DNA from: Clostridiaceae bacterium
GTDB lineage: Bacteria > Bacillota > Clostridia > Saccharofermentanales > DTU023
Reading direction: 5' to 3'
NCBI GenBank assembly: GCA_012838135.1
Contig: DUPV01000015.1
Location: forward strand, 1-64,000
DNA length: 64,000 nt
Below the pieces are notes generated by a model. That model did not search any database, was not told where the DNA came from, and worked only from the letters and a program-made list of their open reading frames with translations. Made by a program: the position numbers and the translations under genes. Each line of letters opens with the position of its first letter. Position 1 is the stretch's first letter. Of the stretch, positions 1 through 64,000 are shown in pieces.

Positions 1-193
1 ATTAAATTTGATTTTTAAGATTATTCCGACTTCAGATTAACTTTACGATATTATTAGTAATTATATGTAAGTATTTTTTGGAAAAAGTAATAAAAATATG
101 AAAAATTAATTAATGTCTGACTATATTATTTTTCGTATAATTTGATTTCATACATTGATAAAAAATTTCAAGCTTTAACTTCAGATTTTCAAC

Positions 194-952
194 TTAAGAC
201 AGCAACGGCATATTCCCATACATCAAGATACGTAAAATTCCAATGATGATCAGATGCAGCGGATAATAGATGTAGAAAAACATTTTCATCCAGTCTGTTT
301 TTCCTTTTTCACCGTTATACATTTTTAGCAACGGATAAACCATAAGAACACCGACTAGTACAAGTGCGTACACTTTACTGACAAAGAAAAACGATATTAC
401 CCCATAGAAAAACACCCAAAATACAATTGCTATCATCTGTCCTTTTACATCTCCGCGCTTTCTATACATATGCTGTATTGCCAAAACTGCAATACAGCTC
501 CAGTCCGCCGGAAATGCACTCCAAATTAGTACGAAAACAATTGCGAATTTCAAGTATTTGTTCATACTTTTCTCTTCATATTGCAACCACAATATTACTA
601 CAGAAATAAACAGCGGATACATGACACTCGTCTGATTAAATATCCCGGTACTGAACGGAATCGGATTAATACCGAATGCAAAACAATATGCAAAGTGTGA
701 AATCACCGCAAATATAAACATTCTAAGCATATATTTTTTTGCATTTCTTGTGTAATGAAATCCCTCACAAACAAAGAACCACATAATCGGAGCTGTCAGC
801 CGGCCAATCAAATGCAAGGCAATCGGCAAAGGCTGCGCGGGAAATCCCGGATAAAAGAGATCCGCAATATGATCTATGGTCATCGCAATAATTGCTATTA
901 ATTTTAGCTGGTTTGCATTAAGTGTTATTTTATTCATTTCCTGCCTCGCCAA
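194..952 (-). CDS. TraX family membrane protein
   Basis: ORF with TraX-like N-terminus (LKLIAIIAMTIDHIADLFYP) and multiple TM segments. Confidence 0.8.
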   Translation of the reverse strand: MARQEMNKITLNANQLKLIAIIAMTIDHIADLFYPGFPAQPLPIALHLIGRLTAPIMWFFVCEGFHYTRNAKKYMLRMFIFAVISHFAYCFAFGINPIPFSTGIFNQTSVMYPLFISVVILWLQYEEKSMNKYLKFAIVFVLIWSAFPADWSCIAVLAIQHMYRKRGDVKGQMIAIVFWVFFYGVISFFFVSKVYALVLVGVLMVYPLLKMYNGEKGKTDWMKMFFYIYYPLHLIIIGILRILMYGNMPLLS

Positions 953-988
953 ATTCTAATTTGTCAGTTTCATTTCACAAATTTGAAT

Positions 989-1471
989 TTACCTCCCACA
1001 TAAATGAAAGATAAATGCCGGGATAGCCGCCATCATTGGAGATATTATTATAGTACCAAGCCACTTTATTATAAGTGTCTTCCTGGGAATGTATGGTTTT
1101 AAATCCTCAGTACCTTCTATCTCCCATGCTTTAGTATGGCCAACCCAATACCAATCAATAAAAAATCTGTCAAAAAGATTCATGATTAAATAGATACATG
1201 TCATCTGGGTAAACCCATCCCAAAATCCTCTTGCACCATTAACAAAATAAACAAGTACCGGAACAACTATCAAAGTAGGAATATACATTGCAAGAAGCGT
1301 CATAATTGTATCTTTCTTGATTTTATCCGTTGTTGTCAGACCTAATTCGATTACTCTGTCTTGTACATCCTGCTCATAGAAAAAAACCAAGCCTACCGGT
1401 CCGTTTGCTATACCTACAACACATATAAGCAAAAGCCAAAATGACATTACCAAACCTTCTAAAATTACCAT
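989..1471 (-). CDS. hypothetical integral membrane protein
   Basis: 160-aa ORF with several hydrophobic segments; no family recognised. Confidence 0.55.
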   Translation of the reverse strand: MVILEGLVMSFWLLLICVVGIANGPVGLVFFYEQDVQDRVIELGLTTTDKIKKDTIMTLLAMYIPTLIVVPVLVYFVNGARGFWDGFTQMTCIYLIMNLFDRFFIDWYWVGHTKAWEIEGTEDLKPYIPRKTLIIKWLGTIIISPMMAAIPAFIFHLCGR

Positions 1472-1945
1472 CTGCCAAACCTCCGCAATTCAAATTTATC
1501 CTGATCTGATTCTACCGGTGAATGTCTACATATCAGCTTTGTGTTAGCTAAAAATGACTACACACCTCTAATACTTTAGAACATCCTTAAACAGAAGTCT
1601 TTTTGTAAAAGTAAAATTGTAATAATTTCAGTATGATTTTTTAAATAGGCAAGACGATTATTTAGTTATTTTAAAATATTTAAGGTCATGAAATAGGTGT
1701 TTTTCGCATGATTCATTTGATTGACTGCAGAAAATATGATTCATTAAGATGTTACATTGTTAGAATTAAACAGACGATTAGATTCTAATTTCTAATCATC
1801 TTTTGAGAATGATTATTTGTGGTTATTATGGATTTTTCTGTTCTGAATAAATTGAAATAAACGCTATATTAAATTGCATTCCTGAACTTTTAGCCAAGAT
1901 CTTTATTAAGAAAATATACGACCAAACCAAAATAGTATTTGCAGA

Positions 1946-2977
1946 TCAATAGTTATAAAAAGTATCGACGGTTTCGAAGTTTTTCTGCAGTCCGCAACGG
2001 GTACATTCGTCCCATCTGCTTCCGCTTTCATAATCCCTGTGATCGATTACATTATCAATATGGATGAAATCATGGTTTTCTGCATTGCATTGAGAGCAAA
2101 TGCAGGAGATAGTATGCCCGTTATCCGGCCAGTTTTCCGCACCACATGAGGTACAGATATAACCGCCCAATTTCTTAAAAGCCATTCGCTTCACTTTAGT
2201 GTTTTTTGCTTGATGTGCAATAGTTACAAGCGCATCTTTATCGGAAATTAAAAGTATTGCATCTTCAGAACTGATCTTATCTCCCAAAGCAATCTCCACC
2301 AGAATGGATTGGTCAGTTAACTTTTCCATCGCTCTTTGCCGTACAAAAGAATCAAGAGCATTAATTGCAACGTCCAGTATCATGCTTTGGTTCGTTAACT
2401 TATCAAATGCAGGGACACATAAAACGGGATTGTTGGAATTTATGGCTATATCAAGCAATAACTTCTGATCATTCAGTCTTTTAAATGCATCTTCGCGTAT
2501 GAATCTGTCACGTTCCGTCAGTATAATGTTCGCTAATGCGGTTTGTACATTTAATTTTTTAACCATTCTTATTCGCAAACCTTTGTTATCCGTATTTTGT
2601 GCTATTTCCGCAATTAGTGATTGGTCCGTTAACATTTCTTCCGCAGTTTCGCGAACAAATGAATCCGAATCGTTGAACATAATTTCAAATATTAATGATT
2701 GGTCGGTCAGTTTTTTAACTGCCGCACGGCGAACAGTATTATCCTGATCATTTAGTGCAATATCGGCTAAAATAGATTGATCGGATATTTTTTCGATCGC
2801 CGCACAACGCACCTTAGGCAGTGGTGCCGTTTTTGCCATTTCCAATAAGATTATCGAATCTGTTTCATTTTCCACTGCCTTTATTGCTTTCTCAGATTTT
2901 TTAGGATTATCGGTCATCCATATCTTTTTTTTCTTAAATAATCCCATAATATGTCCTCCGCACTTTAATAATTCCAA
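1946..2977 (-). CDS. HEAT-like repeat protein with C-terminal Cys-pair zinc-ribbon motifs
   Basis: Repeated LTDQSL..IA......VR..A motif about every 27-29 aa; C-terminal CTSCGAEN, CSQCNAEN and CTRCGLQ. Confidence 0.65.
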   Translation of the reverse strand: MELLKCGGHIMGLFKKKKIWMTDNPKKSEKAIKAVENETDSIILLEMAKTAPLPKVRCAAIEKISDQSILADIALNDQDNTVRRAAVKKLTDQSLIFEIMFNDSDSFVRETAEEMLTDQSLIAEIAQNTDNKGLRIRMVKKLNVQTALANIILTERDRFIREDAFKRLNDQKLLLDIAINSNNPVLCVPAFDKLTNQSMILDVAINALDSFVRQRAMEKLTDQSILVEIALGDKISSEDAILLISDKDALVTIAHQAKNTKVKRMAFKKLGGYICTSCGAENWPDNGHTISCICSQCNAENHDFIHIDNVIDHRDYESGSRWDECTRCGLQKNFETVDTFYNY

Positions 2978-3603
2978 TAAATCTCCAACTTTGTAGCATT
3001 CGCGGTTGCCGCCACATCCTGCAAGTATTTTGCTATTTGTTTTTTGCGCCGAAATCTCGCAAGGAAAAATCCTAAGATCATTGTCGCCACTAAGGGTACA
3101 AATGCGTTGATCAACCCAGGAATCCCCATATCTTCCAGGTTAAACAACTTCACAACACCGAAAGACACGGGCAAGCCGATAAAGAAAAAACCTACCGTCC
3201 ACATTCCGGACGAGGCAAAATATCGTGTTTTCCACGGTTGAACTGCACCGCAATGTGGACAGGTATCTGCCTCTTTAAGATATTCACCCAAATATTTCAA
3301 TGATTCAAATGGTAAAGATCCGTTATAGTAATGATTGTTTAAACGCTGCTTTTCCTCTTGTATCTTCTGAATACGTTTTAACAGATATTCATTTGCTTCT
3401 TTCTGTGTTGTCATTACTTCGTCCACAGTAAAATTATTGTTATTACTGCCTCGTTTTGTGATAGTAGATTCCGTTTCTATCATACTTTCATAGATATTGG
3501 TTTGCATTCCGCAATGTCCGCAAGTGTAGCGGTAATGAAACGACATCTGTGATTTACGTGTTACGCTGTAGCCAACTACCTTTTGTCCTGCGTAATTAAT
3601 CAT
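2965..3603 (-). CDS. zinc-ribbon membrane protein, unknown function
   Basis: CGHCGMQT and CPHCGAVQPW Cys pairs followed by two TM segments; overlaps the next gene by 13 bp. Confidence 0.55.
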   Translation of the reverse strand: MINYAGQKVVGYSVTRKSQMSFHYRYTCGHCGMQTNIYESMIETESTITKRGSNNNNFTVDEVMTTQKEANEYLLKRIQKIQEEKQRLNNHYYNGSLPFESLKYLGEYLKEADTCPHCGAVQPWKTRYFASSGMWTVGFFFIGLPVSFGVVKLFNLEDMGIPGLINAFVPLVATMILGFFLARFRRKKQIAKYLQDVAATANATKLEIYWNY

Positions 3604-4149
3604 AAATACTCCCTCTCACTTTCTATTACCATTGCCGAAAAATTCTTCCTGGCATTACATAATTTTGAAAAACTCTGATGTCCGCTGAAAGCAAAAAAGT
3701 TTATCCGCTGTGAATAAGTTGTTAAATTCATCATCGTTCTATTCTACTTAATAATAATTCTAAACCGCTGTAAATTTGTATGCTAAAAGCATACAAATTG
3801 ATTATTTCCATTTACAAAGCCGGTATCATGTCTAGCCTTTTCTCCTATAAATAGCAATATGTCTGGGATATATAAGCTAAAGTCACTATTTGTTGTAAAA
3901 TGTAGTTTTCTATCTTATTAAAGGATTGGTACTAAACGCATTCCAAGGGTTGTTCCGATTGCATCTAATTTATTTTTTAATTCACATGTCAGGATGGAAT
4001 TCCTCCGAATGTTTGACAGATAAAGTTTATATGATTCATGGAGATCTTAAAAATATGATAAAAAAAGACGATTAGCTTATATTTTTTAATCGTCTTTTGA
4101 TAATGTTTATTTGTTTTTTTATTGTTCTATATCAATGGTAATTTTTACT

Positions 4150-4235
4150 GTTCAGACTGAGCTGGAATAATATCTATTTTTAATCGCATACCTAAGCCTT
4201 TAGCTAATTTCTTAACATATTAAGACTTGGATTTC
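4150..4235 (-). pseudogene. 3' remnant of an XRE/HigA-like antitoxin gene
   Basis: Minus strand reads RNPSLNML then, after a frameshift, KKLAKGLGMRLKIDIIPAQSEQ*, resembling the C-terminus of HigA-type antitoxins. Confidence 0.45.
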
Positions 4236-4718
4236 TTATTCCATTTTCAATCCTTCTACCCATGCAGTAAGTTCAGCTTCGCTTGCATTAGCCTTGAACA
4301 CCTTACCTTCAAGGAGCTTGGAATTCGGGCAAGACGTCATCAGCTTTTTGTTGGTCTCGCCCATGCCGCTTCCGCCGGAAGTAGCAAAAGGAATGATAGT
4401 CTTATTCGCAAGGTCATAGCTCTCAAGAAAGCTGTTGATGATCGTCGGTGCAATATACCACCATATGGGAAAGCCGACAAAGACGGTGTCGTAGTCATCC
4501 ATTTTGTCATTCTTACCGGCAATAGCGGGACGAAATACGGGATCATTCATCTCAATACTGCTGCGAGACTTTTTATCCATCCAATTAAGGTCTGCTTTTG
4601 TATAAGGGACTTCCGGCTTAATCTCATAAAGGTCTGCACCTATAACTTTCGATAAAGTCTCTGCTAATTTTGCGGTCATTCCGCTAGCAGAGAAATATGC
4701 AACTAATATTCTGCTCAT
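4236..4718 (-). CDS. flavodoxin
   Basis: MSRILVAYFSASGMTAKLAE FMN-phosphate loop; VFVGFPIWWYIAPTIINSFLE; ATSGGSGMG. Confidence 0.9.
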   Translation of the reverse strand: MSRILVAYFSASGMTAKLAETLSKVIGADLYEIKPEVPYTKADLNWMDKKSRSSIEMNDPVFRPAIAGKNDKMDDYDTVFVGFPIWWYIAPTIINSFLESYDLANKTIIPFATSGGSGMGETNKKLMTSCPNSKLLEGKVFKANASEAELTAWVEGLKME

Positions 4719-4819
4719 AGTTAGCCTCCTCGTAAAAAATTTTACTTAATGTTATCAAGATTATCAAAAATATTACAAGATAAAACTCTACTGTTCAGAT
4801 GAGGTTGAAATATATTTGG

Positions 4820-4890
4820 CTGCCGATGAAGGATTCGAACCCTCACGAACTGAGTCAGAGTCAGGTGTGCTACCATTACACTAATCGGCA
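4820..4890 (-). tRNA. tRNA-Gln(CTG)
   Basis: Minus strand TGCCGAT...CTGACTCTGACTCAG...GGTTCGAATCC...ATCGGCAG followed by encoded CCA; anticodon loop CTCTGAC. Confidence 0.9.
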
Positions 4891-5022
4891 ATATTTTTTT
4901 GTTTAATTAATCTGGTTAATTATACTCTCTCTGCTTCTCTAATATATTATATTTATATTTAATAGAATTACTAATTTAGAGTTAAAAATATCCTGTTATA
5001 TTTTGTGAAATGAAATAAAAAT

Positions 5023-5664
5023 TTAAACAGGTATCTTTTCACAATGTTCTTCTAAAGGACAACCCGCGCAATCCATTATTTTTTTACAGTGTTTCTTGCC
5101 GTTATGTACGATCAGGGCATGAAAATGATTATATACCTCTGCATTTCGCGGAAGCTCACCTTCGCAGAAGTTTTTTACTTCCATGTAAGTCTTACCGGCA
5201 TTAATCGGAAAACGGTTGAAAAACCTCATTGTATAAGCATCAACTACAAAAGTTGGAAAATCAAAAGCATAGAGAAGAATAGAGTCCGCCGTTTCATTGC
5301 CGACTCCTCGAACCTGCAAAAGTTCAGAGCGAATATCCGGCAAAGAACGGCTTTTTATTAAATCAATGTCGTAATCATATTTCATAAACCATTCGGTGAC
5401 GGCTTTCAGATACCGGGATTTTTGCCTATAAAAACCTGCCGGGCGGATGATCTCCTCAAGCTCTTCTATAGGCAAATTCAGGATTTGCCCGGGTGATAAA
5501 TTTCCATTAAACCGCTCGAGTGCTTTTTCTACATTTGTCCAAGCAGTATTCTGTGTGAGGATTGCACCTGCCATAACCTCAAAAGGCGTGTTGGCAGGCC
5601 ACCAACAGAGATCACCATAATGAGAATACAGAGTTTGATAAATTTTTTCTAACTCTCGTATCAC
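5023..5664 (-). CDS. endonuclease III-like HhH-GPD DNA glycosylase with Fe-S cluster loop
   Basis: GAILTQNTAWTNVEKAL, LLQVRGVGNETADSILLYAF...FVVDAYT, C-terminal CKKIMDCAGCPLEEHC. Confidence 0.85.
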   Translation of the reverse strand: MIRELEKIYQTLYSHYGDLCWWPANTPFEVMAGAILTQNTAWTNVEKALERFNGNLSPGQILNLPIEELEEIIRPAGFYRQKSRYLKAVTEWFMKYDYDIDLIKSRSLPDIRSELLQVRGVGNETADSILLYAFDFPTFVVDAYTMRFFNRFPINAGKTYMEVKNFCEGELPRNAEVYNHFHALIVHNGKKHCKKIMDCAGCPLEEHCEKIPV

Positions 5665-5990
5665 TTAACTTCACCCAAAAAATTCAAAACATTATTTATA
5701 CTCTTTATCAAATATATCATATAATCTTTCTTCTGCACTAACGAGAAAATATGTAGCTAGAGGGATTTTGGTATTATTTCTTCCTCGGAATATTCGAAGC
5801 CGCTACAATCCATTATGCCATTGCAAAAATCTTCGGTTCTTTTTATAGCAAAAAAATTATCCGCCCGATAATAAAGGTCATCATTGCTTGCCATTTAATT
5901 TGTAAAATTCGGGACAAAATCAGAAAACCGAACAAAAAATCGTAAAATAAAAAGCACCGAAAACCTTTAGTCTCAGTGCTTTTGATATGG

Positions 5991-6063
5991 TGATCCACCG
6001 GGGGATCGAACCCCGGACCCCTTGATTAAAAGTCAAGTGCTCTACCTACTGAGCTAGTGGATC
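5991..6063 (-). tRNA. tRNA-Lys(TTT)
   Basis: Minus strand GATCCACTAGCTCAGTAGGTAGAGCACTTGACTTTTAATCAAG...GGTTCGATCCCCCGGTGGATC; encoded CCA. Confidence 0.95.
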
Positions 6064-6069
6064 GTATGG

Positions 6070-6141
6070 CTGGGATGGCAGGATTTGAACCTACGAATGC
6101 GGGAGTCAAAGTCCCGTGCCTTACCACTTGGCTACATCCCA
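6070..6141 (-). tRNA. tRNA-Gln(TTG)
   Basis: Minus strand TGGGATGTAGCCAAGTGGTAAGGCACGGGACTTTGACTCCCG...GGTTCAAATCC; encoded CCA. Confidence 0.95.
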
Positions 6142-6170
6142 ATATTTAGTTATCTATGCTTTTTAAATGG

Positions 6171-6245
6171 GGTGGAATATGGGAATCGAACCCACGACCT
6201 CCAGAGCCACAATCTGGCACTCTAACCAACTGAGCTAATTCCACC
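6171..6245 (-). tRNA. tRNA-His(GTG)
   Basis: Minus strand GGTGGAATTAGCTCAGTTGGTTAGAGTGCCAGATTGTGGCTCTGG...GGTTCGAATCC; G-1 present; encoded CCA. Confidence 0.95.
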
Positions 6246-6331
6246 ATATTTGTACCATTTTGTAAATGCCGATAAAAGGCACATCCCGAATTATATGTAT
6301 GACAAAATCATTTGTCAAGTTTTACTCATAA

Positions 6332-6430
6332 ATAGGAAGCAAAAGTTAATTGCAAAGTTAAGTTCTGGTCTAAAGATAGGAAGCAAAAGTTAATTGCAAA
6401 GTTAAATTCCGGTCTAAAGAATAGGAATCA
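6332..6430. repeat. 44-bp direct tandem repeat (2 copies plus a partial third)
   Basis: ATAGGAAGCAAAAGTTAATTGCAAAGTTAA(G/A)TTC(T/C)GGTCTAAAG at 6332 and 6376; ATAGGAATC starts again at 6421. Confidence 0.9.
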
Positions 6431-6466
6431 CATTATAAATGCCGAAAAGAGGTTTTTCGGCAAATT

Positions 6467-6976
6467 CTATTTTTTAATATTGGTAGCAAATATACGTGCT
6501 GGATGGTCTGAAGGCAGCTCGCTAAGCAGATATGGCGTGTTGGTAGAATGTTCTTTCTCCAATCGTTCCTTCAGTCCATATAGATATTCAAGAAACTTTT
6601 CCTCTGTATTGTCACCACGTTCACTCTTAAAAATCAGAATATAAGCATCTTCGTCAAACGGGACTTCATATCCTGTAGAGGCATTGGCCTGAAACCAAAA
6701 CAAAGAGCCGGCTTGCATAATCTTGCGAACTCCATTATTGCACAACACCCAGCGACCTTGAACAGTATAGATAAACGCCTCTGTCGAGTGTTCATGCTCT
6801 CCTAAAAACAATCCGGCAGGCATATTTATAAAATGAGCCGTTCCCTTATCACCAAAAATTAAAGGGCCAATGTTACCTTCTAATGTATCTACGTGTTCGA
6901 TGACTGACAGGTCTGCAATATTTTCCACAACCTTAATTCCCTTCCACCCATCGAGAGTCATTTGATGTTTTTTCAT
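6467..6976 (-). CDS. cupin-domain protein
   Basis: LGEHEHSTEAFIYTVQGRWVLCNNGVRKIMQAGSLFWFQANASTGYE cupin motif pattern. Confidence 0.75.
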   Translation of the reverse strand: MKKHQMTLDGWKGIKVVENIADLSVIEHVDTLEGNIGPLIFGDKGTAHFINMPAGLFLGEHEHSTEAFIYTVQGRWVLCNNGVRKIMQAGSLFWFQANASTGYEVPFDEDAYILIFKSERGDNTEEKFLEYLYGLKERLEKEHSTNTPYLLSELPSDHPARIFATNIKK

Positions 6977-7989
6977 AATTTGTACCTCCTAGAAAGTTCA
7001 CTTGTGGGAGAATAAAGAGCATTCAACCAACCAAGTATGGAATCATATAATTCTTGACTATATGGATTTTGAAAACTGCGAAAGTTAAATCTTTCAATAA
7101 TTCGTTCTCGCTCGGACAGAGGAGCCAATTGGAAACTATGATCCGTTTGTGGGATGCAGCGACAAGTAACATTATAATTACCACTCTCCAAGAGAATTCG
7201 AGCAATTTCCACTCGATCATTAGGTGGAACATTCATATCAAGTTCTCCTTGAAGAATTAAAGTAGGATTATGAATGTAGCAAAAAAGCTCCGATGGTTGT
7301 TCTCGTATTTCCTGTGTAAGACGAGATGTATGATAGGAAAACCGGTATCCTGCATATTCTACATCTATACAAGGAACCCCCTCTTCGGCACTGAGAATGA
7401 TTGTGTCTATATTAGCCCCAATAGTCAACCAATGCAAACAGACCTTTTTGGCCCACGCCATGTTCGCCTCACTTTGACAGGCAAAACGGTAGAGACGTTC
7501 ATAGTTGTAACGAAGCATATCTGGGCTGTTGCTACAAAGCGCTCCTAAAAAGATATAGCCATCAGCTTGTAACCCATCCCTTGCTGCCATACATGAAAAG
7601 TAACCCCCTGCACTTTCCCCCGCCAAAATAATCTTACCTATATTCTTGTGTCCCTTTAAATAACGGTACAAAGAAATAAGAACTGCCTTGTCATCGTCAT
7701 TTGCACCGCAAGGACTTGTATGACAACGAGTATCACCAAAACCGCAGCGATCATAACGCAGACTGGCATATCCACCTTCCAACAATTTTTGCGCCAACTC
7801 CTTTAAGGCAAACCGTTCTCCGGTGCCAACACCGTCTTTTATAATTTGTCCATCTCGATCATGTGACAGACTACCACCAACGATTAATACACAAGTCTGA
7901 TTCCTATCGCTATCCGGAAGAAGCAACGTATAGCCGATATCATATTGATCTGTCTTTAAGACTTTCTTAATTTCCATAACCATCTCCAA
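6973..7989 (-). CDS. alpha/beta hydrolase (esterase-like)
   Basis: SLRYDRCGFGDT, nucleophile elbow GESAGG, late ILQGELDMNVPP and TDHSF. Confidence 0.8.
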   Translation of the reverse strand: MEMVMEIKKVLKTDQYDIGYTLLLPDSDRNQTCVLIVGGSLSHDRDGQIIKDGVGTGERFALKELAQKLLEGGYASLRYDRCGFGDTRCHTSPCGANDDDKAVLISLYRYLKGHKNIGKIILAGESAGGYFSCMAARDGLQADGYIFLGALCSNSPDMLRYNYERLYRFACQSEANMAWAKKVCLHWLTIGANIDTIILSAEEGVPCIDVEYAGYRFSYHTSRLTQEIREQPSELFCYIHNPTLILQGELDMNVPPNDRVEIARILLESGNYNVTCRCIPQTDHSFQLAPLSERERIIERFNFRSFQNPYSQELYDSILGWLNALYSPTSELSRRYKL

Positions 7990-7990
7990 T

Positions 7991-8803
7991 TTAAGATTCT
8001 AGAGGGACTATGTGATTTACATCCCCACGCTTGTAAATAGCCACATCAATATCATAAACAGCACGAATGTTCTCTTTATTCAACGTTGTACCAGGTGCTC
8101 CTTGAGAAAAAACAGAACCTTTTTTTAATATCACTACCTGATCAGCATATTGAGCAGCCAAATTTAGGTCATGTACCGCAATTAGCACTATAATGCTTTT
8201 TTCCTGCACAATAGACCGTACATGCTTCATGACGTCAATTTGATGCTTAATGTCCAAACTACTGGTAGGCTCATCAAATACCAATATTTGTGGCTCTTTA
8301 GCAAGTGCAGCAGCAATCATAACCCTCTGGCGTTCTCCGCCGCTAAGCTCGTTAACGTATTTGAGAGCATAAGGCTCTAAACCAAACATGCAGATGTTTT
8401 TTTCGACCATATCCAGATCATAATCGGTAGGGTTCCAACCGATATACGGTTTTCGTCCCAGTAAAATTCGGTCGAAAACCGTAATGGGAAAATTAGTGCT
8501 ACAATCCTGCGGAACATATCCGAACAGTTGAGACAGCTCTCTAACACTTTTGTCCATCAGTGATTCCCCATTAAAAAGTACTGCCCCAGCGGATGCATGC
8601 TGTAATTGCATTATACATTTGAGCAATGTGCTTTTTCCGGATCCGTTGGGCCCCAGTATTGCATAGATACCACTTTTTGCACAGTCGAACGTAACTCGGG
8701 TTAAAACCTCGCGCTTGGAACTGTATCCAAAGGTTATCCCGTGAATTTGCAAGCATACATCTTTTGTCATCTTTTCCAAGTTTTCAGCACTCATTATTTC
8801 CAA
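7991..8803 (-). CDS. ABC transporter ATP-binding protein, FecE/BtuD type
   Basis: Walker A GPNGSGKST, signature LSGGERQR, Walker B ILVFDEPTSSLD. Confidence 0.92.
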   Translation of the reverse strand: MEIMSAENLEKMTKDVCLQIHGITFGYSSKREVLTRVTFDCAKSGIYAILGPNGSGKSTLLKCIMQLQHASAGAVLFNGESLMDKSVRELSQLFGYVPQDCSTNFPITVFDRILLGRKPYIGWNPTDYDLDMVEKNICMFGLEPYALKYVNELSGGERQRVMIAAALAKEPQILVFDEPTSSLDIKHQIDVMKHVRSIVQEKSIIVLIAVHDLNLAAQYADQVVILKKGSVFSQGAPGTTLNKENIRAVYDIDVAIYKRGDVNHIVPLES

Positions 8804-9885
8804 AAGTCCGTTCTATTGGTGGATATCATATAAATAAACAAAGGAACGCCCACAAAAGAAACCACAATACTAACAGGAAGTATGATAGGCTCCAACACTA
8901 TTCGTCCCACAACATCAGAACCAACCGTTAACATTGCGCCAAAAGTCGCGGCCAGAGGTAACAAGAAGCGATGATCACTACCAATAACATAGCGGGCCAG
9001 ATGAGGGGCCACCAAACAGACAAAACCGATTACACCGGTAAACGAAATCACGGTAGCAGTAATCAGCGAAGACAAAACAACGCTAATTGTGCGAACCCGT
9101 CCGACATTAACCCCTAGTGAACGAGCCACTTCATCTCCGCCGGCAGTCATGGCATTAAGATTCCATACCTCCTTAAAACAAAGCGGCATACAAATTAAGA
9201 GTACTACGGACACAACAGCAACCTCACTCCAAGTAACTCCTGTAAACGTGCCGAAAGTCCAATGAACCATTGCCATCAAATCTTCCTCAGAAGCAAAATA
9301 ATGGAGAACCGACGTAATTGCACTATAAAAATAATTAAGAGCCGTTCCTGCCAGTACGAGCGTGGTGGCAGAGCTGCTCTTAATGCGAGACAACAGGAAT
9401 ACCAACAATGTGCTGACTATACAAAACATAAACGCCGTTAAAATTATCACATAAGTCTCGCTAAACTGTACAAAAAGAGGAACACCGAACAAAATAGCAA
9501 TAGAGGCACCCAGGGCGGCAGCAGATGAAACACCAAGAGTAAATGGGCTTACCAACGGATTGCCGGTAATCCCTTGCATTAACACACCCGAGACAGAGAG
9601 ACCCATGCCGGCGAGTACTGCAAGCATAACTCGCGGCATGCGACTGTCCCAGACTATGCTATAATTAAATTCCGGCACGGTAATGCTATGAAAGAAGCGC
9701 CCCAGCAAGGCGAGAGTTACTTCACCAAAGCTAAGTCCGGCAGCCCCGATGCTAACAGACCACACAATCAGCAAAATCAATACCAGCACACTTACTTCCA
9801 GAATCAACAATTTTCTAAATAAAAAGGTTCGATATTTATCCTTTACACCTGATGTAGTTGTTGTTCGATTATTTCGAATAGACAT
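8794..9885 (-). CDS. FecCD-family ABC transporter permease
   Basis: SRMPRVMLAVLAGMGLSVSGVLMQGITGNPLVSPFTLGVSSAAALGA; FTGVIGFVCLVAPHLAR. Confidence 0.95.
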   Translation of the reverse strand: MSIRNNRTTTTSGVKDKYRTFLFRKLLILEVSVLVLILLIVWSVSIGAAGLSFGEVTLALLGRFFHSITVPEFNYSIVWDSRMPRVMLAVLAGMGLSVSGVLMQGITGNPLVSPFTLGVSSAAALGASIAILFGVPLFVQFSETYVIILTAFMFCIVSTLLVFLLSRIKSSSATTLVLAGTALNYFYSAITSVLHYFASEEDLMAMVHWTFGTFTGVTWSEVAVVSVVLLICMPLCFKEVWNLNAMTAGGDEVARSLGVNVGRVRTISVVLSSLITATVISFTGVIGFVCLVAPHLARYVIGSDHRFLLPLAATFGAMLTVGSDVVGRIVLEPIILPVSIVVSFVGVPLFIYMISTNRTDFWK

Positions 9886-11008
9886 AAACTCCCTGCCATT
9901 CCCGGCCCAAATATGTCTCTAAATACTCTTTCAGAACGGCATCGGGATCGAAGTTTGCCAAATAATCAGGATAGAGAATTTTGGCCATATACATAGGCCC
10001 AAACACCTTGCGAGCACCTCCGGAAACATCAAAAGAAAGTATGTATACCTCGTTGTTCAAAACCGCTGTAGTATTAGATAATTCCGGGCGAGAAATCAAA
10101 GCATTATAGACCTCCTCATAATCAGACTCCTTTAAAAAATATCCTCCATTTTGCCCCTTAATAATTACATCTGGATTTCGCATGGCGATATCTTCCGGAT
10201 TTACATCGAAAACCTCAGCACTAATTTCCGGATATAAATCTATGCAATATGCTGCACGGACCATTCCGGGAATGCCGCAACCATATCCGGCACCGCCATA
10301 AGTCCGATAGTCAGCTGCCGCTTCAAAATAAACAGATTTACGATCCTCTTCAGCAATATCTTTCATAGCCTCATCTACTTGAGCCATAGAGTCATTAAGG
10401 AAAGTCATCAGCTCTGCTGCCTTATCTTCTAAACCGAGTATGGTACCCAAGATAGTAACCTCTCTCTCAAACACCTCTGTTCGATAGAAATCTAGTGCTA
10501 CGACCGGAATATTATAAGCGTCTAATTGTTTTTGAACCTCATCGGGCAATGGCGGATATGACGATAACATGATAACTACGTCCGGGTCCAATTTCGCGAT
10601 CATCTCATAATTAGGATCTTCACTGGATCCTACAACGGTTACATCCTTTAATTCAGGGTAATAACCCAACTCCATATCGCTTTGGGTAGCAGTATCTATT
10701 CCTACAATACGATCAATTGCACCCAAAGCCCTAATAATCTCTGTCGGATTATTCCACAAAACAACTATAGATTCTGCAGGGCAAGGAACTTCCACCGTGC
10801 GATTGGCAGAATCTAAAACTTGAATCGTAGTCTGATCCGTCCCTTCTATTGTTTCAATTGACTGCTCTGTTTTTTCTTTTGCTTCAATTGCTTGCTCTGT
10901 TTCTTCTTTTCTTTCATTTGGCTGCTTTGATTTCGTATTACAGGCTGTTAAAGAGAACAACAATACCAGTGCCAAAAATAATACAATTGATTTTCTAATC
11001 TTATTCAT
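9869..11008 (-). CDS. ABC transporter substrate-binding lipoprotein (iron-complex/cobalamin type)
   Basis: Lipobox LTACN; PESIVVLWNNPTEIIRALGAIDRIVGID periplasmic-binding fold; adjacent FecCD permease and ATPase. Confidence 0.9.
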   Translation of the reverse strand: MNKIRKSIVLFLALVLLFSLTACNTKSKQPNERKEETEQAIEAKEKTEQSIETIEGTDQTTIQVLDSANRTVEVPCPAESIVVLWNNPTEIIRALGAIDRIVGIDTATQSDMELGYYPELKDVTVVGSSEDPNYEMIAKLDPDVVIMLSSYPPLPDEVQKQLDAYNIPVVALDFYRTEVFEREVTILGTILGLEDKAAELMTFLNDSMAQVDEAMKDIAEEDRKSVYFEAAADYRTYGGAGYGCGIPGMVRAAYCIDLYPEISAEVFDVNPEDIAMRNPDVIIKGQNGGYFLKESDYEEVYNALISRPELSNTTAVLNNEVYILSFDVSGGARKVFGPMYMAKILYPDYLANFDPDAVLKEYLETYLGREWQGVYVYSK

Positions 11009-11321
11009 TTTCCCATCTCCTTATATATTAGTTTTCGAAGCAGGAATTTCTCTGCTCTGCTTCCGATTAACATGGTTTTGTATATGTTACAAATCAATTT
11101 CTTTAAATCAGCTGAACTGAACGTCAGTGAAATATACTTGTATCTTGCTAACTTTATTTCTTAAATTATGAATATTACTGATTCACTCGTTTTTGCAAAA
11201 ACAAAAATAAAAGGTACACGGCTCTTCTTCAGAAAAGTCATATGCCTTCATAACATACATTTAATTATTAATGTTTAAAATATTGAAAAGGATAAAAGTA
11301 ATAGAACTTCGGTTCTTGCTA

Positions 11322-11443
11322 GTTGGCTTCGACTAACAGCGATACTCATTATAGCAAGTATGTTTTAAATGTCAAGCGCCTTGCTTTGGAACCTGATGTT
11401 CTGGAGTATATCCAAAGGGAACTTAATGCTTTCTTTTTTTAGA
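11322..11443 (+). pseudogene. possible short coding remnant, unknown family
   Basis: Open stretch LASTNSDTHYSKYVLNVKRLALEPDVLEYIQRELNAFFF* with protein-like composition and no start. Confidence 0.2.
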
Positions 11444-11608
11444 TTTATTTCGCGGACATTTTTACATGTAGAAAAATATCATGATTAGCAAAAATAAGTA
11501 TAAATATTTAAAATGCTTTGAACAAACCATCTGTTTTTTGCTTGATTTTTTTGTTTTTCACACAAAGTTGTAAGATACCTGTTAATATAACTATGCATTT
11601 ATAGTTAT

Positions 11609-12976
11609 TTGAATATGAAAAGAGACTTTATGAAGACAAAATTATCAAAAGAATTGGCTGGCCCTGTCAAAATCAATAGAGGTGGCGTAAGATTAAATCA
11701 TCAAAAAATAAACACCTTGCCTGAAAAAGTAGCCATTCTATCCCCGAACAAAGTACGTATACCCTTGCAGATGCATTTGGGAGCCGAATGTAAGCCGACT
11801 GTGAAAGTTCGTGAGCAAGTAAAAGTTGGTCAATTAATAGCCGATTCAGAAGAACTTATTTCCAGTCCGATTCATGCTTCTATTTCCGGAATCGTAAAAT
11901 CCATACAAATTGCCGACGAAAATAATAGCGGCTCAGGAACAACGATAATTGAAATAGAATCAGACGGCAAAATGACTCCATATGAAAATTTGACTGTACC
12001 GCAAATCAATTCAAAAGAAGATTTTTTACGAGAAGTTCGCAAAAGCGGTTTAGTCGGTTTAGGCGGAGCCGGTTTCCCCACTTCCGTCAAATTAACTATT
12101 GATGATGTTAAAGTAGACACATTGATTGCCAATGGTGCAGAATGTGAACCGTATATTGCGGTTGACGATTACAAGATGCGTTTTTATCAAGAAGATATTT
12201 TGGATGCTATGCTCGCCACAATGAAATGGATCGGTATTTCGCATGGTATTATCGCCATTGAAGATAATAAAATGGAAGCTGCCAATCTTCTCCTGGAAAA
12301 AATTAATCATGAACCACAAAAGTATGCTGATATTAATATTGTCATCATGAATTCCGTTTATCCGAAAGGCGCAGAGAAATTAGTAATTTATAATGCTACC
12401 GGCAGAACTGTTCCTCGTGGCAAATTACCAAAAGACATTGGCTGTATAGTTATGAATACGACATCTTTAGCCGAACTCGGAAAATATTTGCGAACAGGAA
12501 TGCCTTTAGTAGACAAATTAGTCACGGTAGATGGCAGCGCCGTATCGAATCCACAAAATGTCAATGTTCCGATCGGTTCTCTCATCTCAGATCTGTTAAC
12601 TTTTGTAGGTTTAAAGGATAGGCCGGATCTGGTCATGATGGGAGGACCGATGATGGGCATTGCTCTCTCCAGTTTAGAAAATCCTGTTGTCAAACAAAAT
12701 AATGCGATTATTGCTATGTTAAAAAATGAGTTTCAATTGACAAATGAAAGTGCCTGCATACGCTGTGCAAAATGTGTTGATGTGTGCCCAATGCGATTAC
12801 AACCGACAAATCTTGTCAGAGCAATTAAGAAAAATCAAATCGATAAAGCTAAAGATGATGGTTTGTTAAACTGTATTGGATGCGGCAGTTGTGATTATAT
12901 ATGCCCGGCAAAAATCCCGTTAGCACAATATTTACTTTTAGGAAAAAGCAAGTTAGGAAATAACAGCTCTATTTGA
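11609..12976 (+). CDS. rnfC: electron transport complex subunit RnfC
   Basis: GLGGAGFPTSVKL, two 4Fe-4S motifs CIRCAKCVDVCP and CIGCGSCDYICP; first of six rnf genes. Confidence 0.97.
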   Translation: MNMKRDFMKTKLSKELAGPVKINRGGVRLNHQKINTLPEKVAILSPNKVRIPLQMHLGAECKPTVKVREQVKVGQLIADSEELISSPIHASISGIVKSIQIADENNSGSGTTIIEIESDGKMTPYENLTVPQINSKEDFLREVRKSGLVGLGGAGFPTSVKLTIDDVKVDTLIANGAECEPYIAVDDYKMRFYQEDILDAMLATMKWIGISHGIIAIEDNKMEAANLLLEKINHEPQKYADINIVIMNSVYPKGAEKLVIYNATGRTVPRGKLPKDIGCIVMNTTSLAELGKYLRTGMPLVDKLVTVDGSAVSNPQNVNVPIGSLISDLLTFVGLKDRPDLVMMGGPMMGIALSSLENPVVKQNNAIIAMLKNEFQLTNESACIRCAKCVDVCPMRLQPTNLVRAIKKNQIDKAKDDGLLNCIGCGSCDYICPAKIPLAQYLLLGKSKLGNNSSI

Positions 12977-12988
12977 GGTAAGAATAAT

Positions 12989-14014
12989 ATGTCTGCAAAA
13001 TCATCAGAACAAAATCATTTGATCATTGCTTCCGCACCACATCTGCACTGCCATAGAACAACCACCAGCGTAATGGGAAATGTGTTGATTGCATTAATGC
13101 CGATCATTGTCGCTGTCGCTTTCATCTACGGATGTCGTGTGTTATTATCAATAGCTGTCGCTTCTGTCACCGCTTTGTTGGCAGAATATCTAATTCAAAA
13201 AGCTATGAAAAGAAAGCAAACAATACAGGATCTGTCCTGCATTGTAACTGCCGTAATTTTAGTATTAAATTTACCACTAGATTTTCCTTTTTGGCAATTA
13301 ATCATCGGTACCATATTCGCTATTGTTGTCGTCAAAGCTGCTTTCGGCGGTCTCGGTCAAAATTTCGCCAATCCCGCAGTGACGACAAGAATTATCCTGG
13401 TTTCAGCCTTCGCATCATCTTTTGCTAAAAATACGGAACCTTTGGCAAGAGCATTGCGTTTGAGCAATTCCATGCTTGACTCAGGCACCGGTATAGCATT
13501 AGATTCATCTTCCGGTGCTACTGTTTTGGTCTTTATAAAATCCGGTTTCGATCCCAATGAACTACGTACATTACGCGATCTGTTACTCGGCATTCAAAGA
13601 ACCACTGCCATTGGTGAAACCTGTGCTATAGCCATATTAATCGGCGGTTTGTATTTATTATTTAAAAAAATTATTAAATGGCATATTCCGATTACTTATA
13701 TCGGAACCGTAGCAGTTCTTTCTTTCCTGTACGGTGGATTTGATATGCAATTTATGCTTTATCATTTATTAAGCGGAGGCTTGTTATTTGGTGCCTTTTT
13801 TATGGCAACCGATTATGCAACCAGTCCTTTAACCAATAAGGGAAAAATTGTTTTTGGAATAGGCTTGGGTATATTAACATCCGTTATTCGCTTTTGGAGC
13901 AATTTACCCGAAGGTGTCTCATTTTCAATTTTGACGATGAATGTTTTAACGCCTCATATTGATCGCTTTACCAAAGAAAAGCCGTTCGGTACAGAATTGA
14001 AAGAACAAGGATAA
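12989..14014 (+). CDS. rnfD: electron transport complex subunit RnfD
   Basis: SGATVL flavin-attachment-like segment, ATDYATSPLTNKGK; operon context. Confidence 0.95.
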   Translation: MSAKSSEQNHLIIASAPHLHCHRTTTSVMGNVLIALMPIIVAVAFIYGCRVLLSIAVASVTALLAEYLIQKAMKRKQTIQDLSCIVTAVILVLNLPLDFPFWQLIIGTIFAIVVVKAAFGGLGQNFANPAVTTRIILVSAFASSFAKNTEPLARALRLSNSMLDSGTGIALDSSSGATVLVFIKSGFDPNELRTLRDLLLGIQRTTAIGETCAIAILIGGLYLLFKKIIKWHIPITYIGTVAVLSFLYGGFDMQFMLYHLLSGGLLFGAFFMATDYATSPLTNKGKIVFGIGLGILTSVIRFWSNLPEGVSFSILTMNVLTPHIDRFTKEKPFGTELKEQG

Positions 14015-14030
14015 GTAACCAGGTGTTTAT

Positions 14031-14612
14031 ATGAAAAACAAAAATACAATTTCGGTGCAAATTCTTAAGCCCACAATCGTACTAGGTCTAATTTGTTTCA
14101 TGACTGCCTTAATGTTAGCTTTAGTGAATAGTATCACCAAAGAACCGATTAAAGCACAAGAATTGGCACGCGAAAATGAAGCAAAACAATTAGTTATGCC
14201 TGAAGGTGTAGACTTCGTTGAGAAAGAGTTTTCGGGCAATAAACACTTTCTGTACAATGAAGCCTATGATCAGAACGGTAATCTTGTCGGTTATATTTTC
14301 AAAAATGGAAAACATGGTTATGGCGGCCCTGTAATCGTCAATGTCGGTGTTGATCCTAACGGCAAAATCACCGGTGTTAAAGCTCTGGATCTGTCTGAAA
14401 CACCCGGCATCGGGACAAAAGTCGAAGATCCTGCTTTTACGGATCAATTTATCGGTAAAACAATCGGATTAAAAGCCGTGTCAAGTACTAATCCGAGTAA
14501 TAATGAAATTCAGGCAATATCCGGAGCAACCACCAGCTCAAATGCTTTTATTGAGGCAGTTCAAAAAAGCTTGGAACAATATGCCTTGATTTGCGGAGGT
14601 AACGATGAATAA
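14031..14612 (+). CDS. rnfG: electron transport complex subunit RnfG
   Basis: SETPGIGTKVEDPAFTDQF; ISGATTSS FMN attachment motif. Confidence 0.95.
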   Translation: MKNKNTISVQILKPTIVLGLICFMTALMLALVNSITKEPIKAQELARENEAKQLVMPEGVDFVEKEFSGNKHFLYNEAYDQNGNLVGYIFKNGKHGYGGPVIVNVGVDPNGKITGVKALDLSETPGIGTKVEDPAFTDQFIGKTIGLKAVSSTNPSNNEIQAISGATTSSNAFIEAVQKSLEQYALICGGNDE

Positions 14613-15339
14613 ACCAAAAGAAGTTTTTTTTCAGGGATTTATCAAAGAAAATCCGATATTTCGTTTAGTACTCGGTATGTGTTCTTCCCTGGCCGTTTCC
14701 AGTACAATGATCGCATCATTAGGAATGGGCATTTCAGTTATTTTTGTCTTGGTTTTATCTAATATCGTCATTTCCTCCTTACGAAAAATAATTCCGGACA
14801 TGGTTCGAATCCCTGCATTTATTACTGTCATAGCAGGATTTGTCACTATCGTACAATTGTTATTAAAAGCTTATTTATTGGAAATTAATGATATGCTTGG
14901 TGTTTATTTACCCTTGATTGTTGTCAATTGTATTATCCTGGGCCGTGCCGAAGCATTTGCTGCTAAAAATTCAGTCGGTTATGCAGCATTGGATGGTTTA
15001 GGTATGGGAATCGGTTATACCATCGCTCTGCTCTCAATCGCATTCATTCGCGAATTATTCGGTTTCGGTTCTTTGTTCGGCATGCAAATCATTCCTGAAG
15101 AATACACAATATTAATCTTTACTCTGCCTACCGGTGGCTTTCTCGTACTTGGTTTTCTGATGGCTGTCTGGAATAAATTGGCTGCATTACAGGGTAAACC
15201 AAAAGCGGAATTGAATTGTCATTCTTGTCCTGTTGCCGGTCTTTGCGGAGAGGGTTTCATTCGATTGCAAAAAGCGGAAGAAATTGATATCAAAATTGAT
15301 AAAAATGCCGGCGCAAATACCGAAAAGGAGGCTAAATAA
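14605..15339 (+). CDS. rnfE: electron transport complex subunit RnfE
   Basis: NPIFRLVLGMCSSLAVS; LPLIVVNCIILGRAEAFA. Confidence 0.95.
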   Translation: MNKPKEVFFQGFIKENPIFRLVLGMCSSLAVSSTMIASLGMGISVIFVLVLSNIVISSLRKIIPDMVRIPAFITVIAGFVTIVQLLLKAYLLEINDMLGVYLPLIVVNCIILGRAEAFAAKNSVGYAALDGLGMGIGYTIALLSIAFIRELFGFGSLFGMQIIPEEYTILIFTLPTGGFLVLGFLMAVWNKLAALQGKPKAELNCHSCPVAGLCGEGFIRLQKAEEIDIKIDKNAGANTEKEAK

Positions 15340-15932
15340 TGAACACAAATTTGTTCTACATATTATTTGTTGCCATTCTCGTCGAAAATTATGTATACGT
15401 TCAATTTTTAGGCATTTGCCCTTTTCTGGGAGTTTCTAAAAATTTAAAAACAGCTATGGGCATGAGTGTTGCTGTTATCTTTGTTATGGTATTAGCGACA
15501 GCTGTTACTTGGCCAATTAATCATTTTATTCTCGAAACTTATCATTTAGATTATTTGCAAACTTTAGTTTTTATCTTAATTATTGCCGCTTTAGTCCAAT
15601 TAGTCGAAACTTTTATGAAACGCTACATGGTTCCTTTATATAATGCACTTGGTATTTATTTGCCGTTGATTACAACAAATTGTATTGTATTAGGTGTTGT
15701 TTTATTAAATGTACAATCCGGATATGGTTTTACCGAATCCATGGTCAATTCCATCGGCGGTGGTTTGGGATTTTTGCTTGCTATGTTTATGTTTTCAGGA
15801 ATTCGTTCCCGCATTGATGAATCCGATATTCCGGATTTTTTATCCGGTTTGCCGATCACCCTAATTGCTGCCGGTATCGCCGCCCTGTCCTTCCAAGGCT
15901 TTGTTGGGATCGCGGAGAATTTATTCACGTAG
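15339..15932 (+). CDS. rnfA: electron transport complex subunit RnfA
   Basis: ENYVYVQFLGICPFLGVSK; YLPLITTNCIVLGV. Confidence 0.97.
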   Translation: MNTNLFYILFVAILVENYVYVQFLGICPFLGVSKNLKTAMGMSVAVIFVMVLATAVTWPINHFILETYHLDYLQTLVFILIIAALVQLVETFMKRYMVPLYNALGIYLPLITTNCIVLGVVLLNVQSGYGFTESMVNSIGGGLGFLLAMFMFSGIRSRIDESDIPDFLSGLPITLIAAGIAALSFQGFVGIAENLFT

Positions 15933-15941
15933 GAGACTGCC

Positions 15942-16760
15942 ATGAGTGATATATTGTTTGCAAGTTTAATAATAGGCGGTGCCGGAATTGTTTTAGGCAT
16001 CATCTTGGCTGTTTTTTCTAAATTAATGGCAGTTGAAGTAGATGAAAAAGAAGAAAAGATCAGAGAAATGCTGCCAGGTGCCAATTGCGGCGCTTGCGGC
16101 TATACAGGATGTGACGGCTATGCTCAAGCATTAGCGAGCGGTGATGAGGATAATATTACTTTGTGCAAACCGGGCGGTCAACATACCGTTGATCAAATTT
16201 CTGCTTATTTGGGTATTAAAGCCGACAAGATGATCAAAACAACGGCAGTGGTCATGTGTCAGGGGAACTGTCTTCATACGCAAAAAAGAGCTGATTATAG
16301 AGGTATAAAATCTTGTCAAATGGCTAAGCTGGTAGCCGGCGGTGATGCACAATGCGGCTATGGCTGTCTCGGCTATGGCGATTGTGTTTCAGTCTGTAAA
16401 TATGATGCTATCCATATTATTGATGGGGTCGCTTTTGTCGATGCAACCAAATGCACTTCTTGTATGGAATGTATTAAAACATGTCCGCAACATATTATTG
16501 AACTGATGCCCCTGGAAAAATCTTATTCTATTGTTTTCTGTCAAAATGAAGATCGAGGTCCGGTTGCCAATAAAGTCTGCCAAACATCTTGCATTGCTTG
16601 CAGACGTTGCATTAAAGCTTGCCCGGAAAATTGCATTACGATCAATAATAATCGCGCCGTTATTGACTATGAAAAATGCACCAATTGCGGAGCCTGTCAG
16701 CAGGTTTGTCCACATCAGTGCATTCTTTCTCTGTATCCTGTAGAGCAATTAATGAGTTAA
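15942..16760 (+). CDS. rnfB: electron transport complex subunit RnfB
   Basis: LPGANCGACGYTGCDGYA and several CxxCxxCxxxCP ferredoxin motifs. Confidence 0.97.
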   Translation: MSDILFASLIIGGAGIVLGIILAVFSKLMAVEVDEKEEKIREMLPGANCGACGYTGCDGYAQALASGDEDNITLCKPGGQHTVDQISAYLGIKADKMIKTTAVVMCQGNCLHTQKRADYRGIKSCQMAKLVAGGDAQCGYGCLGYGDCVSVCKYDAIHIIDGVAFVDATKCTSCMECIKTCPQHIIELMPLEKSYSIVFCQNEDRGPVANKVCQTSCIACRRCIKACPENCITINNNRAVIDYEKCTNCGACQQVCPHQCILSLYPVEQLMS

Positions 16761-16870
16761 GTAACTAATTGGAATTATCATTATCATTGAGCATAGAAGC
16801 TACGCCTCCTATAGCGACTCCATCAATCAATTCTTCTTTTTTTAATAGTTTTCAATAGATTAAATCTTGC

Positions 16871-18331
16871 TTATCTCAGTCCTAAGATTTTTTCCGCTTC
16901 GCGTATAAAGGTTTCGAGAACTTGAACTCTGGCATGTTTTTTATCTTCGCTGGAAACAATTGTCCAAGGAGCAGCTTCCGTACTTGTTTGTGCAATCATT
17001 TCATCAATTGCCTCAACATAAACATCCCATTTTTCCCGATTGCGCCAATCTTCATCAGTTATCTTATAAGGTTTGTTTATCTGCCTTGCTTTAAAGCGTC
17101 TTTCTTGTTCATCTTTTGAGATTAACAAAAAGAATTTCATTAACAGCATACCGTCATCTAATAATTCTTCTTCCATATTGCGAATTTCGGTATAGGCTCT
17201 TGACCATTCTGCTTCAGTAGCAAATCCTTCTATACGCTCAACCATAACTCTGCCGTACCAGGAGCGATCAAAAATAGCTATATGCCCATCTCGCGGGAAG
17301 TTATTATAGAATCTCCAAAGGTAATGATGTTCTTTTTCCAAATCTGAAGGAGCAGATGTCGGGTTAATGTAATACAGTCTGGCATCCATCTGATGAATCA
17401 AACGTCTAATTGCACCGCCTTTTCCGGCAGCATCCATACCTTCAAATACTATAACTGTTGGAATATTTTCTCTGGCTAAAGCGAACGCCAAAGCTCCCGC
17501 ACGATCTTGTAAATCATCAATGACTTTTGTGTATTCTTCGGAGCTTATAGATGAGGATAAATCAAAATCTTTGATTGAATTTTCTATTTTAACAGGTTGA
17601 TGTTTATACTTTTTCTCTTCTTCACGCGTTTTATATATCCGTTTAATTTCCTCTTTAATAATCTCTATAGAGGTTCCCATCACATGTTTGGAAGCCAATT
17701 TACGATTCGCTGAAGGTACTATTTGCCATGGTGCAATGTCAAAATTTGTTTTATATAAAACATCATCGAAATGCTTAAAATATTCTTCGTAATTTTCATT
17801 TTGTTCCAGATCTTTTTTAGTTACCAAAATATTTCTATAAGGATCTTGTTGATGAGTATCAATAATCATTCTCTGTTGTTCTTTGGTTTGATGCAAGAAA
17901 AATTTAATTAAAATAATTTCATCATCATATAGAGTCTGTTCTAAATTCTTGATGTGGCGAATCCATTTTTGTTGATCTTCTTCCGATAAATCTAATTGAT
18001 TAAAAAGATGATAATACATGCTGCGGTCAAAAATACCGAAATCACCCATTGCTGGTTTATGCTTCCAAAATTGATATGTATAAAAATAGTCATCTTCTTT
18101 ACTATAATCTTCGAATACAGCTACTCTTGATGATCTGGCATCTAATTCTCTAGCCAAATTATTGATGACCAATCCTTTACCGGAAGACTCCCAACCATCA
18201 ACCATAATGATAACGGATATATCTTCCTCATTACATTCTCTTTGTAATTCTGCCAATTGTTCTCCTAAAGCAGATCTGCTTTGATTAGAAAAAGGACTAT
18301 TGAATTCTTTTGTGTATACACTCTCTAACAT
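16871..18331 (-). CDS. pap: two-domain polyphosphate kinase 2 / polyphosphate:AMP phosphotransferase
   Basis: Two PPK2 domains: VDGWESSGKG and FEGMDAAGKGGAIRRL; FDRSWYGRVMVERIEGF. Confidence 0.88.
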   Translation of the reverse strand: MLESVYTKEFNSPFSNQSRSALGEQLAELQRECNEEDISVIIMVDGWESSGKGLVINNLARELDARSSRVAVFEDYSKEDDYFYTYQFWKHKPAMGDFGIFDRSMYYHLFNQLDLSEEDQQKWIRHIKNLEQTLYDDEIILIKFFLHQTKEQQRMIIDTHQQDPYRNILVTKKDLEQNENYEEYFKHFDDVLYKTNFDIAPWQIVPSANRKLASKHVMGTSIEIIKEEIKRIYKTREEEKKYKHQPVKIENSIKDFDLSSSISSEEYTKVIDDLQDRAGALAFALARENIPTVIVFEGMDAAGKGGAIRRLIHQMDARLYYINPTSAPSDLEKEHHYLWRFYNNFPRDGHIAIFDRSWYGRVMVERIEGFATEAEWSRAYTEIRNMEEELLDDGMLLMKFFLLISKDEQERRFKARQINKPYKITDEDWRNREKWDVYVEAIDEMIAQTSTEAAPWTIVSSEDKKHARVQVLETFIREAEKILGLR

Positions 18332-18492
18332 AATGCTGTGCCTCCCTGTTTACTGTTCTGCAGGAACTCATTTTATTATAATTGAATAATTGTTTTTCGA
18401 TATAACTGAATAAAACAATTTATCAAGAATTTTACTCATTTTCTGCAGAATGTTATTATTTCATGTCGGTATTCCTCATTTAGGTATCCGGA

Positions 18493-19548
18493 TTATTTTC
18501 TGTTTCTTGATCTGCCAATAAATTCCAAGTCTAAAAGATGTCCTTTAAGTTTAACTCCGCCGCCAAATCCGGTTAACGACTTATCTTTGCCAATGACACG
18601 ATGACACGGAATGAGAATTCCCAAAGGATTGCTTCCACAAGCAGATCCGACAGCCCTTGCATAAGCATATGCTTTATCCGGTTTATCCAACAGACGCTCA
18701 GCTACTTCTTCATAGGAAAAAACAGCACCATAAGGTATTTGACTTAGAATTTGCCATACTTTACGTTGAAACACAGTACCTGTTTGCACAACATAAGGTA
18801 AATCAAATTCAGTTAATTTGCCTGAAAAATAATCCGTAAACTGCTGCATTGTTTTTTCTTTAAGTTGAGGGGTAATCGGCTCTCTCTGTGACAGAATCTG
18901 CAAAATTTTATTTTCCGATTTGATTATACCTGCATCTGTCAATAATTCTTGTTTGGTCAGAGCCTTGCGCAAATTTTTATCAGTCACAATTTGTTGCGGT
19001 TGAATAAATTGAACTTGAATAATTTGATTTGATTTAATATGCACGACTATATTGTGCTTATGAAACGGAAAAATCAGATAACTGACAGAATCAAAATCAG
19101 ATGCTGCAAATCGTTTTGTTTGAAAGCGATTCGGATATACGGAATCACCCAAAAAAATTGCCGGTTCTCTGCCCGCAGCAGCTTTCCGGCTACGATCCGG
19201 TACTTGTAAAATCAGCTGTTCAAAATCAACCTTAAAATCATACAATACAGTGCCAACCTGATATAAAAACTGATCATTAATTAAGCTGGCGGAAAATGGC
19301 AAATTAAGCAAAATTAAAGTACCTGTCAAAGTTCTGTTATCTAAAAAAATTGATTCAACAAAAAGCAGTGCTAAAATCTGATTGTTATCCGAGCAAACAA
19401 GATATACTTCGGCTTGTTTCAGCTTGCGATATTGATTGATCATTTGACGCATCTGAGTTTTATTGCGAAACAAATTAATACTCAGACCGATTTCACAGAC
19501 TTTATCCGCATCAATATTTCGCCATGCTTTTAACATTATTTCAGACAT
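18493..19548 (-). CDS. methylated-DNA-[protein]-cysteine S-methyltransferase with N-terminal GNAT-like extension
   Basis: C-terminal IPCHRVIGKDKSLTGFGGG active site; about 170-aa N-terminal domain that looks like an acetyltransferase fold. Confidence 0.85.
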   Translation of the reverse strand: MSEIMLKAWRNIDADKVCEIGLSINLFRNKTQMRQMINQYRKLKQAEVYLVCSDNNQILALLFVESIFLDNRTLTGTLILLNLPFSASLINDQFLYQVGTVLYDFKVDFEQLILQVPDRSRKAAAGREPAIFLGDSVYPNRFQTKRFAASDFDSVSYLIFPFHKHNIVVHIKSNQIIQVQFIQPQQIVTDKNLRKALTKQELLTDAGIIKSENKILQILSQREPITPQLKEKTMQQFTDYFSGKLTEFDLPYVVQTGTVFQRKVWQILSQIPYGAVFSYEEVAERLLDKPDKAYAYARAVGSACGSNPLGILIPCHRVIGKDKSLTGFGGGVKLKGHLLDLEFIGRSRNRK

Positions 19549-20071
19549 TGTTTTCTCCGATAATTTTTTGATAATGTAAATAACAAAATTTTAAATTGTT
19601 TTTCGGGTCCGTCAGCCAATCGGATTGAGCGATAAGTTTCCACTTGCAATCATTATCCAAATTCGGAAAATAACTGTCTGCCGGCAATTCTTGATTAATT
19701 CTCGTCACATGACATTCATTGCAAAAAGGCAATAGCAAATTGTAAATGCTTTCTCCGCCTACTACGATAAAGTCATCATCTTGATAAGCATGCTCGGTTT
19801 TCAATTCCTCGACTATTTCCAGCAAATTTTCTAACGAATCGGCTATATATGCTCCAGCCATTTCCGGTTGAGGATTACGTGTCAAAATGATATTAGTCCT
19901 ATGTGGCAGAGGTTTCCCATGCGGATAGGTTTGCATGGTTTTCGAACCATATATAATAACTTTGCCGACAGTCATTGCTTTAAATCTTTGCAAATCTTGT
20001 GATATGTGAACTTGCAGTGCACCTGATTTGCCGATTCCCCAATTAGGATCAGTGTTAACAATTGCGATCAT
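19541..20071 (-). CDS. folA: dihydrofolate reductase
   Basis: MIAIVNTDPNWGIGKSGALQVHISQDLQRFKAMTVGKVIIYGSKT; VVGGESIYNLLLP. Confidence 0.92.
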   Translation of the reverse strand: MIAIVNTDPNWGIGKSGALQVHISQDLQRFKAMTVGKVIIYGSKTMQTYPHGKPLPHRTNIILTRNPQPEMAGAYIADSLENLLEIVEELKTEHAYQDDDFIVVGGESIYNLLLPFCNECHVTRINQELPADSYFPNLDNDCKWKLIAQSDWLTDPKNNLKFCYLHYQKIIGENNV

Positions 20072-20175
20072 TGATTTTCCTTAAATATCATTTTAAAAAG
20101 ATTGTATAAAGCGAATACAGCATTTATTTATAACAAAATCTGATTCTTAATTACTATACTATATTAATTATTATA

Positions 20176-21006
20176 TTATATTGCCACCGGAATTCGTTTT
20201 ACAGCAGGGCCATGTTGATAGTTTTCAAATATAAAATCATCGACCGTAAATTCATAAAAATCCTTAACGTTTTTATTCATTTTAAGGATTGGTGCAGGAT
20301 AAGGTTTTTGAGCTATTACTTCCTCAATAATCGGGAAATGCCTGTCATAGATATGGGCATCAGAAATGACATGGATGAACTCCCCTGCTTCAAAGCCACT
20401 TACTTGTGCAAACATATGAACCAAAATTGAGTATTGAACCACATTCCAATTATTCGCAACCAGCATGTCTTGTGATCTTTGATTGAGAATTGCATTGAGT
20501 TTGTTATCCGTAACATTGAAAGTCATGCTATAAGCACATGGATATAAAGCCATGTCATGCAAATCATCAAAATTATACATTGACGTCAAGATGCGACGTG
20601 AAGAGGGATTATTTTTCAAATCAAATAGAACACGATCTACTTGGTCAAACATACCTTCTTTGTATTGATGTTTGACTTGCATCTGATAACCATACGCTTT
20701 GCCGATTGTATTATCTTCACGTGCCCATTGATTCCAGATTTTGCTATTTAAGTCATTGATATTATTAGATTTTTTTTGCCAAATCCACAATATTTCATCA
20801 ATTGCAGCTCGGTAGTTAATTGGTCTTAGAGTTAATAGCGGAAATTCCCGGTTTAAATCATAACGATTGATAATGCCGAAAGATTTTTTTGTATATGCCG
20901 GAGTACCATCCTCCCAATGAGGTCTTACTTCTTCGCCTGTTTGATCAAAACCGTGATCTAAAATCATGCGACAATTTTCAATAAATAATTTGTCAGCAAC
21001 ACCCAT
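20176..21006 (-). CDS. thyA: thymidylate synthase
   Basis: LYPCAYSMTFNV variant catalytic Cys region, RSQDMLVANNWNVVQYSIL, HVISDAHIYDRH. Confidence 0.95.
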   Translation of the reverse strand: MGVADKLFIENCRMILDHGFDQTGEEVRPHWEDGTPAYTKKSFGIINRYDLNREFPLLTLRPINYRAAIDEILWIWQKKSNNINDLNSKIWNQWAREDNTIGKAYGYQMQVKHQYKEGMFDQVDRVLFDLKNNPSSRRILTSMYNFDDLHDMALYPCAYSMTFNVTDNKLNAILNQRSQDMLVANNWNVVQYSILVHMFAQVSGFEAGEFIHVISDAHIYDRHFPIIEEVIAQKPYPAPILKMNKNVKDFYEFTVDDFIFENYQHGPAVKRIPVAI

Positions 21007-21235
21007 TGTTTTCCTAACCCCACATTCGTTTTTATGCTCAAATTATTTTAACATTGTAATCTGTTTTTGACAAAATCTGTTGTAGAAACAGATTATCATT
21101 TGGATTTTTTAAACGGACTGGCACAATATTTAAGGTTGTACCGATAAATGCCTGGATAATCTTGAAAAGTGTGTGTCCAACAGGCAACTCTGACAAACTC
21201 TGAAATGCTAATTTATAAGCGGTTTCATTGACGAA

Positions 21236-22009
21236 TCAATTAACAACAATCTGATCTTTTATTTTGGCAAAACCGGCTTCTTTAATTCCGGGTACCGACA
21301 TTATTTCTTCAATCACTTGAAAATTCCCGTTTTGCTCTCTAAAATCCAAAATAGCTTGTGCCTTGACCGGACCAATCCCGGTTAAAGTTTGCAATAAATC
21401 AAAATCTGCAGTATTGAGATTTACTTTGTGCGATTTTTCCACTGCAGACTTATCAGTAACAAACTTCATTTGAGAATTGAAATTCATTTCATATCGTAAT
21501 AAATCTTGCTCGATTTCCTCTTTATTAGGAATATATATTTTTGTATTTGCTTGAACCGGTTCAGCAAGATTAACCAACAATAAATCGGCATCGGATTTTA
21601 AACCACCGGATAATTCAATAACATCTTGAATAATCATTCCGGTATTCACTTGGTAAACTCCCGGTTGCTTAACAGCTCCCATTATATGAACCGGAAATGT
21701 TAAGGAATCTGATTCTTGATTGTTTGTTGTTAATTGTTCAGATTCCATCGATTCCGCAGAATTCGGATCGGAAATGACATTACGTTTAACAACCGTTTTG
21801 TTCTTGTTTAGAGTTTGTTCAGCATTGATTTGCAAATTGTCATTTTTTAATGAATCGTATTCGAGCATATTATTTTCTGATAAATCATGTTCGAAATTAT
21901 TCAAAGGTGTCAATTTTAACTTAGGTTGGGCAATAAATTTATAAAAGCCGAACAAAAGCACCAGACAAATAACAAAAACAAGTATTTTTATTTTGCGTTG
22001 ACGGTTCAT
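21236..22009 (-). CDS. comEA: ComEA-like DNA-binding protein (SLBB plus helix-hairpin-helix)
   Basis: VHIMGAVKQPGVYQVNTGMIIQDVIELSGG; KVNLNTADFDLLQTLTGIGPVKAQAILDFRE. Confidence 0.9.
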   Translation of the reverse strand: MNRQRKIKILVFVICLVLLFGFYKFIAQPKLKLTPLNNFEHDLSENNMLEYDSLKNDNLQINAEQTLNKNKTVVKRNVISDPNSAESMESEQLTTNNQESDSLTFPVHIMGAVKQPGVYQVNTGMIIQDVIELSGGLKSDADLLLVNLAEPVQANTKIYIPNKEEIEQDLLRYEMNFNSQMKFVTDKSAVEKSHKVNLNTADFDLLQTLTGIGPVKAQAILDFREQNGNFQVIEEIMSVPGIKEAGFAKIKDQIVVN

Positions 22010-22295
22010 AAGTCACCTCTCAGAATAATGTTATGTTCTGTTAACTTAAAAATTAAAAAACGAGCGAAAAGTCTCTTTTTTCATCTTTAAATGACAGAGT
22101 TTAATCTAGGTTCAGTTTAAACCATCTGCAAATTAAATTTACTTGTTTTATTCGTAAACACTGATAAAAGTGGTAAAATGCGCATTAATTTTTAGTCACC
22201 GCATTTACCAATAAAGACAAGGATATATCAGATTGGGTAATGATGATTACAGTCATCATATTTCAGCAATGGAGCAAAAAGGATATGCCTTAAGA

Positions 22296-22661
22296 TCAGG
22301 TGTTGTTATTTATATCATCAACCACATCTATCGACAAAGGTCCATGCCAAAGTTTTTCCAATTGATAAAATTCACGTTCCTCATGATAGAAAATATGTAC
22401 GACAATATCCCGATAATCCAAAACATTCCAACGGCTGCCGGAATCATTTTCTACTCGGCTCGGCTTCATGTCATACTTTTCAGATATTTCAAACAACACA
22501 TCATCTACCAAAGCTTTAACTTGAGTGTTTGAACTACCGCTGGCAATAATGAAGTATTCGGCAAGCATCGTTTTCTCAGCTACTTTAATCGCCTCAATAT
22601 CCAAGGCTTTTTTGTTCTCTAAAACTGCAACAATATCATCTTTTAAACGTTCAATATCCAA
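22296..22661 (-). CDS. rsfS: ribosome silencing factor RsfS
   Basis: YFIIASGSSNTQVKALVDDV; RWNVLDYRDIVVHIFYHEEREFYQLEKLW. Confidence 0.95.
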   Translation of the reverse strand: MDIERLKDDIVAVLENKKALDIEAIKVAEKTMLAEYFIIASGSSNTQVKALVDDVLFEISEKYDMKPSRVENDSGSRWNVLDYRDIVVHIFYHEEREFYQLEKLWHGPLSIDVVDDINNNT

Positions 22662-22673
22662 TTCGACCTCCTG

Positions 22674-23981
22674 TTAATAATTCTCAAGATATTTTGTAGC
22701 GGCTGCTGTCGCCGGATGTCCCTTTTTCGAGCGTCGTATTAACGATAATCTAACTTCTTCCAAACATAGTTTCATCGCAGAAGTTAAATCTGTGTCAGCT
22801 ATTTCTCTGATTTCCTCTAAATTTTCAAACGGTCTGCCATATTCCAATTTATCTGCCAGATAGATAATTTGATCCAGTTTCGTCATGTTTTTTCTTGATG
22901 TTGTATGAAAAATCAATGCATCAAGAATTTCTCGATCAGTAATGCCTAAATAGCGATGGATATACCAAGCACCGGCCGGACCGTGAGCAATATTTTTGTT
23001 AAGCGGATTCAATTTGCCCGTTTTTTTGGCAAAACGATATTGCTTTTCTATTTTCATTGCTTTTGCAATGTCATGTAAAATCCCGGTCACCGCTGCTTTC
23101 ATTAAATCATAATCATGCATTGTCGCGAGATGAACCGCATATTGCATAACATTCAAAGAATGATTTAGTCTGGAACGGGATACGTTTTTTCTCACTTCCT
23201 TCTCATATACAGCAAGTTGAATTAATTGTTCCCGATTCAATTGTGCCATCTCATCATTGAAAACATAAATTTTATTGTTTTTAATGTATTTGCTGACAGC
23301 AGGTGGTATTTTATCCTTTTGCTTTTTATCCAGCTTCAGTTTTTCTCGCAATTTGCTTGACGAAATATCAATTTCTTCTATCTGAAAAAAATCAATCTTA
23401 GCTTGATATTTAGTTCTTAAATAATCCGCTCTTTCATTCATATGTTTGAAGTCTTCAGATCCCCGACGACAAATCAACAATTTAGCTTTTTTCATGATTT
23501 GTTCAGGTTCGTACCAACTTTCAATCGTATCCAAAGCATCCGAGCCGTAAACTAAAGATATTTTCACTTTTACATTTTGCAAATTTATCAGGCTATCAGT
23601 ATCTATTTTATACTTGGTTTTTTTACCTCTGGGAACCCTTTGTTTGCTTAGTTTCTTTAGTTCTTCATTAATATAATCGTTATAGATTTTTTGCTTATAA
23701 AAATCAATCGTATCAACTGTATATGAATATTGCCCCGGACGATTAATTTCATAATCACTCAGGGTTAATCCCGGTAAATCACTGATGCCTAATCGTGTCA
23801 TTTCATAACGATAACCGGAAGGAGTCATATAGTTATTCTTATGTGGTGCCAGACCCAAAGGCATAACAATAATCTGATCGAATTTATTTAACTTAAGCAA
23901 ACCCTCCAGGACATTTTTGTGCCCATTATGAAACGGATCGAATGACCCTCCGAAAATTGCTATTTGTATTTTTTTAGCCAA
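22674..23981 (-). CDS. nadD: nicotinate-nucleotide adenylyltransferase fused to YqeK-type HD hydrolase
   Basis: IFGGSFDPFHNGHKNVL N-terminal domain; C-terminal RLNHSLNVMQYAVHLA...GILHDIAKAM...HGPAGAWY HD domain. Confidence 0.93.
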   Translation of the reverse strand: MAKKIQIAIFGGSFDPFHNGHKNVLEGLLKLNKFDQIIVMPLGLAPHKNNYMTPSGYRYEMTRLGISDLPGLTLSDYEINRPGQYSYTVDTIDFYKQKIYNDYINEELKKLSKQRVPRGKKTKYKIDTDSLINLQNVKVKISLVYGSDALDTIESWYEPEQIMKKAKLLICRRGSEDFKHMNERADYLRTKYQAKIDFFQIEEIDISSSKLREKLKLDKKQKDKIPPAVSKYIKNNKIYVFNDEMAQLNREQLIQLAVYEKEVRKNVSRSRLNHSLNVMQYAVHLATMHDYDLMKAAVTGILHDIAKAMKIEKQYRFAKKTGKLNPLNKNIAHGPAGAWYIHRYLGITDREILDALIFHTTSRKNMTKLDQIIYLADKLEYGRPFENLEEIREIADTDLTSAMKLCLEEVRLSLIRRSKKGHPATAAATKYLENY

Positions 23982-24020
23982 GAAATATTTTACCCCTTTT
24001 CACAAATTCCCTGTTCTTTA

Positions 24021-25583
24021 TCAATGTTTAAAGTGTCTTGCACCTGTAAAAATCATTGGTATATTGTGTTGATTGCAAAAATCAATAGAATCCTGATCTT
24101 TTAGCGATCCTCCGGGCTGAATGATTCCTTTCACACCTGCTTTATACGCAGCTTCTACCGTATCTGCAAACGGAAAAAAAGCATCTGAACCCATAATTGA
24201 GCCTTCAGCAAGTTCTCCGGCTTGCTTAATGGCAATATTGGCCGAAGTTATGCGATTCGGTTGTCCCGGACCGATTCCGACAGTCTGCTCATTTTTAACC
24301 AGAACTATTGCATTTGATTTTACATGCTTTACCACTTTCATTGCAAAATAATAATCTTGTAAATCAGCTTGCTCCGGTTTGGCATGTGTCACTACTTGAT
24401 GTTTTTCAGTTTCAATCGGTTTTTGATCATAGTCTTGCAACAAAAGACCGCCGTATATTTCTTTCACCATTTGTGTTCCTGCCGGATATGGCTCAGTTAA
24501 ACCCGGCAATTCCAATAAGCGAATATTTTTCTTGCTCATTAAAATTTCAAGTGCATCCGGTTCAAATGCAGGTGCTAAAATAACTTCCAAAAATATTTTC
24601 GTCATCTCTTCCGCTTCAATTTTAGTTACCGGCCGGTTTTGCACAATTATACCGCCGAATATCGAAACAGGATCGGCTTGATAAGCCTTCCGCCAAGCCT
24701 CTTCAATTGAGTCGGCTGATGCAATGCCGCAAGGATTGCTATGTTTAACCGCAACAACTGTCGGTTTGGAAAACTCTTTGACAATCGACATTGCCGCATC
24801 CGTATCTGCATAGTTGTTATAGGAAAGTTCTTTACCGTGCAATTGTTTCGCCGCAACCAAACTGTTCTCAACCGGAATTGCTTTACTGTATGCGGTTGCC
24901 TTTTGTGCCGGATTTTCACCATATCTTAAATCTGTAACTTTACGATAAGACAAAATCAAATTTGAATTGTCGCTAATCAGCTCTGATTCCGGCAATTCGA
25001 GTTTGCTTTTGAGATATTCGGCTATCAGGCTGTCATAAAAAGCTGTCTGGGTAAAAACTTTAGCTGCTAATCGCAATTTGCTTTCGTCTGAAACTTCGCC
25101 GTGAGTTTCCAGTTCAGAAATAACGGCTTGATAATCGGCAACATCAGTCAGCACTACCACCGAATTATAATTTTTGGCGGCAGATCTTAACATTGCAGGT
25201 CCGCCGATATCTATTTGTTCAATACAAGCAGCTATATTTTCACCTTGTTTGAGCATTGTTTTTTCAAAAGGATATAAATTGACAACAACCAGATCAATCA
25301 TCGGAATTTCAAGTTCCAGAGCCGATTGCATATGGGATTCCAGATCTCTGCGTGCCAATAAACCGCCATGAATTTTCGGATGCAGAGTTTTCACTCTGCC
25401 GTCAAAACATTCGGGGAATCCGGTAATATCCTCTACAGCAGTAACAGCTAAATTTTGATCTTGTAAAAATTTTGCTGTACCGCCGGTTGAAATAATTTCA
25501 TAATTTAAATTAAGTAAACTTTGTGCTAAATCTGCCAGACCGGTTTTATCTGATACGCTGATTAATGCTCTTTTCTTTGTCAC
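24021..25583 (-). CDS. purH: bifunctional IMP cyclohydrolase/AICAR formyltransferase
   Basis: ALISVSDKTGLADLAQSL, ISTGGTAKFL, VKTLHPKIHGGLLARR, LRYGENPAQKA. Confidence 0.97.
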   Translation of the reverse strand: MTKKRALISVSDKTGLADLAQSLLNLNYEIISTGGTAKFLQDQNLAVTAVEDITGFPECFDGRVKTLHPKIHGGLLARRDLESHMQSALELEIPMIDLVVVNLYPFEKTMLKQGENIAACIEQIDIGGPAMLRSAAKNYNSVVVLTDVADYQAVISELETHGEVSDESKLRLAAKVFTQTAFYDSLIAEYLKSKLELPESELISDNSNLILSYRKVTDLRYGENPAQKATAYSKAIPVENSLVAAKQLHGKELSYNNYADTDAAMSIVKEFSKPTVVAVKHSNPCGIASADSIEEAWRKAYQADPVSIFGGIIVQNRPVTKIEAEEMTKIFLEVILAPAFEPDALEILMSKKNIRLLELPGLTEPYPAGTQMVKEIYGGLLLQDYDQKPIETEKHQVVTHAKPEQADLQDYYFAMKVVKHVKSNAIVLVKNEQTVGIGPGQPNRITSANIAIKQAGELAEGSIMGSDAFFPFADTVEAAYKAGVKGIIQPGGSLKDQDSIDFCNQHNIPMIFTGARHFKH

Positions 25584-25585
25584 AA

Positions 25586-26719
25586 TTATCTCCTTTTATT
25601 AGTTTGTTCAATTAAATATGCATTGATAAATCCGTCAAGATCACCATCCATTACAGCTCCGACATCACCCATTTCATAATCGGTACGATGATCCTTGACT
25701 TTCGTATACGGCATGAATACATATGAGCGAATCTGACTTCCCCAGCCTATTTCCAATTGATCGCCTTTTAAGTCTTCGATTCTTTCTGCTTGTGCCTGTA
25801 TAGCTAAAGTAAAAAGCTTTGACTTTAACATATTCATAGCAGTATCTCTGTTTTGCTTCTGTGAGCGTTCAGATTGACAGGAGACTACGACACCCGTCGG
25901 TATATGAGTAATTCTCACAGCAGATGAAGTTTTATTAACATGTTGACCACCTGCACCGGAAGCTCTGTAATAATCGATTCTTAAATCGTCCGGATCTATG
26001 TTGACTTCAATTGAATCGTCTAATTCCGGAATAACTTCGACTGATGCAAAGGAAGTATGCCTTCTGCCGGAAGAATCGAACGGAGATACTCTCACCAAAC
26101 GATGTACACCGGCTTCCGATTTTAAATAACCGTAAGCATTTTCACCGGAAATTCTAAAGCTGACGCTTTTAATTCCGGCTTCATCACCATCCAAATAATC
26201 TAAAATCTCTAAACTGTAATCATGTTGTTCAGCCCAACGCGAATACATACGAAAGAGCATTTGAGTCCAATCTTGGGCCTCCGTGCCGCCCGCACCGGGG
26301 TGCAAAGTCAATAGTGCATTAAAGTTATCATGTTCTCCATTAAACAAGGTTTCCATTTTCAATTGATCAAATTGCTGCTTATATAATTCATAACCTTGCT
26401 CAATTTCTTCTTTAACAGATTTATCTTCTTCCAAAATTCCCAGCTCGCATAAGATCTGTAAATTTTCCAGAATTTCTGCTGTCGCTTTAAATCTATTTTG
26501 TTTCTTTTTTAAAACTGTGATTTCTTGTTGGATTTTCTGGGCATGATCAACATCTTCCCAAAATCCGGGTTCAGAAGAATGTAATTCAAGCTCTGAGATG
26601 CGCCTGTTCGCCTCATCCAGATGTAACGACTGGCGTAATAATTCCAGCGGTTCATTCTCTTTTTCTAATTCTTGCTGTAACTGTTCCAGTTCAACCATAA
26701 AATCTCCAATAAACTCCAT
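25586..26719 (-). CDS. prfB: peptide chain release factor 2
   Basis: GAGGTEAQDWTQMLFRMY; RASGAGGQHVNKTSSAVRITHIPTG; actual start probably MVELEQ. Confidence 0.95.
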   Translation of the reverse strand: MEFIGDFMVELEQLQQELEKENEPLELLRQSLHLDEANRRISELELHSSEPGFWEDVDHAQKIQQEITVLKKKQNRFKATAEILENLQILCELGILEEDKSVKEEIEQGYELYKQQFDQLKMETLFNGEHDNFNALLTLHPGAGGTEAQDWTQMLFRMYSRWAEQHDYSLEILDYLDGDEAGIKSVSFRISGENAYGYLKSEAGVHRLVRVSPFDSSGRRHTSFASVEVIPELDDSIEVNIDPDDLRIDYYRASGAGGQHVNKTSSAVRITHIPTGVVVSCQSERSQKQNRDTAMNMLKSKLFTLAIQAQAERIEDLKGDQLEIGWGSQIRSYVFMPYTKVKDHRTDYEMGDVGAVMDGDLDGFINAYLIEQTNKRR

Positions 26720-27642
26720 TAAACAATGTATGGTTGGCGTAATGCCAAAATCTGATAAAACAAACCATATAATCTTGCCATCGAAAATACTCGAACCGTA
26801 TAAATAACTGCTTCAATGATTAAAAAACTATAATGAAAATCTGCCAGCATTAATTGACATAAACTGGTAACAAAGTTCAAAATCATATTTTGCACAATAA
26901 AACTGACAAACATCGTTAGTTTTGCTCCCCTAGTCTGGTTATAACTCAGTTCCATGGAACGTATCAATTTATTTTGTGTATACATAATATTCAAAGGAGT
27001 AAATAGCAAAATAAACAAGACCACAAAAAATGGAATCATAAACATGGTTGCTGAAATTAGCAAGACTAAAAGCAACATGAGAATTAACACCAGCATACTC
27101 GGAATGAATCGCAATAAATCCTTGAGAGCAGTTCTGACATAAGGCAACTTTTGCCCTATCTTATCATGGTCAGTTGCAAAACGTTTGAAATCAGAGGGAA
27201 AGAATGTTCTTTTAACATACTCGGTTATTTGGTTAAGATTTTGCAGTCCGGCATCTTGCCCAACAAGTTTGAACGGAACCATAAAAATGTCTTTTGAGCC
27301 TAAACGAATTCGATCCGTTCTTTGCAATTCATTTTCCAGGATAAAAACTTCGGCATAGACTAAACCGATACAAATTGCCAAAAAGGTTCCGATACAATAT
27401 AAACCGATAATGATCAAATTGCCTGTTGTCGGCAAAACAAGTTTTCCGGTCTCCAAAAATTCGCCACTCAAATAATACGACACAAATGTAAAACTGCGAT
27501 CACCTACTGGTAACATCGTAACAGCAGCTCTGATCAATATCATCAAAACCAGCCCTAACTTAACTGCTTTATCTGATTTCAATTTATAAAATTTAAACGA
27601 CTCAACAATTATTTTTAAATTCATTGAATAACCTTTTACCAA
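26719..27642 (-). CDS. multi-pass membrane protein, unknown function
   Basis: Many hydrophobic segments; no family assigned confidently. Confidence 0.55.
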   Translation of the reverse strand: MVKGYSMNLKIIVESFKFYKLKSDKAVKLGLVLMILIRAAVTMLPVGDRSFTFVSYYLSGEFLETGKLVLPTTGNLIIIGLYCIGTFLAICIGLVYAEVFILENELQRTDRIRLGSKDIFMVPFKLVGQDAGLQNLNQITEYVKRTFFPSDFKRFATDHDKIGQKLPYVRTALKDLLRFIPSMLVLILMLLLVLLISATMFMIPFFVVLFILLFTPLNIMYTQNKLIRSMELSYNQTRGAKLTMFVSFIVQNMILNFVTSLCQLMLADFHYSFLIIEAVIYTVRVFSMARLYGLFYQILALRQPYIV

Positions 27643-27690
27643 TCAATTAATTTTAGATTAGCACAGTGAATAAAGATTGTCACATAAAAA

Positions 27691-28140
27691 TTAGCTGCGA
27701 ATCGCGTTATGATTGACTTGAATAATCCCGTTAATTTTTTGCAAACCTTGAATTATTTTACCGGCTCTGACTTTCGATAAATTACGACAAATTATTTGAA
27801 TAGTACTCCTTCCTCTGGTTACCGGAGATTGTTGAATACTGATGATTTTTGCAGAATTTTCGTTAAAAATTAACAATACATCAAGCGGAGAAACCAAGTC
27901 CACTTCGCTGATAATATTAAAAATATCTACTGAATCCAAATCCGAACCTTGATAAGAATAAACTGATTTATGATATTTATAATAAGCGCTCCGGGAAATC
28001 CCAACTTCTTTTACTGCTTGATTAATTGACGGATAGACTTTTTTACGGATACCGTCTTTAACCTCAATCACTTTACGAAAAACTTCAGGGCAGGCATTTT
28101 TCTCAATTAAATAAAATTTTTCTCGATTTTTATTGCTCAT
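27691..28140 (-). CDS. pheB: ACT-domain protein, UPF0735/PheB-like
   Basis: N-terminal HTH-like VNQAVKEVGISRSAYYKYHKSVY plus C-terminal ACT-like half. Confidence 0.8.
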   Translation of the reverse strand: MSNKNREKFYLIEKNACPEVFRKVIEVKDGIRKKVYPSINQAVKEVGISRSAYYKYHKSVYSYQGSDLDSVDIFNIISEVDLVSPLDVLLIFNENSAKIISIQQSPVTRGRSTIQIICRNLSKVRAGKIIQGLQKINGIIQVNHNAIRS

Positions 28141-28778
28141 AATTCTCCTGAATATTGTTCCTGTAAGAAATCATTAAATTTTGCAAAAGCCAATGCACGA
28201 TGACTAATCATATTCTTCAGCTGCGGATCCATTTCCGCTGTTGTCATTTGATATTCAGGCATATAAAATATCGGATCGTAGCCGAAACCATGTTCGCCAC
28301 GCATTTCAGAAATAATCTTACCTCTGCATTCGCCTGAAAAAATATATTCTTTTCCCTGATGATTTATAAATGCCAAGGCACAATGAAAAGCCGCCGTCCA
28401 TTGTTCTTGCGGATAATCAGCAAGCAACTGCCAGATATATTCTATCTTTTCAGGATATGAAACACGTTCTCCGGCAAAACGTGCAGAATAAATGCCGGGA
28501 TATCCATCTAATAAGTCTATTGAAAGACCTGAATCATCTGCTAAAACTAAACCACCAAGTTGTGCGTGAGCATGGCGGGCCTTAATTAAAGCATTTTCCG
28601 AATAAGATGTTCCGGTTTCATCTACATCCGCATCAATACCCAGTTCCGACAAAGAACGCAGCTTTACAGCAGATAATTTGAGTATTGCCGCTATTTCTTT
28701 TACTTTATCTTGATTATGTGTTGCTAAAATAATTTCCATTATCGAATCATAGCATAAAACACAAAAAAATAACCACAT
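28137..28778 (-). CDS. rdgB: RdgB/HAM1 XTP/dITP pyrophosphatase
   Basis: LATHNQDKVKEI, LADDSGLSIDLLDGYPGIYSARFAG, HGFGYDPIFY, SHRALA. Confidence 0.95.
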   Translation of the reverse strand: MWLFFCVLCYDSIMEIILATHNQDKVKEIAAILKLSAVKLRSLSELGIDADVDETGTSYSENALIKARHAHAQLGGLVLADDSGLSIDLLDGYPGIYSARFAGERVSYPEKIEYIWQLLADYPQEQWTAAFHCALAFINHQGKEYIFSGECRGKIISEMRGEHGFGYDPIFYMPEYQMTTAEMDPQLKNMISHRALAFAKFNDFLQEQYSGEL

Positions 28779-28882
28779 TTATTGTTATTATCAGATAAAA
28801 TATGTTTTGAAATTCATTTTCACAAAATAATAACCCCGCTTTTTCCATTTGAATTGCGTATACTATAAATGAGGAAAGAATA

Positions 28883-29608
28883 ATGCAAAATGAACATGAA
28901 ATTGTCCAACAAGTTTATGCTGCTAAAGAAGATAATTTTGCTGCCGATGATTTCATCGAAAGCTACAAGCCTTTTATCAAAGCAGAAACAGCTAAATTTT
29001 TAAAAAGACCTACCCATGATCAAGATGATGAATTGAGCATTGCGATGATTGCTTTCTATGAGGCAATTAATCAATATTCTCACCTCAAAGGATCTTTTCT
29101 TAACTTTGCCTCACGCATGATTAAAAATCGTCTGATCGATTACTGGCGCAAAATCAAGCGTCATACCGGATTGGTTGAGCTGGATGCTCCGCTTGTTGAT
29201 GATGAAGAAATCGCTTTAATTGATACAATGCCTGAGGAAAAGAACAAAACCGAAGAATTCATCAATCGTGAAGCTACCGTAGCGGAGATCAGGGAATTGG
29301 CACAACAAATGTCTGAATTCAATATTTCTCTTTCCGATGTGGCAGATAAAAATCCACGCCAAAAAAGGACATTACTTGCTTGTCAAAAGGCTGCTGATAC
29401 TGCAATTAAAGATGAAAAAACGATGACACAGTTTTTCAATAACAAAAAACTACCGATTACCAGAATTGCCGAATTGAGTCAGGTTGCGAAGAAAACCTTA
29501 GAAAGACATCGCGATTATATTATCGCTTTATTGATTATATATAGTAACGGTTATGATTTGATTCGCAATCACCTTGCTCAAGTAAAAATCGTGAAAGGAG
29601 AACGCTAA
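28883..29608 (+). CDS. sigI: RNA polymerase sigma factor SigI
   Basis: DELSIAMIAFYEAINQY...GSFLNFASRMIKNRLIDYWRK SigI-type region; followed by rsgI. Confidence 0.9.
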   Translation: MQNEHEIVQQVYAAKEDNFAADDFIESYKPFIKAETAKFLKRPTHDQDDELSIAMIAFYEAINQYSHLKGSFLNFASRMIKNRLIDYWRKIKRHTGLVELDAPLVDDEEIALIDTMPEEKNKTEEFINREATVAEIRELAQQMSEFNISLSDVADKNPRQKRTLLACQKAADTAIKDEKTMTQFFNNKKLPITRIAELSQVAKKTLERHRDYIIALLIIYSNGYDLIRNHLAQVKIVKGER

Positions 29609-29609
29609 A

Positions 29610-30560
29610 ATGAAATATATTGTGATCGAACAATGTAAAACCTACTCCGTTCTGCTTAGTGAGAATGGTCAGTTTTATAAAGCTGCCAATCTGAATTACG
29701 AACTGGGCGAAACTGTTGAAAATCCGGTTTTGATGGAAAACAAACTATCTTCAAATTTAGATCTCAAATGGTATAAATTTAAGAATCATTTGCGTTACTC
29801 AAAAATGAAATCGGTTTTAGTGAGTTTAGCTTTAGTTTTGATACTTGCAGTCGGAGTTTTTGGCGGTCTTTATTATCGAGAAAATTTCCTTATAACAAAA
29901 TCTTCAATTATTATGCAAATCAATCCCAAAGTGGAACTTGACCTCAATGCAAAAGGCTCGGTCATAAAATTAAGAGGATTGAATGCGGACGGAGAATTAT
30001 TGTTGGCTGACTATGAATTAACAAGTAAAGACAAAGTTGAGGTTACCAACGATTTAATCAAAAAAGCACAGGATATGAATTTTCTCCAAGCAGGTGGTAA
30101 AGTAACTCTCGGAATCAAGGCAAAAGATGAACAAACTTTTGTAGAATACGGGATTGAATTACGCGAAAAAGTAACTCCGAGTAAAATCGTTATTGAGATA
30201 GTAAGAGCTGAAAATTTAGAAGAATCAGATTATTCAACTGTTCCGGAGAATTTCAAAACCGAATTTACTATTAAACAAAAACCTGCTGAACAAACAACAT
30301 CAACCGAAGTCACAACTTCAAGTAAAACACCAACTACTAAAACTACTACTAAAACAACAACTATTAAAACTACTTCACCTACTACAAAACCGACAGTAAT
30401 TGTTACCACTCCTACAACAGTTATTCAATCTGCAACAAACTATGATGATTCCAATTACGGTGATTCTGATTATGATGATAATTCCAATTACGACGATGTT
30501 GATGAAATTGATCAAGATGATGATTTTGACGGCGACTCTTTATACGAAGATGATGATTAA
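29610..30560 (+). CDS. rsgI: RsgI-type anti-sigma factor with Thr-rich linker and Asp-rich tail
   Basis: N-terminal cytoplasmic domain, single TM, SIIMQINPKVELDLNAKGSVIKLRGLNADGE extracellular RsgI-like segment; immediately after sigI. Confidence 0.85.
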   Translation: MKYIVIEQCKTYSVLLSENGQFYKAANLNYELGETVENPVLMENKLSSNLDLKWYKFKNHLRYSKMKSVLVSLALVLILAVGVFGGLYYRENFLITKSSIIMQINPKVELDLNAKGSVIKLRGLNADGELLLADYELTSKDKVEVTNDLIKKAQDMNFLQAGGKVTLGIKAKDEQTFVEYGIELREKVTPSKIVIEIVRAENLEESDYSTVPENFKTEFTIKQKPAEQTTSTEVTTSSKTPTTKTTTKTTTIKTTSPTTKPTVIVTTPTTVIQSATNYDDSNYGDSDYDDNSNYDDVDEIDQDDDFDGDSLYEDDD

Positions 30561-31756
30561 TGAGGAGCAGAGACTTCGTTACGCTTATTAAGCGCATCTC
30601 TTCTATCGGGAAGTATTCCTTCACAAATCTTTCTATTCTTGTCTTCATACATATAAGCATCAATCTTATTTAAAAAATCATCTATTGACTCATGCTTACT
30701 TTTGTATGTACTGTAACCAATTGAAAAATTTATCTTATAAGGTTTCTTTTCTGATTCATTGAACAATGTTGTTTGTGTTTTAATGATGTCAATCATATCT
30801 GTAATTTCTTTCTGAGAGCTTACTTGCATTAAGATGATAAACTCATCACCACCAAACCTAAATGATACCCCTTTATTACCCACAGATTTGCGTAATATCT
30901 TTCCGGTTATAGAAATAGCATCATCACCTACAAGATGTCCAAATCTATCATTTATACTTTTGAAGCCATCAATGTCTAACATGATTCCGGCAAGTACACG
31001 GGTAGTATCCCAATGTTCACTATACATTAGCAACATGTTATTTAAATACTGTCTGTTCAATAATCCCGATAGCTTATCTACATAAGATGCTTCATTCTGA
31101 ACATTAACGAACAACGAATTCATCCCTACAGCCACTCCAAGCCACACAAGAGAGTATCCATAAAAGAAGAACTGCAACATACTTCCAATTATAATGGGAA
31201 TCATAAACAGAATAGCAGGAAGAAACAAATACTTATGTAATTTCTTACGATACAAATAAATTAATATCATACCGTATGCCAGATAAAAATAAGTAACTGC
31301 ATATGGAATGATATATAAATCTGTTCTTTGATAAATATTATATTCATCGACCGCAAAAAACACAGGTGTTACCAAGTTTATTAAGCAACCGATTATAATT
31401 AGTACGGCAGGTATAGCCACAAAAGGATATATTCGCTTGATTCTTTTCATATTTGTAAACAATTTATAGTCCACATATATTACCCATAAATAAGCAAATA
31501 CAATATTGTTAATAAATAAAATGTCATTTAGCACTAGCAACAAAGTATGATATCCATACCCCATATTGCCATCCCAAAAGAGAACCGCTGATTCAATCAG
31601 GCATTGCATAATATTTAAAATAACCATTGCATAGAATATCTTTTCTTCAAACAATCCATGGCGATGGCTTAGTGGCCTTTTGGAACTCAATAAAATAACT
31701 AACAACAACATAATTGCTGTCCCATTTGCAATATATATCGCCGGAAAATTAAACAT
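30557..31756 (-). CDS. membrane diguanylate cyclase (GGDEF domain)
   Basis: DKLSGLLNRQYLNN, MLDIDGFKSINDRFGHLVGDD, FRFGGDEFIIL; multi-TM N-terminus. Confidence 0.92.
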   Translation of the reverse strand: MFNFPAIYIANGTAIMLLLVILLSSKRPLSHRHGLFEEKIFYAMVILNIMQCLIESAVLFWDGNMGYGYHTLLLVLNDILFINNIVFAYLWVIYVDYKLFTNMKRIKRIYPFVAIPAVLIIIGCLINLVTPVFFAVDEYNIYQRTDLYIIPYAVTYFYLAYGMILIYLYRKKLHKYLFLPAILFMIPIIIGSMLQFFFYGYSLVWLGVAVGMNSLFVNVQNEASYVDKLSGLLNRQYLNNMLLMYSEHWDTTRVLAGIMLDIDGFKSINDRFGHLVGDDAISITGKILRKSVGNKGVSFRFGGDEFIILMQVSSQKEITDMIDIIKTQTTLFNESEKKPYKINFSIGYSTYKSKHESIDDFLNKIDAYMYEDKNRKICEGILPDRRDALNKRNEVSAPH

Positions 31757-31868
31757 TTCTAATATGCCCTTTCTTTGGCTATTATTATAACTAATTTCAT
31801 TTTAATTTTACAGCAATAATTAGACTAATTTCCGCAAATGGAAACCGTGTTCTCAGAAGGCCAGTGGT

Positions 31869-31895
31869 TGAACTGAACCCAAAATCTTGGACAAA
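31869..31895. mobile_element. possible solitary IS3-family terminal sequence
   Basis: TGAACTGAACCCAAAATCTTGGACAAA resembles IS3/IS150-type terminal repeats (TGNACTGACCCC..AAGTTGGACA). Confidence 0.3.
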
Positions 31896-31946
31896 AATAT
31901 AGTAAACTAACAACATCGGAGATCCAGGATGGTTTTACAATATAAA

Positions 31947-32735
31947 TTACATTTTTGCTACTATAACATTATTTCTATTTATATCTATTATTTTCTTCAA
32001 TTCATAAGAGGGGATTTTTTCATCCACGATTACTTTTGTAATTTCCTCAGAATCCGCTAGTTTTGCAAAAGATGTTTTACCTACCTTCGAACTAATACAA
32101 AGCAAGTACCTCTCTGTTGATTTCTTTAACATAGCTCGAGTATTAAAAGCTAGCTGATAATCTGGAATAGTTGCTCCGCTCGCTAAATTATATGAATCGC
32201 AAGAAAAAAATAATTTGTCAACATTTAAATTTGTTATTTCTTCATATGCAAAAATCATATAGTGGAAACCTTTGCGTATCATTCCACCTATTATATAGAT
32301 GGAATGTGGACTATTTTCTTCTAACCAACTGACAATCCGAATATCGTTAGAAATTATGGTTAAGTTCTTTTTGTTATTTAATTGTTTTATAAATTCATAA
32401 GTTGTCGTTCCTGTCATAACGGCAATTGTATCGCCATCTGATACTAGATCTGCTGCTCTTCTTGCAATTGCCTTTTTCTCTAAGAGCTGTTGTTCTAATT
32501 TAGCTGACGGACAAAGCTCTGAGCCCACCTGTTGCCTCTCAGATATCTTTATTGCACCTCCGTGTGTTCTTTGCACCAAACCAGCTTGATTAAGTGTTTT
32601 TAAATCGGTTCGAATAGTAGATTTGGAAACATCTAAAATCTCACATAATTGTTCTACTGTAGCTTTTCCATTCTTATCTATTATTTCTTTTATTTTTATT
32701 CTTCTATCTTCTACAAAATAAACATCATCTTTCAT
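31947..32735 (-). CDS. DeoR-family transcriptional regulator
   Basis: N-terminal HTH ATVEQLCEILDVSKSTIRTDLKTLNQAGLVQRTHGGA. Confidence 0.93.
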   Translation of the reverse strand: MKDDVYFVEDRRIKIKEIIDKNGKATVEQLCEILDVSKSTIRTDLKTLNQAGLVQRTHGGAIKISERQQVGSELCPSAKLEQQLLEKKAIARRAADLVSDGDTIAVMTGTTTYEFIKQLNNKKNLTIISNDIRIVSWLEENSPHSIYIIGGMIRKGFHYMIFAYEEITNLNVDKLFFSCDSYNLASGATIPDYQLAFNTRAMLKKSTERYLLCISSKVGKTSFAKLADSEEITKVIVDEKIPSYELKKIIDINRNNVIVAKM

Positions 32736-32788
32736 CGCATTAGCCCTTTCAATAATTTACAAAACAATTATAATATAAAATTTAAAAA

Positions 32789-34297
32789 TTATTTTTCGGA
32801 AGCTAAGTCTGATAGTCTGTGCATAAATTCTTTATTGGCACTATATAGTTCTTTATAAATACTATAAAATTCCTTGTATCGTTCAACATTATACTCAATC
32901 GGTAAAATTGGTTCTTTATCATACTCAATAAATATATCTATTGCTTCTTGGAATGAATTAAACAATCCATAACCAACAGCTGCAGTAATCGCAGCACCTA
33001 AAGCTGATTGCTCCTTTGCTTTTGACTTAATAATCGGAACATTAAAAATATCAGCTTGAATTTGTAACCATAATGGACTATTGGCTCCACCACCGGAAGC
33101 TACTACAAACTCTGGTAAAACACCAAATTCCTCAAGTATTGACAAACTATCTTTTAAAGAATAAGCAACCCCCTCAAGTACACTTCTTATTAATGTACCT
33201 CTATCTGTTTTCATTTTTAATCCTACAAACATCCCATTTGCTTTACCATCAGAATGAGGTGTTCTATCGCCAATTAAGTATGGTAAAAAGATTAAACCTT
33301 CTGAGCCACATGGCTTTTGTTCTGCCAATAGATCCATCGATTTATAATCCCTAGATTCTAGAATGTTTTGTCTAAGCCATTTTAATGATTGACCTGCCGA
33401 TAAGGTTGCTCCTAAAAAATACCAAGAGTTTTTTTCAACAAAATTGAAAGTATGTGAACTCAATGATTTGTAGTAGCTTGGGCTGTCAAGAATACTTACG
33501 ACTTGACCACCTGTCCCAATTGTTATTGATGTATCTCCCGGATTAATCATCCCGTTTCCTATTGCTACCATTGCTTGATCCGCTCCACCGAAATATACTG
33601 TGCAATTCTTTGAAAGACCAATTTCTTCAGCTATATTTGGTAAAATCTTTCCTGCATTATCAGTAGGTAACTTCACTTCAGGAAACAGAGATAAATCTAT
33701 TTCAAATTTCTCTATTATTTTTTTGCTCCATTTTGCATTTTTAACATCATAGGCAAGAATACTTGCTGCATCTGTTTGTTCGGTGGCTACAATACCAGTT
33801 AATTTATACCTTAGATAGTCTTTTGGACAACAAATTTTTGAAATTTGTTGGTAGGTTGCAGGATCATTTTCTTTAATCCACAATAGGCTTGCTAAACCAA
33901 AACCTGTGTGTAATTTATTTGCCGTATGTTCGCCAAAAAAATCTACATATTCTCTTGTCGAATATCTTTCAACAATATCAGTAGATCTTTGATCACACCA
34001 AATTATTGCTGGATGTACAGGGCAGTTGTTTTTATCCAAAGGTACAATTCCATGCATTTGTCCCGAGAAACTTAGAGCAATAATTTCTTCTTTATCTATT
34101 CCCGAATTGTCTAAAACAATTTGGATGGATTTCACCGTAGCTTTCCACCAATCATCAGCATTCTGTTGTGCCCAGCCCACACATGGTATTTCATATTGAT
34201 ACTCAATTTGTTCAGTCCAAGATTCTCCAGAACAAATATTTAATATTAAACTTATTACACTTGATGTCCCTAGATCAATTCCCAATACAAAACTCAT
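32789..34297 (-). CDS. xylulokinase-like FGGY carbohydrate kinase
   Basis: GIDLGTSSVISLIL, SFSGQMHGIVPLD, GGADQAMVAIGNGMI, ASGGGANSPLWLQIQADI. Confidence 0.9.
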   Translation of the reverse strand: MSFVLGIDLGTSSVISLILNICSGESWTEQIEYQYEIPCVGWAQQNADDWWKATVKSIQIVLDNSGIDKEEIIALSFSGQMHGIVPLDKNNCPVHPAIIWCDQRSTDIVERYSTREYVDFFGEHTANKLHTGFGLASLLWIKENDPATYQQISKICCPKDYLRYKLTGIVATEQTDAASILAYDVKNAKWSKKIIEKFEIDLSLFPEVKLPTDNAGKILPNIAEEIGLSKNCTVYFGGADQAMVAIGNGMINPGDTSITIGTGGQVVSILDSPSYYKSLSSHTFNFVEKNSWYFLGATLSAGQSLKWLRQNILESRDYKSMDLLAEQKPCGSEGLIFLPYLIGDRTPHSDGKANGMFVGLKMKTDRGTLIRSVLEGVAYSLKDSLSILEEFGVLPEFVVASGGGANSPLWLQIQADIFNVPIIKSKAKEQSALGAAITAAVGYGLFNSFQEAIDIFIEYDKEPILPIEYNVERYKEFYSIYKELYSANKEFMHRLSDLASEK

Positions 34298-34309
34298 AAT
34301 TCTACCTCT

Positions 34310-35272
34310 TTAAAGCAAATTTAGTCTTTCTTCTATTACACGAACTACATTATTAGCATCAAAGCCATATTTTTCAATTAAATAATCATAAGAACCAACT
34401 TCTCCCAATGTTTCTGGTATTCCAAACTTTAATAATTCAGTATATTGTCTGTTCATTAACAAAGTATCAGCAATGATTGCTCCTAAACCATTTCTTACAC
34501 TCGAATTCTCAATAATGGCTACAATTTTACATCTACGAGCCATTTTTAAGACTAATTCCTCATCTAGAGGTTTAACTGTGAACATATCTATTAAAGATAT
34601 AGAATATCCTTTTTTTTCCAAAATGTTCTTTGCCTTGATACCTTCCTTTAAAGCTAATTGGCTATTACATATTAGTGCAACATCATTTCCTAAAGATAAT
34701 ACAATGCCTTTACCCACTTCAAAATCTTGATTTCTTTCATATATTTGTTCTTTTGTTTTACGCTGCATCCGCAAATAATATATTCTTGGGTCATCAATAA
34801 TATGAGGTATCAATTTATTTATCATTATAGGATCAGTAAAATCAATTATTACCACATTCGGTAATGAAGAAATTATTCCTATATCTTCGAAAGATACATG
34901 TGTACCACCATTGGCAGAATTCAATATTCCAGGGTCAGTAGAGATTATTTTAATAGCAGATTCGTTGTATATAGCAGAAACATATAATTGATCCAATGCA
35001 CGTCTCGAAGCAAATGACGAAAAAGTATGTACAAAAGGTATGAAACCTTCTTTAGCCATTGCTGCTGCAACACCAAACATGTTAGCTTCTTGTATTCCAC
35101 AATTGATAAATTTTTCTGGGTGTTCTTTCGCAAAAATATTTAAACCCGAAGAGCTTGCTAAATCCGAATCCAGGGCATAAACAGGCTTTGTTTTAGCTTC
35201 TTCCACTAATTGATTAGCTAATGCAGTTCTTTGATCTACCTCTCCCTCTCTAAACATAATCATCTTAGTCAC
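34310..35272 (-). CDS. transketolase C-terminal subunit
   Basis: INCGIQEANMFGVAAAMAKEGFIPFVHTFSSFASRRALDQ. Confidence 0.93.
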   Translation of the reverse strand: MTKMIMFREGEVDQRTALANQLVEEAKTKPVYALDSDLASSSGLNIFAKEHPEKFINCGIQEANMFGVAAAMAKEGFIPFVHTFSSFASRRALDQLYVSAIYNESAIKIISTDPGILNSANGGTHVSFEDIGIISSLPNVVIIDFTDPIMINKLIPHIIDDPRIYYLRMQRKTKEQIYERNQDFEVGKGIVLSLGNDVALICNSQLALKEGIKAKNILEKKGYSISLIDMFTVKPLDEELVLKMARRCKIVAIIENSSVRNGLGAIIADTLLMNRQYTELLKFGIPETLGEVGSYDYLIEKYGFDANNVVRVIEERLNLL

Positions 35273-36077
35273 CTAATAAGCCAATTTCATTTTTTAATAT
35301 TTCTAAATCTTTTTCCGTAAACGGCAAATGATGAACTTTGGGTTTACCTTCAGCGCCTGTCCAGCCTTTGCCCTTTATCGTATCCAAAACAATTAAAGAA
35401 GGTTTTCCCTTGTTTTCTATTGCATTTAGAATGGCTTCTTCTATCTTTTCTAAATTATGTCCAGCAACTTTCTTAACAAACCAACCAAAACTTAAAAAAG
35501 ATTCTTCCAGATTTTCCATTGACATTACATCTCTGGTATCTCCATCAAGTTGTTGCTTGTTTTGGTCTACAAAAGCTATTATATTATCAAGACCATAATG
35601 TGCTGCAAACATAGCAGACTCCCAAATCTGACCCTCATTGCATTCACCATCACCTAGAATTAAAAATGTTCTTGCCGGATTGTTCTTCTTTTTTAATGCC
35701 AGAGCAACACCAACCGCCAATGATGCCCCTTGACCTAAGGAACCTGTGCTGAAATCAACCCCTGGTGTTAAAGTATTGCAATGACTAGGAAGTCTTGTGC
35801 CGTTTTGATTCAGAGTTCTCAATTCTTCAATAGGAAAAAATCCCTTAAGAGCTAAAGCAGCATATAATGCTGGCCCACAATGCCCTTTGGACATAACTAA
35901 ACGATCCCTCTCCTCCCATAGAGGATTTGAAGAATCTATATTCATTATCTTTCCATAAAGTACTGCTAATAAATCTGCTATAGATAAAACTCCACCTACA
36001 TGACCAGATCCGCATGATGCAATGCACTCCATACTATGATAGCGTATTAATTTAGCAAATTTATATAAACTTTTCAC
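35265..36077 (-). CDS. transketolase N-terminal subunit
   Basis: SGHVGGVLSIADLLAVLY; DFSTGSLGQGASLAVG; LGDGECNEGQIWE. Confidence 0.95.
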   Translation of the reverse strand: MKSLYKFAKLIRYHSMECIASCGSGHVGGVLSIADLLAVLYGKIMNIDSSNPLWEERDRLVMSKGHCGPALYAALALKGFFPIEELRTLNQNGTRLPSHCNTLTPGVDFSTGSLGQGASLAVGVALALKKKNNPARTFLILGDGECNEGQIWESAMFAAHYGLDNIIAFVDQNKQQLDGDTRDVMSMENLEESFLSFGWFVKKVAGHNLEKIEEAILNAIENKGKPSLIVLDTIKGKGWTGAEGKPKVHHLPFTEKDLEILKNEIGLLGD

Positions 36078-36084
36078 ATTTTAC

Positions 36085-36558
36085 TCCTTTACAATAGAGC
36101 TACTCCATTACTAGTACCTATTCTATCCGCTCATGCTTCTATCATTATATCGGCATCTTCCTTGGTCCTGATATCACCACTCACTTTAATTTGTGCTCTA
36201 TCACCAACTGTTTTTTCATTAATTTAATATCCTCTGCTGTTGCCCCATCAGTTGAAAATCCTGTAGAAGTCTTAACAAAATCTGCCCCTGCCTCAACTGA
36301 CAATTCGCAAGCTTTTACTTTTTCCTCATCCGTTAACAAACATGTTTCAATAATTACTTTTACAATGGACGGAACAGATTTTTTACAACCATAGCAATAT
36401 CATTTTTTACAATATCGAATTTTTTGTCTTTAAACACACCAATATTTATCACCATATCTATTTCATCAGCACCATCTAAAACACTATTATCCGCTTCTTG
36501 GGCTTTACTTTTAGTCGACATTGCTCCAAGTGCCATTGATTTAACAATACCTTCTTGG
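36085..36558 (-). pseudogene. decayed deoxyribose-phosphate aldolase (deoC)
   Basis: Minus strand in three frames: [57 protein letters not shown] / [57 protein letters not shown] / [33 protein letters not shown]. Confidence 0.9.
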
Positions 36559-36562
36559 ATTT

Positions 36563-37702
36563 TTATAATTTATTATTTTTGTTAAAATTTTCTTTTTCCT
36601 GTCTGCCAAACTCATCTGCCAAAACAATCGATGAATATACAGACTCCACATCAACTTCAAAAGGCATGTTCTTCCAGTTACTATTCATTGAACCTCTTGC
36701 TATTTGTAATATGTTCTCTTTTGTATTAGCTATATACAAATCTTCAAGACATACAGGGAGCCCTACTTTCATACAGAATTGCATTATTTTTCTTATCCGT
36801 TCAACAGATTCTGATTCTGCCATCAATTGCACAAAACAACCAAAAGCAACTTTCTCTCCATGCATTGTTTTGCTTTGCTCAGGCAATGTAGTAATCCCAT
36901 CATTAATAGAATGAGCTCCCGCTGTAGCATTGTTTTCAAATCCAATACCACTTAAAAGGATATTTGTTTCAATAATATTTTCTAAATAAGGAGTAACAAT
37001 ATTTTTATCACAAGATATTTTTGCTAATTCTCCATTTTCAAAAAGAGTTTCTTCACAAACTTTTGCTATATTTTTACCTGCAACTGTTTGCAAAAACCCG
37101 CCATCTTTATAGTAGACAAGATTTCGAGTGTTTGATTTGTAAGCTGCTTCCGCTTCTATTAGTGTCGCTAAAGAATCCCCCATACCTGAAACAAGAAATC
37201 TCGTAGGTGCATTTGCAATAATTCTACTATCTACTAAAACTAAACTTGGACTGTGGTCATAAAAAAATTCTCCAAGATGATTACCATTTTTATCATATAA
37301 AACTGATAAAGAGCTCGTTGGAGCATCTGTGGATGCTATAGTAGGTATTATTATGAATCTTAAACCGAGCAAAGCACTTGCAGCTTTTGCCACATCTATT
37401 GTTTTTCCTCCACCTATTCCCACAATAACGTTCGGAGAAAATAATTTCATTAAATCAACATATTCATTAATTACTTCTTCCGTTACTTCGTTTTCAAATT
37501 TATATGTTTTTATATTTTCTAATTCTCTGCTATATATTTCGCCTAACTGTTGATTTATTTCTTTGAATAAAAATGAATCAATTAAAAAAACGATTTTTTC
37601 TCCAAATTTATTTGTATATTTTTTAATGTTTTTTAATTCATCTTTCCCCTGCACATATCTTTCAGGAGAAGACCAGGCTCTTGATAACTTTCTGCTTATC
37701 AT
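36563..37702 (-). CDS. glycerol dehydrogenase-like iron-containing/GldA-family dehydrogenase
   Basis: VIVGIGGGKTIDVAKAAS; IIPTIASTDAPTSSLSVLYD; AGAHSINDGITTLPE. Confidence 0.88.
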   Translation of the reverse strand: MISRKLSRAWSSPERYVQGKDELKNIKKYTNKFGEKIVFLIDSFLFKEINQQLGEIYSRELENIKTYKFENEVTEEVINEYVDLMKLFSPNVIVGIGGGKTIDVAKAASALLGLRFIIIPTIASTDAPTSSLSVLYDKNGNHLGEFFYDHSPSLVLVDSRIIANAPTRFLVSGMGDSLATLIEAEAAYKSNTRNLVYYKDGGFLQTVAGKNIAKVCEETLFENGELAKISCDKNIVTPYLENIIETNILLSGIGFENNATAGAHSINDGITTLPEQSKTMHGEKVAFGCFVQLMAESESVERIRKIMQFCMKVGLPVCLEDLYIANTKENILQIARGSMNSNWKNMPFEVDVESVYSSIVLADEFGRQEKENFNKNNKL

Positions 37703-37728
37703 TTATTTCCATCCTTTCCTCATCCCTA

Positions 37729-38814
37729 CTAATCACTACATTTTATCAAGATTTTTCCTTTGTTTTGATATAATTTTTGCTCAAAGACATCATTAATATT
37801 TTCAAGGTCAATAATATCTGAAATTATCGTATCTAAATGTAATTCTTTCGTCTTCATCAACGCTACCGCTCTTTGCATAGAAAACGGATTTACAAAAGAA
37901 CTAGTAATCGTGAGTTCTTTTTGAAAAATTTCAAAAGGTTTCACTTTTATTGTGTCATCAGGATTTGTTAGTCCAAATAGCATCACTTTACCTTTTTTAC
38001 CTGCATACTGTACAGAATATTCAGCAGTAGAAACTAAACCTGCACAATCTATCACATGTTCGATATTTGGGATATTGTGTTCTAGAAGAATCTTATCTGT
38101 GTCATCATTGATTGGATCAATAATTATATCTGCACCAAATTGTTTGGCTCTTTCTCGTCGATATTCATTCGGCTCAACCGCAATAATTTTTGATGCACCT
38201 ATATTTTTGACTAGTTGAATCATCATAAACCCTATATTACCAGCTCCTACAACCATCACGTGATCTCCCATCTGAATATTCAACAGTTCAATGCCATGGA
38301 CACAACATGAGAGTGGTTCTACCAAAGCTCCTACTTCAAACGATACCTCTTTAGGTAATCTAAAAACTAAATTTTCATTTACGATGATATTTTCAGAAAA
38401 GCCACCATCTACAGATGTTCCAACACCTATCATATTGTCACACATATGATGATTATCATTCGCACAATGATAACAATTTCCACAATATGTGTTAGGATCT
38501 ACGACGACACGTTCTCCTATAATAAACTTTTTGGCATTTTTCCCACATCCAACTATCTCTCCAGAAATCTCATGTCCTAGTGTCACTGGAGGTTCTATTT
38601 GGGCGGATCCTTTTTCCCCTTCATATATGTGTACATCAGTACCACAAACCCCACAGTATTTGATTCTAATAACAACTTCACTTTGTTCAGGTTCTCTGAT
38701 CGGTACATCCTCTACTAATAGTTGGTGTTTTTTATAAAATCTAGCTGCCTTCATAGAAACCTCCTGACAACACTTATCATTTTTTATAAATATAATTAAA
38801 ATTAATTTTGACAC
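37729..38814 (-). CDS. zinc-dependent medium-chain alcohol/sorbitol dehydrogenase
   Basis: YCGVCGTDVHIYEG, TLGHEISGEIVGCG, GNCYHCANDNHHMCDN; start probably MKAARFYKKH. Confidence 0.92.
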   Translation of the reverse strand: MSKLILIIFIKNDKCCQEVSMKAARFYKKHQLLVEDVPIREPEQSEVVIRIKYCGVCGTDVHIYEGEKGSAQIEPPVTLGHEISGEIVGCGKNAKKFIIGERVVVDPNTYCGNCYHCANDNHHMCDNMIGVGTSVDGGFSENIIVNENLVFRLPKEVSFEVGALVEPLSCCVHGIELLNIQMGDHVMVVGAGNIGFMMIQLVKNIGASKIIAVEPNEYRRERAKQFGADIIIDPINDDTDKILLEHNIPNIEHVIDCAGLVSTAEYSVQYAGKKGKVMLFGLTNPDDTIKVKPFEIFQKELTITSSFVNPFSMQRAVALMKTKELHLDTIISDIIDLENINDVFEQKLYQNKGKILIKCSD

Positions 38815-39581
38815 ATACCCCCACAGATATTAATTGCTTGGGCTGTAATACTATCAGCTAAAGAACTACAAAGGAACAATACTCCATTTGCAATATCTTC
38901 TACCGTCTGAGCTTTTCCCATAGGAATAGATTTTTTTACATAATCATCCCAAAGTTGTTTTTTGTCTGGATTACCAGTTTCTTCAACAAAACCTTCTAGA
39001 ATATCTTTCCACATATCAGTATAAATAATTCCTGGGCAAATCGTGTTAACATTTATATTGTGAGGTGCAGCAGTCATGGCAGCTGATTGATTTAGATTTA
39101 TTACAGCTGCTTTACTAGCTCTGTAGAATGCATGTATCGGACCACCTTCACGACCGGCAGAAGAGGACATAGTAACAATTTTTCCATATTTTTGAGGAAT
39201 CATTCTTTCCAATGCACATCGATAGGCATTACTTGTTCCTATAATATTTACATCAAATAATCTCTTAATATCATCTATTGAAGAATCTAGCAATCCTGTG
39301 GTTAGAACTATACCTGCAACATTTACAAAGATATCTAATTTGCTTGGATAGTTCACCAAGTCTTGAACATCTGATAATTTTGATATGTCGCAATACTTAA
39401 ATTCTGCCTTTCTTCCAATTTTTTTTATGGTTTGTACCGTTTTGTTACTAATAGTTTTATCTATATCCGCTACAATGATATCTGCACCAGCTTCTGCTAA
39501 AGTTATTGCCACTTGCCTGCCTATACCTTTACCCGCACCTGTTACTATTGCCTGTTTATCTGTTAAATCAATAGATATCAT
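38802..39581 (-). CDS. short-chain dehydrogenase/reductase
   Basis: VTGAGKGIGRQVAI; NVAGI; YRASKAAV. Confidence 0.93.
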   Translation of the reverse strand: MISIDLTDKQAIVTGAGKGIGRQVAITLAEAGADIIVADIDKTISNKTVQTIKKIGRKAEFKYCDISKLSDVQDLVNYPSKLDIFVNVAGIVLTTGLLDSSIDDIKRLFDVNIIGTSNAYRCALERMIPQKYGKIVTMSSSAGREGGPIHAFYRASKAAVINLNQSAAMTAAPHNINVNTICPGIIYTDMWKDILEGFVEETGNPDKKQLWDDYVKKSIPMGKAQTVEDIANGVLFLCSSLADSITAQAINICGGMCQN

Positions 39582-39590
39582 ATTTCCTCC

Positions 39591-40541
39591 TTATTTTTTA
39601 TATTTGACATTTGTTGATTGAATTAGTACAGCAAATATAATAATTAGACCTTTCATTACATCCTGTGGATATGAAGGTACAGCAAGAAGATTCATTATAT
39701 TTGATATTAGTGCAAGAATTAAGACACCTATTAAAGTCTTAAACGGATTACCCATTCCGCCAGCTAAGCTTGCACCACCAATTACACATGCAGCAATGGC
39801 ATCAGACTCTAGCCCTGATCCAACAAGAGGTGAACCAACTGCTGATCTAGAAGTTGTAATAGCACCTGCAAAAGCTGCTAATGCACCACTAATACCATAT
39901 GCCAATAATTTGTATCTCTTTACCCTTATACCTGAAAGTCTTACGGCATCTTCATTTGAACCAATAGCAATCAATATTCGACCGTAAACCGTCTTTCTCT
40001 GCAAGAAAACAAATATTATGACTATAATTGCAGACATAACAATGAGCAATGGAATTCCAAATATCCTCGTTGAATCTAATAGAGAAATTGTGTTTGCAGG
40101 GGTTTGTATTGGTGCCCCATTTGAAATCATAAAGGCAATACCTCTAGCAATTGTCATAGTGGCTAGTGTTGCAATAAATGGTGCAAAGTTAAAATACGCC
40201 ACCAATACGCCTGAGAATAATCCCACAATTAAACCTATTATGAGTACAGCAAATAATGATGGAATTAATGGCCAGCCCAAATCAGTAAGAATTGTAGCAG
40301 TCATAACACATCCAAGAGCTAAAATTGAACCTACTGATAAGTCAATTCCACCCGTTATTATAACAAAGAGCATCCCCATTGAAACAAATGTTAAGGCTGC
40401 ATATTGTCTACCTATATTCATCAAATTTCTAGGACTAAAAAAATTGGGTGATGCGAACACACAAATTACAAATAGCAAGATAAACATCATATACGTGTTA
40501 TAATTATTCCAAATATTAACTGCTGATATTTTATTTTTCAT
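39591..40541 (-). CDS. RbsC-type sugar ABC transporter permease
   Basis: GMLFVIITGGIDLSVGSILALG; ACVIGGASLAGGMGNP. Confidence 0.95.
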   Translation of the reverse strand: MKNKISAVNIWNNYNTYMMFILLFVICVFASPNFFSPRNLMNIGRQYAALTFVSMGMLFVIITGGIDLSVGSILALGCVMTATILTDLGWPLIPSLFAVLIIGLIVGLFSGVLVAYFNFAPFIATLATMTIARGIAFMISNGAPIQTPANTISLLDSTRIFGIPLLIVMSAIIVIIFVFLQRKTVYGRILIAIGSNEDAVRLSGIRVKRYKLLAYGISGALAAFAGAITTSRSAVGSPLVGSGLESDAIAACVIGGASLAGGMGNPFKTLIGVLILALISNIMNLLAVPSYPQDVMKGLIIIFAVLIQSTNVKYKK

Positions 40542-42033
40542 TATTAACCCCCATTGCTATTGACATTATTCTCTCTTCTTTCAAATTTTCTTTAGTTAAC
40601 TCACCAGCAATTTCTCCTTCTCTCATAATGTAAACACGATCACACATGTTAATTATCTCTTGCATTTCAGAAGAAATCATTAAAATTGCATAACCTTCAG
40701 AAGCTAGCTCATTGATATTGTTATAAATCTCAACCTTCGCACCAACATCGACCCCTCTGGTGGGCTCATCTAAAATCAAACATTCACAATCTGAAGATAA
40801 CCATTTAGCCAAGGATACTTTCTGTTGATTACCTCCGGATAAGCTAGATACAGAATCCTCTAAATCTGAATATTTTGTTTGTAATTTAGTTAAACTATGA
40901 AGAGCCATTTCTTTTTCTTCTTTTTTATTTATTATTCCCAATTTCGAAATTTGTCTTAAATTAGTTATTGTAGTATTTAATAAAATGGATAAATTCAGTA
41001 ATATTCCTTCATTCTTTCTATCTTCAGGAACCATACCTATCTTATCTCTGACAACATCATACGATGAACGAAAATTCTTTTCTTCATTTTTAAAAAATAA
41101 TTTACCACTCTCTTTGGGATCATCACCAAAAATTACTTTCATTGTTTCTGTTCGACCCGAACCTACTAAACCAAAAAAGCCTACAACCTCGCCCTTTCTT
41201 ACATTAAATGAAATGTTTTTTACCTGCCTGCCTGCATTCAGTCTCTCTACTTCTAAAATAATTTCTCCTATAGTAGTTTCTCTATCAGGAAATAAAGTTG
41301 TTAAATCTCTACCTACCATGTCTTTAACAATCTTATCTTCTGTAACATCTTCTATAGAATATTCAGATACACTTTCACCATCTTTCATAACATGGACGGT
41401 ATCACATATCTCAAAAATCTCATTCAATCTATGTGAAATATAGATAATAGCAATTCCTTGATTTTTGAGTTGTCTCAAGATCTTCATTAAATTTCTTACC
41501 TCTTTAAAAGTTAAAACAGCTGTTGGTTCATCAAGGACTAATATTTTTGTATTTCTAGAAAGTGCTTTACAGATTTCAACAATCTGCTGATATGCAACAG
41601 TTAATTCTCCCACTAGTTGTAAAGGGTCTATATCTGAAAAACCAATTTTTTCAAGCAATGATTTTGTCTCGGAAACTATTCTTTCATTATTTGTAAGCCC
41701 CAATTTATGACCATCTGATAACCTATCTAAGAAGATATTTTCAGCGACTGACAAATGCGGAGCTAACACAAACTCTTGATATATTACAGAAATTCCTCTA
41801 TCTATACTAACTTTTGGAGTCATGTGCGTTAACGTTTCTCCATTTATTTGAATTTCTCCTTCATCCATTTGAATTGCACCAGATAAAACTTTAATTAAAG
41901 TGGATTTTCCAGCTCCATTTTCGCCTACAAGACCTTTTATCTCACCCCTATTTAAAGAAAAGGTTACATTTTTTAAAGCCTTTACACCACTATAACTTTT
42001 ACTTATATTCTTTAAAAGTACAGCTCTTTCCAC
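40531..42033 (-). CDS. RbsA-type sugar ABC transporter ATP-binding protein (duplicated NBD)
   Basis: Walker A GENGAGKST, ILVLDEPTAVLT; second domain LSGGNQQKVSLAKWL, CLILDEPTRGVDVGAK. Confidence 0.97.
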   Translation of the reverse strand: MERAVLLKNISKSYSGVKALKNVTFSLNRGEIKGLVGENGAGKSTLIKVLSGAIQMDEGEIQINGETLTHMTPKVSIDRGISVIYQEFVLAPHLSVAENIFLDRLSDGHKLGLTNNERIVSETKSLLEKIGFSDIDPLQLVGELTVAYQQIVEICKALSRNTKILVLDEPTAVLTFKEVRNLMKILRQLKNQGIAIIYISHRLNEIFEICDTVHVMKDGESVSEYSIEDVTEDKIVKDMVGRDLTTLFPDRETTIGEIILEVERLNAGRQVKNISFNVRKGEVVGFFGLVGSGRTETMKVIFGDDPKESGKLFFKNEEKNFRSSYDVVRDKIGMVPEDRKNEGILLNLSILLNTTITNLRQISKLGIINKKEEKEMALHSLTKLQTKYSDLEDSVSSLSGGNQQKVSLAKWLSSDCECLILDEPTRGVDVGAKVEIYNNINELASEGYAILMISSEMQEIINMCDRVYIMREGEIAGELTKENLKEERIMSIAMGVNNEK

Positions 42034-42113
42034 AAGACCCTCCCTTTTAACATTTTTAAAGGCCTTAGTAGTTAGATAACCATTAAGGCCTTAAAACTAT
42101 ATTTCTTTATATC

Positions 42114-43301
42114 CTAAAAATCTGCATTTGGATCGTAGAAATCATCTACATTCTCAATCGTTATAGCAATGGGATCTGTTGTAATTAACGGATCAAATGC
42201 TTCTGGATCAGCACCACCAACTAGGATCTCATCAGCAATATCCCAACCTTTAGCTACCACAAATCGAGGGTGGTTTAAACCTGTAGCTTTGTATTGAGTA
42301 CCTTCTTTAATTAATTCAAGACCTTCTTTCATGCCATCATGGGATGCAAAGAACTGTACTTGATCCAGCAAACCAGCATTTTCAACCGCTTTATAGCCAC
42401 CAATTAACATAGAGTCATTAGGAGCAATCATACAGTTAATGTCTGGATTTGCTGTAACAAGATCTTCTCCAGCTGATAAGCCTCCGTCGGTACTCCAATT
42501 TCCCCAACCTTGTCCCACTAAAACAAAATTAGCATCCGGATATTCCGCTGAACCATTATTTGTTAAGTCATCAGCTAATTGCCATGCAGCTTCAAACGCA
42601 GCATCTTCGCCAATACCTGTCCTTGCATCAATTAATCCAGCAAAAACACCTACTCTACGTTCAAGACCACCTGTATTTCCTTTGTTTCCACTAATCATAG
42701 CTGCTCTTATTTCTTCATCTTCATCGTAGCACGTGCTCATATATTCACCAACTTTATAACCACCAGACAGATTTGGAGCAACTACTAAAGTTACAACCTC
42801 TGCTGTAGCATCGATATTAGAGTCAATAGCTATTACTGGAATACCGGCATCTTTGGCTTCTTTACATTTTTTAGCACCAGCTAAAGGATCGACTGAATTA
42901 ATAAAAATCAAATCGTAATCTTGAGTAATAAAAGTTTCCATATTGGCTTGTTCCGTTTCAATTTGATTTTTTGCATCTAAAATCGTTACGTCCCAACCAC
43001 GTTCATCCGCTTGTTTATGCATTTCTTTTACAAATGATTGTTGGAACGGGTTATCTTGATTTTTGGAAGCATAACCTATTCTAAAAGTCTTTGCTTCATC
43101 TTTATCTGTCTTTGCTTCATCTTTATCTGTCTTTGCTTCATCTTTATCTGTCTTTGCTTCATCTTTATCTGTATCTGCTTCTACCTTTTGCTCTGTTTCT
43201 TCCTTTTTCTCAGGAACAGCAGATTCTTCTGTTTTAGAACCACAAGCTGCTAAACTAAAAATTAAAACAACTACTAATAATAAATTTATAATCTTTTTCA
43301 T
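42114..43301 (-). CDS. RbsB-type sugar ABC transporter substrate-binding lipoprotein
   Basis: Start re-assigned to MKKIINLLLVVVLIFSLAACGSK (lipobox) preceded by AGGAG; ORF track start at 43391 is an extension; periplasmic-binding-like fold. Confidence 0.9.
   Translation of the reverse strand: MKKIINLLLVVVLIFSLAACGSKTEESAVPEKKEETEQKVEADTDKDEAKTDKDEAKTDKDEAKTDKDEAKTFRIGYASKNQDNPFQQSFVKEMHKQADERGWDVTILDAKNQIETEQANMETFITQDYDLIFINSVDPLAGAKKCKEAKDAGIPVIAIDSNIDATAEVVTLVVAPNLSGGYKVGEYMSTCYDEDEEIRAAMISGNKGNTGGLERRVGVFAGLIDARTGIGEDAAFEAAWQLADDLTNNGSAEYPDANFVLVGQGWGNWSTDGGLSAGEDLVTANPDINCMIAPNDSMLIGGYKAVENAGLLDQVQFFASHDGMKEGLELIKEGTQYKATGLNHPRFVVAKGWDIADEILVGGADPEAFDPLITTDPIAITIENVDDFYDPNADF
43089..43172. 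repeat. 21-bp in-frame tandem repeat, 4 units, in rbsB-like gene
   Basis: CTTTGCTTCATCTTTATCTGT x4 (minus strand encodes DKDEAKT). Confidence 0.97.
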
Positions 43302-44264
43302 AACTTCTCCTTTTCTTTTTTTGATTGTTTTCCTTATGTTGCTTGCAACCCTTGTCCAATACATTAAATTATCAAAAACCTCCTTTTCCATATATTAAAA
43401 ATATTAAAAGAGCTCAAGCTTACTACTTAAAATTTAATATTTGGACAATCGTATCCTGTTTTTTTTTGTTCTTTCTTGTTTAATATAATCTTTTTTTCTT
43501 TTTTATCCAATTATTTGTGATATATATTAATATTGTACATAACAATCACATATTTTTGTTGGTTTTGACATATCCTCGATTTAAGATTTATTTATAGGGT
43601 GGATTCAATTATGAATTCCTTCTACACCTTGGAATCAGATGGACTCAAAATCTTTAGTTAATGGTCTTTTTGTTCTTTCGATTGAAACCGTATTCATAGA
43701 AAAGACTCATCTTATGCAAAGTTAAATTTTATATGAAATTGATTCAGTAAAACTTGTTAAACCCAGGTTATTCCTGTATCTCAACTTTACATAATGATGG
43801 ATCAACATATTCTTTTTAACCAATCTAAGAGCTCTATTTTTTCTTCAGAAGTAATTTTCTTCAGGAAAGCACCTTAGAGCGGTATGCAATTCTTCTCAAC
43901 CGTAGCAGTTTATCTTTAGAAACCCTTTCCTGCTTCAAATGTGTTACCAATACGTTCAATGCCTCGTTCTATTCTGCTTTTAGCATCTCACTCTGGTCCA
44001 CAAAACTGACTGACAAAAATATCGTAAGTACATATTGTTCTTTTTAATGTGACTTCTGTTTACTCAAAGCCAATACGCAGGTGCTCCGCAAGTACTTTAT
44101 GATGGGATTTCATTTAGTGTTGATATGGCTTTTCCTCCCTGTTTTTGATATAGATAGGAAAATACTTATTTTTATATTTTGCAACTGGCTTTTCATTACT
44201 ACCCGCATTTTATGATTATTGTCATAATAAGTGAAATGTCGGAATAATTAATTATAATTCCGAT

Positions 44265-44941
44265 ATTGGAATTACAATAAACTTTTAATCCAATCTGTCC
44301 GTTGACCACGAAATAAAAACAGGTCATCTGTCTTAAGTTCTTTGCCATAGTTTTCTTGGACGATGGCACATAAGCCATCTATCTTTTTACGAAGATCTGT
44401 ATAACCTAAGCCAGATAGATTTTTCCTTTCGCCAGGTGATCTTTTAACATTTCAATGCCTCAATTACAGCTTGGATATTCTCAGGACTGGCTCCGTGCGG
44501 AATCTCCACTTCTAGATCACCAAGCCGGATGTGGATGCTTTCTCCCAAGGAACGGATCAATAGGAGCAGGATCCGGTAAGGCTTTGAACTGAACAATTCT
44601 TTCTGCTTCTGCAGCGAGATGAGCTTTTAGTGTTGGCATCACTTTTTTCTAACGATAGTAATAGGTGAAACGAGTTATTCCGATTTCCTCACACCATTCG
44701 TTTACTGTTAAACCGCTCTGCTTTTGCGATTGAATATCCGAATACCAGCTATTTAATTCGCATTGTTTTTAGCTCAATCAGTTCACTACCCATTTCAATA
44801 CACCTTCAGACTATTCATTTTTACACGTCTTTACACATACAGTTTTGTATAGTCTAACTGAGTTGGTTCCGATGGCTAAACGATGATAGGTTAGACGCTT
44901 GCTGGACTTCGGTGGCCAGACACCGATAGGTTTGACGCTCC
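44265..44941 (-). mobile_element. decayed IS66-type element (left copy: terminal repeats, tnpA remnant, tnpB remnant)
   Basis: Minus strand: MGSELIELK..., LGDLEVEIPHGASPENIQAVIEALKC, KGKIYLA then frameshift YTDLRKKIDGLCAIVQENYGKELKTDDLFLFRGQRTDWIKSLL*; homologous to the 47.4-48.6 kb copy. Confidence 0.85.
44865..44941. repeat. two imperfect 37-bp direct repeats (IS66 terminal iterons)
   Basis: 44865-44901 and 44905-44941 share GATAGGTT(A/T)GACGCT; a third related copy at 47421-47458 in inverted orientation. Confidence 0.8.
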
Positions 44942-44955
44942 ATATACCCCGCACC

Positions 44956-45263
44956 TTGTCAAGAGACAAAAGCAACCCAACCTGAATTTCCCGTCGGAAT
45001 TTTCAGGTTGGGTTTACATCAAACAGCTGTCAACCCCAATCGGAGTGGCCCCGCTAAAGGTTGCCGCGTGGCGGCAGTTTCAGATCCGCAGACACCAGTA
45101 AACTGGCCTGCACTTCGCGTCATTCAGCATGGGATTTTTCGCTTGTAGTTTACTCTACGAGCGGCACGCATCGTTTGTTACGACGTGCAAAGCGTCAGCG
45201 CGAACTTTCCCTACGCTCTCGAACCAAGGTATTCCTGCTGTGATGATCAAAATAGATGAATGC
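44956..45263 (-). ncRNA. candidate bridge RNA/seekRNA region of the IS110/IS1111-type element
   Basis: About 300-nt non-coding, GC-richer segment 3' of the transposase with several hairpins, including an internal loop whose strands match both insertion flanks. Confidence 0.6.
44974..45014 (-). terminator. long hairpin, likely terminator at the 3' end of the ncRNA candidate
   Basis: AACCCAACCTGAA...TTCAGGTTGGGTT, 13-bp perfect outer stem, followed on minus strand by GCTTTTG. Confidence 0.55.
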
Positions 45264-46424
45264 TTACATGGACGAGATTTCCCTGTGAACGATTAAACCA
45301 ATTGCCCACATATCCCGAACCATTTCACTTGCAACCGCCACTTTAGCAACATTAATTTTCTTTCCTTTGGATATTAAGTGTCTAAAACGTTTATAGTGCC
45401 GGATATTACATTTTCGTGCTTCCTCCTCTACTTCGGCAGAAATCTCATGCCCTGAACGCAGGATTTTAGGGATACGATTTTGTTGAGACAAACTGGCAAG
45501 CCCTTCGATGACTGCTTTTCTAACCGTTGTGTCACCTGCCTTTGTAATGTGACCATTCTTTCCTGTTTTTTCTCCACTGTCATTTCGACTTGGTGTTAAC
45601 CCAAAATATCTGGATACACTGTATCCATTTTTAAAACGAGTAAAATCATCCATTGTAGCCACGTAAGCTAATGCCGTAATCTCATCGACTCCTTTTAATC
45701 TGGTCAAGGCATCTACATAGGGCTTAAAACGAGGTAATGAACAAACTTTTATACACTCTTTACTTATATCAGAACATTGCCTCAGTCCTATAAGGACCGT
45801 TTCTAAGTAAAATTGCAATGTTCGTCTTTCTACCGGCTTGGGTAACTCTATAGATTTTACCCAAGAAATGTAATTTTCTGTCCATGTTGCTTTAAGCTTA
45901 CCTGTCTTCGTCCTTTGATCCCAAACATATCCATGTCTGAGAAGCATGGACGAACATTGTAGCTTGCTACGTTTCACAGCATTGACTATATCGTAATAGG
46001 ATCTTACCAGATCTCTGGCAGCTTCAGATTCCTCATCTGGGATCCAAGTAACCCGACACTTTGTTTTTGGATTCAAAACAGCTGCGAGTAGTCGATCTTC
46101 ATCTCTGCGATCATCCTTGTGGATTCTGTCTTCAACACTAACTGGAATGCTGCTAACTGCTATTACATCACAACTATAACCTAAGTTCCTGAGATCTCTT
46201 GCTAACTGAACTACACAAGGACCTGACTCATACACAAAACGCATCGGTTCTGTCAGGCGTGTTGTAGCCCATTTAATCACATCCTCTGCCCTTGGACAAT
46301 CATTAAGGCGAGCATATGCCTCTTTTCCTGTTGTTAGATCCAATGCTGATAACATGATGAATCTTGCATGCTGATCCATAGAAATGACGGATGCAAATTC
46401 AGTCTGAATTGTGTATTCTTTCAT
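45264..46424 (-). CDS. IS110-family transposase (DEDD RuvC-like plus Tnp_20 Ser domain)
   Basis: SMDQHARFIM, YESGPCVVQLARDL, HKDDRRDEDRLLAAVL; C-terminal LKGVDEITALAYVATMDDFTRFKNGYSVSRYFGLTPSRNDSGEKTGKNGHITKAGDTTVRKAVIEG. Confidence 0.95.
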   Translation of the reverse strand: MKEYTIQTEFASVISMDQHARFIMLSALDLTTGKEAYARLNDCPRAEDVIKWATTRLTEPMRFVYESGPCVVQLARDLRNLGYSCDVIAVSSIPVSVEDRIHKDDRRDEDRLLAAVLNPKTKCRVTWIPDEESEAARDLVRSYYDIVNAVKRSKLQCSSMLLRHGYVWDQRTKTGKLKATWTENYISWVKSIELPKPVERRTLQFYLETVLIGLRQCSDISKECIKVCSLPRFKPYVDALTRLKGVDEITALAYVATMDDFTRFKNGYSVSRYFGLTPSRNDSGEKTGKNGHITKAGDTTVRKAVIEGLASLSQQNRIPKILRSGHEISAEVEEEARKCNIRHYKRFRHLISKGKKINVAKVAVASEMVRDMWAIGLIVHREISSM

Positions 46425-46849
46425 TGAAGCCCCCTTCCTGTTTGCGGCAGCTGAGTCCGCTTGGAATTATTTTCACATCAAGCGTATCGCCGCTGGCCCG
46501 CGTGTCAACAGGCTGGGCTTTTTATTTGCTTCGGTGCGGGGTATATCGTCTACAGGCGAACTGAAAATTATGGCTGGCCATAAAATTTATTAAGTAATAA
46601 AAAATTAAATAAGCTTTATTTGTCGTGCTCATTTTTTAAAGATTACAGATTTGCACAGAATATTTATTACTATTAAAATAAAAACACTTAAAAGCAAGAA
46701 ATCTAATCTTCCTTACAAATGAATAGATAATAGCTAATGATAGAAAACTTGAATTTACAGAAATTTTTCGACACAGCCGTCCAAGAAAATGTTCGTCACC
46801 CAGCCTCTAAACTTTACTTTCTTGCTTTTGCGTAACAAGCAGTCAATGA

Positions 46850-47420
46850 TAAATATCCCGCTCTATCAAAGTAATGGTTTGGGATGGCTATATTCATCCG
46901 GCTTTACCCTGGTACCTACCAATATTTGTTTCTGGTGTTCGCCATAAACCAGACGGTCTTTTTGTCTAGTGCAGTTTTCTTGAGATTGTTGAATTTTGTG
47001 CTGGTCTTCTTCCATCTCTTACAAGTCACCATGCAAAGACGACGTAGTCATTTATCCAATTCTTTTAGTCTTTTGATCATGTTGGATTACTTAAAGTAGC
47101 TCACCCAGCCACGAATCAGTGCGTTTAGCCTTGATTTACGTTTCTCTATTCCCATACCGTTACTTAGTCCTGTTAAATTTCTAAATTTATTTTTTAGTTT
47201 CTTAAAACTTTTTTCGATTGTACATAACTTTATACCTTCTTTGTTTTGGTAAAATCTATAATCAAGGAAATTCGTGAACGTAATATAGGCTACTTTTGTC
47301 TTCTCTCAGTTTACTTTAAGAAAGAACTTGCCTTCCAAGTAGTTGCTTATGCTTTTTCAGCACTCATTCCGCTACTCGTATACTTTTGCAGAACATTCTT
47401 ATATCATCTGCATAGCGAAC
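46850..47420 (-). pseudogene. decayed group II intron reverse transcriptase/maturase
   Basis: Minus strand contains VRYADDI (catalytic YADD), then EGIKLCTIEKSFKKLKNKFRNLTGLSNGMGIEKRKSRLNALIRGWVSYFK*SNMIKRLKELDK*LRR and KTVWFMANTRNKYW with multiple stops/frameshifts. Confidence 0.8.
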
Positions 47421-48610
47421 GTGAGCGTAAAATCTATAGTCGTCTAGCCACCGAAACTCAACCCTGTTAGACTATCCAAAACTGGATGTCTTAAGACATA
47501 TAAAAATGAATAGTCCAGAGGTATCTTAAAATGGGTAGTAAACTTGTAGAGCTAAAAAACAATGCCAAATTAAACAATTGGTATATGGATATCCAATCAC
47601 AAAAACAGAGCGGTTTAACCGTAGACGAGTGGTGTGAGGGAGCCCGGAATGACTCGTTCCGCCTATTACTAGCGTTACAAAATAGTGATGAAAGCATTAG
47701 AAACTCGTCTCGCTGCTGAAGCAGGAAAAACAGTTCAGTTCGAAGCTTTACCGTCTCCAGCTCCTGTTAATGAATCTAAGGAAAAAAGCATCCGTATCCG
47801 GCTCGGTAATCTGGAAGTAGAGATACCACCCGGAGCTAGTCCTGAGAACATTCAAGCTATAATCGAGGCATTGAAATGTTAAAAAATTACCGAGCAGAAG
47901 GGAAAACCTATCTGGCTTTGGGTTATACTGATCTTCTAAGCATCAATAATCTTTTTGACGAGGCAGAAATTTTCAGTGATCCTGAGCAAGAAGAACCTAA
48001 ATTTGAAGAAGTAATCCGGGTTCCGGCTCATACCCGTAAGAAGAAATCTGTCATAGAACGTCTTCCTGAAGATATCCCTATCGTTGAACGTCACCACTAT
48101 GTAGATGGAGAGGGACGTACCTGTCCTCATTGCTCTGCAGAGATCGAAGAAATAGGTACAGAAACAAGAAGTACTCTGGACCTGGCACCTGCTAAAGTAT
48201 TTGAGATCCGCGATATTTGTCATGTTTATGCTTGTAAAGCTTGTGACAAAGAAGCAGAACCGGTGACGGTTCGTAAAGCAACCTTCCCGGCTGCTGTTAT
48301 CCCCGGTGGCATAGCCAGCCCTGAAGCAATTGCCAATGTGATCAATGACAAATTTGTTCAGGGAACACCACTCTATCGCCAGGAACAGTATTGGCAACGA
48401 GTAGGTGTAATGCTCTCCAAACAGACGATGTTAAACTGGCTGATGTACTCGGTAGAACAATACTTGAAATATATTTACGATAAACTTCATCAAGATCTAC
48501 TTCAAGAAGATATCCTGCATGCTGATGAAACAGAATTACAGATTCTGCATGAAGAAGGAAAAAGTCCACAAAAATTTATAAAAAAAGAAAATCTTAAACC
48601 ATTTTTTATC
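47421..48610 (+). mobile_element. decayed IS66-type element (right copy: split tnpA, tnpB/tnpC deletion fusion)
   Basis: MGSKLVELKNNAKLNNWYMDIQSQKQSGLTVDEWCE; LGNLEVEIPPGASPENIQAIIEALKC; 245-aa ORF beginning like TnpB and continuing as TnpC; homologous 5' end to the left copy. Confidence 0.85.
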
Positions 48611-48613
48611 TAA
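47876..48613 (+). pseudogene. chimeric, truncated IS66 TnpB-TnpC remnant
   Basis: MLKNYRAEGKTYLALGYTDL (TnpB-like) then LPEDIPIVERHHY...CPHCSAEIEEIG...HADETELQIL (IS66 transposase zinc finger and first catalytic Asp); downstream catalytic half absent. Confidence 0.85.
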
Positions 48614-48623
48614 TTATTCAACA

Positions 48624-48653
48624 ATAGGCTCATTTTTGATCAAATGAGCCTAT
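48624..48653. terminator. inverted repeat, possible terminator
   Basis: ATAGGCTCATTTTTGATCAAATGAGCCTAT, 12-bp perfect stem between the IS66 remnant and the next gene; only a weak T-tract. Confidence 0.5.
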
Positions 48654-48711
48654 ATTTATAGAATTTATATTGTGTATTCATTTATTCCTTTGGGGAATTC
48701 TGATGGTTAAT

Positions 48712-50442
48712 TTATAAGTTTAAAATATCACATACAGTAAAAGACGCTCTGCGGATCGTATCCAACTCAAACGGCGAAGAAAAGCCGCTAATCAGAAGTC
48801 TTTTGACAAAGGGTAAATCCGTATTCGAGGTTAAGAGTTTATTTAATTTGGTTTCTAATTTATTGCGTTTATCCCGATGAGGTCTTTCTGCCAGTATCAC
48901 AACCAAAGCCAAGGTGCGATTAAGCGAACTGAAAGGTTTATCAAAAATTCGCTGAACTAATTGCCAAGAATTCCCTTCAGAAAAATAACCATCAGCTCCA
49001 TAATCATAATTAATATTCAAATTTTGTTCAATTTGTTTCCATAAATTTGCAAAGTTAACATCGCTATCGGATTTATCTGAATATACCGTCGATTCAAATG
49101 TATCAACTGCAATTGCTTTGGGAATTTTCAGAAGTTCATAGCTTAAGCTTAAGTCATTAAATAATTCCGCATTTTCTCCGGCAAACAATTCCGTTTTACG
49201 CGAACTCAAAAAAACCATAGCCAAACCTGAAATCTTGCGGACTAAATCGGATTGCTTATAACCGGCAATCCCCTTGAAATTGATCATACCGCTAAAATCA
49301 GCCAAAGCCTTACCAATACTATAAAAAGCATCTTCTAAGATGAAAGCCGGACGTGAAAAAGATAATGCTAAATAGACTGAATTCCATTTCGGCAATAAAG
49401 TAACATCACGACCTAACTCTCTGCGTAAACGCGGTTCAGATGTCCAAAATTTACCACTGATCAAATCATCAACATATGATCCTTCATCACCGATAATCTG
49501 ACGAATAGTATCGGCAAATATATTTTTAATTGATAGATCTTTATCGATTAAATTAAATCGCCCCTCAGGTAATAATTTCAAATGATCATAATAAAAAAAA
49601 TTCTCTTTATGTAAACGCCGATTGCGTAATGATATTATTTCCTCAATCAGAGGTAAAAAATATTCATGTAAATGTTTTTTGAACAGCACCAATTGTTTTC
49701 TTGTATAGCCGTATCCCTTGTTTTTAGCCGTAATATAATCAAAATATGTTTGATTGCTCTGTGTAGCTTGTTGTTTACGATTAAAAACTAATTCACGAAA
49801 TTCTCGCTCACGTTCTTCCGCAAATGCAAGCAATTTTTGACTAAATTTGTAATAAATTTGCACTCTGCAGTCAGCATTCGCCAATCTCAGCCAATTATTC
49901 AACTCTTCTATATAAATTTCAAATAATTTTGGAGCTTGGCCTTCTAAATATGAAAAATTTCCGGGTTCAACAGTTTCAATATTAATAGATATGCTTTTAA
50001 TAAAATTACGATTTGAATCAATCAACTGATGTTCCCGATCAAGCAGATCCTTATCGACTTTAGCCTCGGTTAAAGCTATTCTGCGCGCTGCGTTAATGAT
50101 TGAGGCATGCACCAAAGCATCGTCAGCAAATTTTATATTCAGATCTGCAATAACCGAGAATACTTCGTTATAACAAATCTGTAATTTTGAAATGCTTTCT
50201 GATAATATATTGAATTCTTCAATATATTCAGTGGTATCTTCTCCGGTATATCGCAAAATTGAACATAGGTTATACATCGAGATAAAATTCAGATACTCCT
50301 CAGAAAATTGATCAAAAAGCAATTTAATCTTTTGTGAATTAGGTACAAACTTTTTCAATTGTTTGAGTAAATCTCGACAAACACGTGAAATCTGGCTGAA
50401 ATCAGGTCTGATATATTTTAGATCTGAAAATTTGTCCGCCAT
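48712..50442 (-). CDS. M3/oligoendopeptidase F-like protein lacking the HExxH zinc motif
   Basis: YFDYITAKNKGYGYTRKQLVLFKKHLHEYFLPL...YYDHLKLLPEGRF aligns with oligoendopeptidase F; expected HEAGHAF position reads EDAFYSIGKALADF. Confidence 0.6.
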   Translation of the reverse strand: MADKFSDLKYIRPDFSQISRVCRDLLKQLKKFVPNSQKIKLLFDQFSEEYLNFISMYNLCSILRYTGEDTTEYIEEFNILSESISKLQICYNEVFSVIADLNIKFADDALVHASIINAARRIALTEAKVDKDLLDREHQLIDSNRNFIKSISINIETVEPGNFSYLEGQAPKLFEIYIEELNNWLRLANADCRVQIYYKFSQKLLAFAEEREREFRELVFNRKQQATQSNQTYFDYITAKNKGYGYTRKQLVLFKKHLHEYFLPLIEEIISLRNRRLHKENFFYYDHLKLLPEGRFNLIDKDLSIKNIFADTIRQIIGDEGSYVDDLISGKFWTSEPRLRRELGRDVTLLPKWNSVYLALSFSRPAFILEDAFYSIGKALADFSGMINFKGIAGYKQSDLVRKISGLAMVFLSSRKTELFAGENAELFNDLSLSYELLKIPKAIAVDTFESTVYSDKSDSDVNFANLWKQIEQNLNINYDYGADGYFSEGNSWQLVQRIFDKPFSSLNRTLALVVILAERPHRDKRNKLETKLNKLLTSNTDLPFVKRLLISGFSSPFELDTIRRASFTVCDILNL

Positions 50443-50446
50443 CGAA

Positions 50447-52177
50447 CTACATCCGTTCTACCGGATTAATTCCCACCAGTTTTAAACCGTTTTTGATGAC
50501 CACACTAACAGCGAAAACCAATCCTAATCTGGCTTGTCGTAACGCTGCATCTTCCGTTTTCAAAATAGATGTATTGTGATAAAAACGATTGAAATTGCGA
50601 GCTAATTGGGAAATTTTACGCAACAGGATACTGGGTTCAAACTCTTCGGCTGCCTGGATCAAAGCTTCCGGATATTGATACATGTTTTTAATCAGTCCAA
50701 ATTCATCTGCATCTGTCAACAAGCTAAAATCCAAGTTATTTTGTTCAGTACTGACAAAATTCGCTTTTTGCAAAATGCTTTTTGCTCTGGCATAAGTATA
50801 CATCAAATAGGGAGCTGTATCACCTTCAAAATCAAGCATTTCATCCCAATCAAACACGATATCGCGTTCACGACCGTTTTTGAGATAGGTATATTTAACA
50901 GCTGCCAAACCGACCGTCTCAGCAGTTTGCTCAATTTCAGCCTGACTCATATCAGGATTATTATTTGCTATAATATCTTTCGTTTTGGCTACACTTTGAT
51001 CCAAAAGATCTTCCAACAAAATTATATTGCCTTTTCTCGTTGAAAAATCGCCATCTTTGAATTTCACAGAACCGAAACCGACATGAATGTTCTGATCGGC
51101 TTTAGCAAAACCGGTTTTTTTCAAAACTGCAAAAACTTGTTGAAAATGATTGGTTTGCGGCAGACCTACTACGTAAATATTTTTATAATAATCATATGTC
51201 CGATCTCGATAAAGAATGGCAGCAATATCACGTGAAGCATAAATTGTGGTACCATCGGATTTCAGAATAATACACGGATTCAAATCAAATTCTTCCAAAT
51301 CTACAATTTGAGCTCCTTCGCTCTCTTGTAACAAACCTTTGGCTTCCAACATTTCTACAACTTCAGGAATTAAATCGGAATAAAAGCTTTCTCCGTTATA
51401 ATTATCAAAATCAATTCCCATTCTCTCATAAAGACGATTGAATTCAAGCAGACTGTAATCTCTGAATTTTTGCCATAATTCAACTTCTGCCGGCTCTTTA
51501 TTCTCAAGAAGCCTGAAAGCTTCACGAGCTTGATCTTCCAACTCCGGTTGTTCTTTAAGTACTGAATGAAACTTGACATATACTCTGGTTAATTCAGCAA
51601 TCGGTTCTTTGGCTAATGCGGCTTCATCACCCCATAGGCGCCAGGCAATGATCAGTTTGCCGAATTGAGTACCGTAATCACCAAGATGATTCATCCTGAT
51701 AATATTGAAACCCAGGGCTTCATATATATTAGCGATGGCTTGACCCAAAATAGTTGTATAGGCATGACCGACATGAAAAGGTTTGGCGATATTCGGTGAA
51801 GAATATTCTACAATTACATTTCTTTGTTGTCCTATTTGCGATTTGCCATAAGAATCTAATTCAGATAATATTGTTTCCAAAACTATCGATGCATAATAAC
51901 CGCGATTCAGATAAAAATTCAAATATGGTCCGACTGCTTCGGTTTTTTTCAGCCATTGCGGAGAATTCTGATTTAAATTTTCACTGATCTCGAATGCAAT
52001 TTGTGCCGGGTTTTTCTTTAATTCTTTTGCTAAACGAAAACATGGAAATGCATAATCTCCCATATCTTCTTTAGGTGGTATTTCAATCAGAGCCGAGATT
52101 GCATCTATCTCAAGCTCCGTTTGATTTGCAATATTTTCTGCAACTGCTAAACGAAAATCAAACATTAAGCCTCCCAT
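50447..52177 (-). CDS. argS: arginyl-tRNA synthetase
   Basis: VEYSSPNIAKPFHVGHAYTTILGQAIANIYEALG; FSTRKGNIILLEDLLDQ. Confidence 0.97.
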   Translation of the reverse strand: MGGLMFDFRLAVAENIANQTELEIDAISALIEIPPKEDMGDYAFPCFRLAKELKKNPAQIAFEISENLNQNSPQWLKKTEAVGPYLNFYLNRGYYASIVLETILSELDSYGKSQIGQQRNVIVEYSSPNIAKPFHVGHAYTTILGQAIANIYEALGFNIIRMNHLGDYGTQFGKLIIAWRLWGDEAALAKEPIAELTRVYVKFHSVLKEQPELEDQAREAFRLLENKEPAEVELWQKFRDYSLLEFNRLYERMGIDFDNYNGESFYSDLIPEVVEMLEAKGLLQESEGAQIVDLEEFDLNPCIILKSDGTTIYASRDIAAILYRDRTYDYYKNIYVVGLPQTNHFQQVFAVLKKTGFAKADQNIHVGFGSVKFKDGDFSTRKGNIILLEDLLDQSVAKTKDIIANNNPDMSQAEIEQTAETVGLAAVKYTYLKNGRERDIVFDWDEMLDFEGDTAPYLMYTYARAKSILQKANFVSTEQNNLDFSLLTDADEFGLIKNMYQYPEALIQAAEEFEPSILLRKISQLARNFNRFYHNTSILKTEDAALRQARLGLVFAVSVVIKNGLKLVGINPVERM

Positions 52178-53100
52178 AAAGGACTTGAATAGACACCGGA
52201 ATCTATCAATTTTTGGATTTCTTGTTCTACTTGTGGTTTATCTTCTTTATATGTAACCCCGTGCCATTGGTCATGACTGGTTTTGACAGAAACTTCAACT
52301 GTATCATTCGCAATTAATTCAGCAATTGATGACGGTAACAAAAATTCAGCTTTTAACGGATTTTCAGTTAAAGCCTGATCTAAAAACGTCGGGAATTGAG
52401 CTTTCAAATAATCAATTAATGAAAGGTCAAAGCCCCAGAAATTCATCGAAACCGTACTTTCCCGCGGTAATTCTTCCCAAGTCTGACCATCATCTTCTGT
52501 CATAAAAGCTTGATTATCACGTTCAACAATCTTGGTTCGTTCAACAATATGAATAAGCTTATTGTTCAAATCTACTTCGCAAATTCCTCTTGCAACATGA
52601 CCGTATTTGCTCAGTGTTTTCATCAATTGATAACCTACCATCAAATATTGCGGTTTTGATCCTGCCGGTTTTTCCGAAATGTCAACTAAAAAGTCATAAA
52701 CAATCTGAAATGCTTCACGACCATAATAATCGTCGGCATTAATTACACAAAACGGTGCATCAATTATATCGCGAGCTGCCAGTAAAGCATGTGAGGTACC
52801 CCAAGGTTTAACTCTTTCTTCAGGATTGTTATAGCCGTCCGGTAAATCATTAATATCTTGAAAAGCATATTGAACTGAATAGTGTTTTGCAATTCTCTTA
52901 CCGATTATCTTATCAAATTCTTGTTCAATCTCTTTTTTGATAATAAACACAACTCTTCGAAAACCGGCTTGATAAGCATCATACAAAGAATAATCCATGA
53001 TTATCTCGCCACCCGGTCCGATCGGTTCAATTTGTTTGAGTCCGCCATAACGTGATCCCATACCTGCTGCTAAAATAACTAGAATAGGTTGCTTTGACAT
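52165..53100 (-). CDS. sugar-phosphate nucleotidyltransferase family protein
   Basis: ILAAGMGSRYGGLKQIEPIGPGGEIIMDYSLYDA; VINADDYYG; start re-assigned to MSKQPILV. Confidence 0.85.
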   Translation of the reverse strand: MSKQPILVILAAGMGSRYGGLKQIEPIGPGGEIIMDYSLYDAYQAGFRRVVFIIKKEIEQEFDKIIGKRIAKHYSVQYAFQDINDLPDGYNNPEERVKPWGTSHALLAARDIIDAPFCVINADDYYGREAFQIVYDFLVDISEKPAGSKPQYLMVGYQLMKTLSKYGHVARGICEVDLNNKLIHIVERTKIVERDNQAFMTEDDGQTWEELPRESTVSMNFWGFDLSLIDYLKAQFPTFLDQALTENPLKAEFLLPSSIAELIANDTVEVSVKTSHDQWHGVTYKEDKPQVEQEIQKLIDSGVYSSPLWEA

Positions 53101-53142
53101 AACTGTCCTCCAATTTATATAATTAATCATTCTGTCAGTTTT

Positions 53143-55335
53143 TTAAAAATTCTCCGGTGCCGATAATGGTTCATAGCGATTGAAATTAATGGGTCTTTGA
53201 CGAACTTCTTCAGCCGCTCGCAAAGCTGATTGCATCAGAGCAATTTGCGAATCAACCCGTTCTTCCACAGGAGTCTGATCTCTAAATCTGATATATGATC
53301 CGTCACCTTGCATGATTCTCGCACGATCCGTATCCAACATTTGATAAATCAGAACCTCTAAAACACGTTCACGACATCCTTCATCTTCGATCGGAAATAA
53401 AATTTCAACACGCCGGTCTAAATTACGCGGCATCCAATCAGCACTCGAAAGAAAAATGTCTTCGCGTCCGTCATTATAATAGTAGAAGATTCTGCTATGT
53501 TCTAAAAATCTGCCGACCAGACTACGTACTTCGATATTCTCCGATAGACCTTTGACTCCGGCTTTCAAACCGCAAATACCCCTTACGATCAAACATATTT
53601 TAACCCCTGCTTGCGAGGCGGAATAAAGTTCTTCGATAATCTCGGAATCAATTAAAGAATTTATTTTTGCAACAATTATTGCTTGGCGCCCAGCTTCAGC
53701 ATGCTTTTTTTCTTGTTTAATTCTAGCCAGAGTTTCTTTGCGCAACCAACGCGGTGCCGGGATGATTTTGCGCCACCCCATAGGTATTGAATAACCGGAA
53801 ATCATATTAAAGAAATCTGTCGCATCCTGACCGATTTGCTCGGAAGCTGTCCAAAGTCCGAAATCTGTATAAATTCTTGCTGTTATATCATTATAGTTTC
53901 CGGTGCCCAGATGAACATAACGTTTGATCCCGGATTCTTCTCGTCTTACTATTAGAGTAATTTTACTATGAGTTTTTAAACCTTTCAGACCATAGATTAC
54001 ATGGCAGCCTGCTCTTTCCAAACGTCTCGCCCAATGGATATTACTTTCTTCGTCAAATCTGGCTTTTAATTCAAGTAAAACCATAACATGTTTGCCATTT
54101 TCCGCGGCTTCCGCCAAGGCTTTAACAATCGGTGAATTGCCACTGACTCTGTATAATGTTTGCTTAATAGCCAGTACATCAGGATCTTGCGCTGCTTGCT
54201 GAATAACTTTAATTGTCGGGTCAAAAGATTCAAAAGGATGATGCAGAATCAGATCATTATCCCGAATTATTTCAAAAGTGTCAGGATCTCGTTCAGAACC
54301 GAAAGCCGGTGTTATCTGACCGTTAAATTTTTTGTAGCGCAAATTAGAATCAGGATATAAATCTCTGATCTCATCAACAAATTTTAAATCAATCGGACCC
54401 CTTATTCTGAAAACAGCCTGGTCTGAAACATCCATCAAACTTTGCAGAGTGTTAAGAATTTTTTTGCCGGCTTCTCTTTGAATTTCAAGACGAATAATGC
54501 TGCCGCGTTCGCGTTGCCACAAAATTCCTTCCATTTCAATCATCAAATCGGAAATTTCTTCATCATCCAATTCATAATCCGCATTCCGCATTACTCTGAA
54601 ACAAGCAGTTGATTCAATTTCTTGATTATAGAAAAGCTGGTTTAGGAACTCCGCAATTACCGCTTCAATTAAAACAAATCGTTTTTCCTCACCCGGTAAT
54701 TTAATTAATCTCGGTAGAATTGACGGTACTTCAACAATTGCAAAGAAAGTTGATTCTAAAGCATCTGCTTTTTCTTCCTGAGTTTCAAAAGTGACAAAGA
54801 GATTTAAATTCTGATTTGGAATTAAAGGGAATGGTCTGCCCGCATCAACTGCCAACGGAGTTAAAACCGGATAGATGTTGTCATCATAATATTTCGCCAA
54901 ATAATCATATTCAGCATCTGTTATTTGATCTATAGTCAAATAATAAATATCTTCCGCTTGCAGTGCCGGCATAATCTGCTTATTAAAAGTTACATATTGA
55001 TCTTTGTAAAACTCATGACAACGAGCCATTAATGCTTCCAATTGTTCTGACGGAGTCAGATTTGCCGGATCTTTTTTCTCTGAACCTGCTTCAATCAAAT
55101 TATATAAAGAAGCGACTCGAACCATAAAATGTTCATCCAGATTTGAACATGTTATCGCTAAAAAATTGAGTCGTTCATAAAGAGGATTGGTTGAATCTTG
55201 TGCTTCTTCAAGCACTCTTTGATTGAATTCCATCCAACTCAGTTCACGATTAATGATACGTTCGCCTTCTAAGTCCGGATATTCCCGTTTATTGGAAAAC
55301 TTTTGATCGATAATTTCATTAATTGTTGGCAACAT
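53143..55335 (-). CDS. ppk1: polyphosphate kinase 1
   Basis: INRELSWMEFNQRVLEEA; HHPFESFDPTIKVIQQAAQDPDVLAIKQTLYRVSGNSPIVKAL; THSKITLIVRRE; HLGTGNYND. Confidence 0.97.
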   Translation of the reverse strand: MLPTINEIIDQKFSNKREYPDLEGERIINRELSWMEFNQRVLEEAQDSTNPLYERLNFLAITCSNLDEHFMVRVASLYNLIEAGSEKKDPANLTPSEQLEALMARCHEFYKDQYVTFNKQIMPALQAEDIYYLTIDQITDAEYDYLAKYYDDNIYPVLTPLAVDAGRPFPLIPNQNLNLFVTFETQEEKADALESTFFAIVEVPSILPRLIKLPGEEKRFVLIEAVIAEFLNQLFYNQEIESTACFRVMRNADYELDDEEISDLMIEMEGILWQRERGSIIRLEIQREAGKKILNTLQSLMDVSDQAVFRIRGPIDLKFVDEIRDLYPDSNLRYKKFNGQITPAFGSERDPDTFEIIRDNDLILHHPFESFDPTIKVIQQAAQDPDVLAIKQTLYRVSGNSPIVKALAEAAENGKHVMVLLELKARFDEESNIHWARRLERAGCHVIYGLKGLKTHSKITLIVRREESGIKRYVHLGTGNYNDITARIYTDFGLWTASEQIGQDATDFFNMISGYSIPMGWRKIIPAPRWLRKETLARIKQEKKHAEAGRQAIIVAKINSLIDSEIIEELYSASQAGVKICLIVRGICGLKAGVKGLSENIEVRSLVGRFLEHSRIFYYYNDGREDIFLSSADWMPRNLDRRVEILFPIEDEGCRERVLEVLIYQMLDTDRARIMQGDGSYIRFRDQTPVEERVDSQIALMQSALRAAEEVRQRPINFNRYEPLSAPENF

Positions 55336-55351
55336 TTTTTTGCTCCTTGAA

Positions 55352-56938
55352 TTATTTTTTGTTAAGTTTTTCAGTTTCAGCTACTATTAACAATCTTAAT
55401 TCCGTGCCGAAAATTTCTTGAAAATATTTGGCAGTTTTTTGAAAACTCCACGATTCCAAGGTTAAATCTTGATTTGATTCAAGAATAACCTTGATATGTC
55501 GCTTGCGAACTTCTGTTGTAATGTTTTTCACTTTACTCTTATGCCCTGTATCTAAAGCATTTGCCATACCGAGTAATACTGCTAATTTAACAAAGGTCAA
55601 CTGCTCTTCGGAAGTTAAAAGGATTTCTTCATAGTTCAAAGTGAAAAAATTATCTGCATGGTGTTTGACCAACAGGGCAATTAATTCTACTTCCTGATTT
55701 GTTAAACCAATCAAATCGGAAGATTTAATCATTTCATAAGCTATTTCTCCATCCTGTTTTACCGTGAAGAATTTGCCTATATTATGCAAAATAGCTGCTA
55801 CTCTTAAAATAAAGCGATGTCTGGGTCCAAGCCCGTGTTGTGCCTGAAATTGATCAAATAACTGCAATGCCAGCTTTTCAACTTGCTCTATATGTTGCAA
55901 ATTCGTATGATTTCTTTTAGCAATTTGTCTGGCAAAACTTAAAGTGTCATTGAGCGGTCTTTGATCTCTCTCTATCAAATTCAATTGTTCAGCCTTTTTG
56001 GCAATTAAACCGTCCGCTAAAATTACATCAGGTAAGATAACTCGATCCAATCCCGTGAACTCGAACATTTCTTTGATAACCATGGAAACAGGTAGCAAAA
56101 GAGTAGCTTGTTCTTGGTCAATATCAAATTTGCGGATCAGTTCAAAACTGGAATTGTGAATAATTATATCAAATAATTCTTCGAATTTTTCGACTGAAAG
56201 TTCAGCTGTGCCAATCAAAGGTATACCTGTTAAATATCGCCATATATCTAAATCATTGCCTACCAAAACAAAGTTTTTATAATCTGTTTTTTTTGGAACA
56301 AAAGAACGATAGTAGTCCAAATCACCGGAAATATATTCACGCATTAAAGCTATGAAATCAGCCGTATGTTTTTCTAAAAGAGAAAGCCTGTCACGCACTC
56401 GCAAAGAGCCAAGCAAGATATTCTGAGTAAAAGCTAATTCTCGTTTATCGAACAGCGTCAACTGGGTACTGCCGGCACCTATATCAAGAAACAAAGTCGG
56501 CTCTTCAGTTAACTCATCAAAATCCGGCATTTTTATTCGAATCGCCCGCAACATTCCGGCAATTTCCAAGCGATTCGAATAAATTAATATTTCAAATCCG
56601 GTTTGACGATAAACCTGATCAATCAGAAATAACCTGTTGCTCGCTTCACGTACTGCCGAAGTACAGGCAGCTATAATCTCAATATCCGGATATGACGATA
56701 TTATTTTTTTAAAATCTTTTAAGGTTTCAATTAATATTACGATGTTTTCACCGGTAATATAGCCCAGACGATAACTATTTGAACCGAGATTAATCGTTCT
56801 GGACATCGATTCAATTTCTGAAATTTCTCCATTAGGCAAAACTTCTGCAATTTTTAAGATAACTTCATGTGAACCTACTTCAATAGCTGCAATAAATGAC
56901 ACCTTATTTCCCATGCTTATCTCCTTTTTAACAGACAA
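55352..56938 (-). CDS. ppx: Ppx/GppA phosphatase with HD domain
   Basis: AAIEVGSHEVILKIAEV; FLDIGAGSTQLTLF; AAILHNIGKFF. Confidence 0.9.
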   Translation of the reverse strand: MSVKKEISMGNKVSFIAAIEVGSHEVILKIAEVLPNGEISEIESMSRTINLGSNSYRLGYITGENIVILIETLKDFKKIISSYPDIEIIAACTSAVREASNRLFLIDQVYRQTGFEILIYSNRLEIAGMLRAIRIKMPDFDELTEEPTLFLDIGAGSTQLTLFDKRELAFTQNILLGSLRVRDRLSLLEKHTADFIALMREYISGDLDYYRSFVPKKTDYKNFVLVGNDLDIWRYLTGIPLIGTAELSVEKFEELFDIIIHNSSFELIRKFDIDQEQATLLLPVSMVIKEMFEFTGLDRVILPDVILADGLIAKKAEQLNLIERDQRPLNDTLSFARQIAKRNHTNLQHIEQVEKLALQLFDQFQAQHGLGPRHRFILRVAAILHNIGKFFTVKQDGEIAYEMIKSSDLIGLTNQEVELIALLVKHHADNFFTLNYEEILLTSEEQLTFVKLAVLLGMANALDTGHKSKVKNITTEVRKRHIKVILESNQDLTLESWSFQKTAKYFQEIFGTELRLLIVAETEKLNKK

Positions 56939-56966
56939 ATTCAGTAGATGAATAAGTTAATATGTC

Positions 56967-58049
56967 TTAATCTCCGAAGAAAATTCCTATTTTACGAGCT
57001 GCTAAAATTAACGGATCATCCAGAGGGACACGTTTGGGATTGCCTGCAATTTCCTGTAAAGAAACCCGAATCATTTTTTGTCCCGCTATACCGATCATTT
57101 TCCCAAAATCACCTTCGATTACCGCATTTGCAGCTTCAACTCCCAATTGCGTGGTAAGAATCCGGTCAAATGCTGATGGTGTACCGCCACGTTGGAAGTG
57201 TCCCGGTACACAAACTCTGATTTCCTGAATCATTAATTCTTTAAGTTGGTTTAGCAAATGATATGCAACAGAATGTGTGTTTTTTCTGTATTCTTTCAGA
57301 TAATCTTCATCCATATCTATTTCGTCAATAGATCTTGCACCTTCAGCAACTGCAATTATTGAAAAACGCTTTTTTTCTTTCTCACGAGTTTGTATGGCTT
57401 GAACAATTTTAATCGGATCATACGGTATTTCCGGAATTAAAATAACATCGGCGCCTGATGCAACTCCTGCACAAAGTGCAAGCCAGCCAACATGATTTCC
57501 CATTAGTTCAACAATGAACACTCTGCCGTGTGAGGTTGCAGTCGTATGGATTCCATCAATAACTTCAGTTGCAATATTGACTGCACTCTGAAAACCGAAG
57601 CTCAAATCGGTTCCGGATAAGTCATTATCAATTGTCTTCGGCAAATGGATTACATTACAACCGGCTAAGCTCAAAAGATTAGCAGTTTTTTGTGTTCCTC
57701 CGCCACCTAAAACAACCAGAGCATCGAGTGAAAGGTCATTATAAGTTTGAATCATGGCTTCGAGTCTGGTTATTCCTTCCGGCTGATCATCATATAAAGG
57801 ATTATTGACAATAGTAAAGGGCTGACGCGAAGTTCCCAGAATTGTGCCGCCTAAAGTTAATATTCCGGAAAAATCATAATCATGCATATGGCGATAGCTA
57901 CTGTGCATTAAACCGTGATATCCGTTAAGAAAGCCATAAATTTTGATCTCCGGGTCATAATCCCATAAAGCTCTGCTTACCGCACGCATTGTTGAATTTA
58001 AACCTTGAGCATCTCCGCCACTGGTCAACATTCCTACTTTTAAGGCCAT
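56967..58049 (-). CDS. 6-phosphofructokinase family protein (motif GGGGTQKT)
   Basis: GMLTSGGDAQGLNSTMRAV; ALVVLGGGGTQKTANLL; LPKTIDNDLSGTDLSFGFQSA; ELMGNHVGWLAL. Confidence 0.9.
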   Translation of the reverse strand: MALKVGMLTSGGDAQGLNSTMRAVSRALWDYDPEIKIYGFLNGYHGLMHSSYRHMHDYDFSGILTLGGTILGTSRQPFTIVNNPLYDDQPEGITRLEAMIQTYNDLSLDALVVLGGGGTQKTANLLSLAGCNVIHLPKTIDNDLSGTDLSFGFQSAVNIATEVIDGIHTTATSHGRVFIVELMGNHVGWLALCAGVASGADVILIPEIPYDPIKIVQAIQTREKEKKRFSIIAVAEGARSIDEIDMDEDYLKEYRKNTHSVAYHLLNQLKELMIQEIRVCVPGHFQRGGTPSAFDRILTTQLGVEAANAVIEGDFGKMIGIAGQKMIRVSLQEIAGNPKRVPLDDPLILAARKIGIFFGD

Positions 58050-58205
58050 AATTCCACCCCCTTAATCTAAAATATACTTACAATATTCACTTAATTTTAA
58101 TAATATATCAAATTATACATTATTCCTTCGTTTTTGTATGTTAATATGATATATATTAAAAACAAATTTAATTTATATTAAATCATTATAAACGTTATCT
58201 CGAAG

Positions 58206-59069
58206 GTGAATATGGAAAAAAAGCAAAATCAACAAGATGTGCGGATAGCTGTTCTAATTGATGCTGATAATATCTCACATCACTATATTAAAGGTATGAT
58301 GGAAGAAATTGCCCGATATGGCAATCCGACAATTAAAAGGATATACGGTGATTGGACTAAACCGAATTTAGCCGGTTGGAAAAATCATCTGCTGGATTAT
58401 GCAATCAGTCCGGTTCAGCAATTCAGTTATACGACAGGGAAAAATGCAACCGATTCAGCTATGACAATCGATGCAATGGATATTCTGTTTTCTGAAACGG
58501 TTGACGCTTTTTGTCTGGTTTCATCAGACAGTGATTTCACAAAGTTAGCTACCCGTTTACGTGAATCCGGTAAAACCGTTTATGGAATCGGTGAAGAAAA
58601 AACCCCTAATCCTTTCATTGCTGCCTGTGATCGTTTTATTTATCTGGAAATTCTGGATGAAGATGAAGATGAATCCGATAATGATTTATCAAGTACAGAA
58701 TCCGCCAATGGTAAAGATAAAGTCAAAAAAAGTACTTCTGCAACCAAAAGCAGTTCCACGAAAACAACTAAGAAAAAACGCGCCTTACAAAATCTCAATC
58801 GCAAAACGATTTCTTTTATTACTCAAACAATTAAAGATGTTGAAGATGAAAACGGTTGGGCTTATTTGGGTGAAGTCGGGAGCTTATTGGTGAAAAAGCA
58901 ACCTTCTTTCGATCCCAGGAACTTCGGCTTTAATAAATTAACCAATATGCTTGAATCAATTGACCAAGTTGAACTTGACCTCAGAGATGCAAATATCGGA
59001 GCACCTAACTCCAAACATGTTTATGTGCGGGTTAAGAGTACTAACAAACCAAAAACTACACATTTTTAA
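58206..59069 (+). CDS. NYN-domain ribonuclease-like protein with C-terminal OST-HTH/LOTUS domain
   Basis: AVLIDADNISHHYIKGMMEEI; GKNATDSAMTIDAMDILFSETVDAFCLVSSDSDFTKLA; C-terminal winged-helix-like segment; start may be ATG at 58212. Confidence 0.85.
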   Translation: MNMEKKQNQQDVRIAVLIDADNISHHYIKGMMEEIARYGNPTIKRIYGDWTKPNLAGWKNHLLDYAISPVQQFSYTTGKNATDSAMTIDAMDILFSETVDAFCLVSSDSDFTKLATRLRESGKTVYGIGEEKTPNPFIAACDRFIYLEILDEDEDESDNDLSSTESANGKDKVKKSTSATKSSSTKTTKKKRALQNLNRKTISFITQTIKDVEDENGWAYLGEVGSLLVKKQPSFDPRNFGFNKLTNMLESIDQVELDLRDANIGAPNSKHVYVRVKSTNKPKTTHF

Positions 59070-59185
59070 TTAACCGAAAAATTTATTAGAATTACGTCCG
59101 CAAGCAAACTTAATTGATAATTAATTTACGAAAACAAATATGATGAATATACCAGCAATTCATTTAAAAACTAATTATCTGGTAT

Positions 59186-60019
59186 TTATTTTTCTCTGAT
59201 CATTGTTTCACGGATTTTTTGAATGATTGAATAAATTGCAAAAGCTATGATATTACAGACAACAATGCTTGCCCCGGCAGGAGTCGAATATACATAAGAA
59301 AAAATGAGTCCCAACCATAGACAAATTATTGATACCAGCGCAGAATTCAGAGTAACCGTCAAGAATCTTTTTGCCAAGCGCATTGAGGTTAATGCCGGAA
59401 ATACAATTAAACTGGTTATCAGCAATGCTCCCATCAAACGCATTCCTACAACAATTACCAATGCCGTCAGGAAGGCAATTATCATATTAAAGCCTTCCGT
59501 ATTAGTTCCGGTAGCTTTAGCAAAGTTTTCATCAAAAGTAACTGCAAAGATTCGATTATAGGATAAAATGAATAAAATAATGACCACAGTTGAAAGCACC
59601 AGACTTAATATCACATCACTTTGTGTCATGCTGAGAATGCTGCCAAACAGATAATTATTCACGTCAGTATTCATTCCTGTACTCAGCGAAATAACCATTA
59701 CACCGATTGCCAGGGAACCGGTTGAAATCAAAGAAATCGCTGAATCACCTTTTATTTTGCTGTTTTCACTCAGACGCAACAGAAAAAAAGCTGCAATAAT
59801 CACGATCGGAATCGACACGATCATCGGAGAAGCGTTCAAGGCGGCTGCCACAGCCAATGCACCGAATCCGACATGTGATAATCCGTCACCAATCATTGCA
59901 TAGCGTTTCAAAACTAAACTTACACCCAGCAGAGAAGCGCATAAAGCAACCGGAGTCCCAACTAAAAAAGCTCGCAGCATAAACGGATAAGAAAAGATCT
60001 CTTTCAATAAATCAAACAT
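59186..60019 (-). CDS. znuB: zinc/manganese ABC transporter permease
   Basis: Multi-TM; MIGDGLSHVGFGALAVAAAL; operon with ZnuC/ZnuA-like genes. Confidence 0.92.
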   Translation of the reverse strand: MFDLLKEIFSYPFMLRAFLVGTPVALCASLLGVSLVLKRYAMIGDGLSHVGFGALAVAAALNASPMIVSIPIVIIAAFFLLRLSENSKIKGDSAISLISTGSLAIGVMVISLSTGMNTDVNNYLFGSILSMTQSDVILSLVLSTVVIILFILSYNRIFAVTFDENFAKATGTNTEGFNMIIAFLTALVIVVGMRLMGALLITSLIVFPALTSMRLAKRFLTVTLNSALVSIICLWLGLIFSYVYSTPAGASIVVCNIIAFAIYSIIQKIRETMIREK

Positions 60020-60719
60020 TTAATTCACCTGCAAATTTTTGCCCGATATCACTTTGTAAATAGTCTTTTGTTGTACCGAAAAACAGCTGCTTATTATGCA
60101 AATGCAAAATATGACTGGCATATTTTATTGCCGCTTTAATGTCATGTGAAACCATAACAATTGTTATTTTGTGGACAAGATTAATATGATGAATCAACTC
60201 ATATAATTCTTGCGTTACAATCGGATCAAGACCTGACACAGGTTCATCTAAGACAATAATCTTTTTTGTAGCGCAAAGAGCTCTCGCCAACAGCACACGT
60301 TGCTGTTGTCCACCTGACAAATCACGATAACAAGTATTTTTTATTTGCTTAATCCCCAGTTTTTCCATGTTGTTCTTTGCGATGTTTTTCTCTTTTCTGG
60401 TAAAAAAAGGTTTTAAACCCAAACTATTCAAACAGCCGGACAACACCACTTCATATACACTTGCCGGAAAATCCTTTTGAATAATAGTTTGCTGCGGCAA
60501 ATATCCGATTGCATCAGCTGATAATTGATTATCTAATATAATTTCTCCTTGAAAAGGTTTTTTCAAACGTAATAACCCTTTAATCAAAGTACTTTTACCC
60601 GTGCCGTTTTCACCTACTACACATAAATAATCACCATCTGACACACTAAAATTAATATTTTTTACTGCCGGGATACCATCATACTCAAATGACAAGTTTT
60701 TACAGGTGATTAAACTCAT
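60012..60719 (-). CDS. znuC: zinc/manganese ABC transporter ATP-binding protein
   Basis: GENGTGKSTLIKGLL; LSGGQQQRVLLARAL; IIVLDEPVSGLDP. Confidence 0.93.
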   Translation of the reverse strand: MSLITCKNLSFEYDGIPAVKNINFSVSDGDYLCVVGENGTGKSTLIKGLLRLKKPFQGEIILDNQLSADAIGYLPQQTIIQKDFPASVYEVVLSGCLNSLGLKPFFTRKEKNIAKNNMEKLGIKQIKNTCYRDLSGGQQQRVLLARALCATKKIIVLDEPVSGLDPIVTQELYELIHHINLVHKITIVMVSHDIKAAIKYASHILHLHNKQLFFGTTKDYLQSDIGQKFAGELNV

Positions 60720-60822
60720 TCCATTCCTCTTTTTATCTTCGTTTAAACCAGCTTATTTAGCCCTCTAATGTTTATATTGTCTTTTGTTTTTTTATTTTAA
60801 TTTTCAACACTTTGATTTTTTA

Positions 60823-62037
60823 TCAGTTTAAGGCTTTTTCTAAAACTTCTATGTTTTTCTCCATCAATGAAATATACGTTTCATTAGCAGCTAATTCTTC
60901 GACTGATAAATTATGAATTGAATGGAAAGTCATTTTTTCCGCATCAGTGGCTTCTGCAATTGAATCAGCAATTTTTTCATTAGACAACTCAATCGAAAAA
61001 ACTACTGGCAATTGAAGTTCGTTCACTTTATCAATCAAAAATGCAACTGTTGCAGCACTGGCTTCAGTATTCGCTGAACATCCCGTAAACGCAGCATAAT
61101 AATCCAAATCATATTCATCGGCAAAATAACGAAACGGAAAACGATCACCGAATAAGATCACCTTACGCTTAGCATGCTCAACAACATCCTCAAAGCGTTG
61201 ATCAAGATCCTTTAATTGTTCAATATAAGCCGCACTATTTTCTGAATAATATTCTAAATTAGCCGGATCTATTTCGTTTAATACGTCGGTAATCTGTTCT
61301 ACAATTAAGATTGCATTAATCGGTGATGTCCAAACATGTTCATCTACTTCATGCATATGCTCATGCTCATGCTCATGATCATGCTCATGATCATCATCTT
61401 CTTCTACATGATCATTATCATCTGTATGGTCATCATCCTCTGCACAATCATGGTCATCTGCATGGCAATGTTGCATGCCTTCAACAATTTCTTCTTCAAC
61501 TGTATTCACCAGGTCTATCAATTTCATTGTTTCAGGTGCATTATCACCCATAGACTCAATTATTCCGTCAATCCAAGTATCATTTTCGCCACCTGTATAG
61601 ATAAATAAATCACAAGACTGAATCAGTTTAATATCTTGAGGTGTCGGTTCATAAGAATGACTCTCCGAACCGGGCTTCAAAAGCATTGTTACATCTGCTT
61701 TATCCCCGACAATTTGTTTTGTGAAATCATATTGCGGAAAAATCGTGGTTACAATCGATACTTTTTTATTTGTTGTAACACCATTATTTTCACTCTTGCC
61801 GCCTTTATCAGCTTTGATGACAAAATCTTCTGTTTGATCTGCCTCTGCTTCGGTATTTTCATCATTATTTTCTACAACATTTTCTTCAGCATTTTTTTCA
61901 AGATTTTCTTCTATATAATTGTCGGATCTTGTTTTCTCACTATCTTTTGCAGTATCAGTATTTTTCGCACAACCTGATAGTATTGCCGGAATCAGCATTA
62001 AACTCATAAGAATCTTGATTGTTTTTTTCATATTCAA
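60823..62037 (-). CDS. znuA: zinc ABC transporter substrate-binding lipoprotein with His/Asp-rich loop
   Basis: Lipobox LSGCAK; TTIFPQYDFTKQIVGDKADVTMLLKPGSESHSYEPTPQDI; HEHDHEHEHEHMHEVDEHVWTSP. Confidence 0.95.
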   Translation of the reverse strand: MNMKKTIKILMSLMLIPAILSGCAKNTDTAKDSEKTRSDNYIEENLEKNAEENVVENNDENTEAEADQTEDFVIKADKGGKSENNGVTTNKKVSIVTTIFPQYDFTKQIVGDKADVTMLLKPGSESHSYEPTPQDIKLIQSCDLFIYTGGENDTWIDGIIESMGDNAPETMKLIDLVNTVEEEIVEGMQHCHADDHDCAEDDDHTDDNDHVEEDDDHEHDHEHEHEHMHEVDEHVWTSPINAILIVEQITDVLNEIDPANLEYYSENSAAYIEQLKDLDQRFEDVVEHAKRKVILFGDRFPFRYFADEYDLDYYAAFTGCSANTEASAATVAFLIDKVNELQLPVVFSIELSNEKIADSIAEATDAEKMTFHSIHNLSVEELAANETYISLMEKNIEVLEKALN

Positions 62038-62200
62038 ATCTTTCTAATATTAAATGGTCTAGTAAGTTAAACCGAATTGTTCGGGAGTTATTAATTTTTG
62101 CTTTTGAATAGCCGTTTTTCCTTCTCAGTCAGCGATTTCTTCTTCCAAATCAAATATCTTTATAAATTCACTGTTTTCTTCTTACACTGAGATATTATTC

Positions 62201-62632
62201 TTAATCAGATTTCTTTTCTTTTGAATCTAAACATTTTTTGCAAATTCCGTAAAAAACGGTTCTGACCGGATCAATTGTAAAATCATGTTCAGCTTTGACA
62301 TGTTTTTGAAGTTCCAATACTTCTCGACATTCAAAGTGAATCAATTTATCACAAATTTCACATTTTAGATGGAAATGATCACTTATTGAAATTTCATGGT
62401 CTTTGCCGACAAATTCAAAACATGAACCTGATATTTCATCAATAAAATATTTTTTTACATGACCGGTATCAACCAATTTATTCAATTGACGATAAATTGT
62501 GGTAACTCCGATTTGCACACCAATTTCAGAAAAATGATCGATGATTTGATTTACCGTAACATGTTTTCCTTTCATCGTTTCCAAATAGGACATTAATTCC
62601 GTTTTTTGTTGAGTTTTATATCCATCTGTCAT
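62201..62632 (-). CDS. zur: Fur-family regulator, probably Zur
   Basis: VTVNQIIDHFSEIGVQIGVTTIYRQLNKLVDTGHVKKY; CEICDKLIHFEC and CKKCLD; next to znuABC; start re-assigned to MTDGYKTQQ. Confidence 0.88.
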   Translation of the reverse strand: MTDGYKTQQKTELMSYLETMKGKHVTVNQIIDHFSEIGVQIGVTTIYRQLNKLVDTGHVKKYFIDEISGSCFEFVGKDHEISISDHFHLKCEICDKLIHFECREVLELQKHVKAEHDFTIDPVRTVFYGICKKCLDSKEKKSD

Positions 62633-62699
62633 AATTCCGATTCCTAATCTTTTAGTAATAAAAATCAAATAATCTTGCGCAATATTAAATTCAAAAACA

Positions 62700-62746
62700 A
62701 AAATGAAAACCGTTCTCAAATTCAATTTGAAAACGATTTTCATTTT
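62700..62746. promoter_or_regulatory. 47-bp near-perfect palindrome, candidate Zur operator
   Basis: AAAATGAAAACCGTTCTCAAATTCAATTTGAAAACGATTTTCATTTT; two mispairs besides the centre; about 70 bp upstream of the re-assigned zur start. Confidence 0.7.
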
Positions 62747-62817
62747 AAGCAAATAAAAAACATTTGTCAAAATATTTTTTTCTATGTCAACAACAGATAT
62801 TATTACCCTTAGCGAAG

Positions 62818-63993
62818 TTATCTGAACAAATCGAGAAAACGATCCCAGATGTTTTTATCGGGTTCTGCTTCAATTACAGGTTCCGGTTCGGCTTTTTTCG
62901 GAATAGGCTCGCTCATTATTACAAATTGAATTTTCGCCGGGGTCGGATTCTTGGCTGATGCAAAAGAAGGCATTGCTTCACTACTTTGATAGTCAGCTAA
63001 TAATTCATCCACCATTTCATCAATGCTTTCATCCATTGTCAAAGTGCCTTTATACAATTCTTCTGCGCCGTCAGCCAATTCAGCACTGCCTGTTTCAAGC
63101 TGAGTGACACCGTCACTAAATTCAGTAAAACCGGTCGACAATTCGGTTAAACCGGAGGAAAGTTCACTTGTGCCGTCAGTATATTTCTTGACTCCACTAT
63201 TTAAGCTTGAGGAATTTTCAGCTAAAGTATCAACACCTCCGGTATAACCGGCAACACCGGCCGATAGTCCGGAAAGCCCGTTACTTAATGTACCTAAGCC
63301 GGTGCCTAACTGCTCATACCCGGATGTTAAAGCTGTCGTATTCTTTAATGGCGTACCTCCATTCAACAATCCGGCACTGCCTTGAGCAATTTGACCGACT
63401 CCTGCCAAGTATTGAGTTAAACCGCCATAAAAATCCGGTTGGTTTGGATCAGCATTTTTATATCCGAAACTTAATTTATTTACGCCATCAACATAGGCAC
63501 CTAGTCCGGCATTGAAGGTCAAGTATTCATTATTTAAATTGCTAATAGCGATGGCCAAGTCTAAAAGACCTGCGAGTTGACCGACTTGAGCCATTGAAGC
63601 CAAACTGCCTTCTATTGCGGCAAAGCCGTTCGTGTTGATTTTATCTCGGATTATAATCAAATTATCAGTCAATAAAGTTAAATTAGTCCTTGGTCCTTGT
63701 TCATGTTCAAGATATGCAAAAATACTTTGAACCATTGGATCAATCATAATTTGATCTGCGCTAAAATTCAGTCCTTGGAGATATCCGGTCAGAGCTTGTT
63801 GACTGATCGAATTATTTATTGCTGTTAAACCACCGATAATTTCTGTTAGACCGGCTTTCAATTCCGTCATTTGAGTAGAAAAATTAGCAAGATCCGTGCT
63901 AAATTGAGGAATTTGTGCAGTCAAAATCAATAGTTGCTGTTTAAGCAATGCTATCTCCTCAACAGTGCCAAGTTGACTCACTTCTGCGGACAT
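62818..63993 (-). CDS. YhgE/Pip-like Leu/Gly/Ser heptad-repeat protein, probably 5'-truncated by the window edge
   Basis: Repeated L..G...L..G.. motifs (SGLTELSTGFTEFSDGVTQLETGSAELADGAEEL); no stop between the first ATG and the window end. Confidence 0.6.
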   Translation of the reverse strand: MSAEVSQLGTVEEIALLKQQLLILTAQIPQFSTDLANFSTQMTELKAGLTEIIGGLTAINNSISQQALTGYLQGLNFSADQIMIDPMVQSIFAYLEHEQGPRTNLTLLTDNLIIIRDKINTNGFAAIEGSLASMAQVGQLAGLLDLAIAISNLNNEYLTFNAGLGAYVDGVNKLSFGYKNADPNQPDFYGGLTQYLAGVGQIAQGSAGLLNGGTPLKNTTALTSGYEQLGTGLGTLSNGLSGLSAGVAGYTGGVDTLAENSSSLNSGVKKYTDGTSELSSGLTELSTGFTEFSDGVTQLETGSAELADGAEELYKGTLTMDESIDEMVDELLADYQSSEAMPSFASAKNPTPAKIQFVIMSEPIPKKAEPEPVIEAEPDKNIWDRFLDLFR

Positions 63994-64000
63994 TGTTTGA

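What the first reader, a model, noticed from the sequence alone, without database searches (positions are those of the whole stretch)
45131..45211. Candidate target-binding loop: both loop strands match the two insertion flanks
Seen: outer stem GGGA-ttt-TTCGC (45131-45142) pairs with GCGAA-ctt-TCCC (45200-45211). An inner hairpin GCACG(CA)TCGT-ttgtt-ACGACGTGC occupies 45164-45188. The left loop strand contains TCTACGAGCG (45154-45163), directly abutting the inner stem. It matches the right insertion flank TCTACAGGCG (46549-46558) at 8/10. The right loop strand contains AGCGTCA (45191-45197), the exact reverse complement of TGACGCT (44933-44939) in the left flank. Both flank matches sit 2 nt outside their IR, so one guide is sense and the other antisense. 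Established: bridge RNA target loops use two short guides, one per target strand. The matches are short and individually weak; their joint placement is what is notable.
Basis: partly seen in the sequence, partly recalled or inferred. Interest (0 to 1): 0.85.

Follow-up and report, generated by a model that had tools for sequence, protein, structure and literature searches.

The report
RNA guide loop of an IS1111-type transposon
A jumping gene carries a small RNA whose internal loop pairs with both sides of the DNA site it jumped into, here the end of another transposon (an IS66 element); this is a new, distant member of the recently discovered bridge-RNA / seekRNA systems.

Summary
The finding holds. 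Window 44940-46551 is an intact-looking IS110/IS1111-type element: a 386-aa DEDD transposase on the minus strand, perfect 14-bp sub-terminal inverted repeats, and a non-coding region downstream of the gene. The loop, both guides and all coordinates are as described. The chance explanation was tested. With the guides fixed, none of 124,550 other sites in the window scores as high. With free placement in the RNA, 3 of 3000 random sites do.

Eleven relatives were compared (Clostridia from the same order, E. coli ISSso6, Burkholderiaceae). They share the layout, and a dinucleotide core AG/CT present at both junctions, confirmed by an empty ISSso6 site. Across them the 5' loop strand is complementary to each element's own right flank and the 3' strand matches its own left flank (permutation p < 1e-5; 2e-5 for the weaker guide without the window). 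Consensus folding of nine relatives gives the same stem, internal loop and hairpin, with compensatory changes.

Corrections: the guides are UGACG-CU and CGCUCGU-AG, sharing the core. The free-energy optimum of the naked RNA closes the loop differently. The left flank is an IS66-family transposon end, which several ISSso6 copies also hit. Donor guides were not found. This is a new, diverged member of a known kind.

The parts
44940..46551 (-). IS110/IS1111-type element, counted with one copy of the AG core
   Evidence: sTIR plus core position by homology to relatives and the ISSso6 empty site
45264..46424 (-). 386-aa DEDD transposase / recombinase; D17, E66, D105, D108 and the GLTPSRNDSG motif present
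   Evidence: NF033542 E 2.3e-42; PF02371 E 1.1e-16; alignment A1
44942..44955 (-). right-end sub-terminal inverted repeat GGTGCGGGGTATAT
   Evidence: sequence
46533..46546 (-). left-end sub-terminal inverted repeat ATATACCCCGCACC
   Evidence: sequence
44938..44939 (-). core dinucleotide AG at the right-end junction (CT on the + strand)
   Evidence: same position in relatives; empty site in E. coli
46550..46551 (-). core dinucleotide AG at the left-end junction (CT on the + strand)
   Evidence: AG-NNNN-TAT spacing shared with relatives
45131..45211 (-). target-binding loop of the non-coding RNA
45200..45211 (-). 5' arm of the outer stem GGGAaagUUCGC
45131..45142 (-). 3' arm of the outer stem GCGAAaaaUCCC
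45191..45197 (-). T guide UGACG-CU (5' loop strand), complementary to core + right target AG-CGTCA, 7/7
45164..45188 (-). inner hairpin between the two guides
45155..45163 (-). B guide CGCUCGU-AG (3' loop strand); matches left target + core CGCCTGT-AG with 7 Watson-Crick, 1 G-U, 1 mismatch
44933..44939 (-). right target half-site plus core, AG-CGTCA; first bases of an IS66-family end
46550..46558 (-). left target half-site plus core, CGCCTGT-AG
44405..44938 (-). IS66-family element remnant carrying the targeted end (two end-like copies in tandem, 44889-44938)
   Evidence: inverted copy of the IS66 element at 47423-47921, whose neighbouring ORF is PF03050
44968..45014 (-). long hairpin followed by GCTTTT; possible 3' end of the RNA
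   Evidence: fold; sequence. Not listed by the terminator scan
44957..44962 (-). TTGACA next to the right end, conserved in relatives; possible -35 box of the circle-junction promoter
   Evidence: sequence; promoter activity inferred only

Best explanation
The loop is the target-binding loop of a bridge RNA / seekRNA made from the region downstream of the transposase gene, on the transposase strand. The RNA would bind the 386-aa DEDD recombinase. [quoted passage not shown] Both guides include the core dinucleotide AG/CT, where the strands are exchanged, so the circular element inserts at one point in one orientation. Here that point is the end of an IS66-family transposon. Shown: anatomy, guide-to-flank matching in the window and in relatives, the shared core, and loop covariation in relatives. 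Inferred: transcription, recombinase binding, circle formation and strand exchange.
For: Transposase family and catalytic residues. sTIR and downstream non-coding region. Relatives with the same LE (AG-NNNN-TAT) and RE (AG) junctions. Uninterrupted nhaA-mokC site GTA-AG-CGCTAACG against the ISSso6 junctions shows the AG core there. The ISSso6 T guide CGUUAGCGCUU is an 11/11 complement of that site. Guide/target permutation tests over 12 elements. Window-specific chance tests. Gap between the T and B guides is 27 nt, against mostly 22-28 nt in relatives. RNAalifold of nine relatives recovers the stem, internal loop and hairpin, with 10 of 20 pairs showing compensatory change. Mechanism established experimentally for related elements in PMC11187229 and PMC11208160.
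Against: Only one intact copy of this element was found, so its own target consensus is unknown. The B guide has one mismatch and one G-U pair. The naked RNA prefers a fold in which the 3' loop strand pairs with itself. Donor guides could not be found. The rejoined target GT-AG-CGTC lacks one A of the usual IS66 end GTAAGCGTC. One relative, L055, fits its B guide but not its T guide. Guide positions in the relatives were read from the alignment by eye, with knowledge of the targets in the unclear cases (L012, L016, L049).
Confidence: 0.9

Rival explanations
1. The T guide is real but the B guide match is chance: the left side is recognised by only two or three bases next to the core, or by another part of the 3' strand such as GAGUAAAC.
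For: In relatives the B guide fits only about 3-4 of 5 bases. The ISSso6 B guide is essentially GUA-AG. Bases outside GT in the window's left flank lie outside the IS66 end and would vary between targets.
Against: The B guide sits directly after the inner hairpin, ends in AG at the correct register, and fits its own target better than it fits the targets of the other elements.
Confidence: 0.25
2. Both matches are coincidences in a structured region that serves the transposase in another way (for example as an mRNA 3' structure or attenuator).
For: Short matches; 3 of 3000 random sites score as well when the guides can sit anywhere.
Against: Fixed-position test 0 of 124,550; same positions act as guides in 11 relatives; covariation of the loop.
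Confidence: 0.03
3. The insertion is an IS66-end-specific element that recognises the end through protein-DNA contacts, the RNA being secondary.
For: The target is an IS66-family end, and ISSso6 also sits at IS66 ends in four sampled sites.
Against: The ISSso6 RNA fits its non-IS66 nhaA-mokC site perfectly, and relatives with other guides sit at unrelated sites matching those guides.
Confidence: 0.04

Closest known systems
IS1111-group insertion sequences with seekRNA (ISEc11, ISPa11, ISKpn4; PMC11187229)
   Same: Sub-terminal inverted repeats, asymmetric extensions (GTAGACG 7 bp left, GGA 3 bp right), non-coding region downstream of tnp, DEDD and GL-P----SG motifs, top-strand complement 5' of the bottom-strand match
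   Different: Transposase 386 aa rather than the 330-350 aa reported for the IS1111 family; placement in a tree with reference IS1111/IS110 elements not tested
IS621-type IS110 bridge RNA (PMC11208160, PMC11208158)
   Same: Two guides in one internal loop separated by a hairpin, both containing the core dinucleotide; read on the + strand of the window the core is CT and the guide order is left guide then right guide, as in IS621
   Different: RNA lies downstream of tnp, longer inverted repeats, donor-binding loop not identified; sequence similarity to the IS621 recombinase only marginal (E 0.03)
ISSso6 (E. coli/Shigella) and Burkholderiaceae relatives
   Same: Same layout, AG core, loop topology; also inserts at IS66-family ends
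   Different: Transposase 27% identical; different guides (CGUUAGCG-CU / CGUA-AG)
IS4321/IS5075, which insert in Tn21-family terminal repeats (Partridge and Hall 2003, cited in PMC11187229)
   Same: An IS1111-type element parasitising the terminal repeat of another transposon
   Different: Host transposon family is IS66 here, Tn21 there; this comparison rests on the literature
Decayed relative in a Clostridiales MAG (L004, JAQYCV010000033.1)
   Same: 61-80% transposase identity in three segments, same left end GTAGACGATATACCCC, same 5' half of the RNA
   Different: Gene broken and right end lost; T guide UGGCG-CU would fit a different right half-site, AG-CGCCA

Membership tests
IS110/IS1111 superfamily | DEDD RuvC-like plus C-terminal Transposase_20 domain | tested here: met
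   NF033542 and PF02371 above cut-off; D17, E66, D105, D108 invariant
IS1111 group | sub-terminal inverted repeats of about 11-13 bp with 7/3 bp extensions | tested here: met
   14-bp perfect repeat, GTAGACG and GGA outside it
IS1111 group | long non-coding region downstream of tnp | tested here: met
   44956-45263 between stop codon and right repeat
IS1111 group | GL-P----S(T)G motif | tested here: met
   GLTPSRNDSG
IS1111 group | top-strand complement precedes bottom-strand match in the RNA | tested here: met
   UGACG-CU 5' of CGCUCGU-AG
IS1111 group | transposase 330-350 aa, clustering with IS1111 references | tested here: inconclusive
   Length 386 aa, outside the reported range; no tree with reference sequences was made
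Bridge RNA / seekRNA | internal loop with two guides matching both target halves | tested here: met
Bridge RNA / seekRNA | core dinucleotide shared by target and both junctions | tested here: met
   AG at both junctions here; shown by an empty site for ISSso6, by homology for the window
Bridge RNA (IS621 type) | second, donor-binding loop | tested here: inconclusive
   no significant donor guide in the window; relatives carry TATAAC-AG or TATATC-AG matching their right ends
Bridge RNA / seekRNA | RNA bound to recombinase and required for transposition | not testable with these tools
   needs experiment

The most novel reading that the evidence does not exclude
A diverged branch of bridge-RNA elements has specialised in parasitising the conserved ends of IS66-family transposons. 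The window element and ISSso6 (27% identical transposases) would have reached the same niche with different guide sequences, the window RNA having lost the donor guide seen in its relatives.
Probability: 0.25. Interest if true: 0.55.

Novelty: new member of a known kind. Interest (0 to 1): 0.42.

Why it matters
It shows that bridge-RNA target guides can be read from a single genomic insertion and checked against distant relatives. It adds a compact, diverged recombinase-RNA pair with a defined core and target, and it adds IS66-family transposon ends to the list of natural targets (no earlier report was found in the papers searched, which is a limited library). If active, it is a further candidate for programmable DNA insertion.

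Tried and rejected
Other copies of the element: none intact in its own genome, 198 relatives, 392 genomes of its class, genome contigs (one decayed relative, L004) or viral contigs. Two viral pattern scans gave only unrelated contigs. An uninterrupted copy of the window's own site was not found; G001 (L091) has the homologous right flank, but its IS66 end lies about 50 bp away. An early idea that the left guide was wrong, because GTAGACG is shared with L004, was dropped once the relatives showed AG to be the core. The alternative left guide GAGUAAAC was considered and disfavoured on position. An early free-placement cross-matrix had the window's right flank misplaced by two bases; it was replaced. 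Donor guides in the window: no match above shuffles. ISEc45 (L044), L042 and L046 were inspected and not used for guide tests. L058, an ISSso6 copy from a Shigella plasmid, was fetched and then left out. No structure prediction was run.

Full report
What is there. The element lies on the minus strand. Its 386-aa transposase (45264-46424) matches NCBIfam NF033542, 'IS110 family RNA-guided transposase', and Pfam Transposase_20. The catalytic D17, E66, D105 and D108 and the GLTPSRNDSG motif are present. Perfect 14-bp inverted repeats lie at 44942-44955 and 46533-46546. The long non-coding region is downstream of the gene (44956-45263). With 7 bp (GTAGACG) and 3 bp (GGA) outside the repeats, this is the IS1111-group layout described in PMC11187229.

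The observation. Every coordinate and match in the finding is correct. On the transposase strand the RNA reads GGGAaagUUCGC - GC-UGACG-CU-UU - hairpin - CGCUCGU-AG-AGUAAACUACAA - GCGAAaaaUCCC. The target, with the element removed, reads CGCCTGT-AG-CGTCAAACC.

Where the element ends. The boundary was settled by relatives. Five Clostridial elements from the same order and several ISSso6-type elements of E. coli and Burkholderiaceae have left junctions of the form LT-AG-NNNN-TAT and right junctions CATAAC-AG-RT or CATATC-AG-RT. For one ISSso6 insertion near nhaA the uninterrupted site was found in another E. coli strain. It reads GGCTGTA-AG-CGCTAACGGG, while the junctions read GGCTGTA-AG-GCAGTATGAC and GTCATATC-AG-CGCTAACGGG. 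So the dinucleotide AG is common to target, left junction and right junction there. In the window AG occurs at the same spacing on the left (46550-46551) and directly before the right target (44938-44939). Read on the + strand this core is CT, the core of IS621 (PMC11208160).

Do the guides track the target? For 12 elements the loop strands were compared with each element's own flanks, leaving out the core. The 5' strand (T guide, 6 nt) scores 59.5 of 72 against a permuted mean of 26.4. The 3' strand (B guide, 5 nt) scores 39.5 of 60 against 22.8. No permutation in 100,000 reached either value. Without the window, T is 54.5 against 23.8 (p < 1e-5) and B is 36 against 21.6 (p = 2e-5). Examples of T guides: L007 UGCGGAA-CU 9/9; L008 GACUU-CU 7/7; L011 GCCGG-CU 7/7; L047 GGGUG-CU-U 8/8; ISSso6 CGUUAGCG-CU-U 11/11 at nhaA. 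Caveats: the permutation ignores relatedness among the ISSso6-type rows, and guide registers in three unclear rows (L012, L016, L049) were read by eye. L055 fits on the B side only.

Is the window match chance? With the two guides fixed, 0 of 124,550 other sites in the window scored as high. With guides free to sit anywhere in the non-coding RNA with a plausible gap, 3 of 3000 random sites did. The T guide (7/7) carries most of the evidence. The B guide (7 Watson-Crick, 1 G-U, 1 mismatch over 9) is supported mainly by its position: directly after the inner hairpin, ending in AG, with the spacing seen in relatives (27 nt against mostly 22-28).

Structure. A consensus fold of nine relatives, computed without the window, gives an outer stem, a two-stranded internal loop that holds both guides, and an inner hairpin; 10 of its 20 pairs show compensatory changes. 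This is the topology proposed in the finding. In the window alone, the isolated 81-nt RNA prefers a fold in which the 3' strand forms its own hairpin (-25.3 against -18.3 kcal/mol), so the loop presumably needs protein or target to open. The whole 314-nt RNA folds better than shuffles (z -3.8).

What is the target? The right half (44938 downwards) is an IS66-family end. Copies in the same and related genomes read GTAAGCGTCAAACCTATCGG, and a second IS66 copy with an IS66 transposase fragment lies in inverted orientation at 47421-48613. Four ISSso6 insertions (L045, L053, L054, L057) also sit at an IS66-family end, GTA-AG-CGTCAACGG, with one base different in L053. IS4321 and IS5075 are the known precedent for elements aimed at another transposon's terminal repeats (cited in PMC11187229). 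One detail is open: the rejoined window target is GT-AG-CGTC, one A short of the usual IS66 end, though the B guide CGU-AG fits exactly that. The decayed relative L004 also has GT-AG at its left junction.

Not resolved. Relatives carry a second guide (TATAAC-AG or TATATC-AG) that matches their own right end and co-varies with it, as expected of a donor-binding loop. No such guide was found in the window RNA above shuffles. Transcription, protein binding and activity cannot be tested here.

Verdict. This is a target-binding loop of a bridge RNA / seekRNA: a new, diverged member of a known kind, with an IS66-family end as target.

Noticed in passing
G000:C70 59179-59260 (L002 1501-1582): A solo remnant 77% identical to the window element's left end, at an unrelated place in the same genome; suggests a former relative.
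   Followed up: partly
window 44889-44938: Two IS66-end-like sequences in tandem (about 33 bp, a 7-nt spacer, then a second end) next to the insertion.
   Followed up: partly
window 47421-48613: A second IS66-family copy in inverted orientation, with a 245-aa transposase fragment matching only the first 87 of 284 positions of PF03050.
   Followed up: no
L007, L008, L011, L012, L016 and the ISSso6-type loci: A conserved RNA segment TATAAC-AG or TATATC-AG matches each element's own right end, including its AAC/ATC variation: a likely donor guide in IS1111-like elements.
   Followed up: partly
L051 (Paraburkholderia aromaticivorans plasmid): Right junction appears to have core AA instead of AG, and the T guide ends in UU instead of CU: a possible natural core change matched by the guide. 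The left end is missing.
   Followed up: no
window 43066-43211: 21-bp tandem repeats (DKDEAKT) near the start of a substrate-binding lipoprotein gene.
   Followed up: no
window 44957-44962: TTGACA beside the right end, also present in the relatives; may be the -35 box of a promoter made when the element circularises.
   Followed up: no
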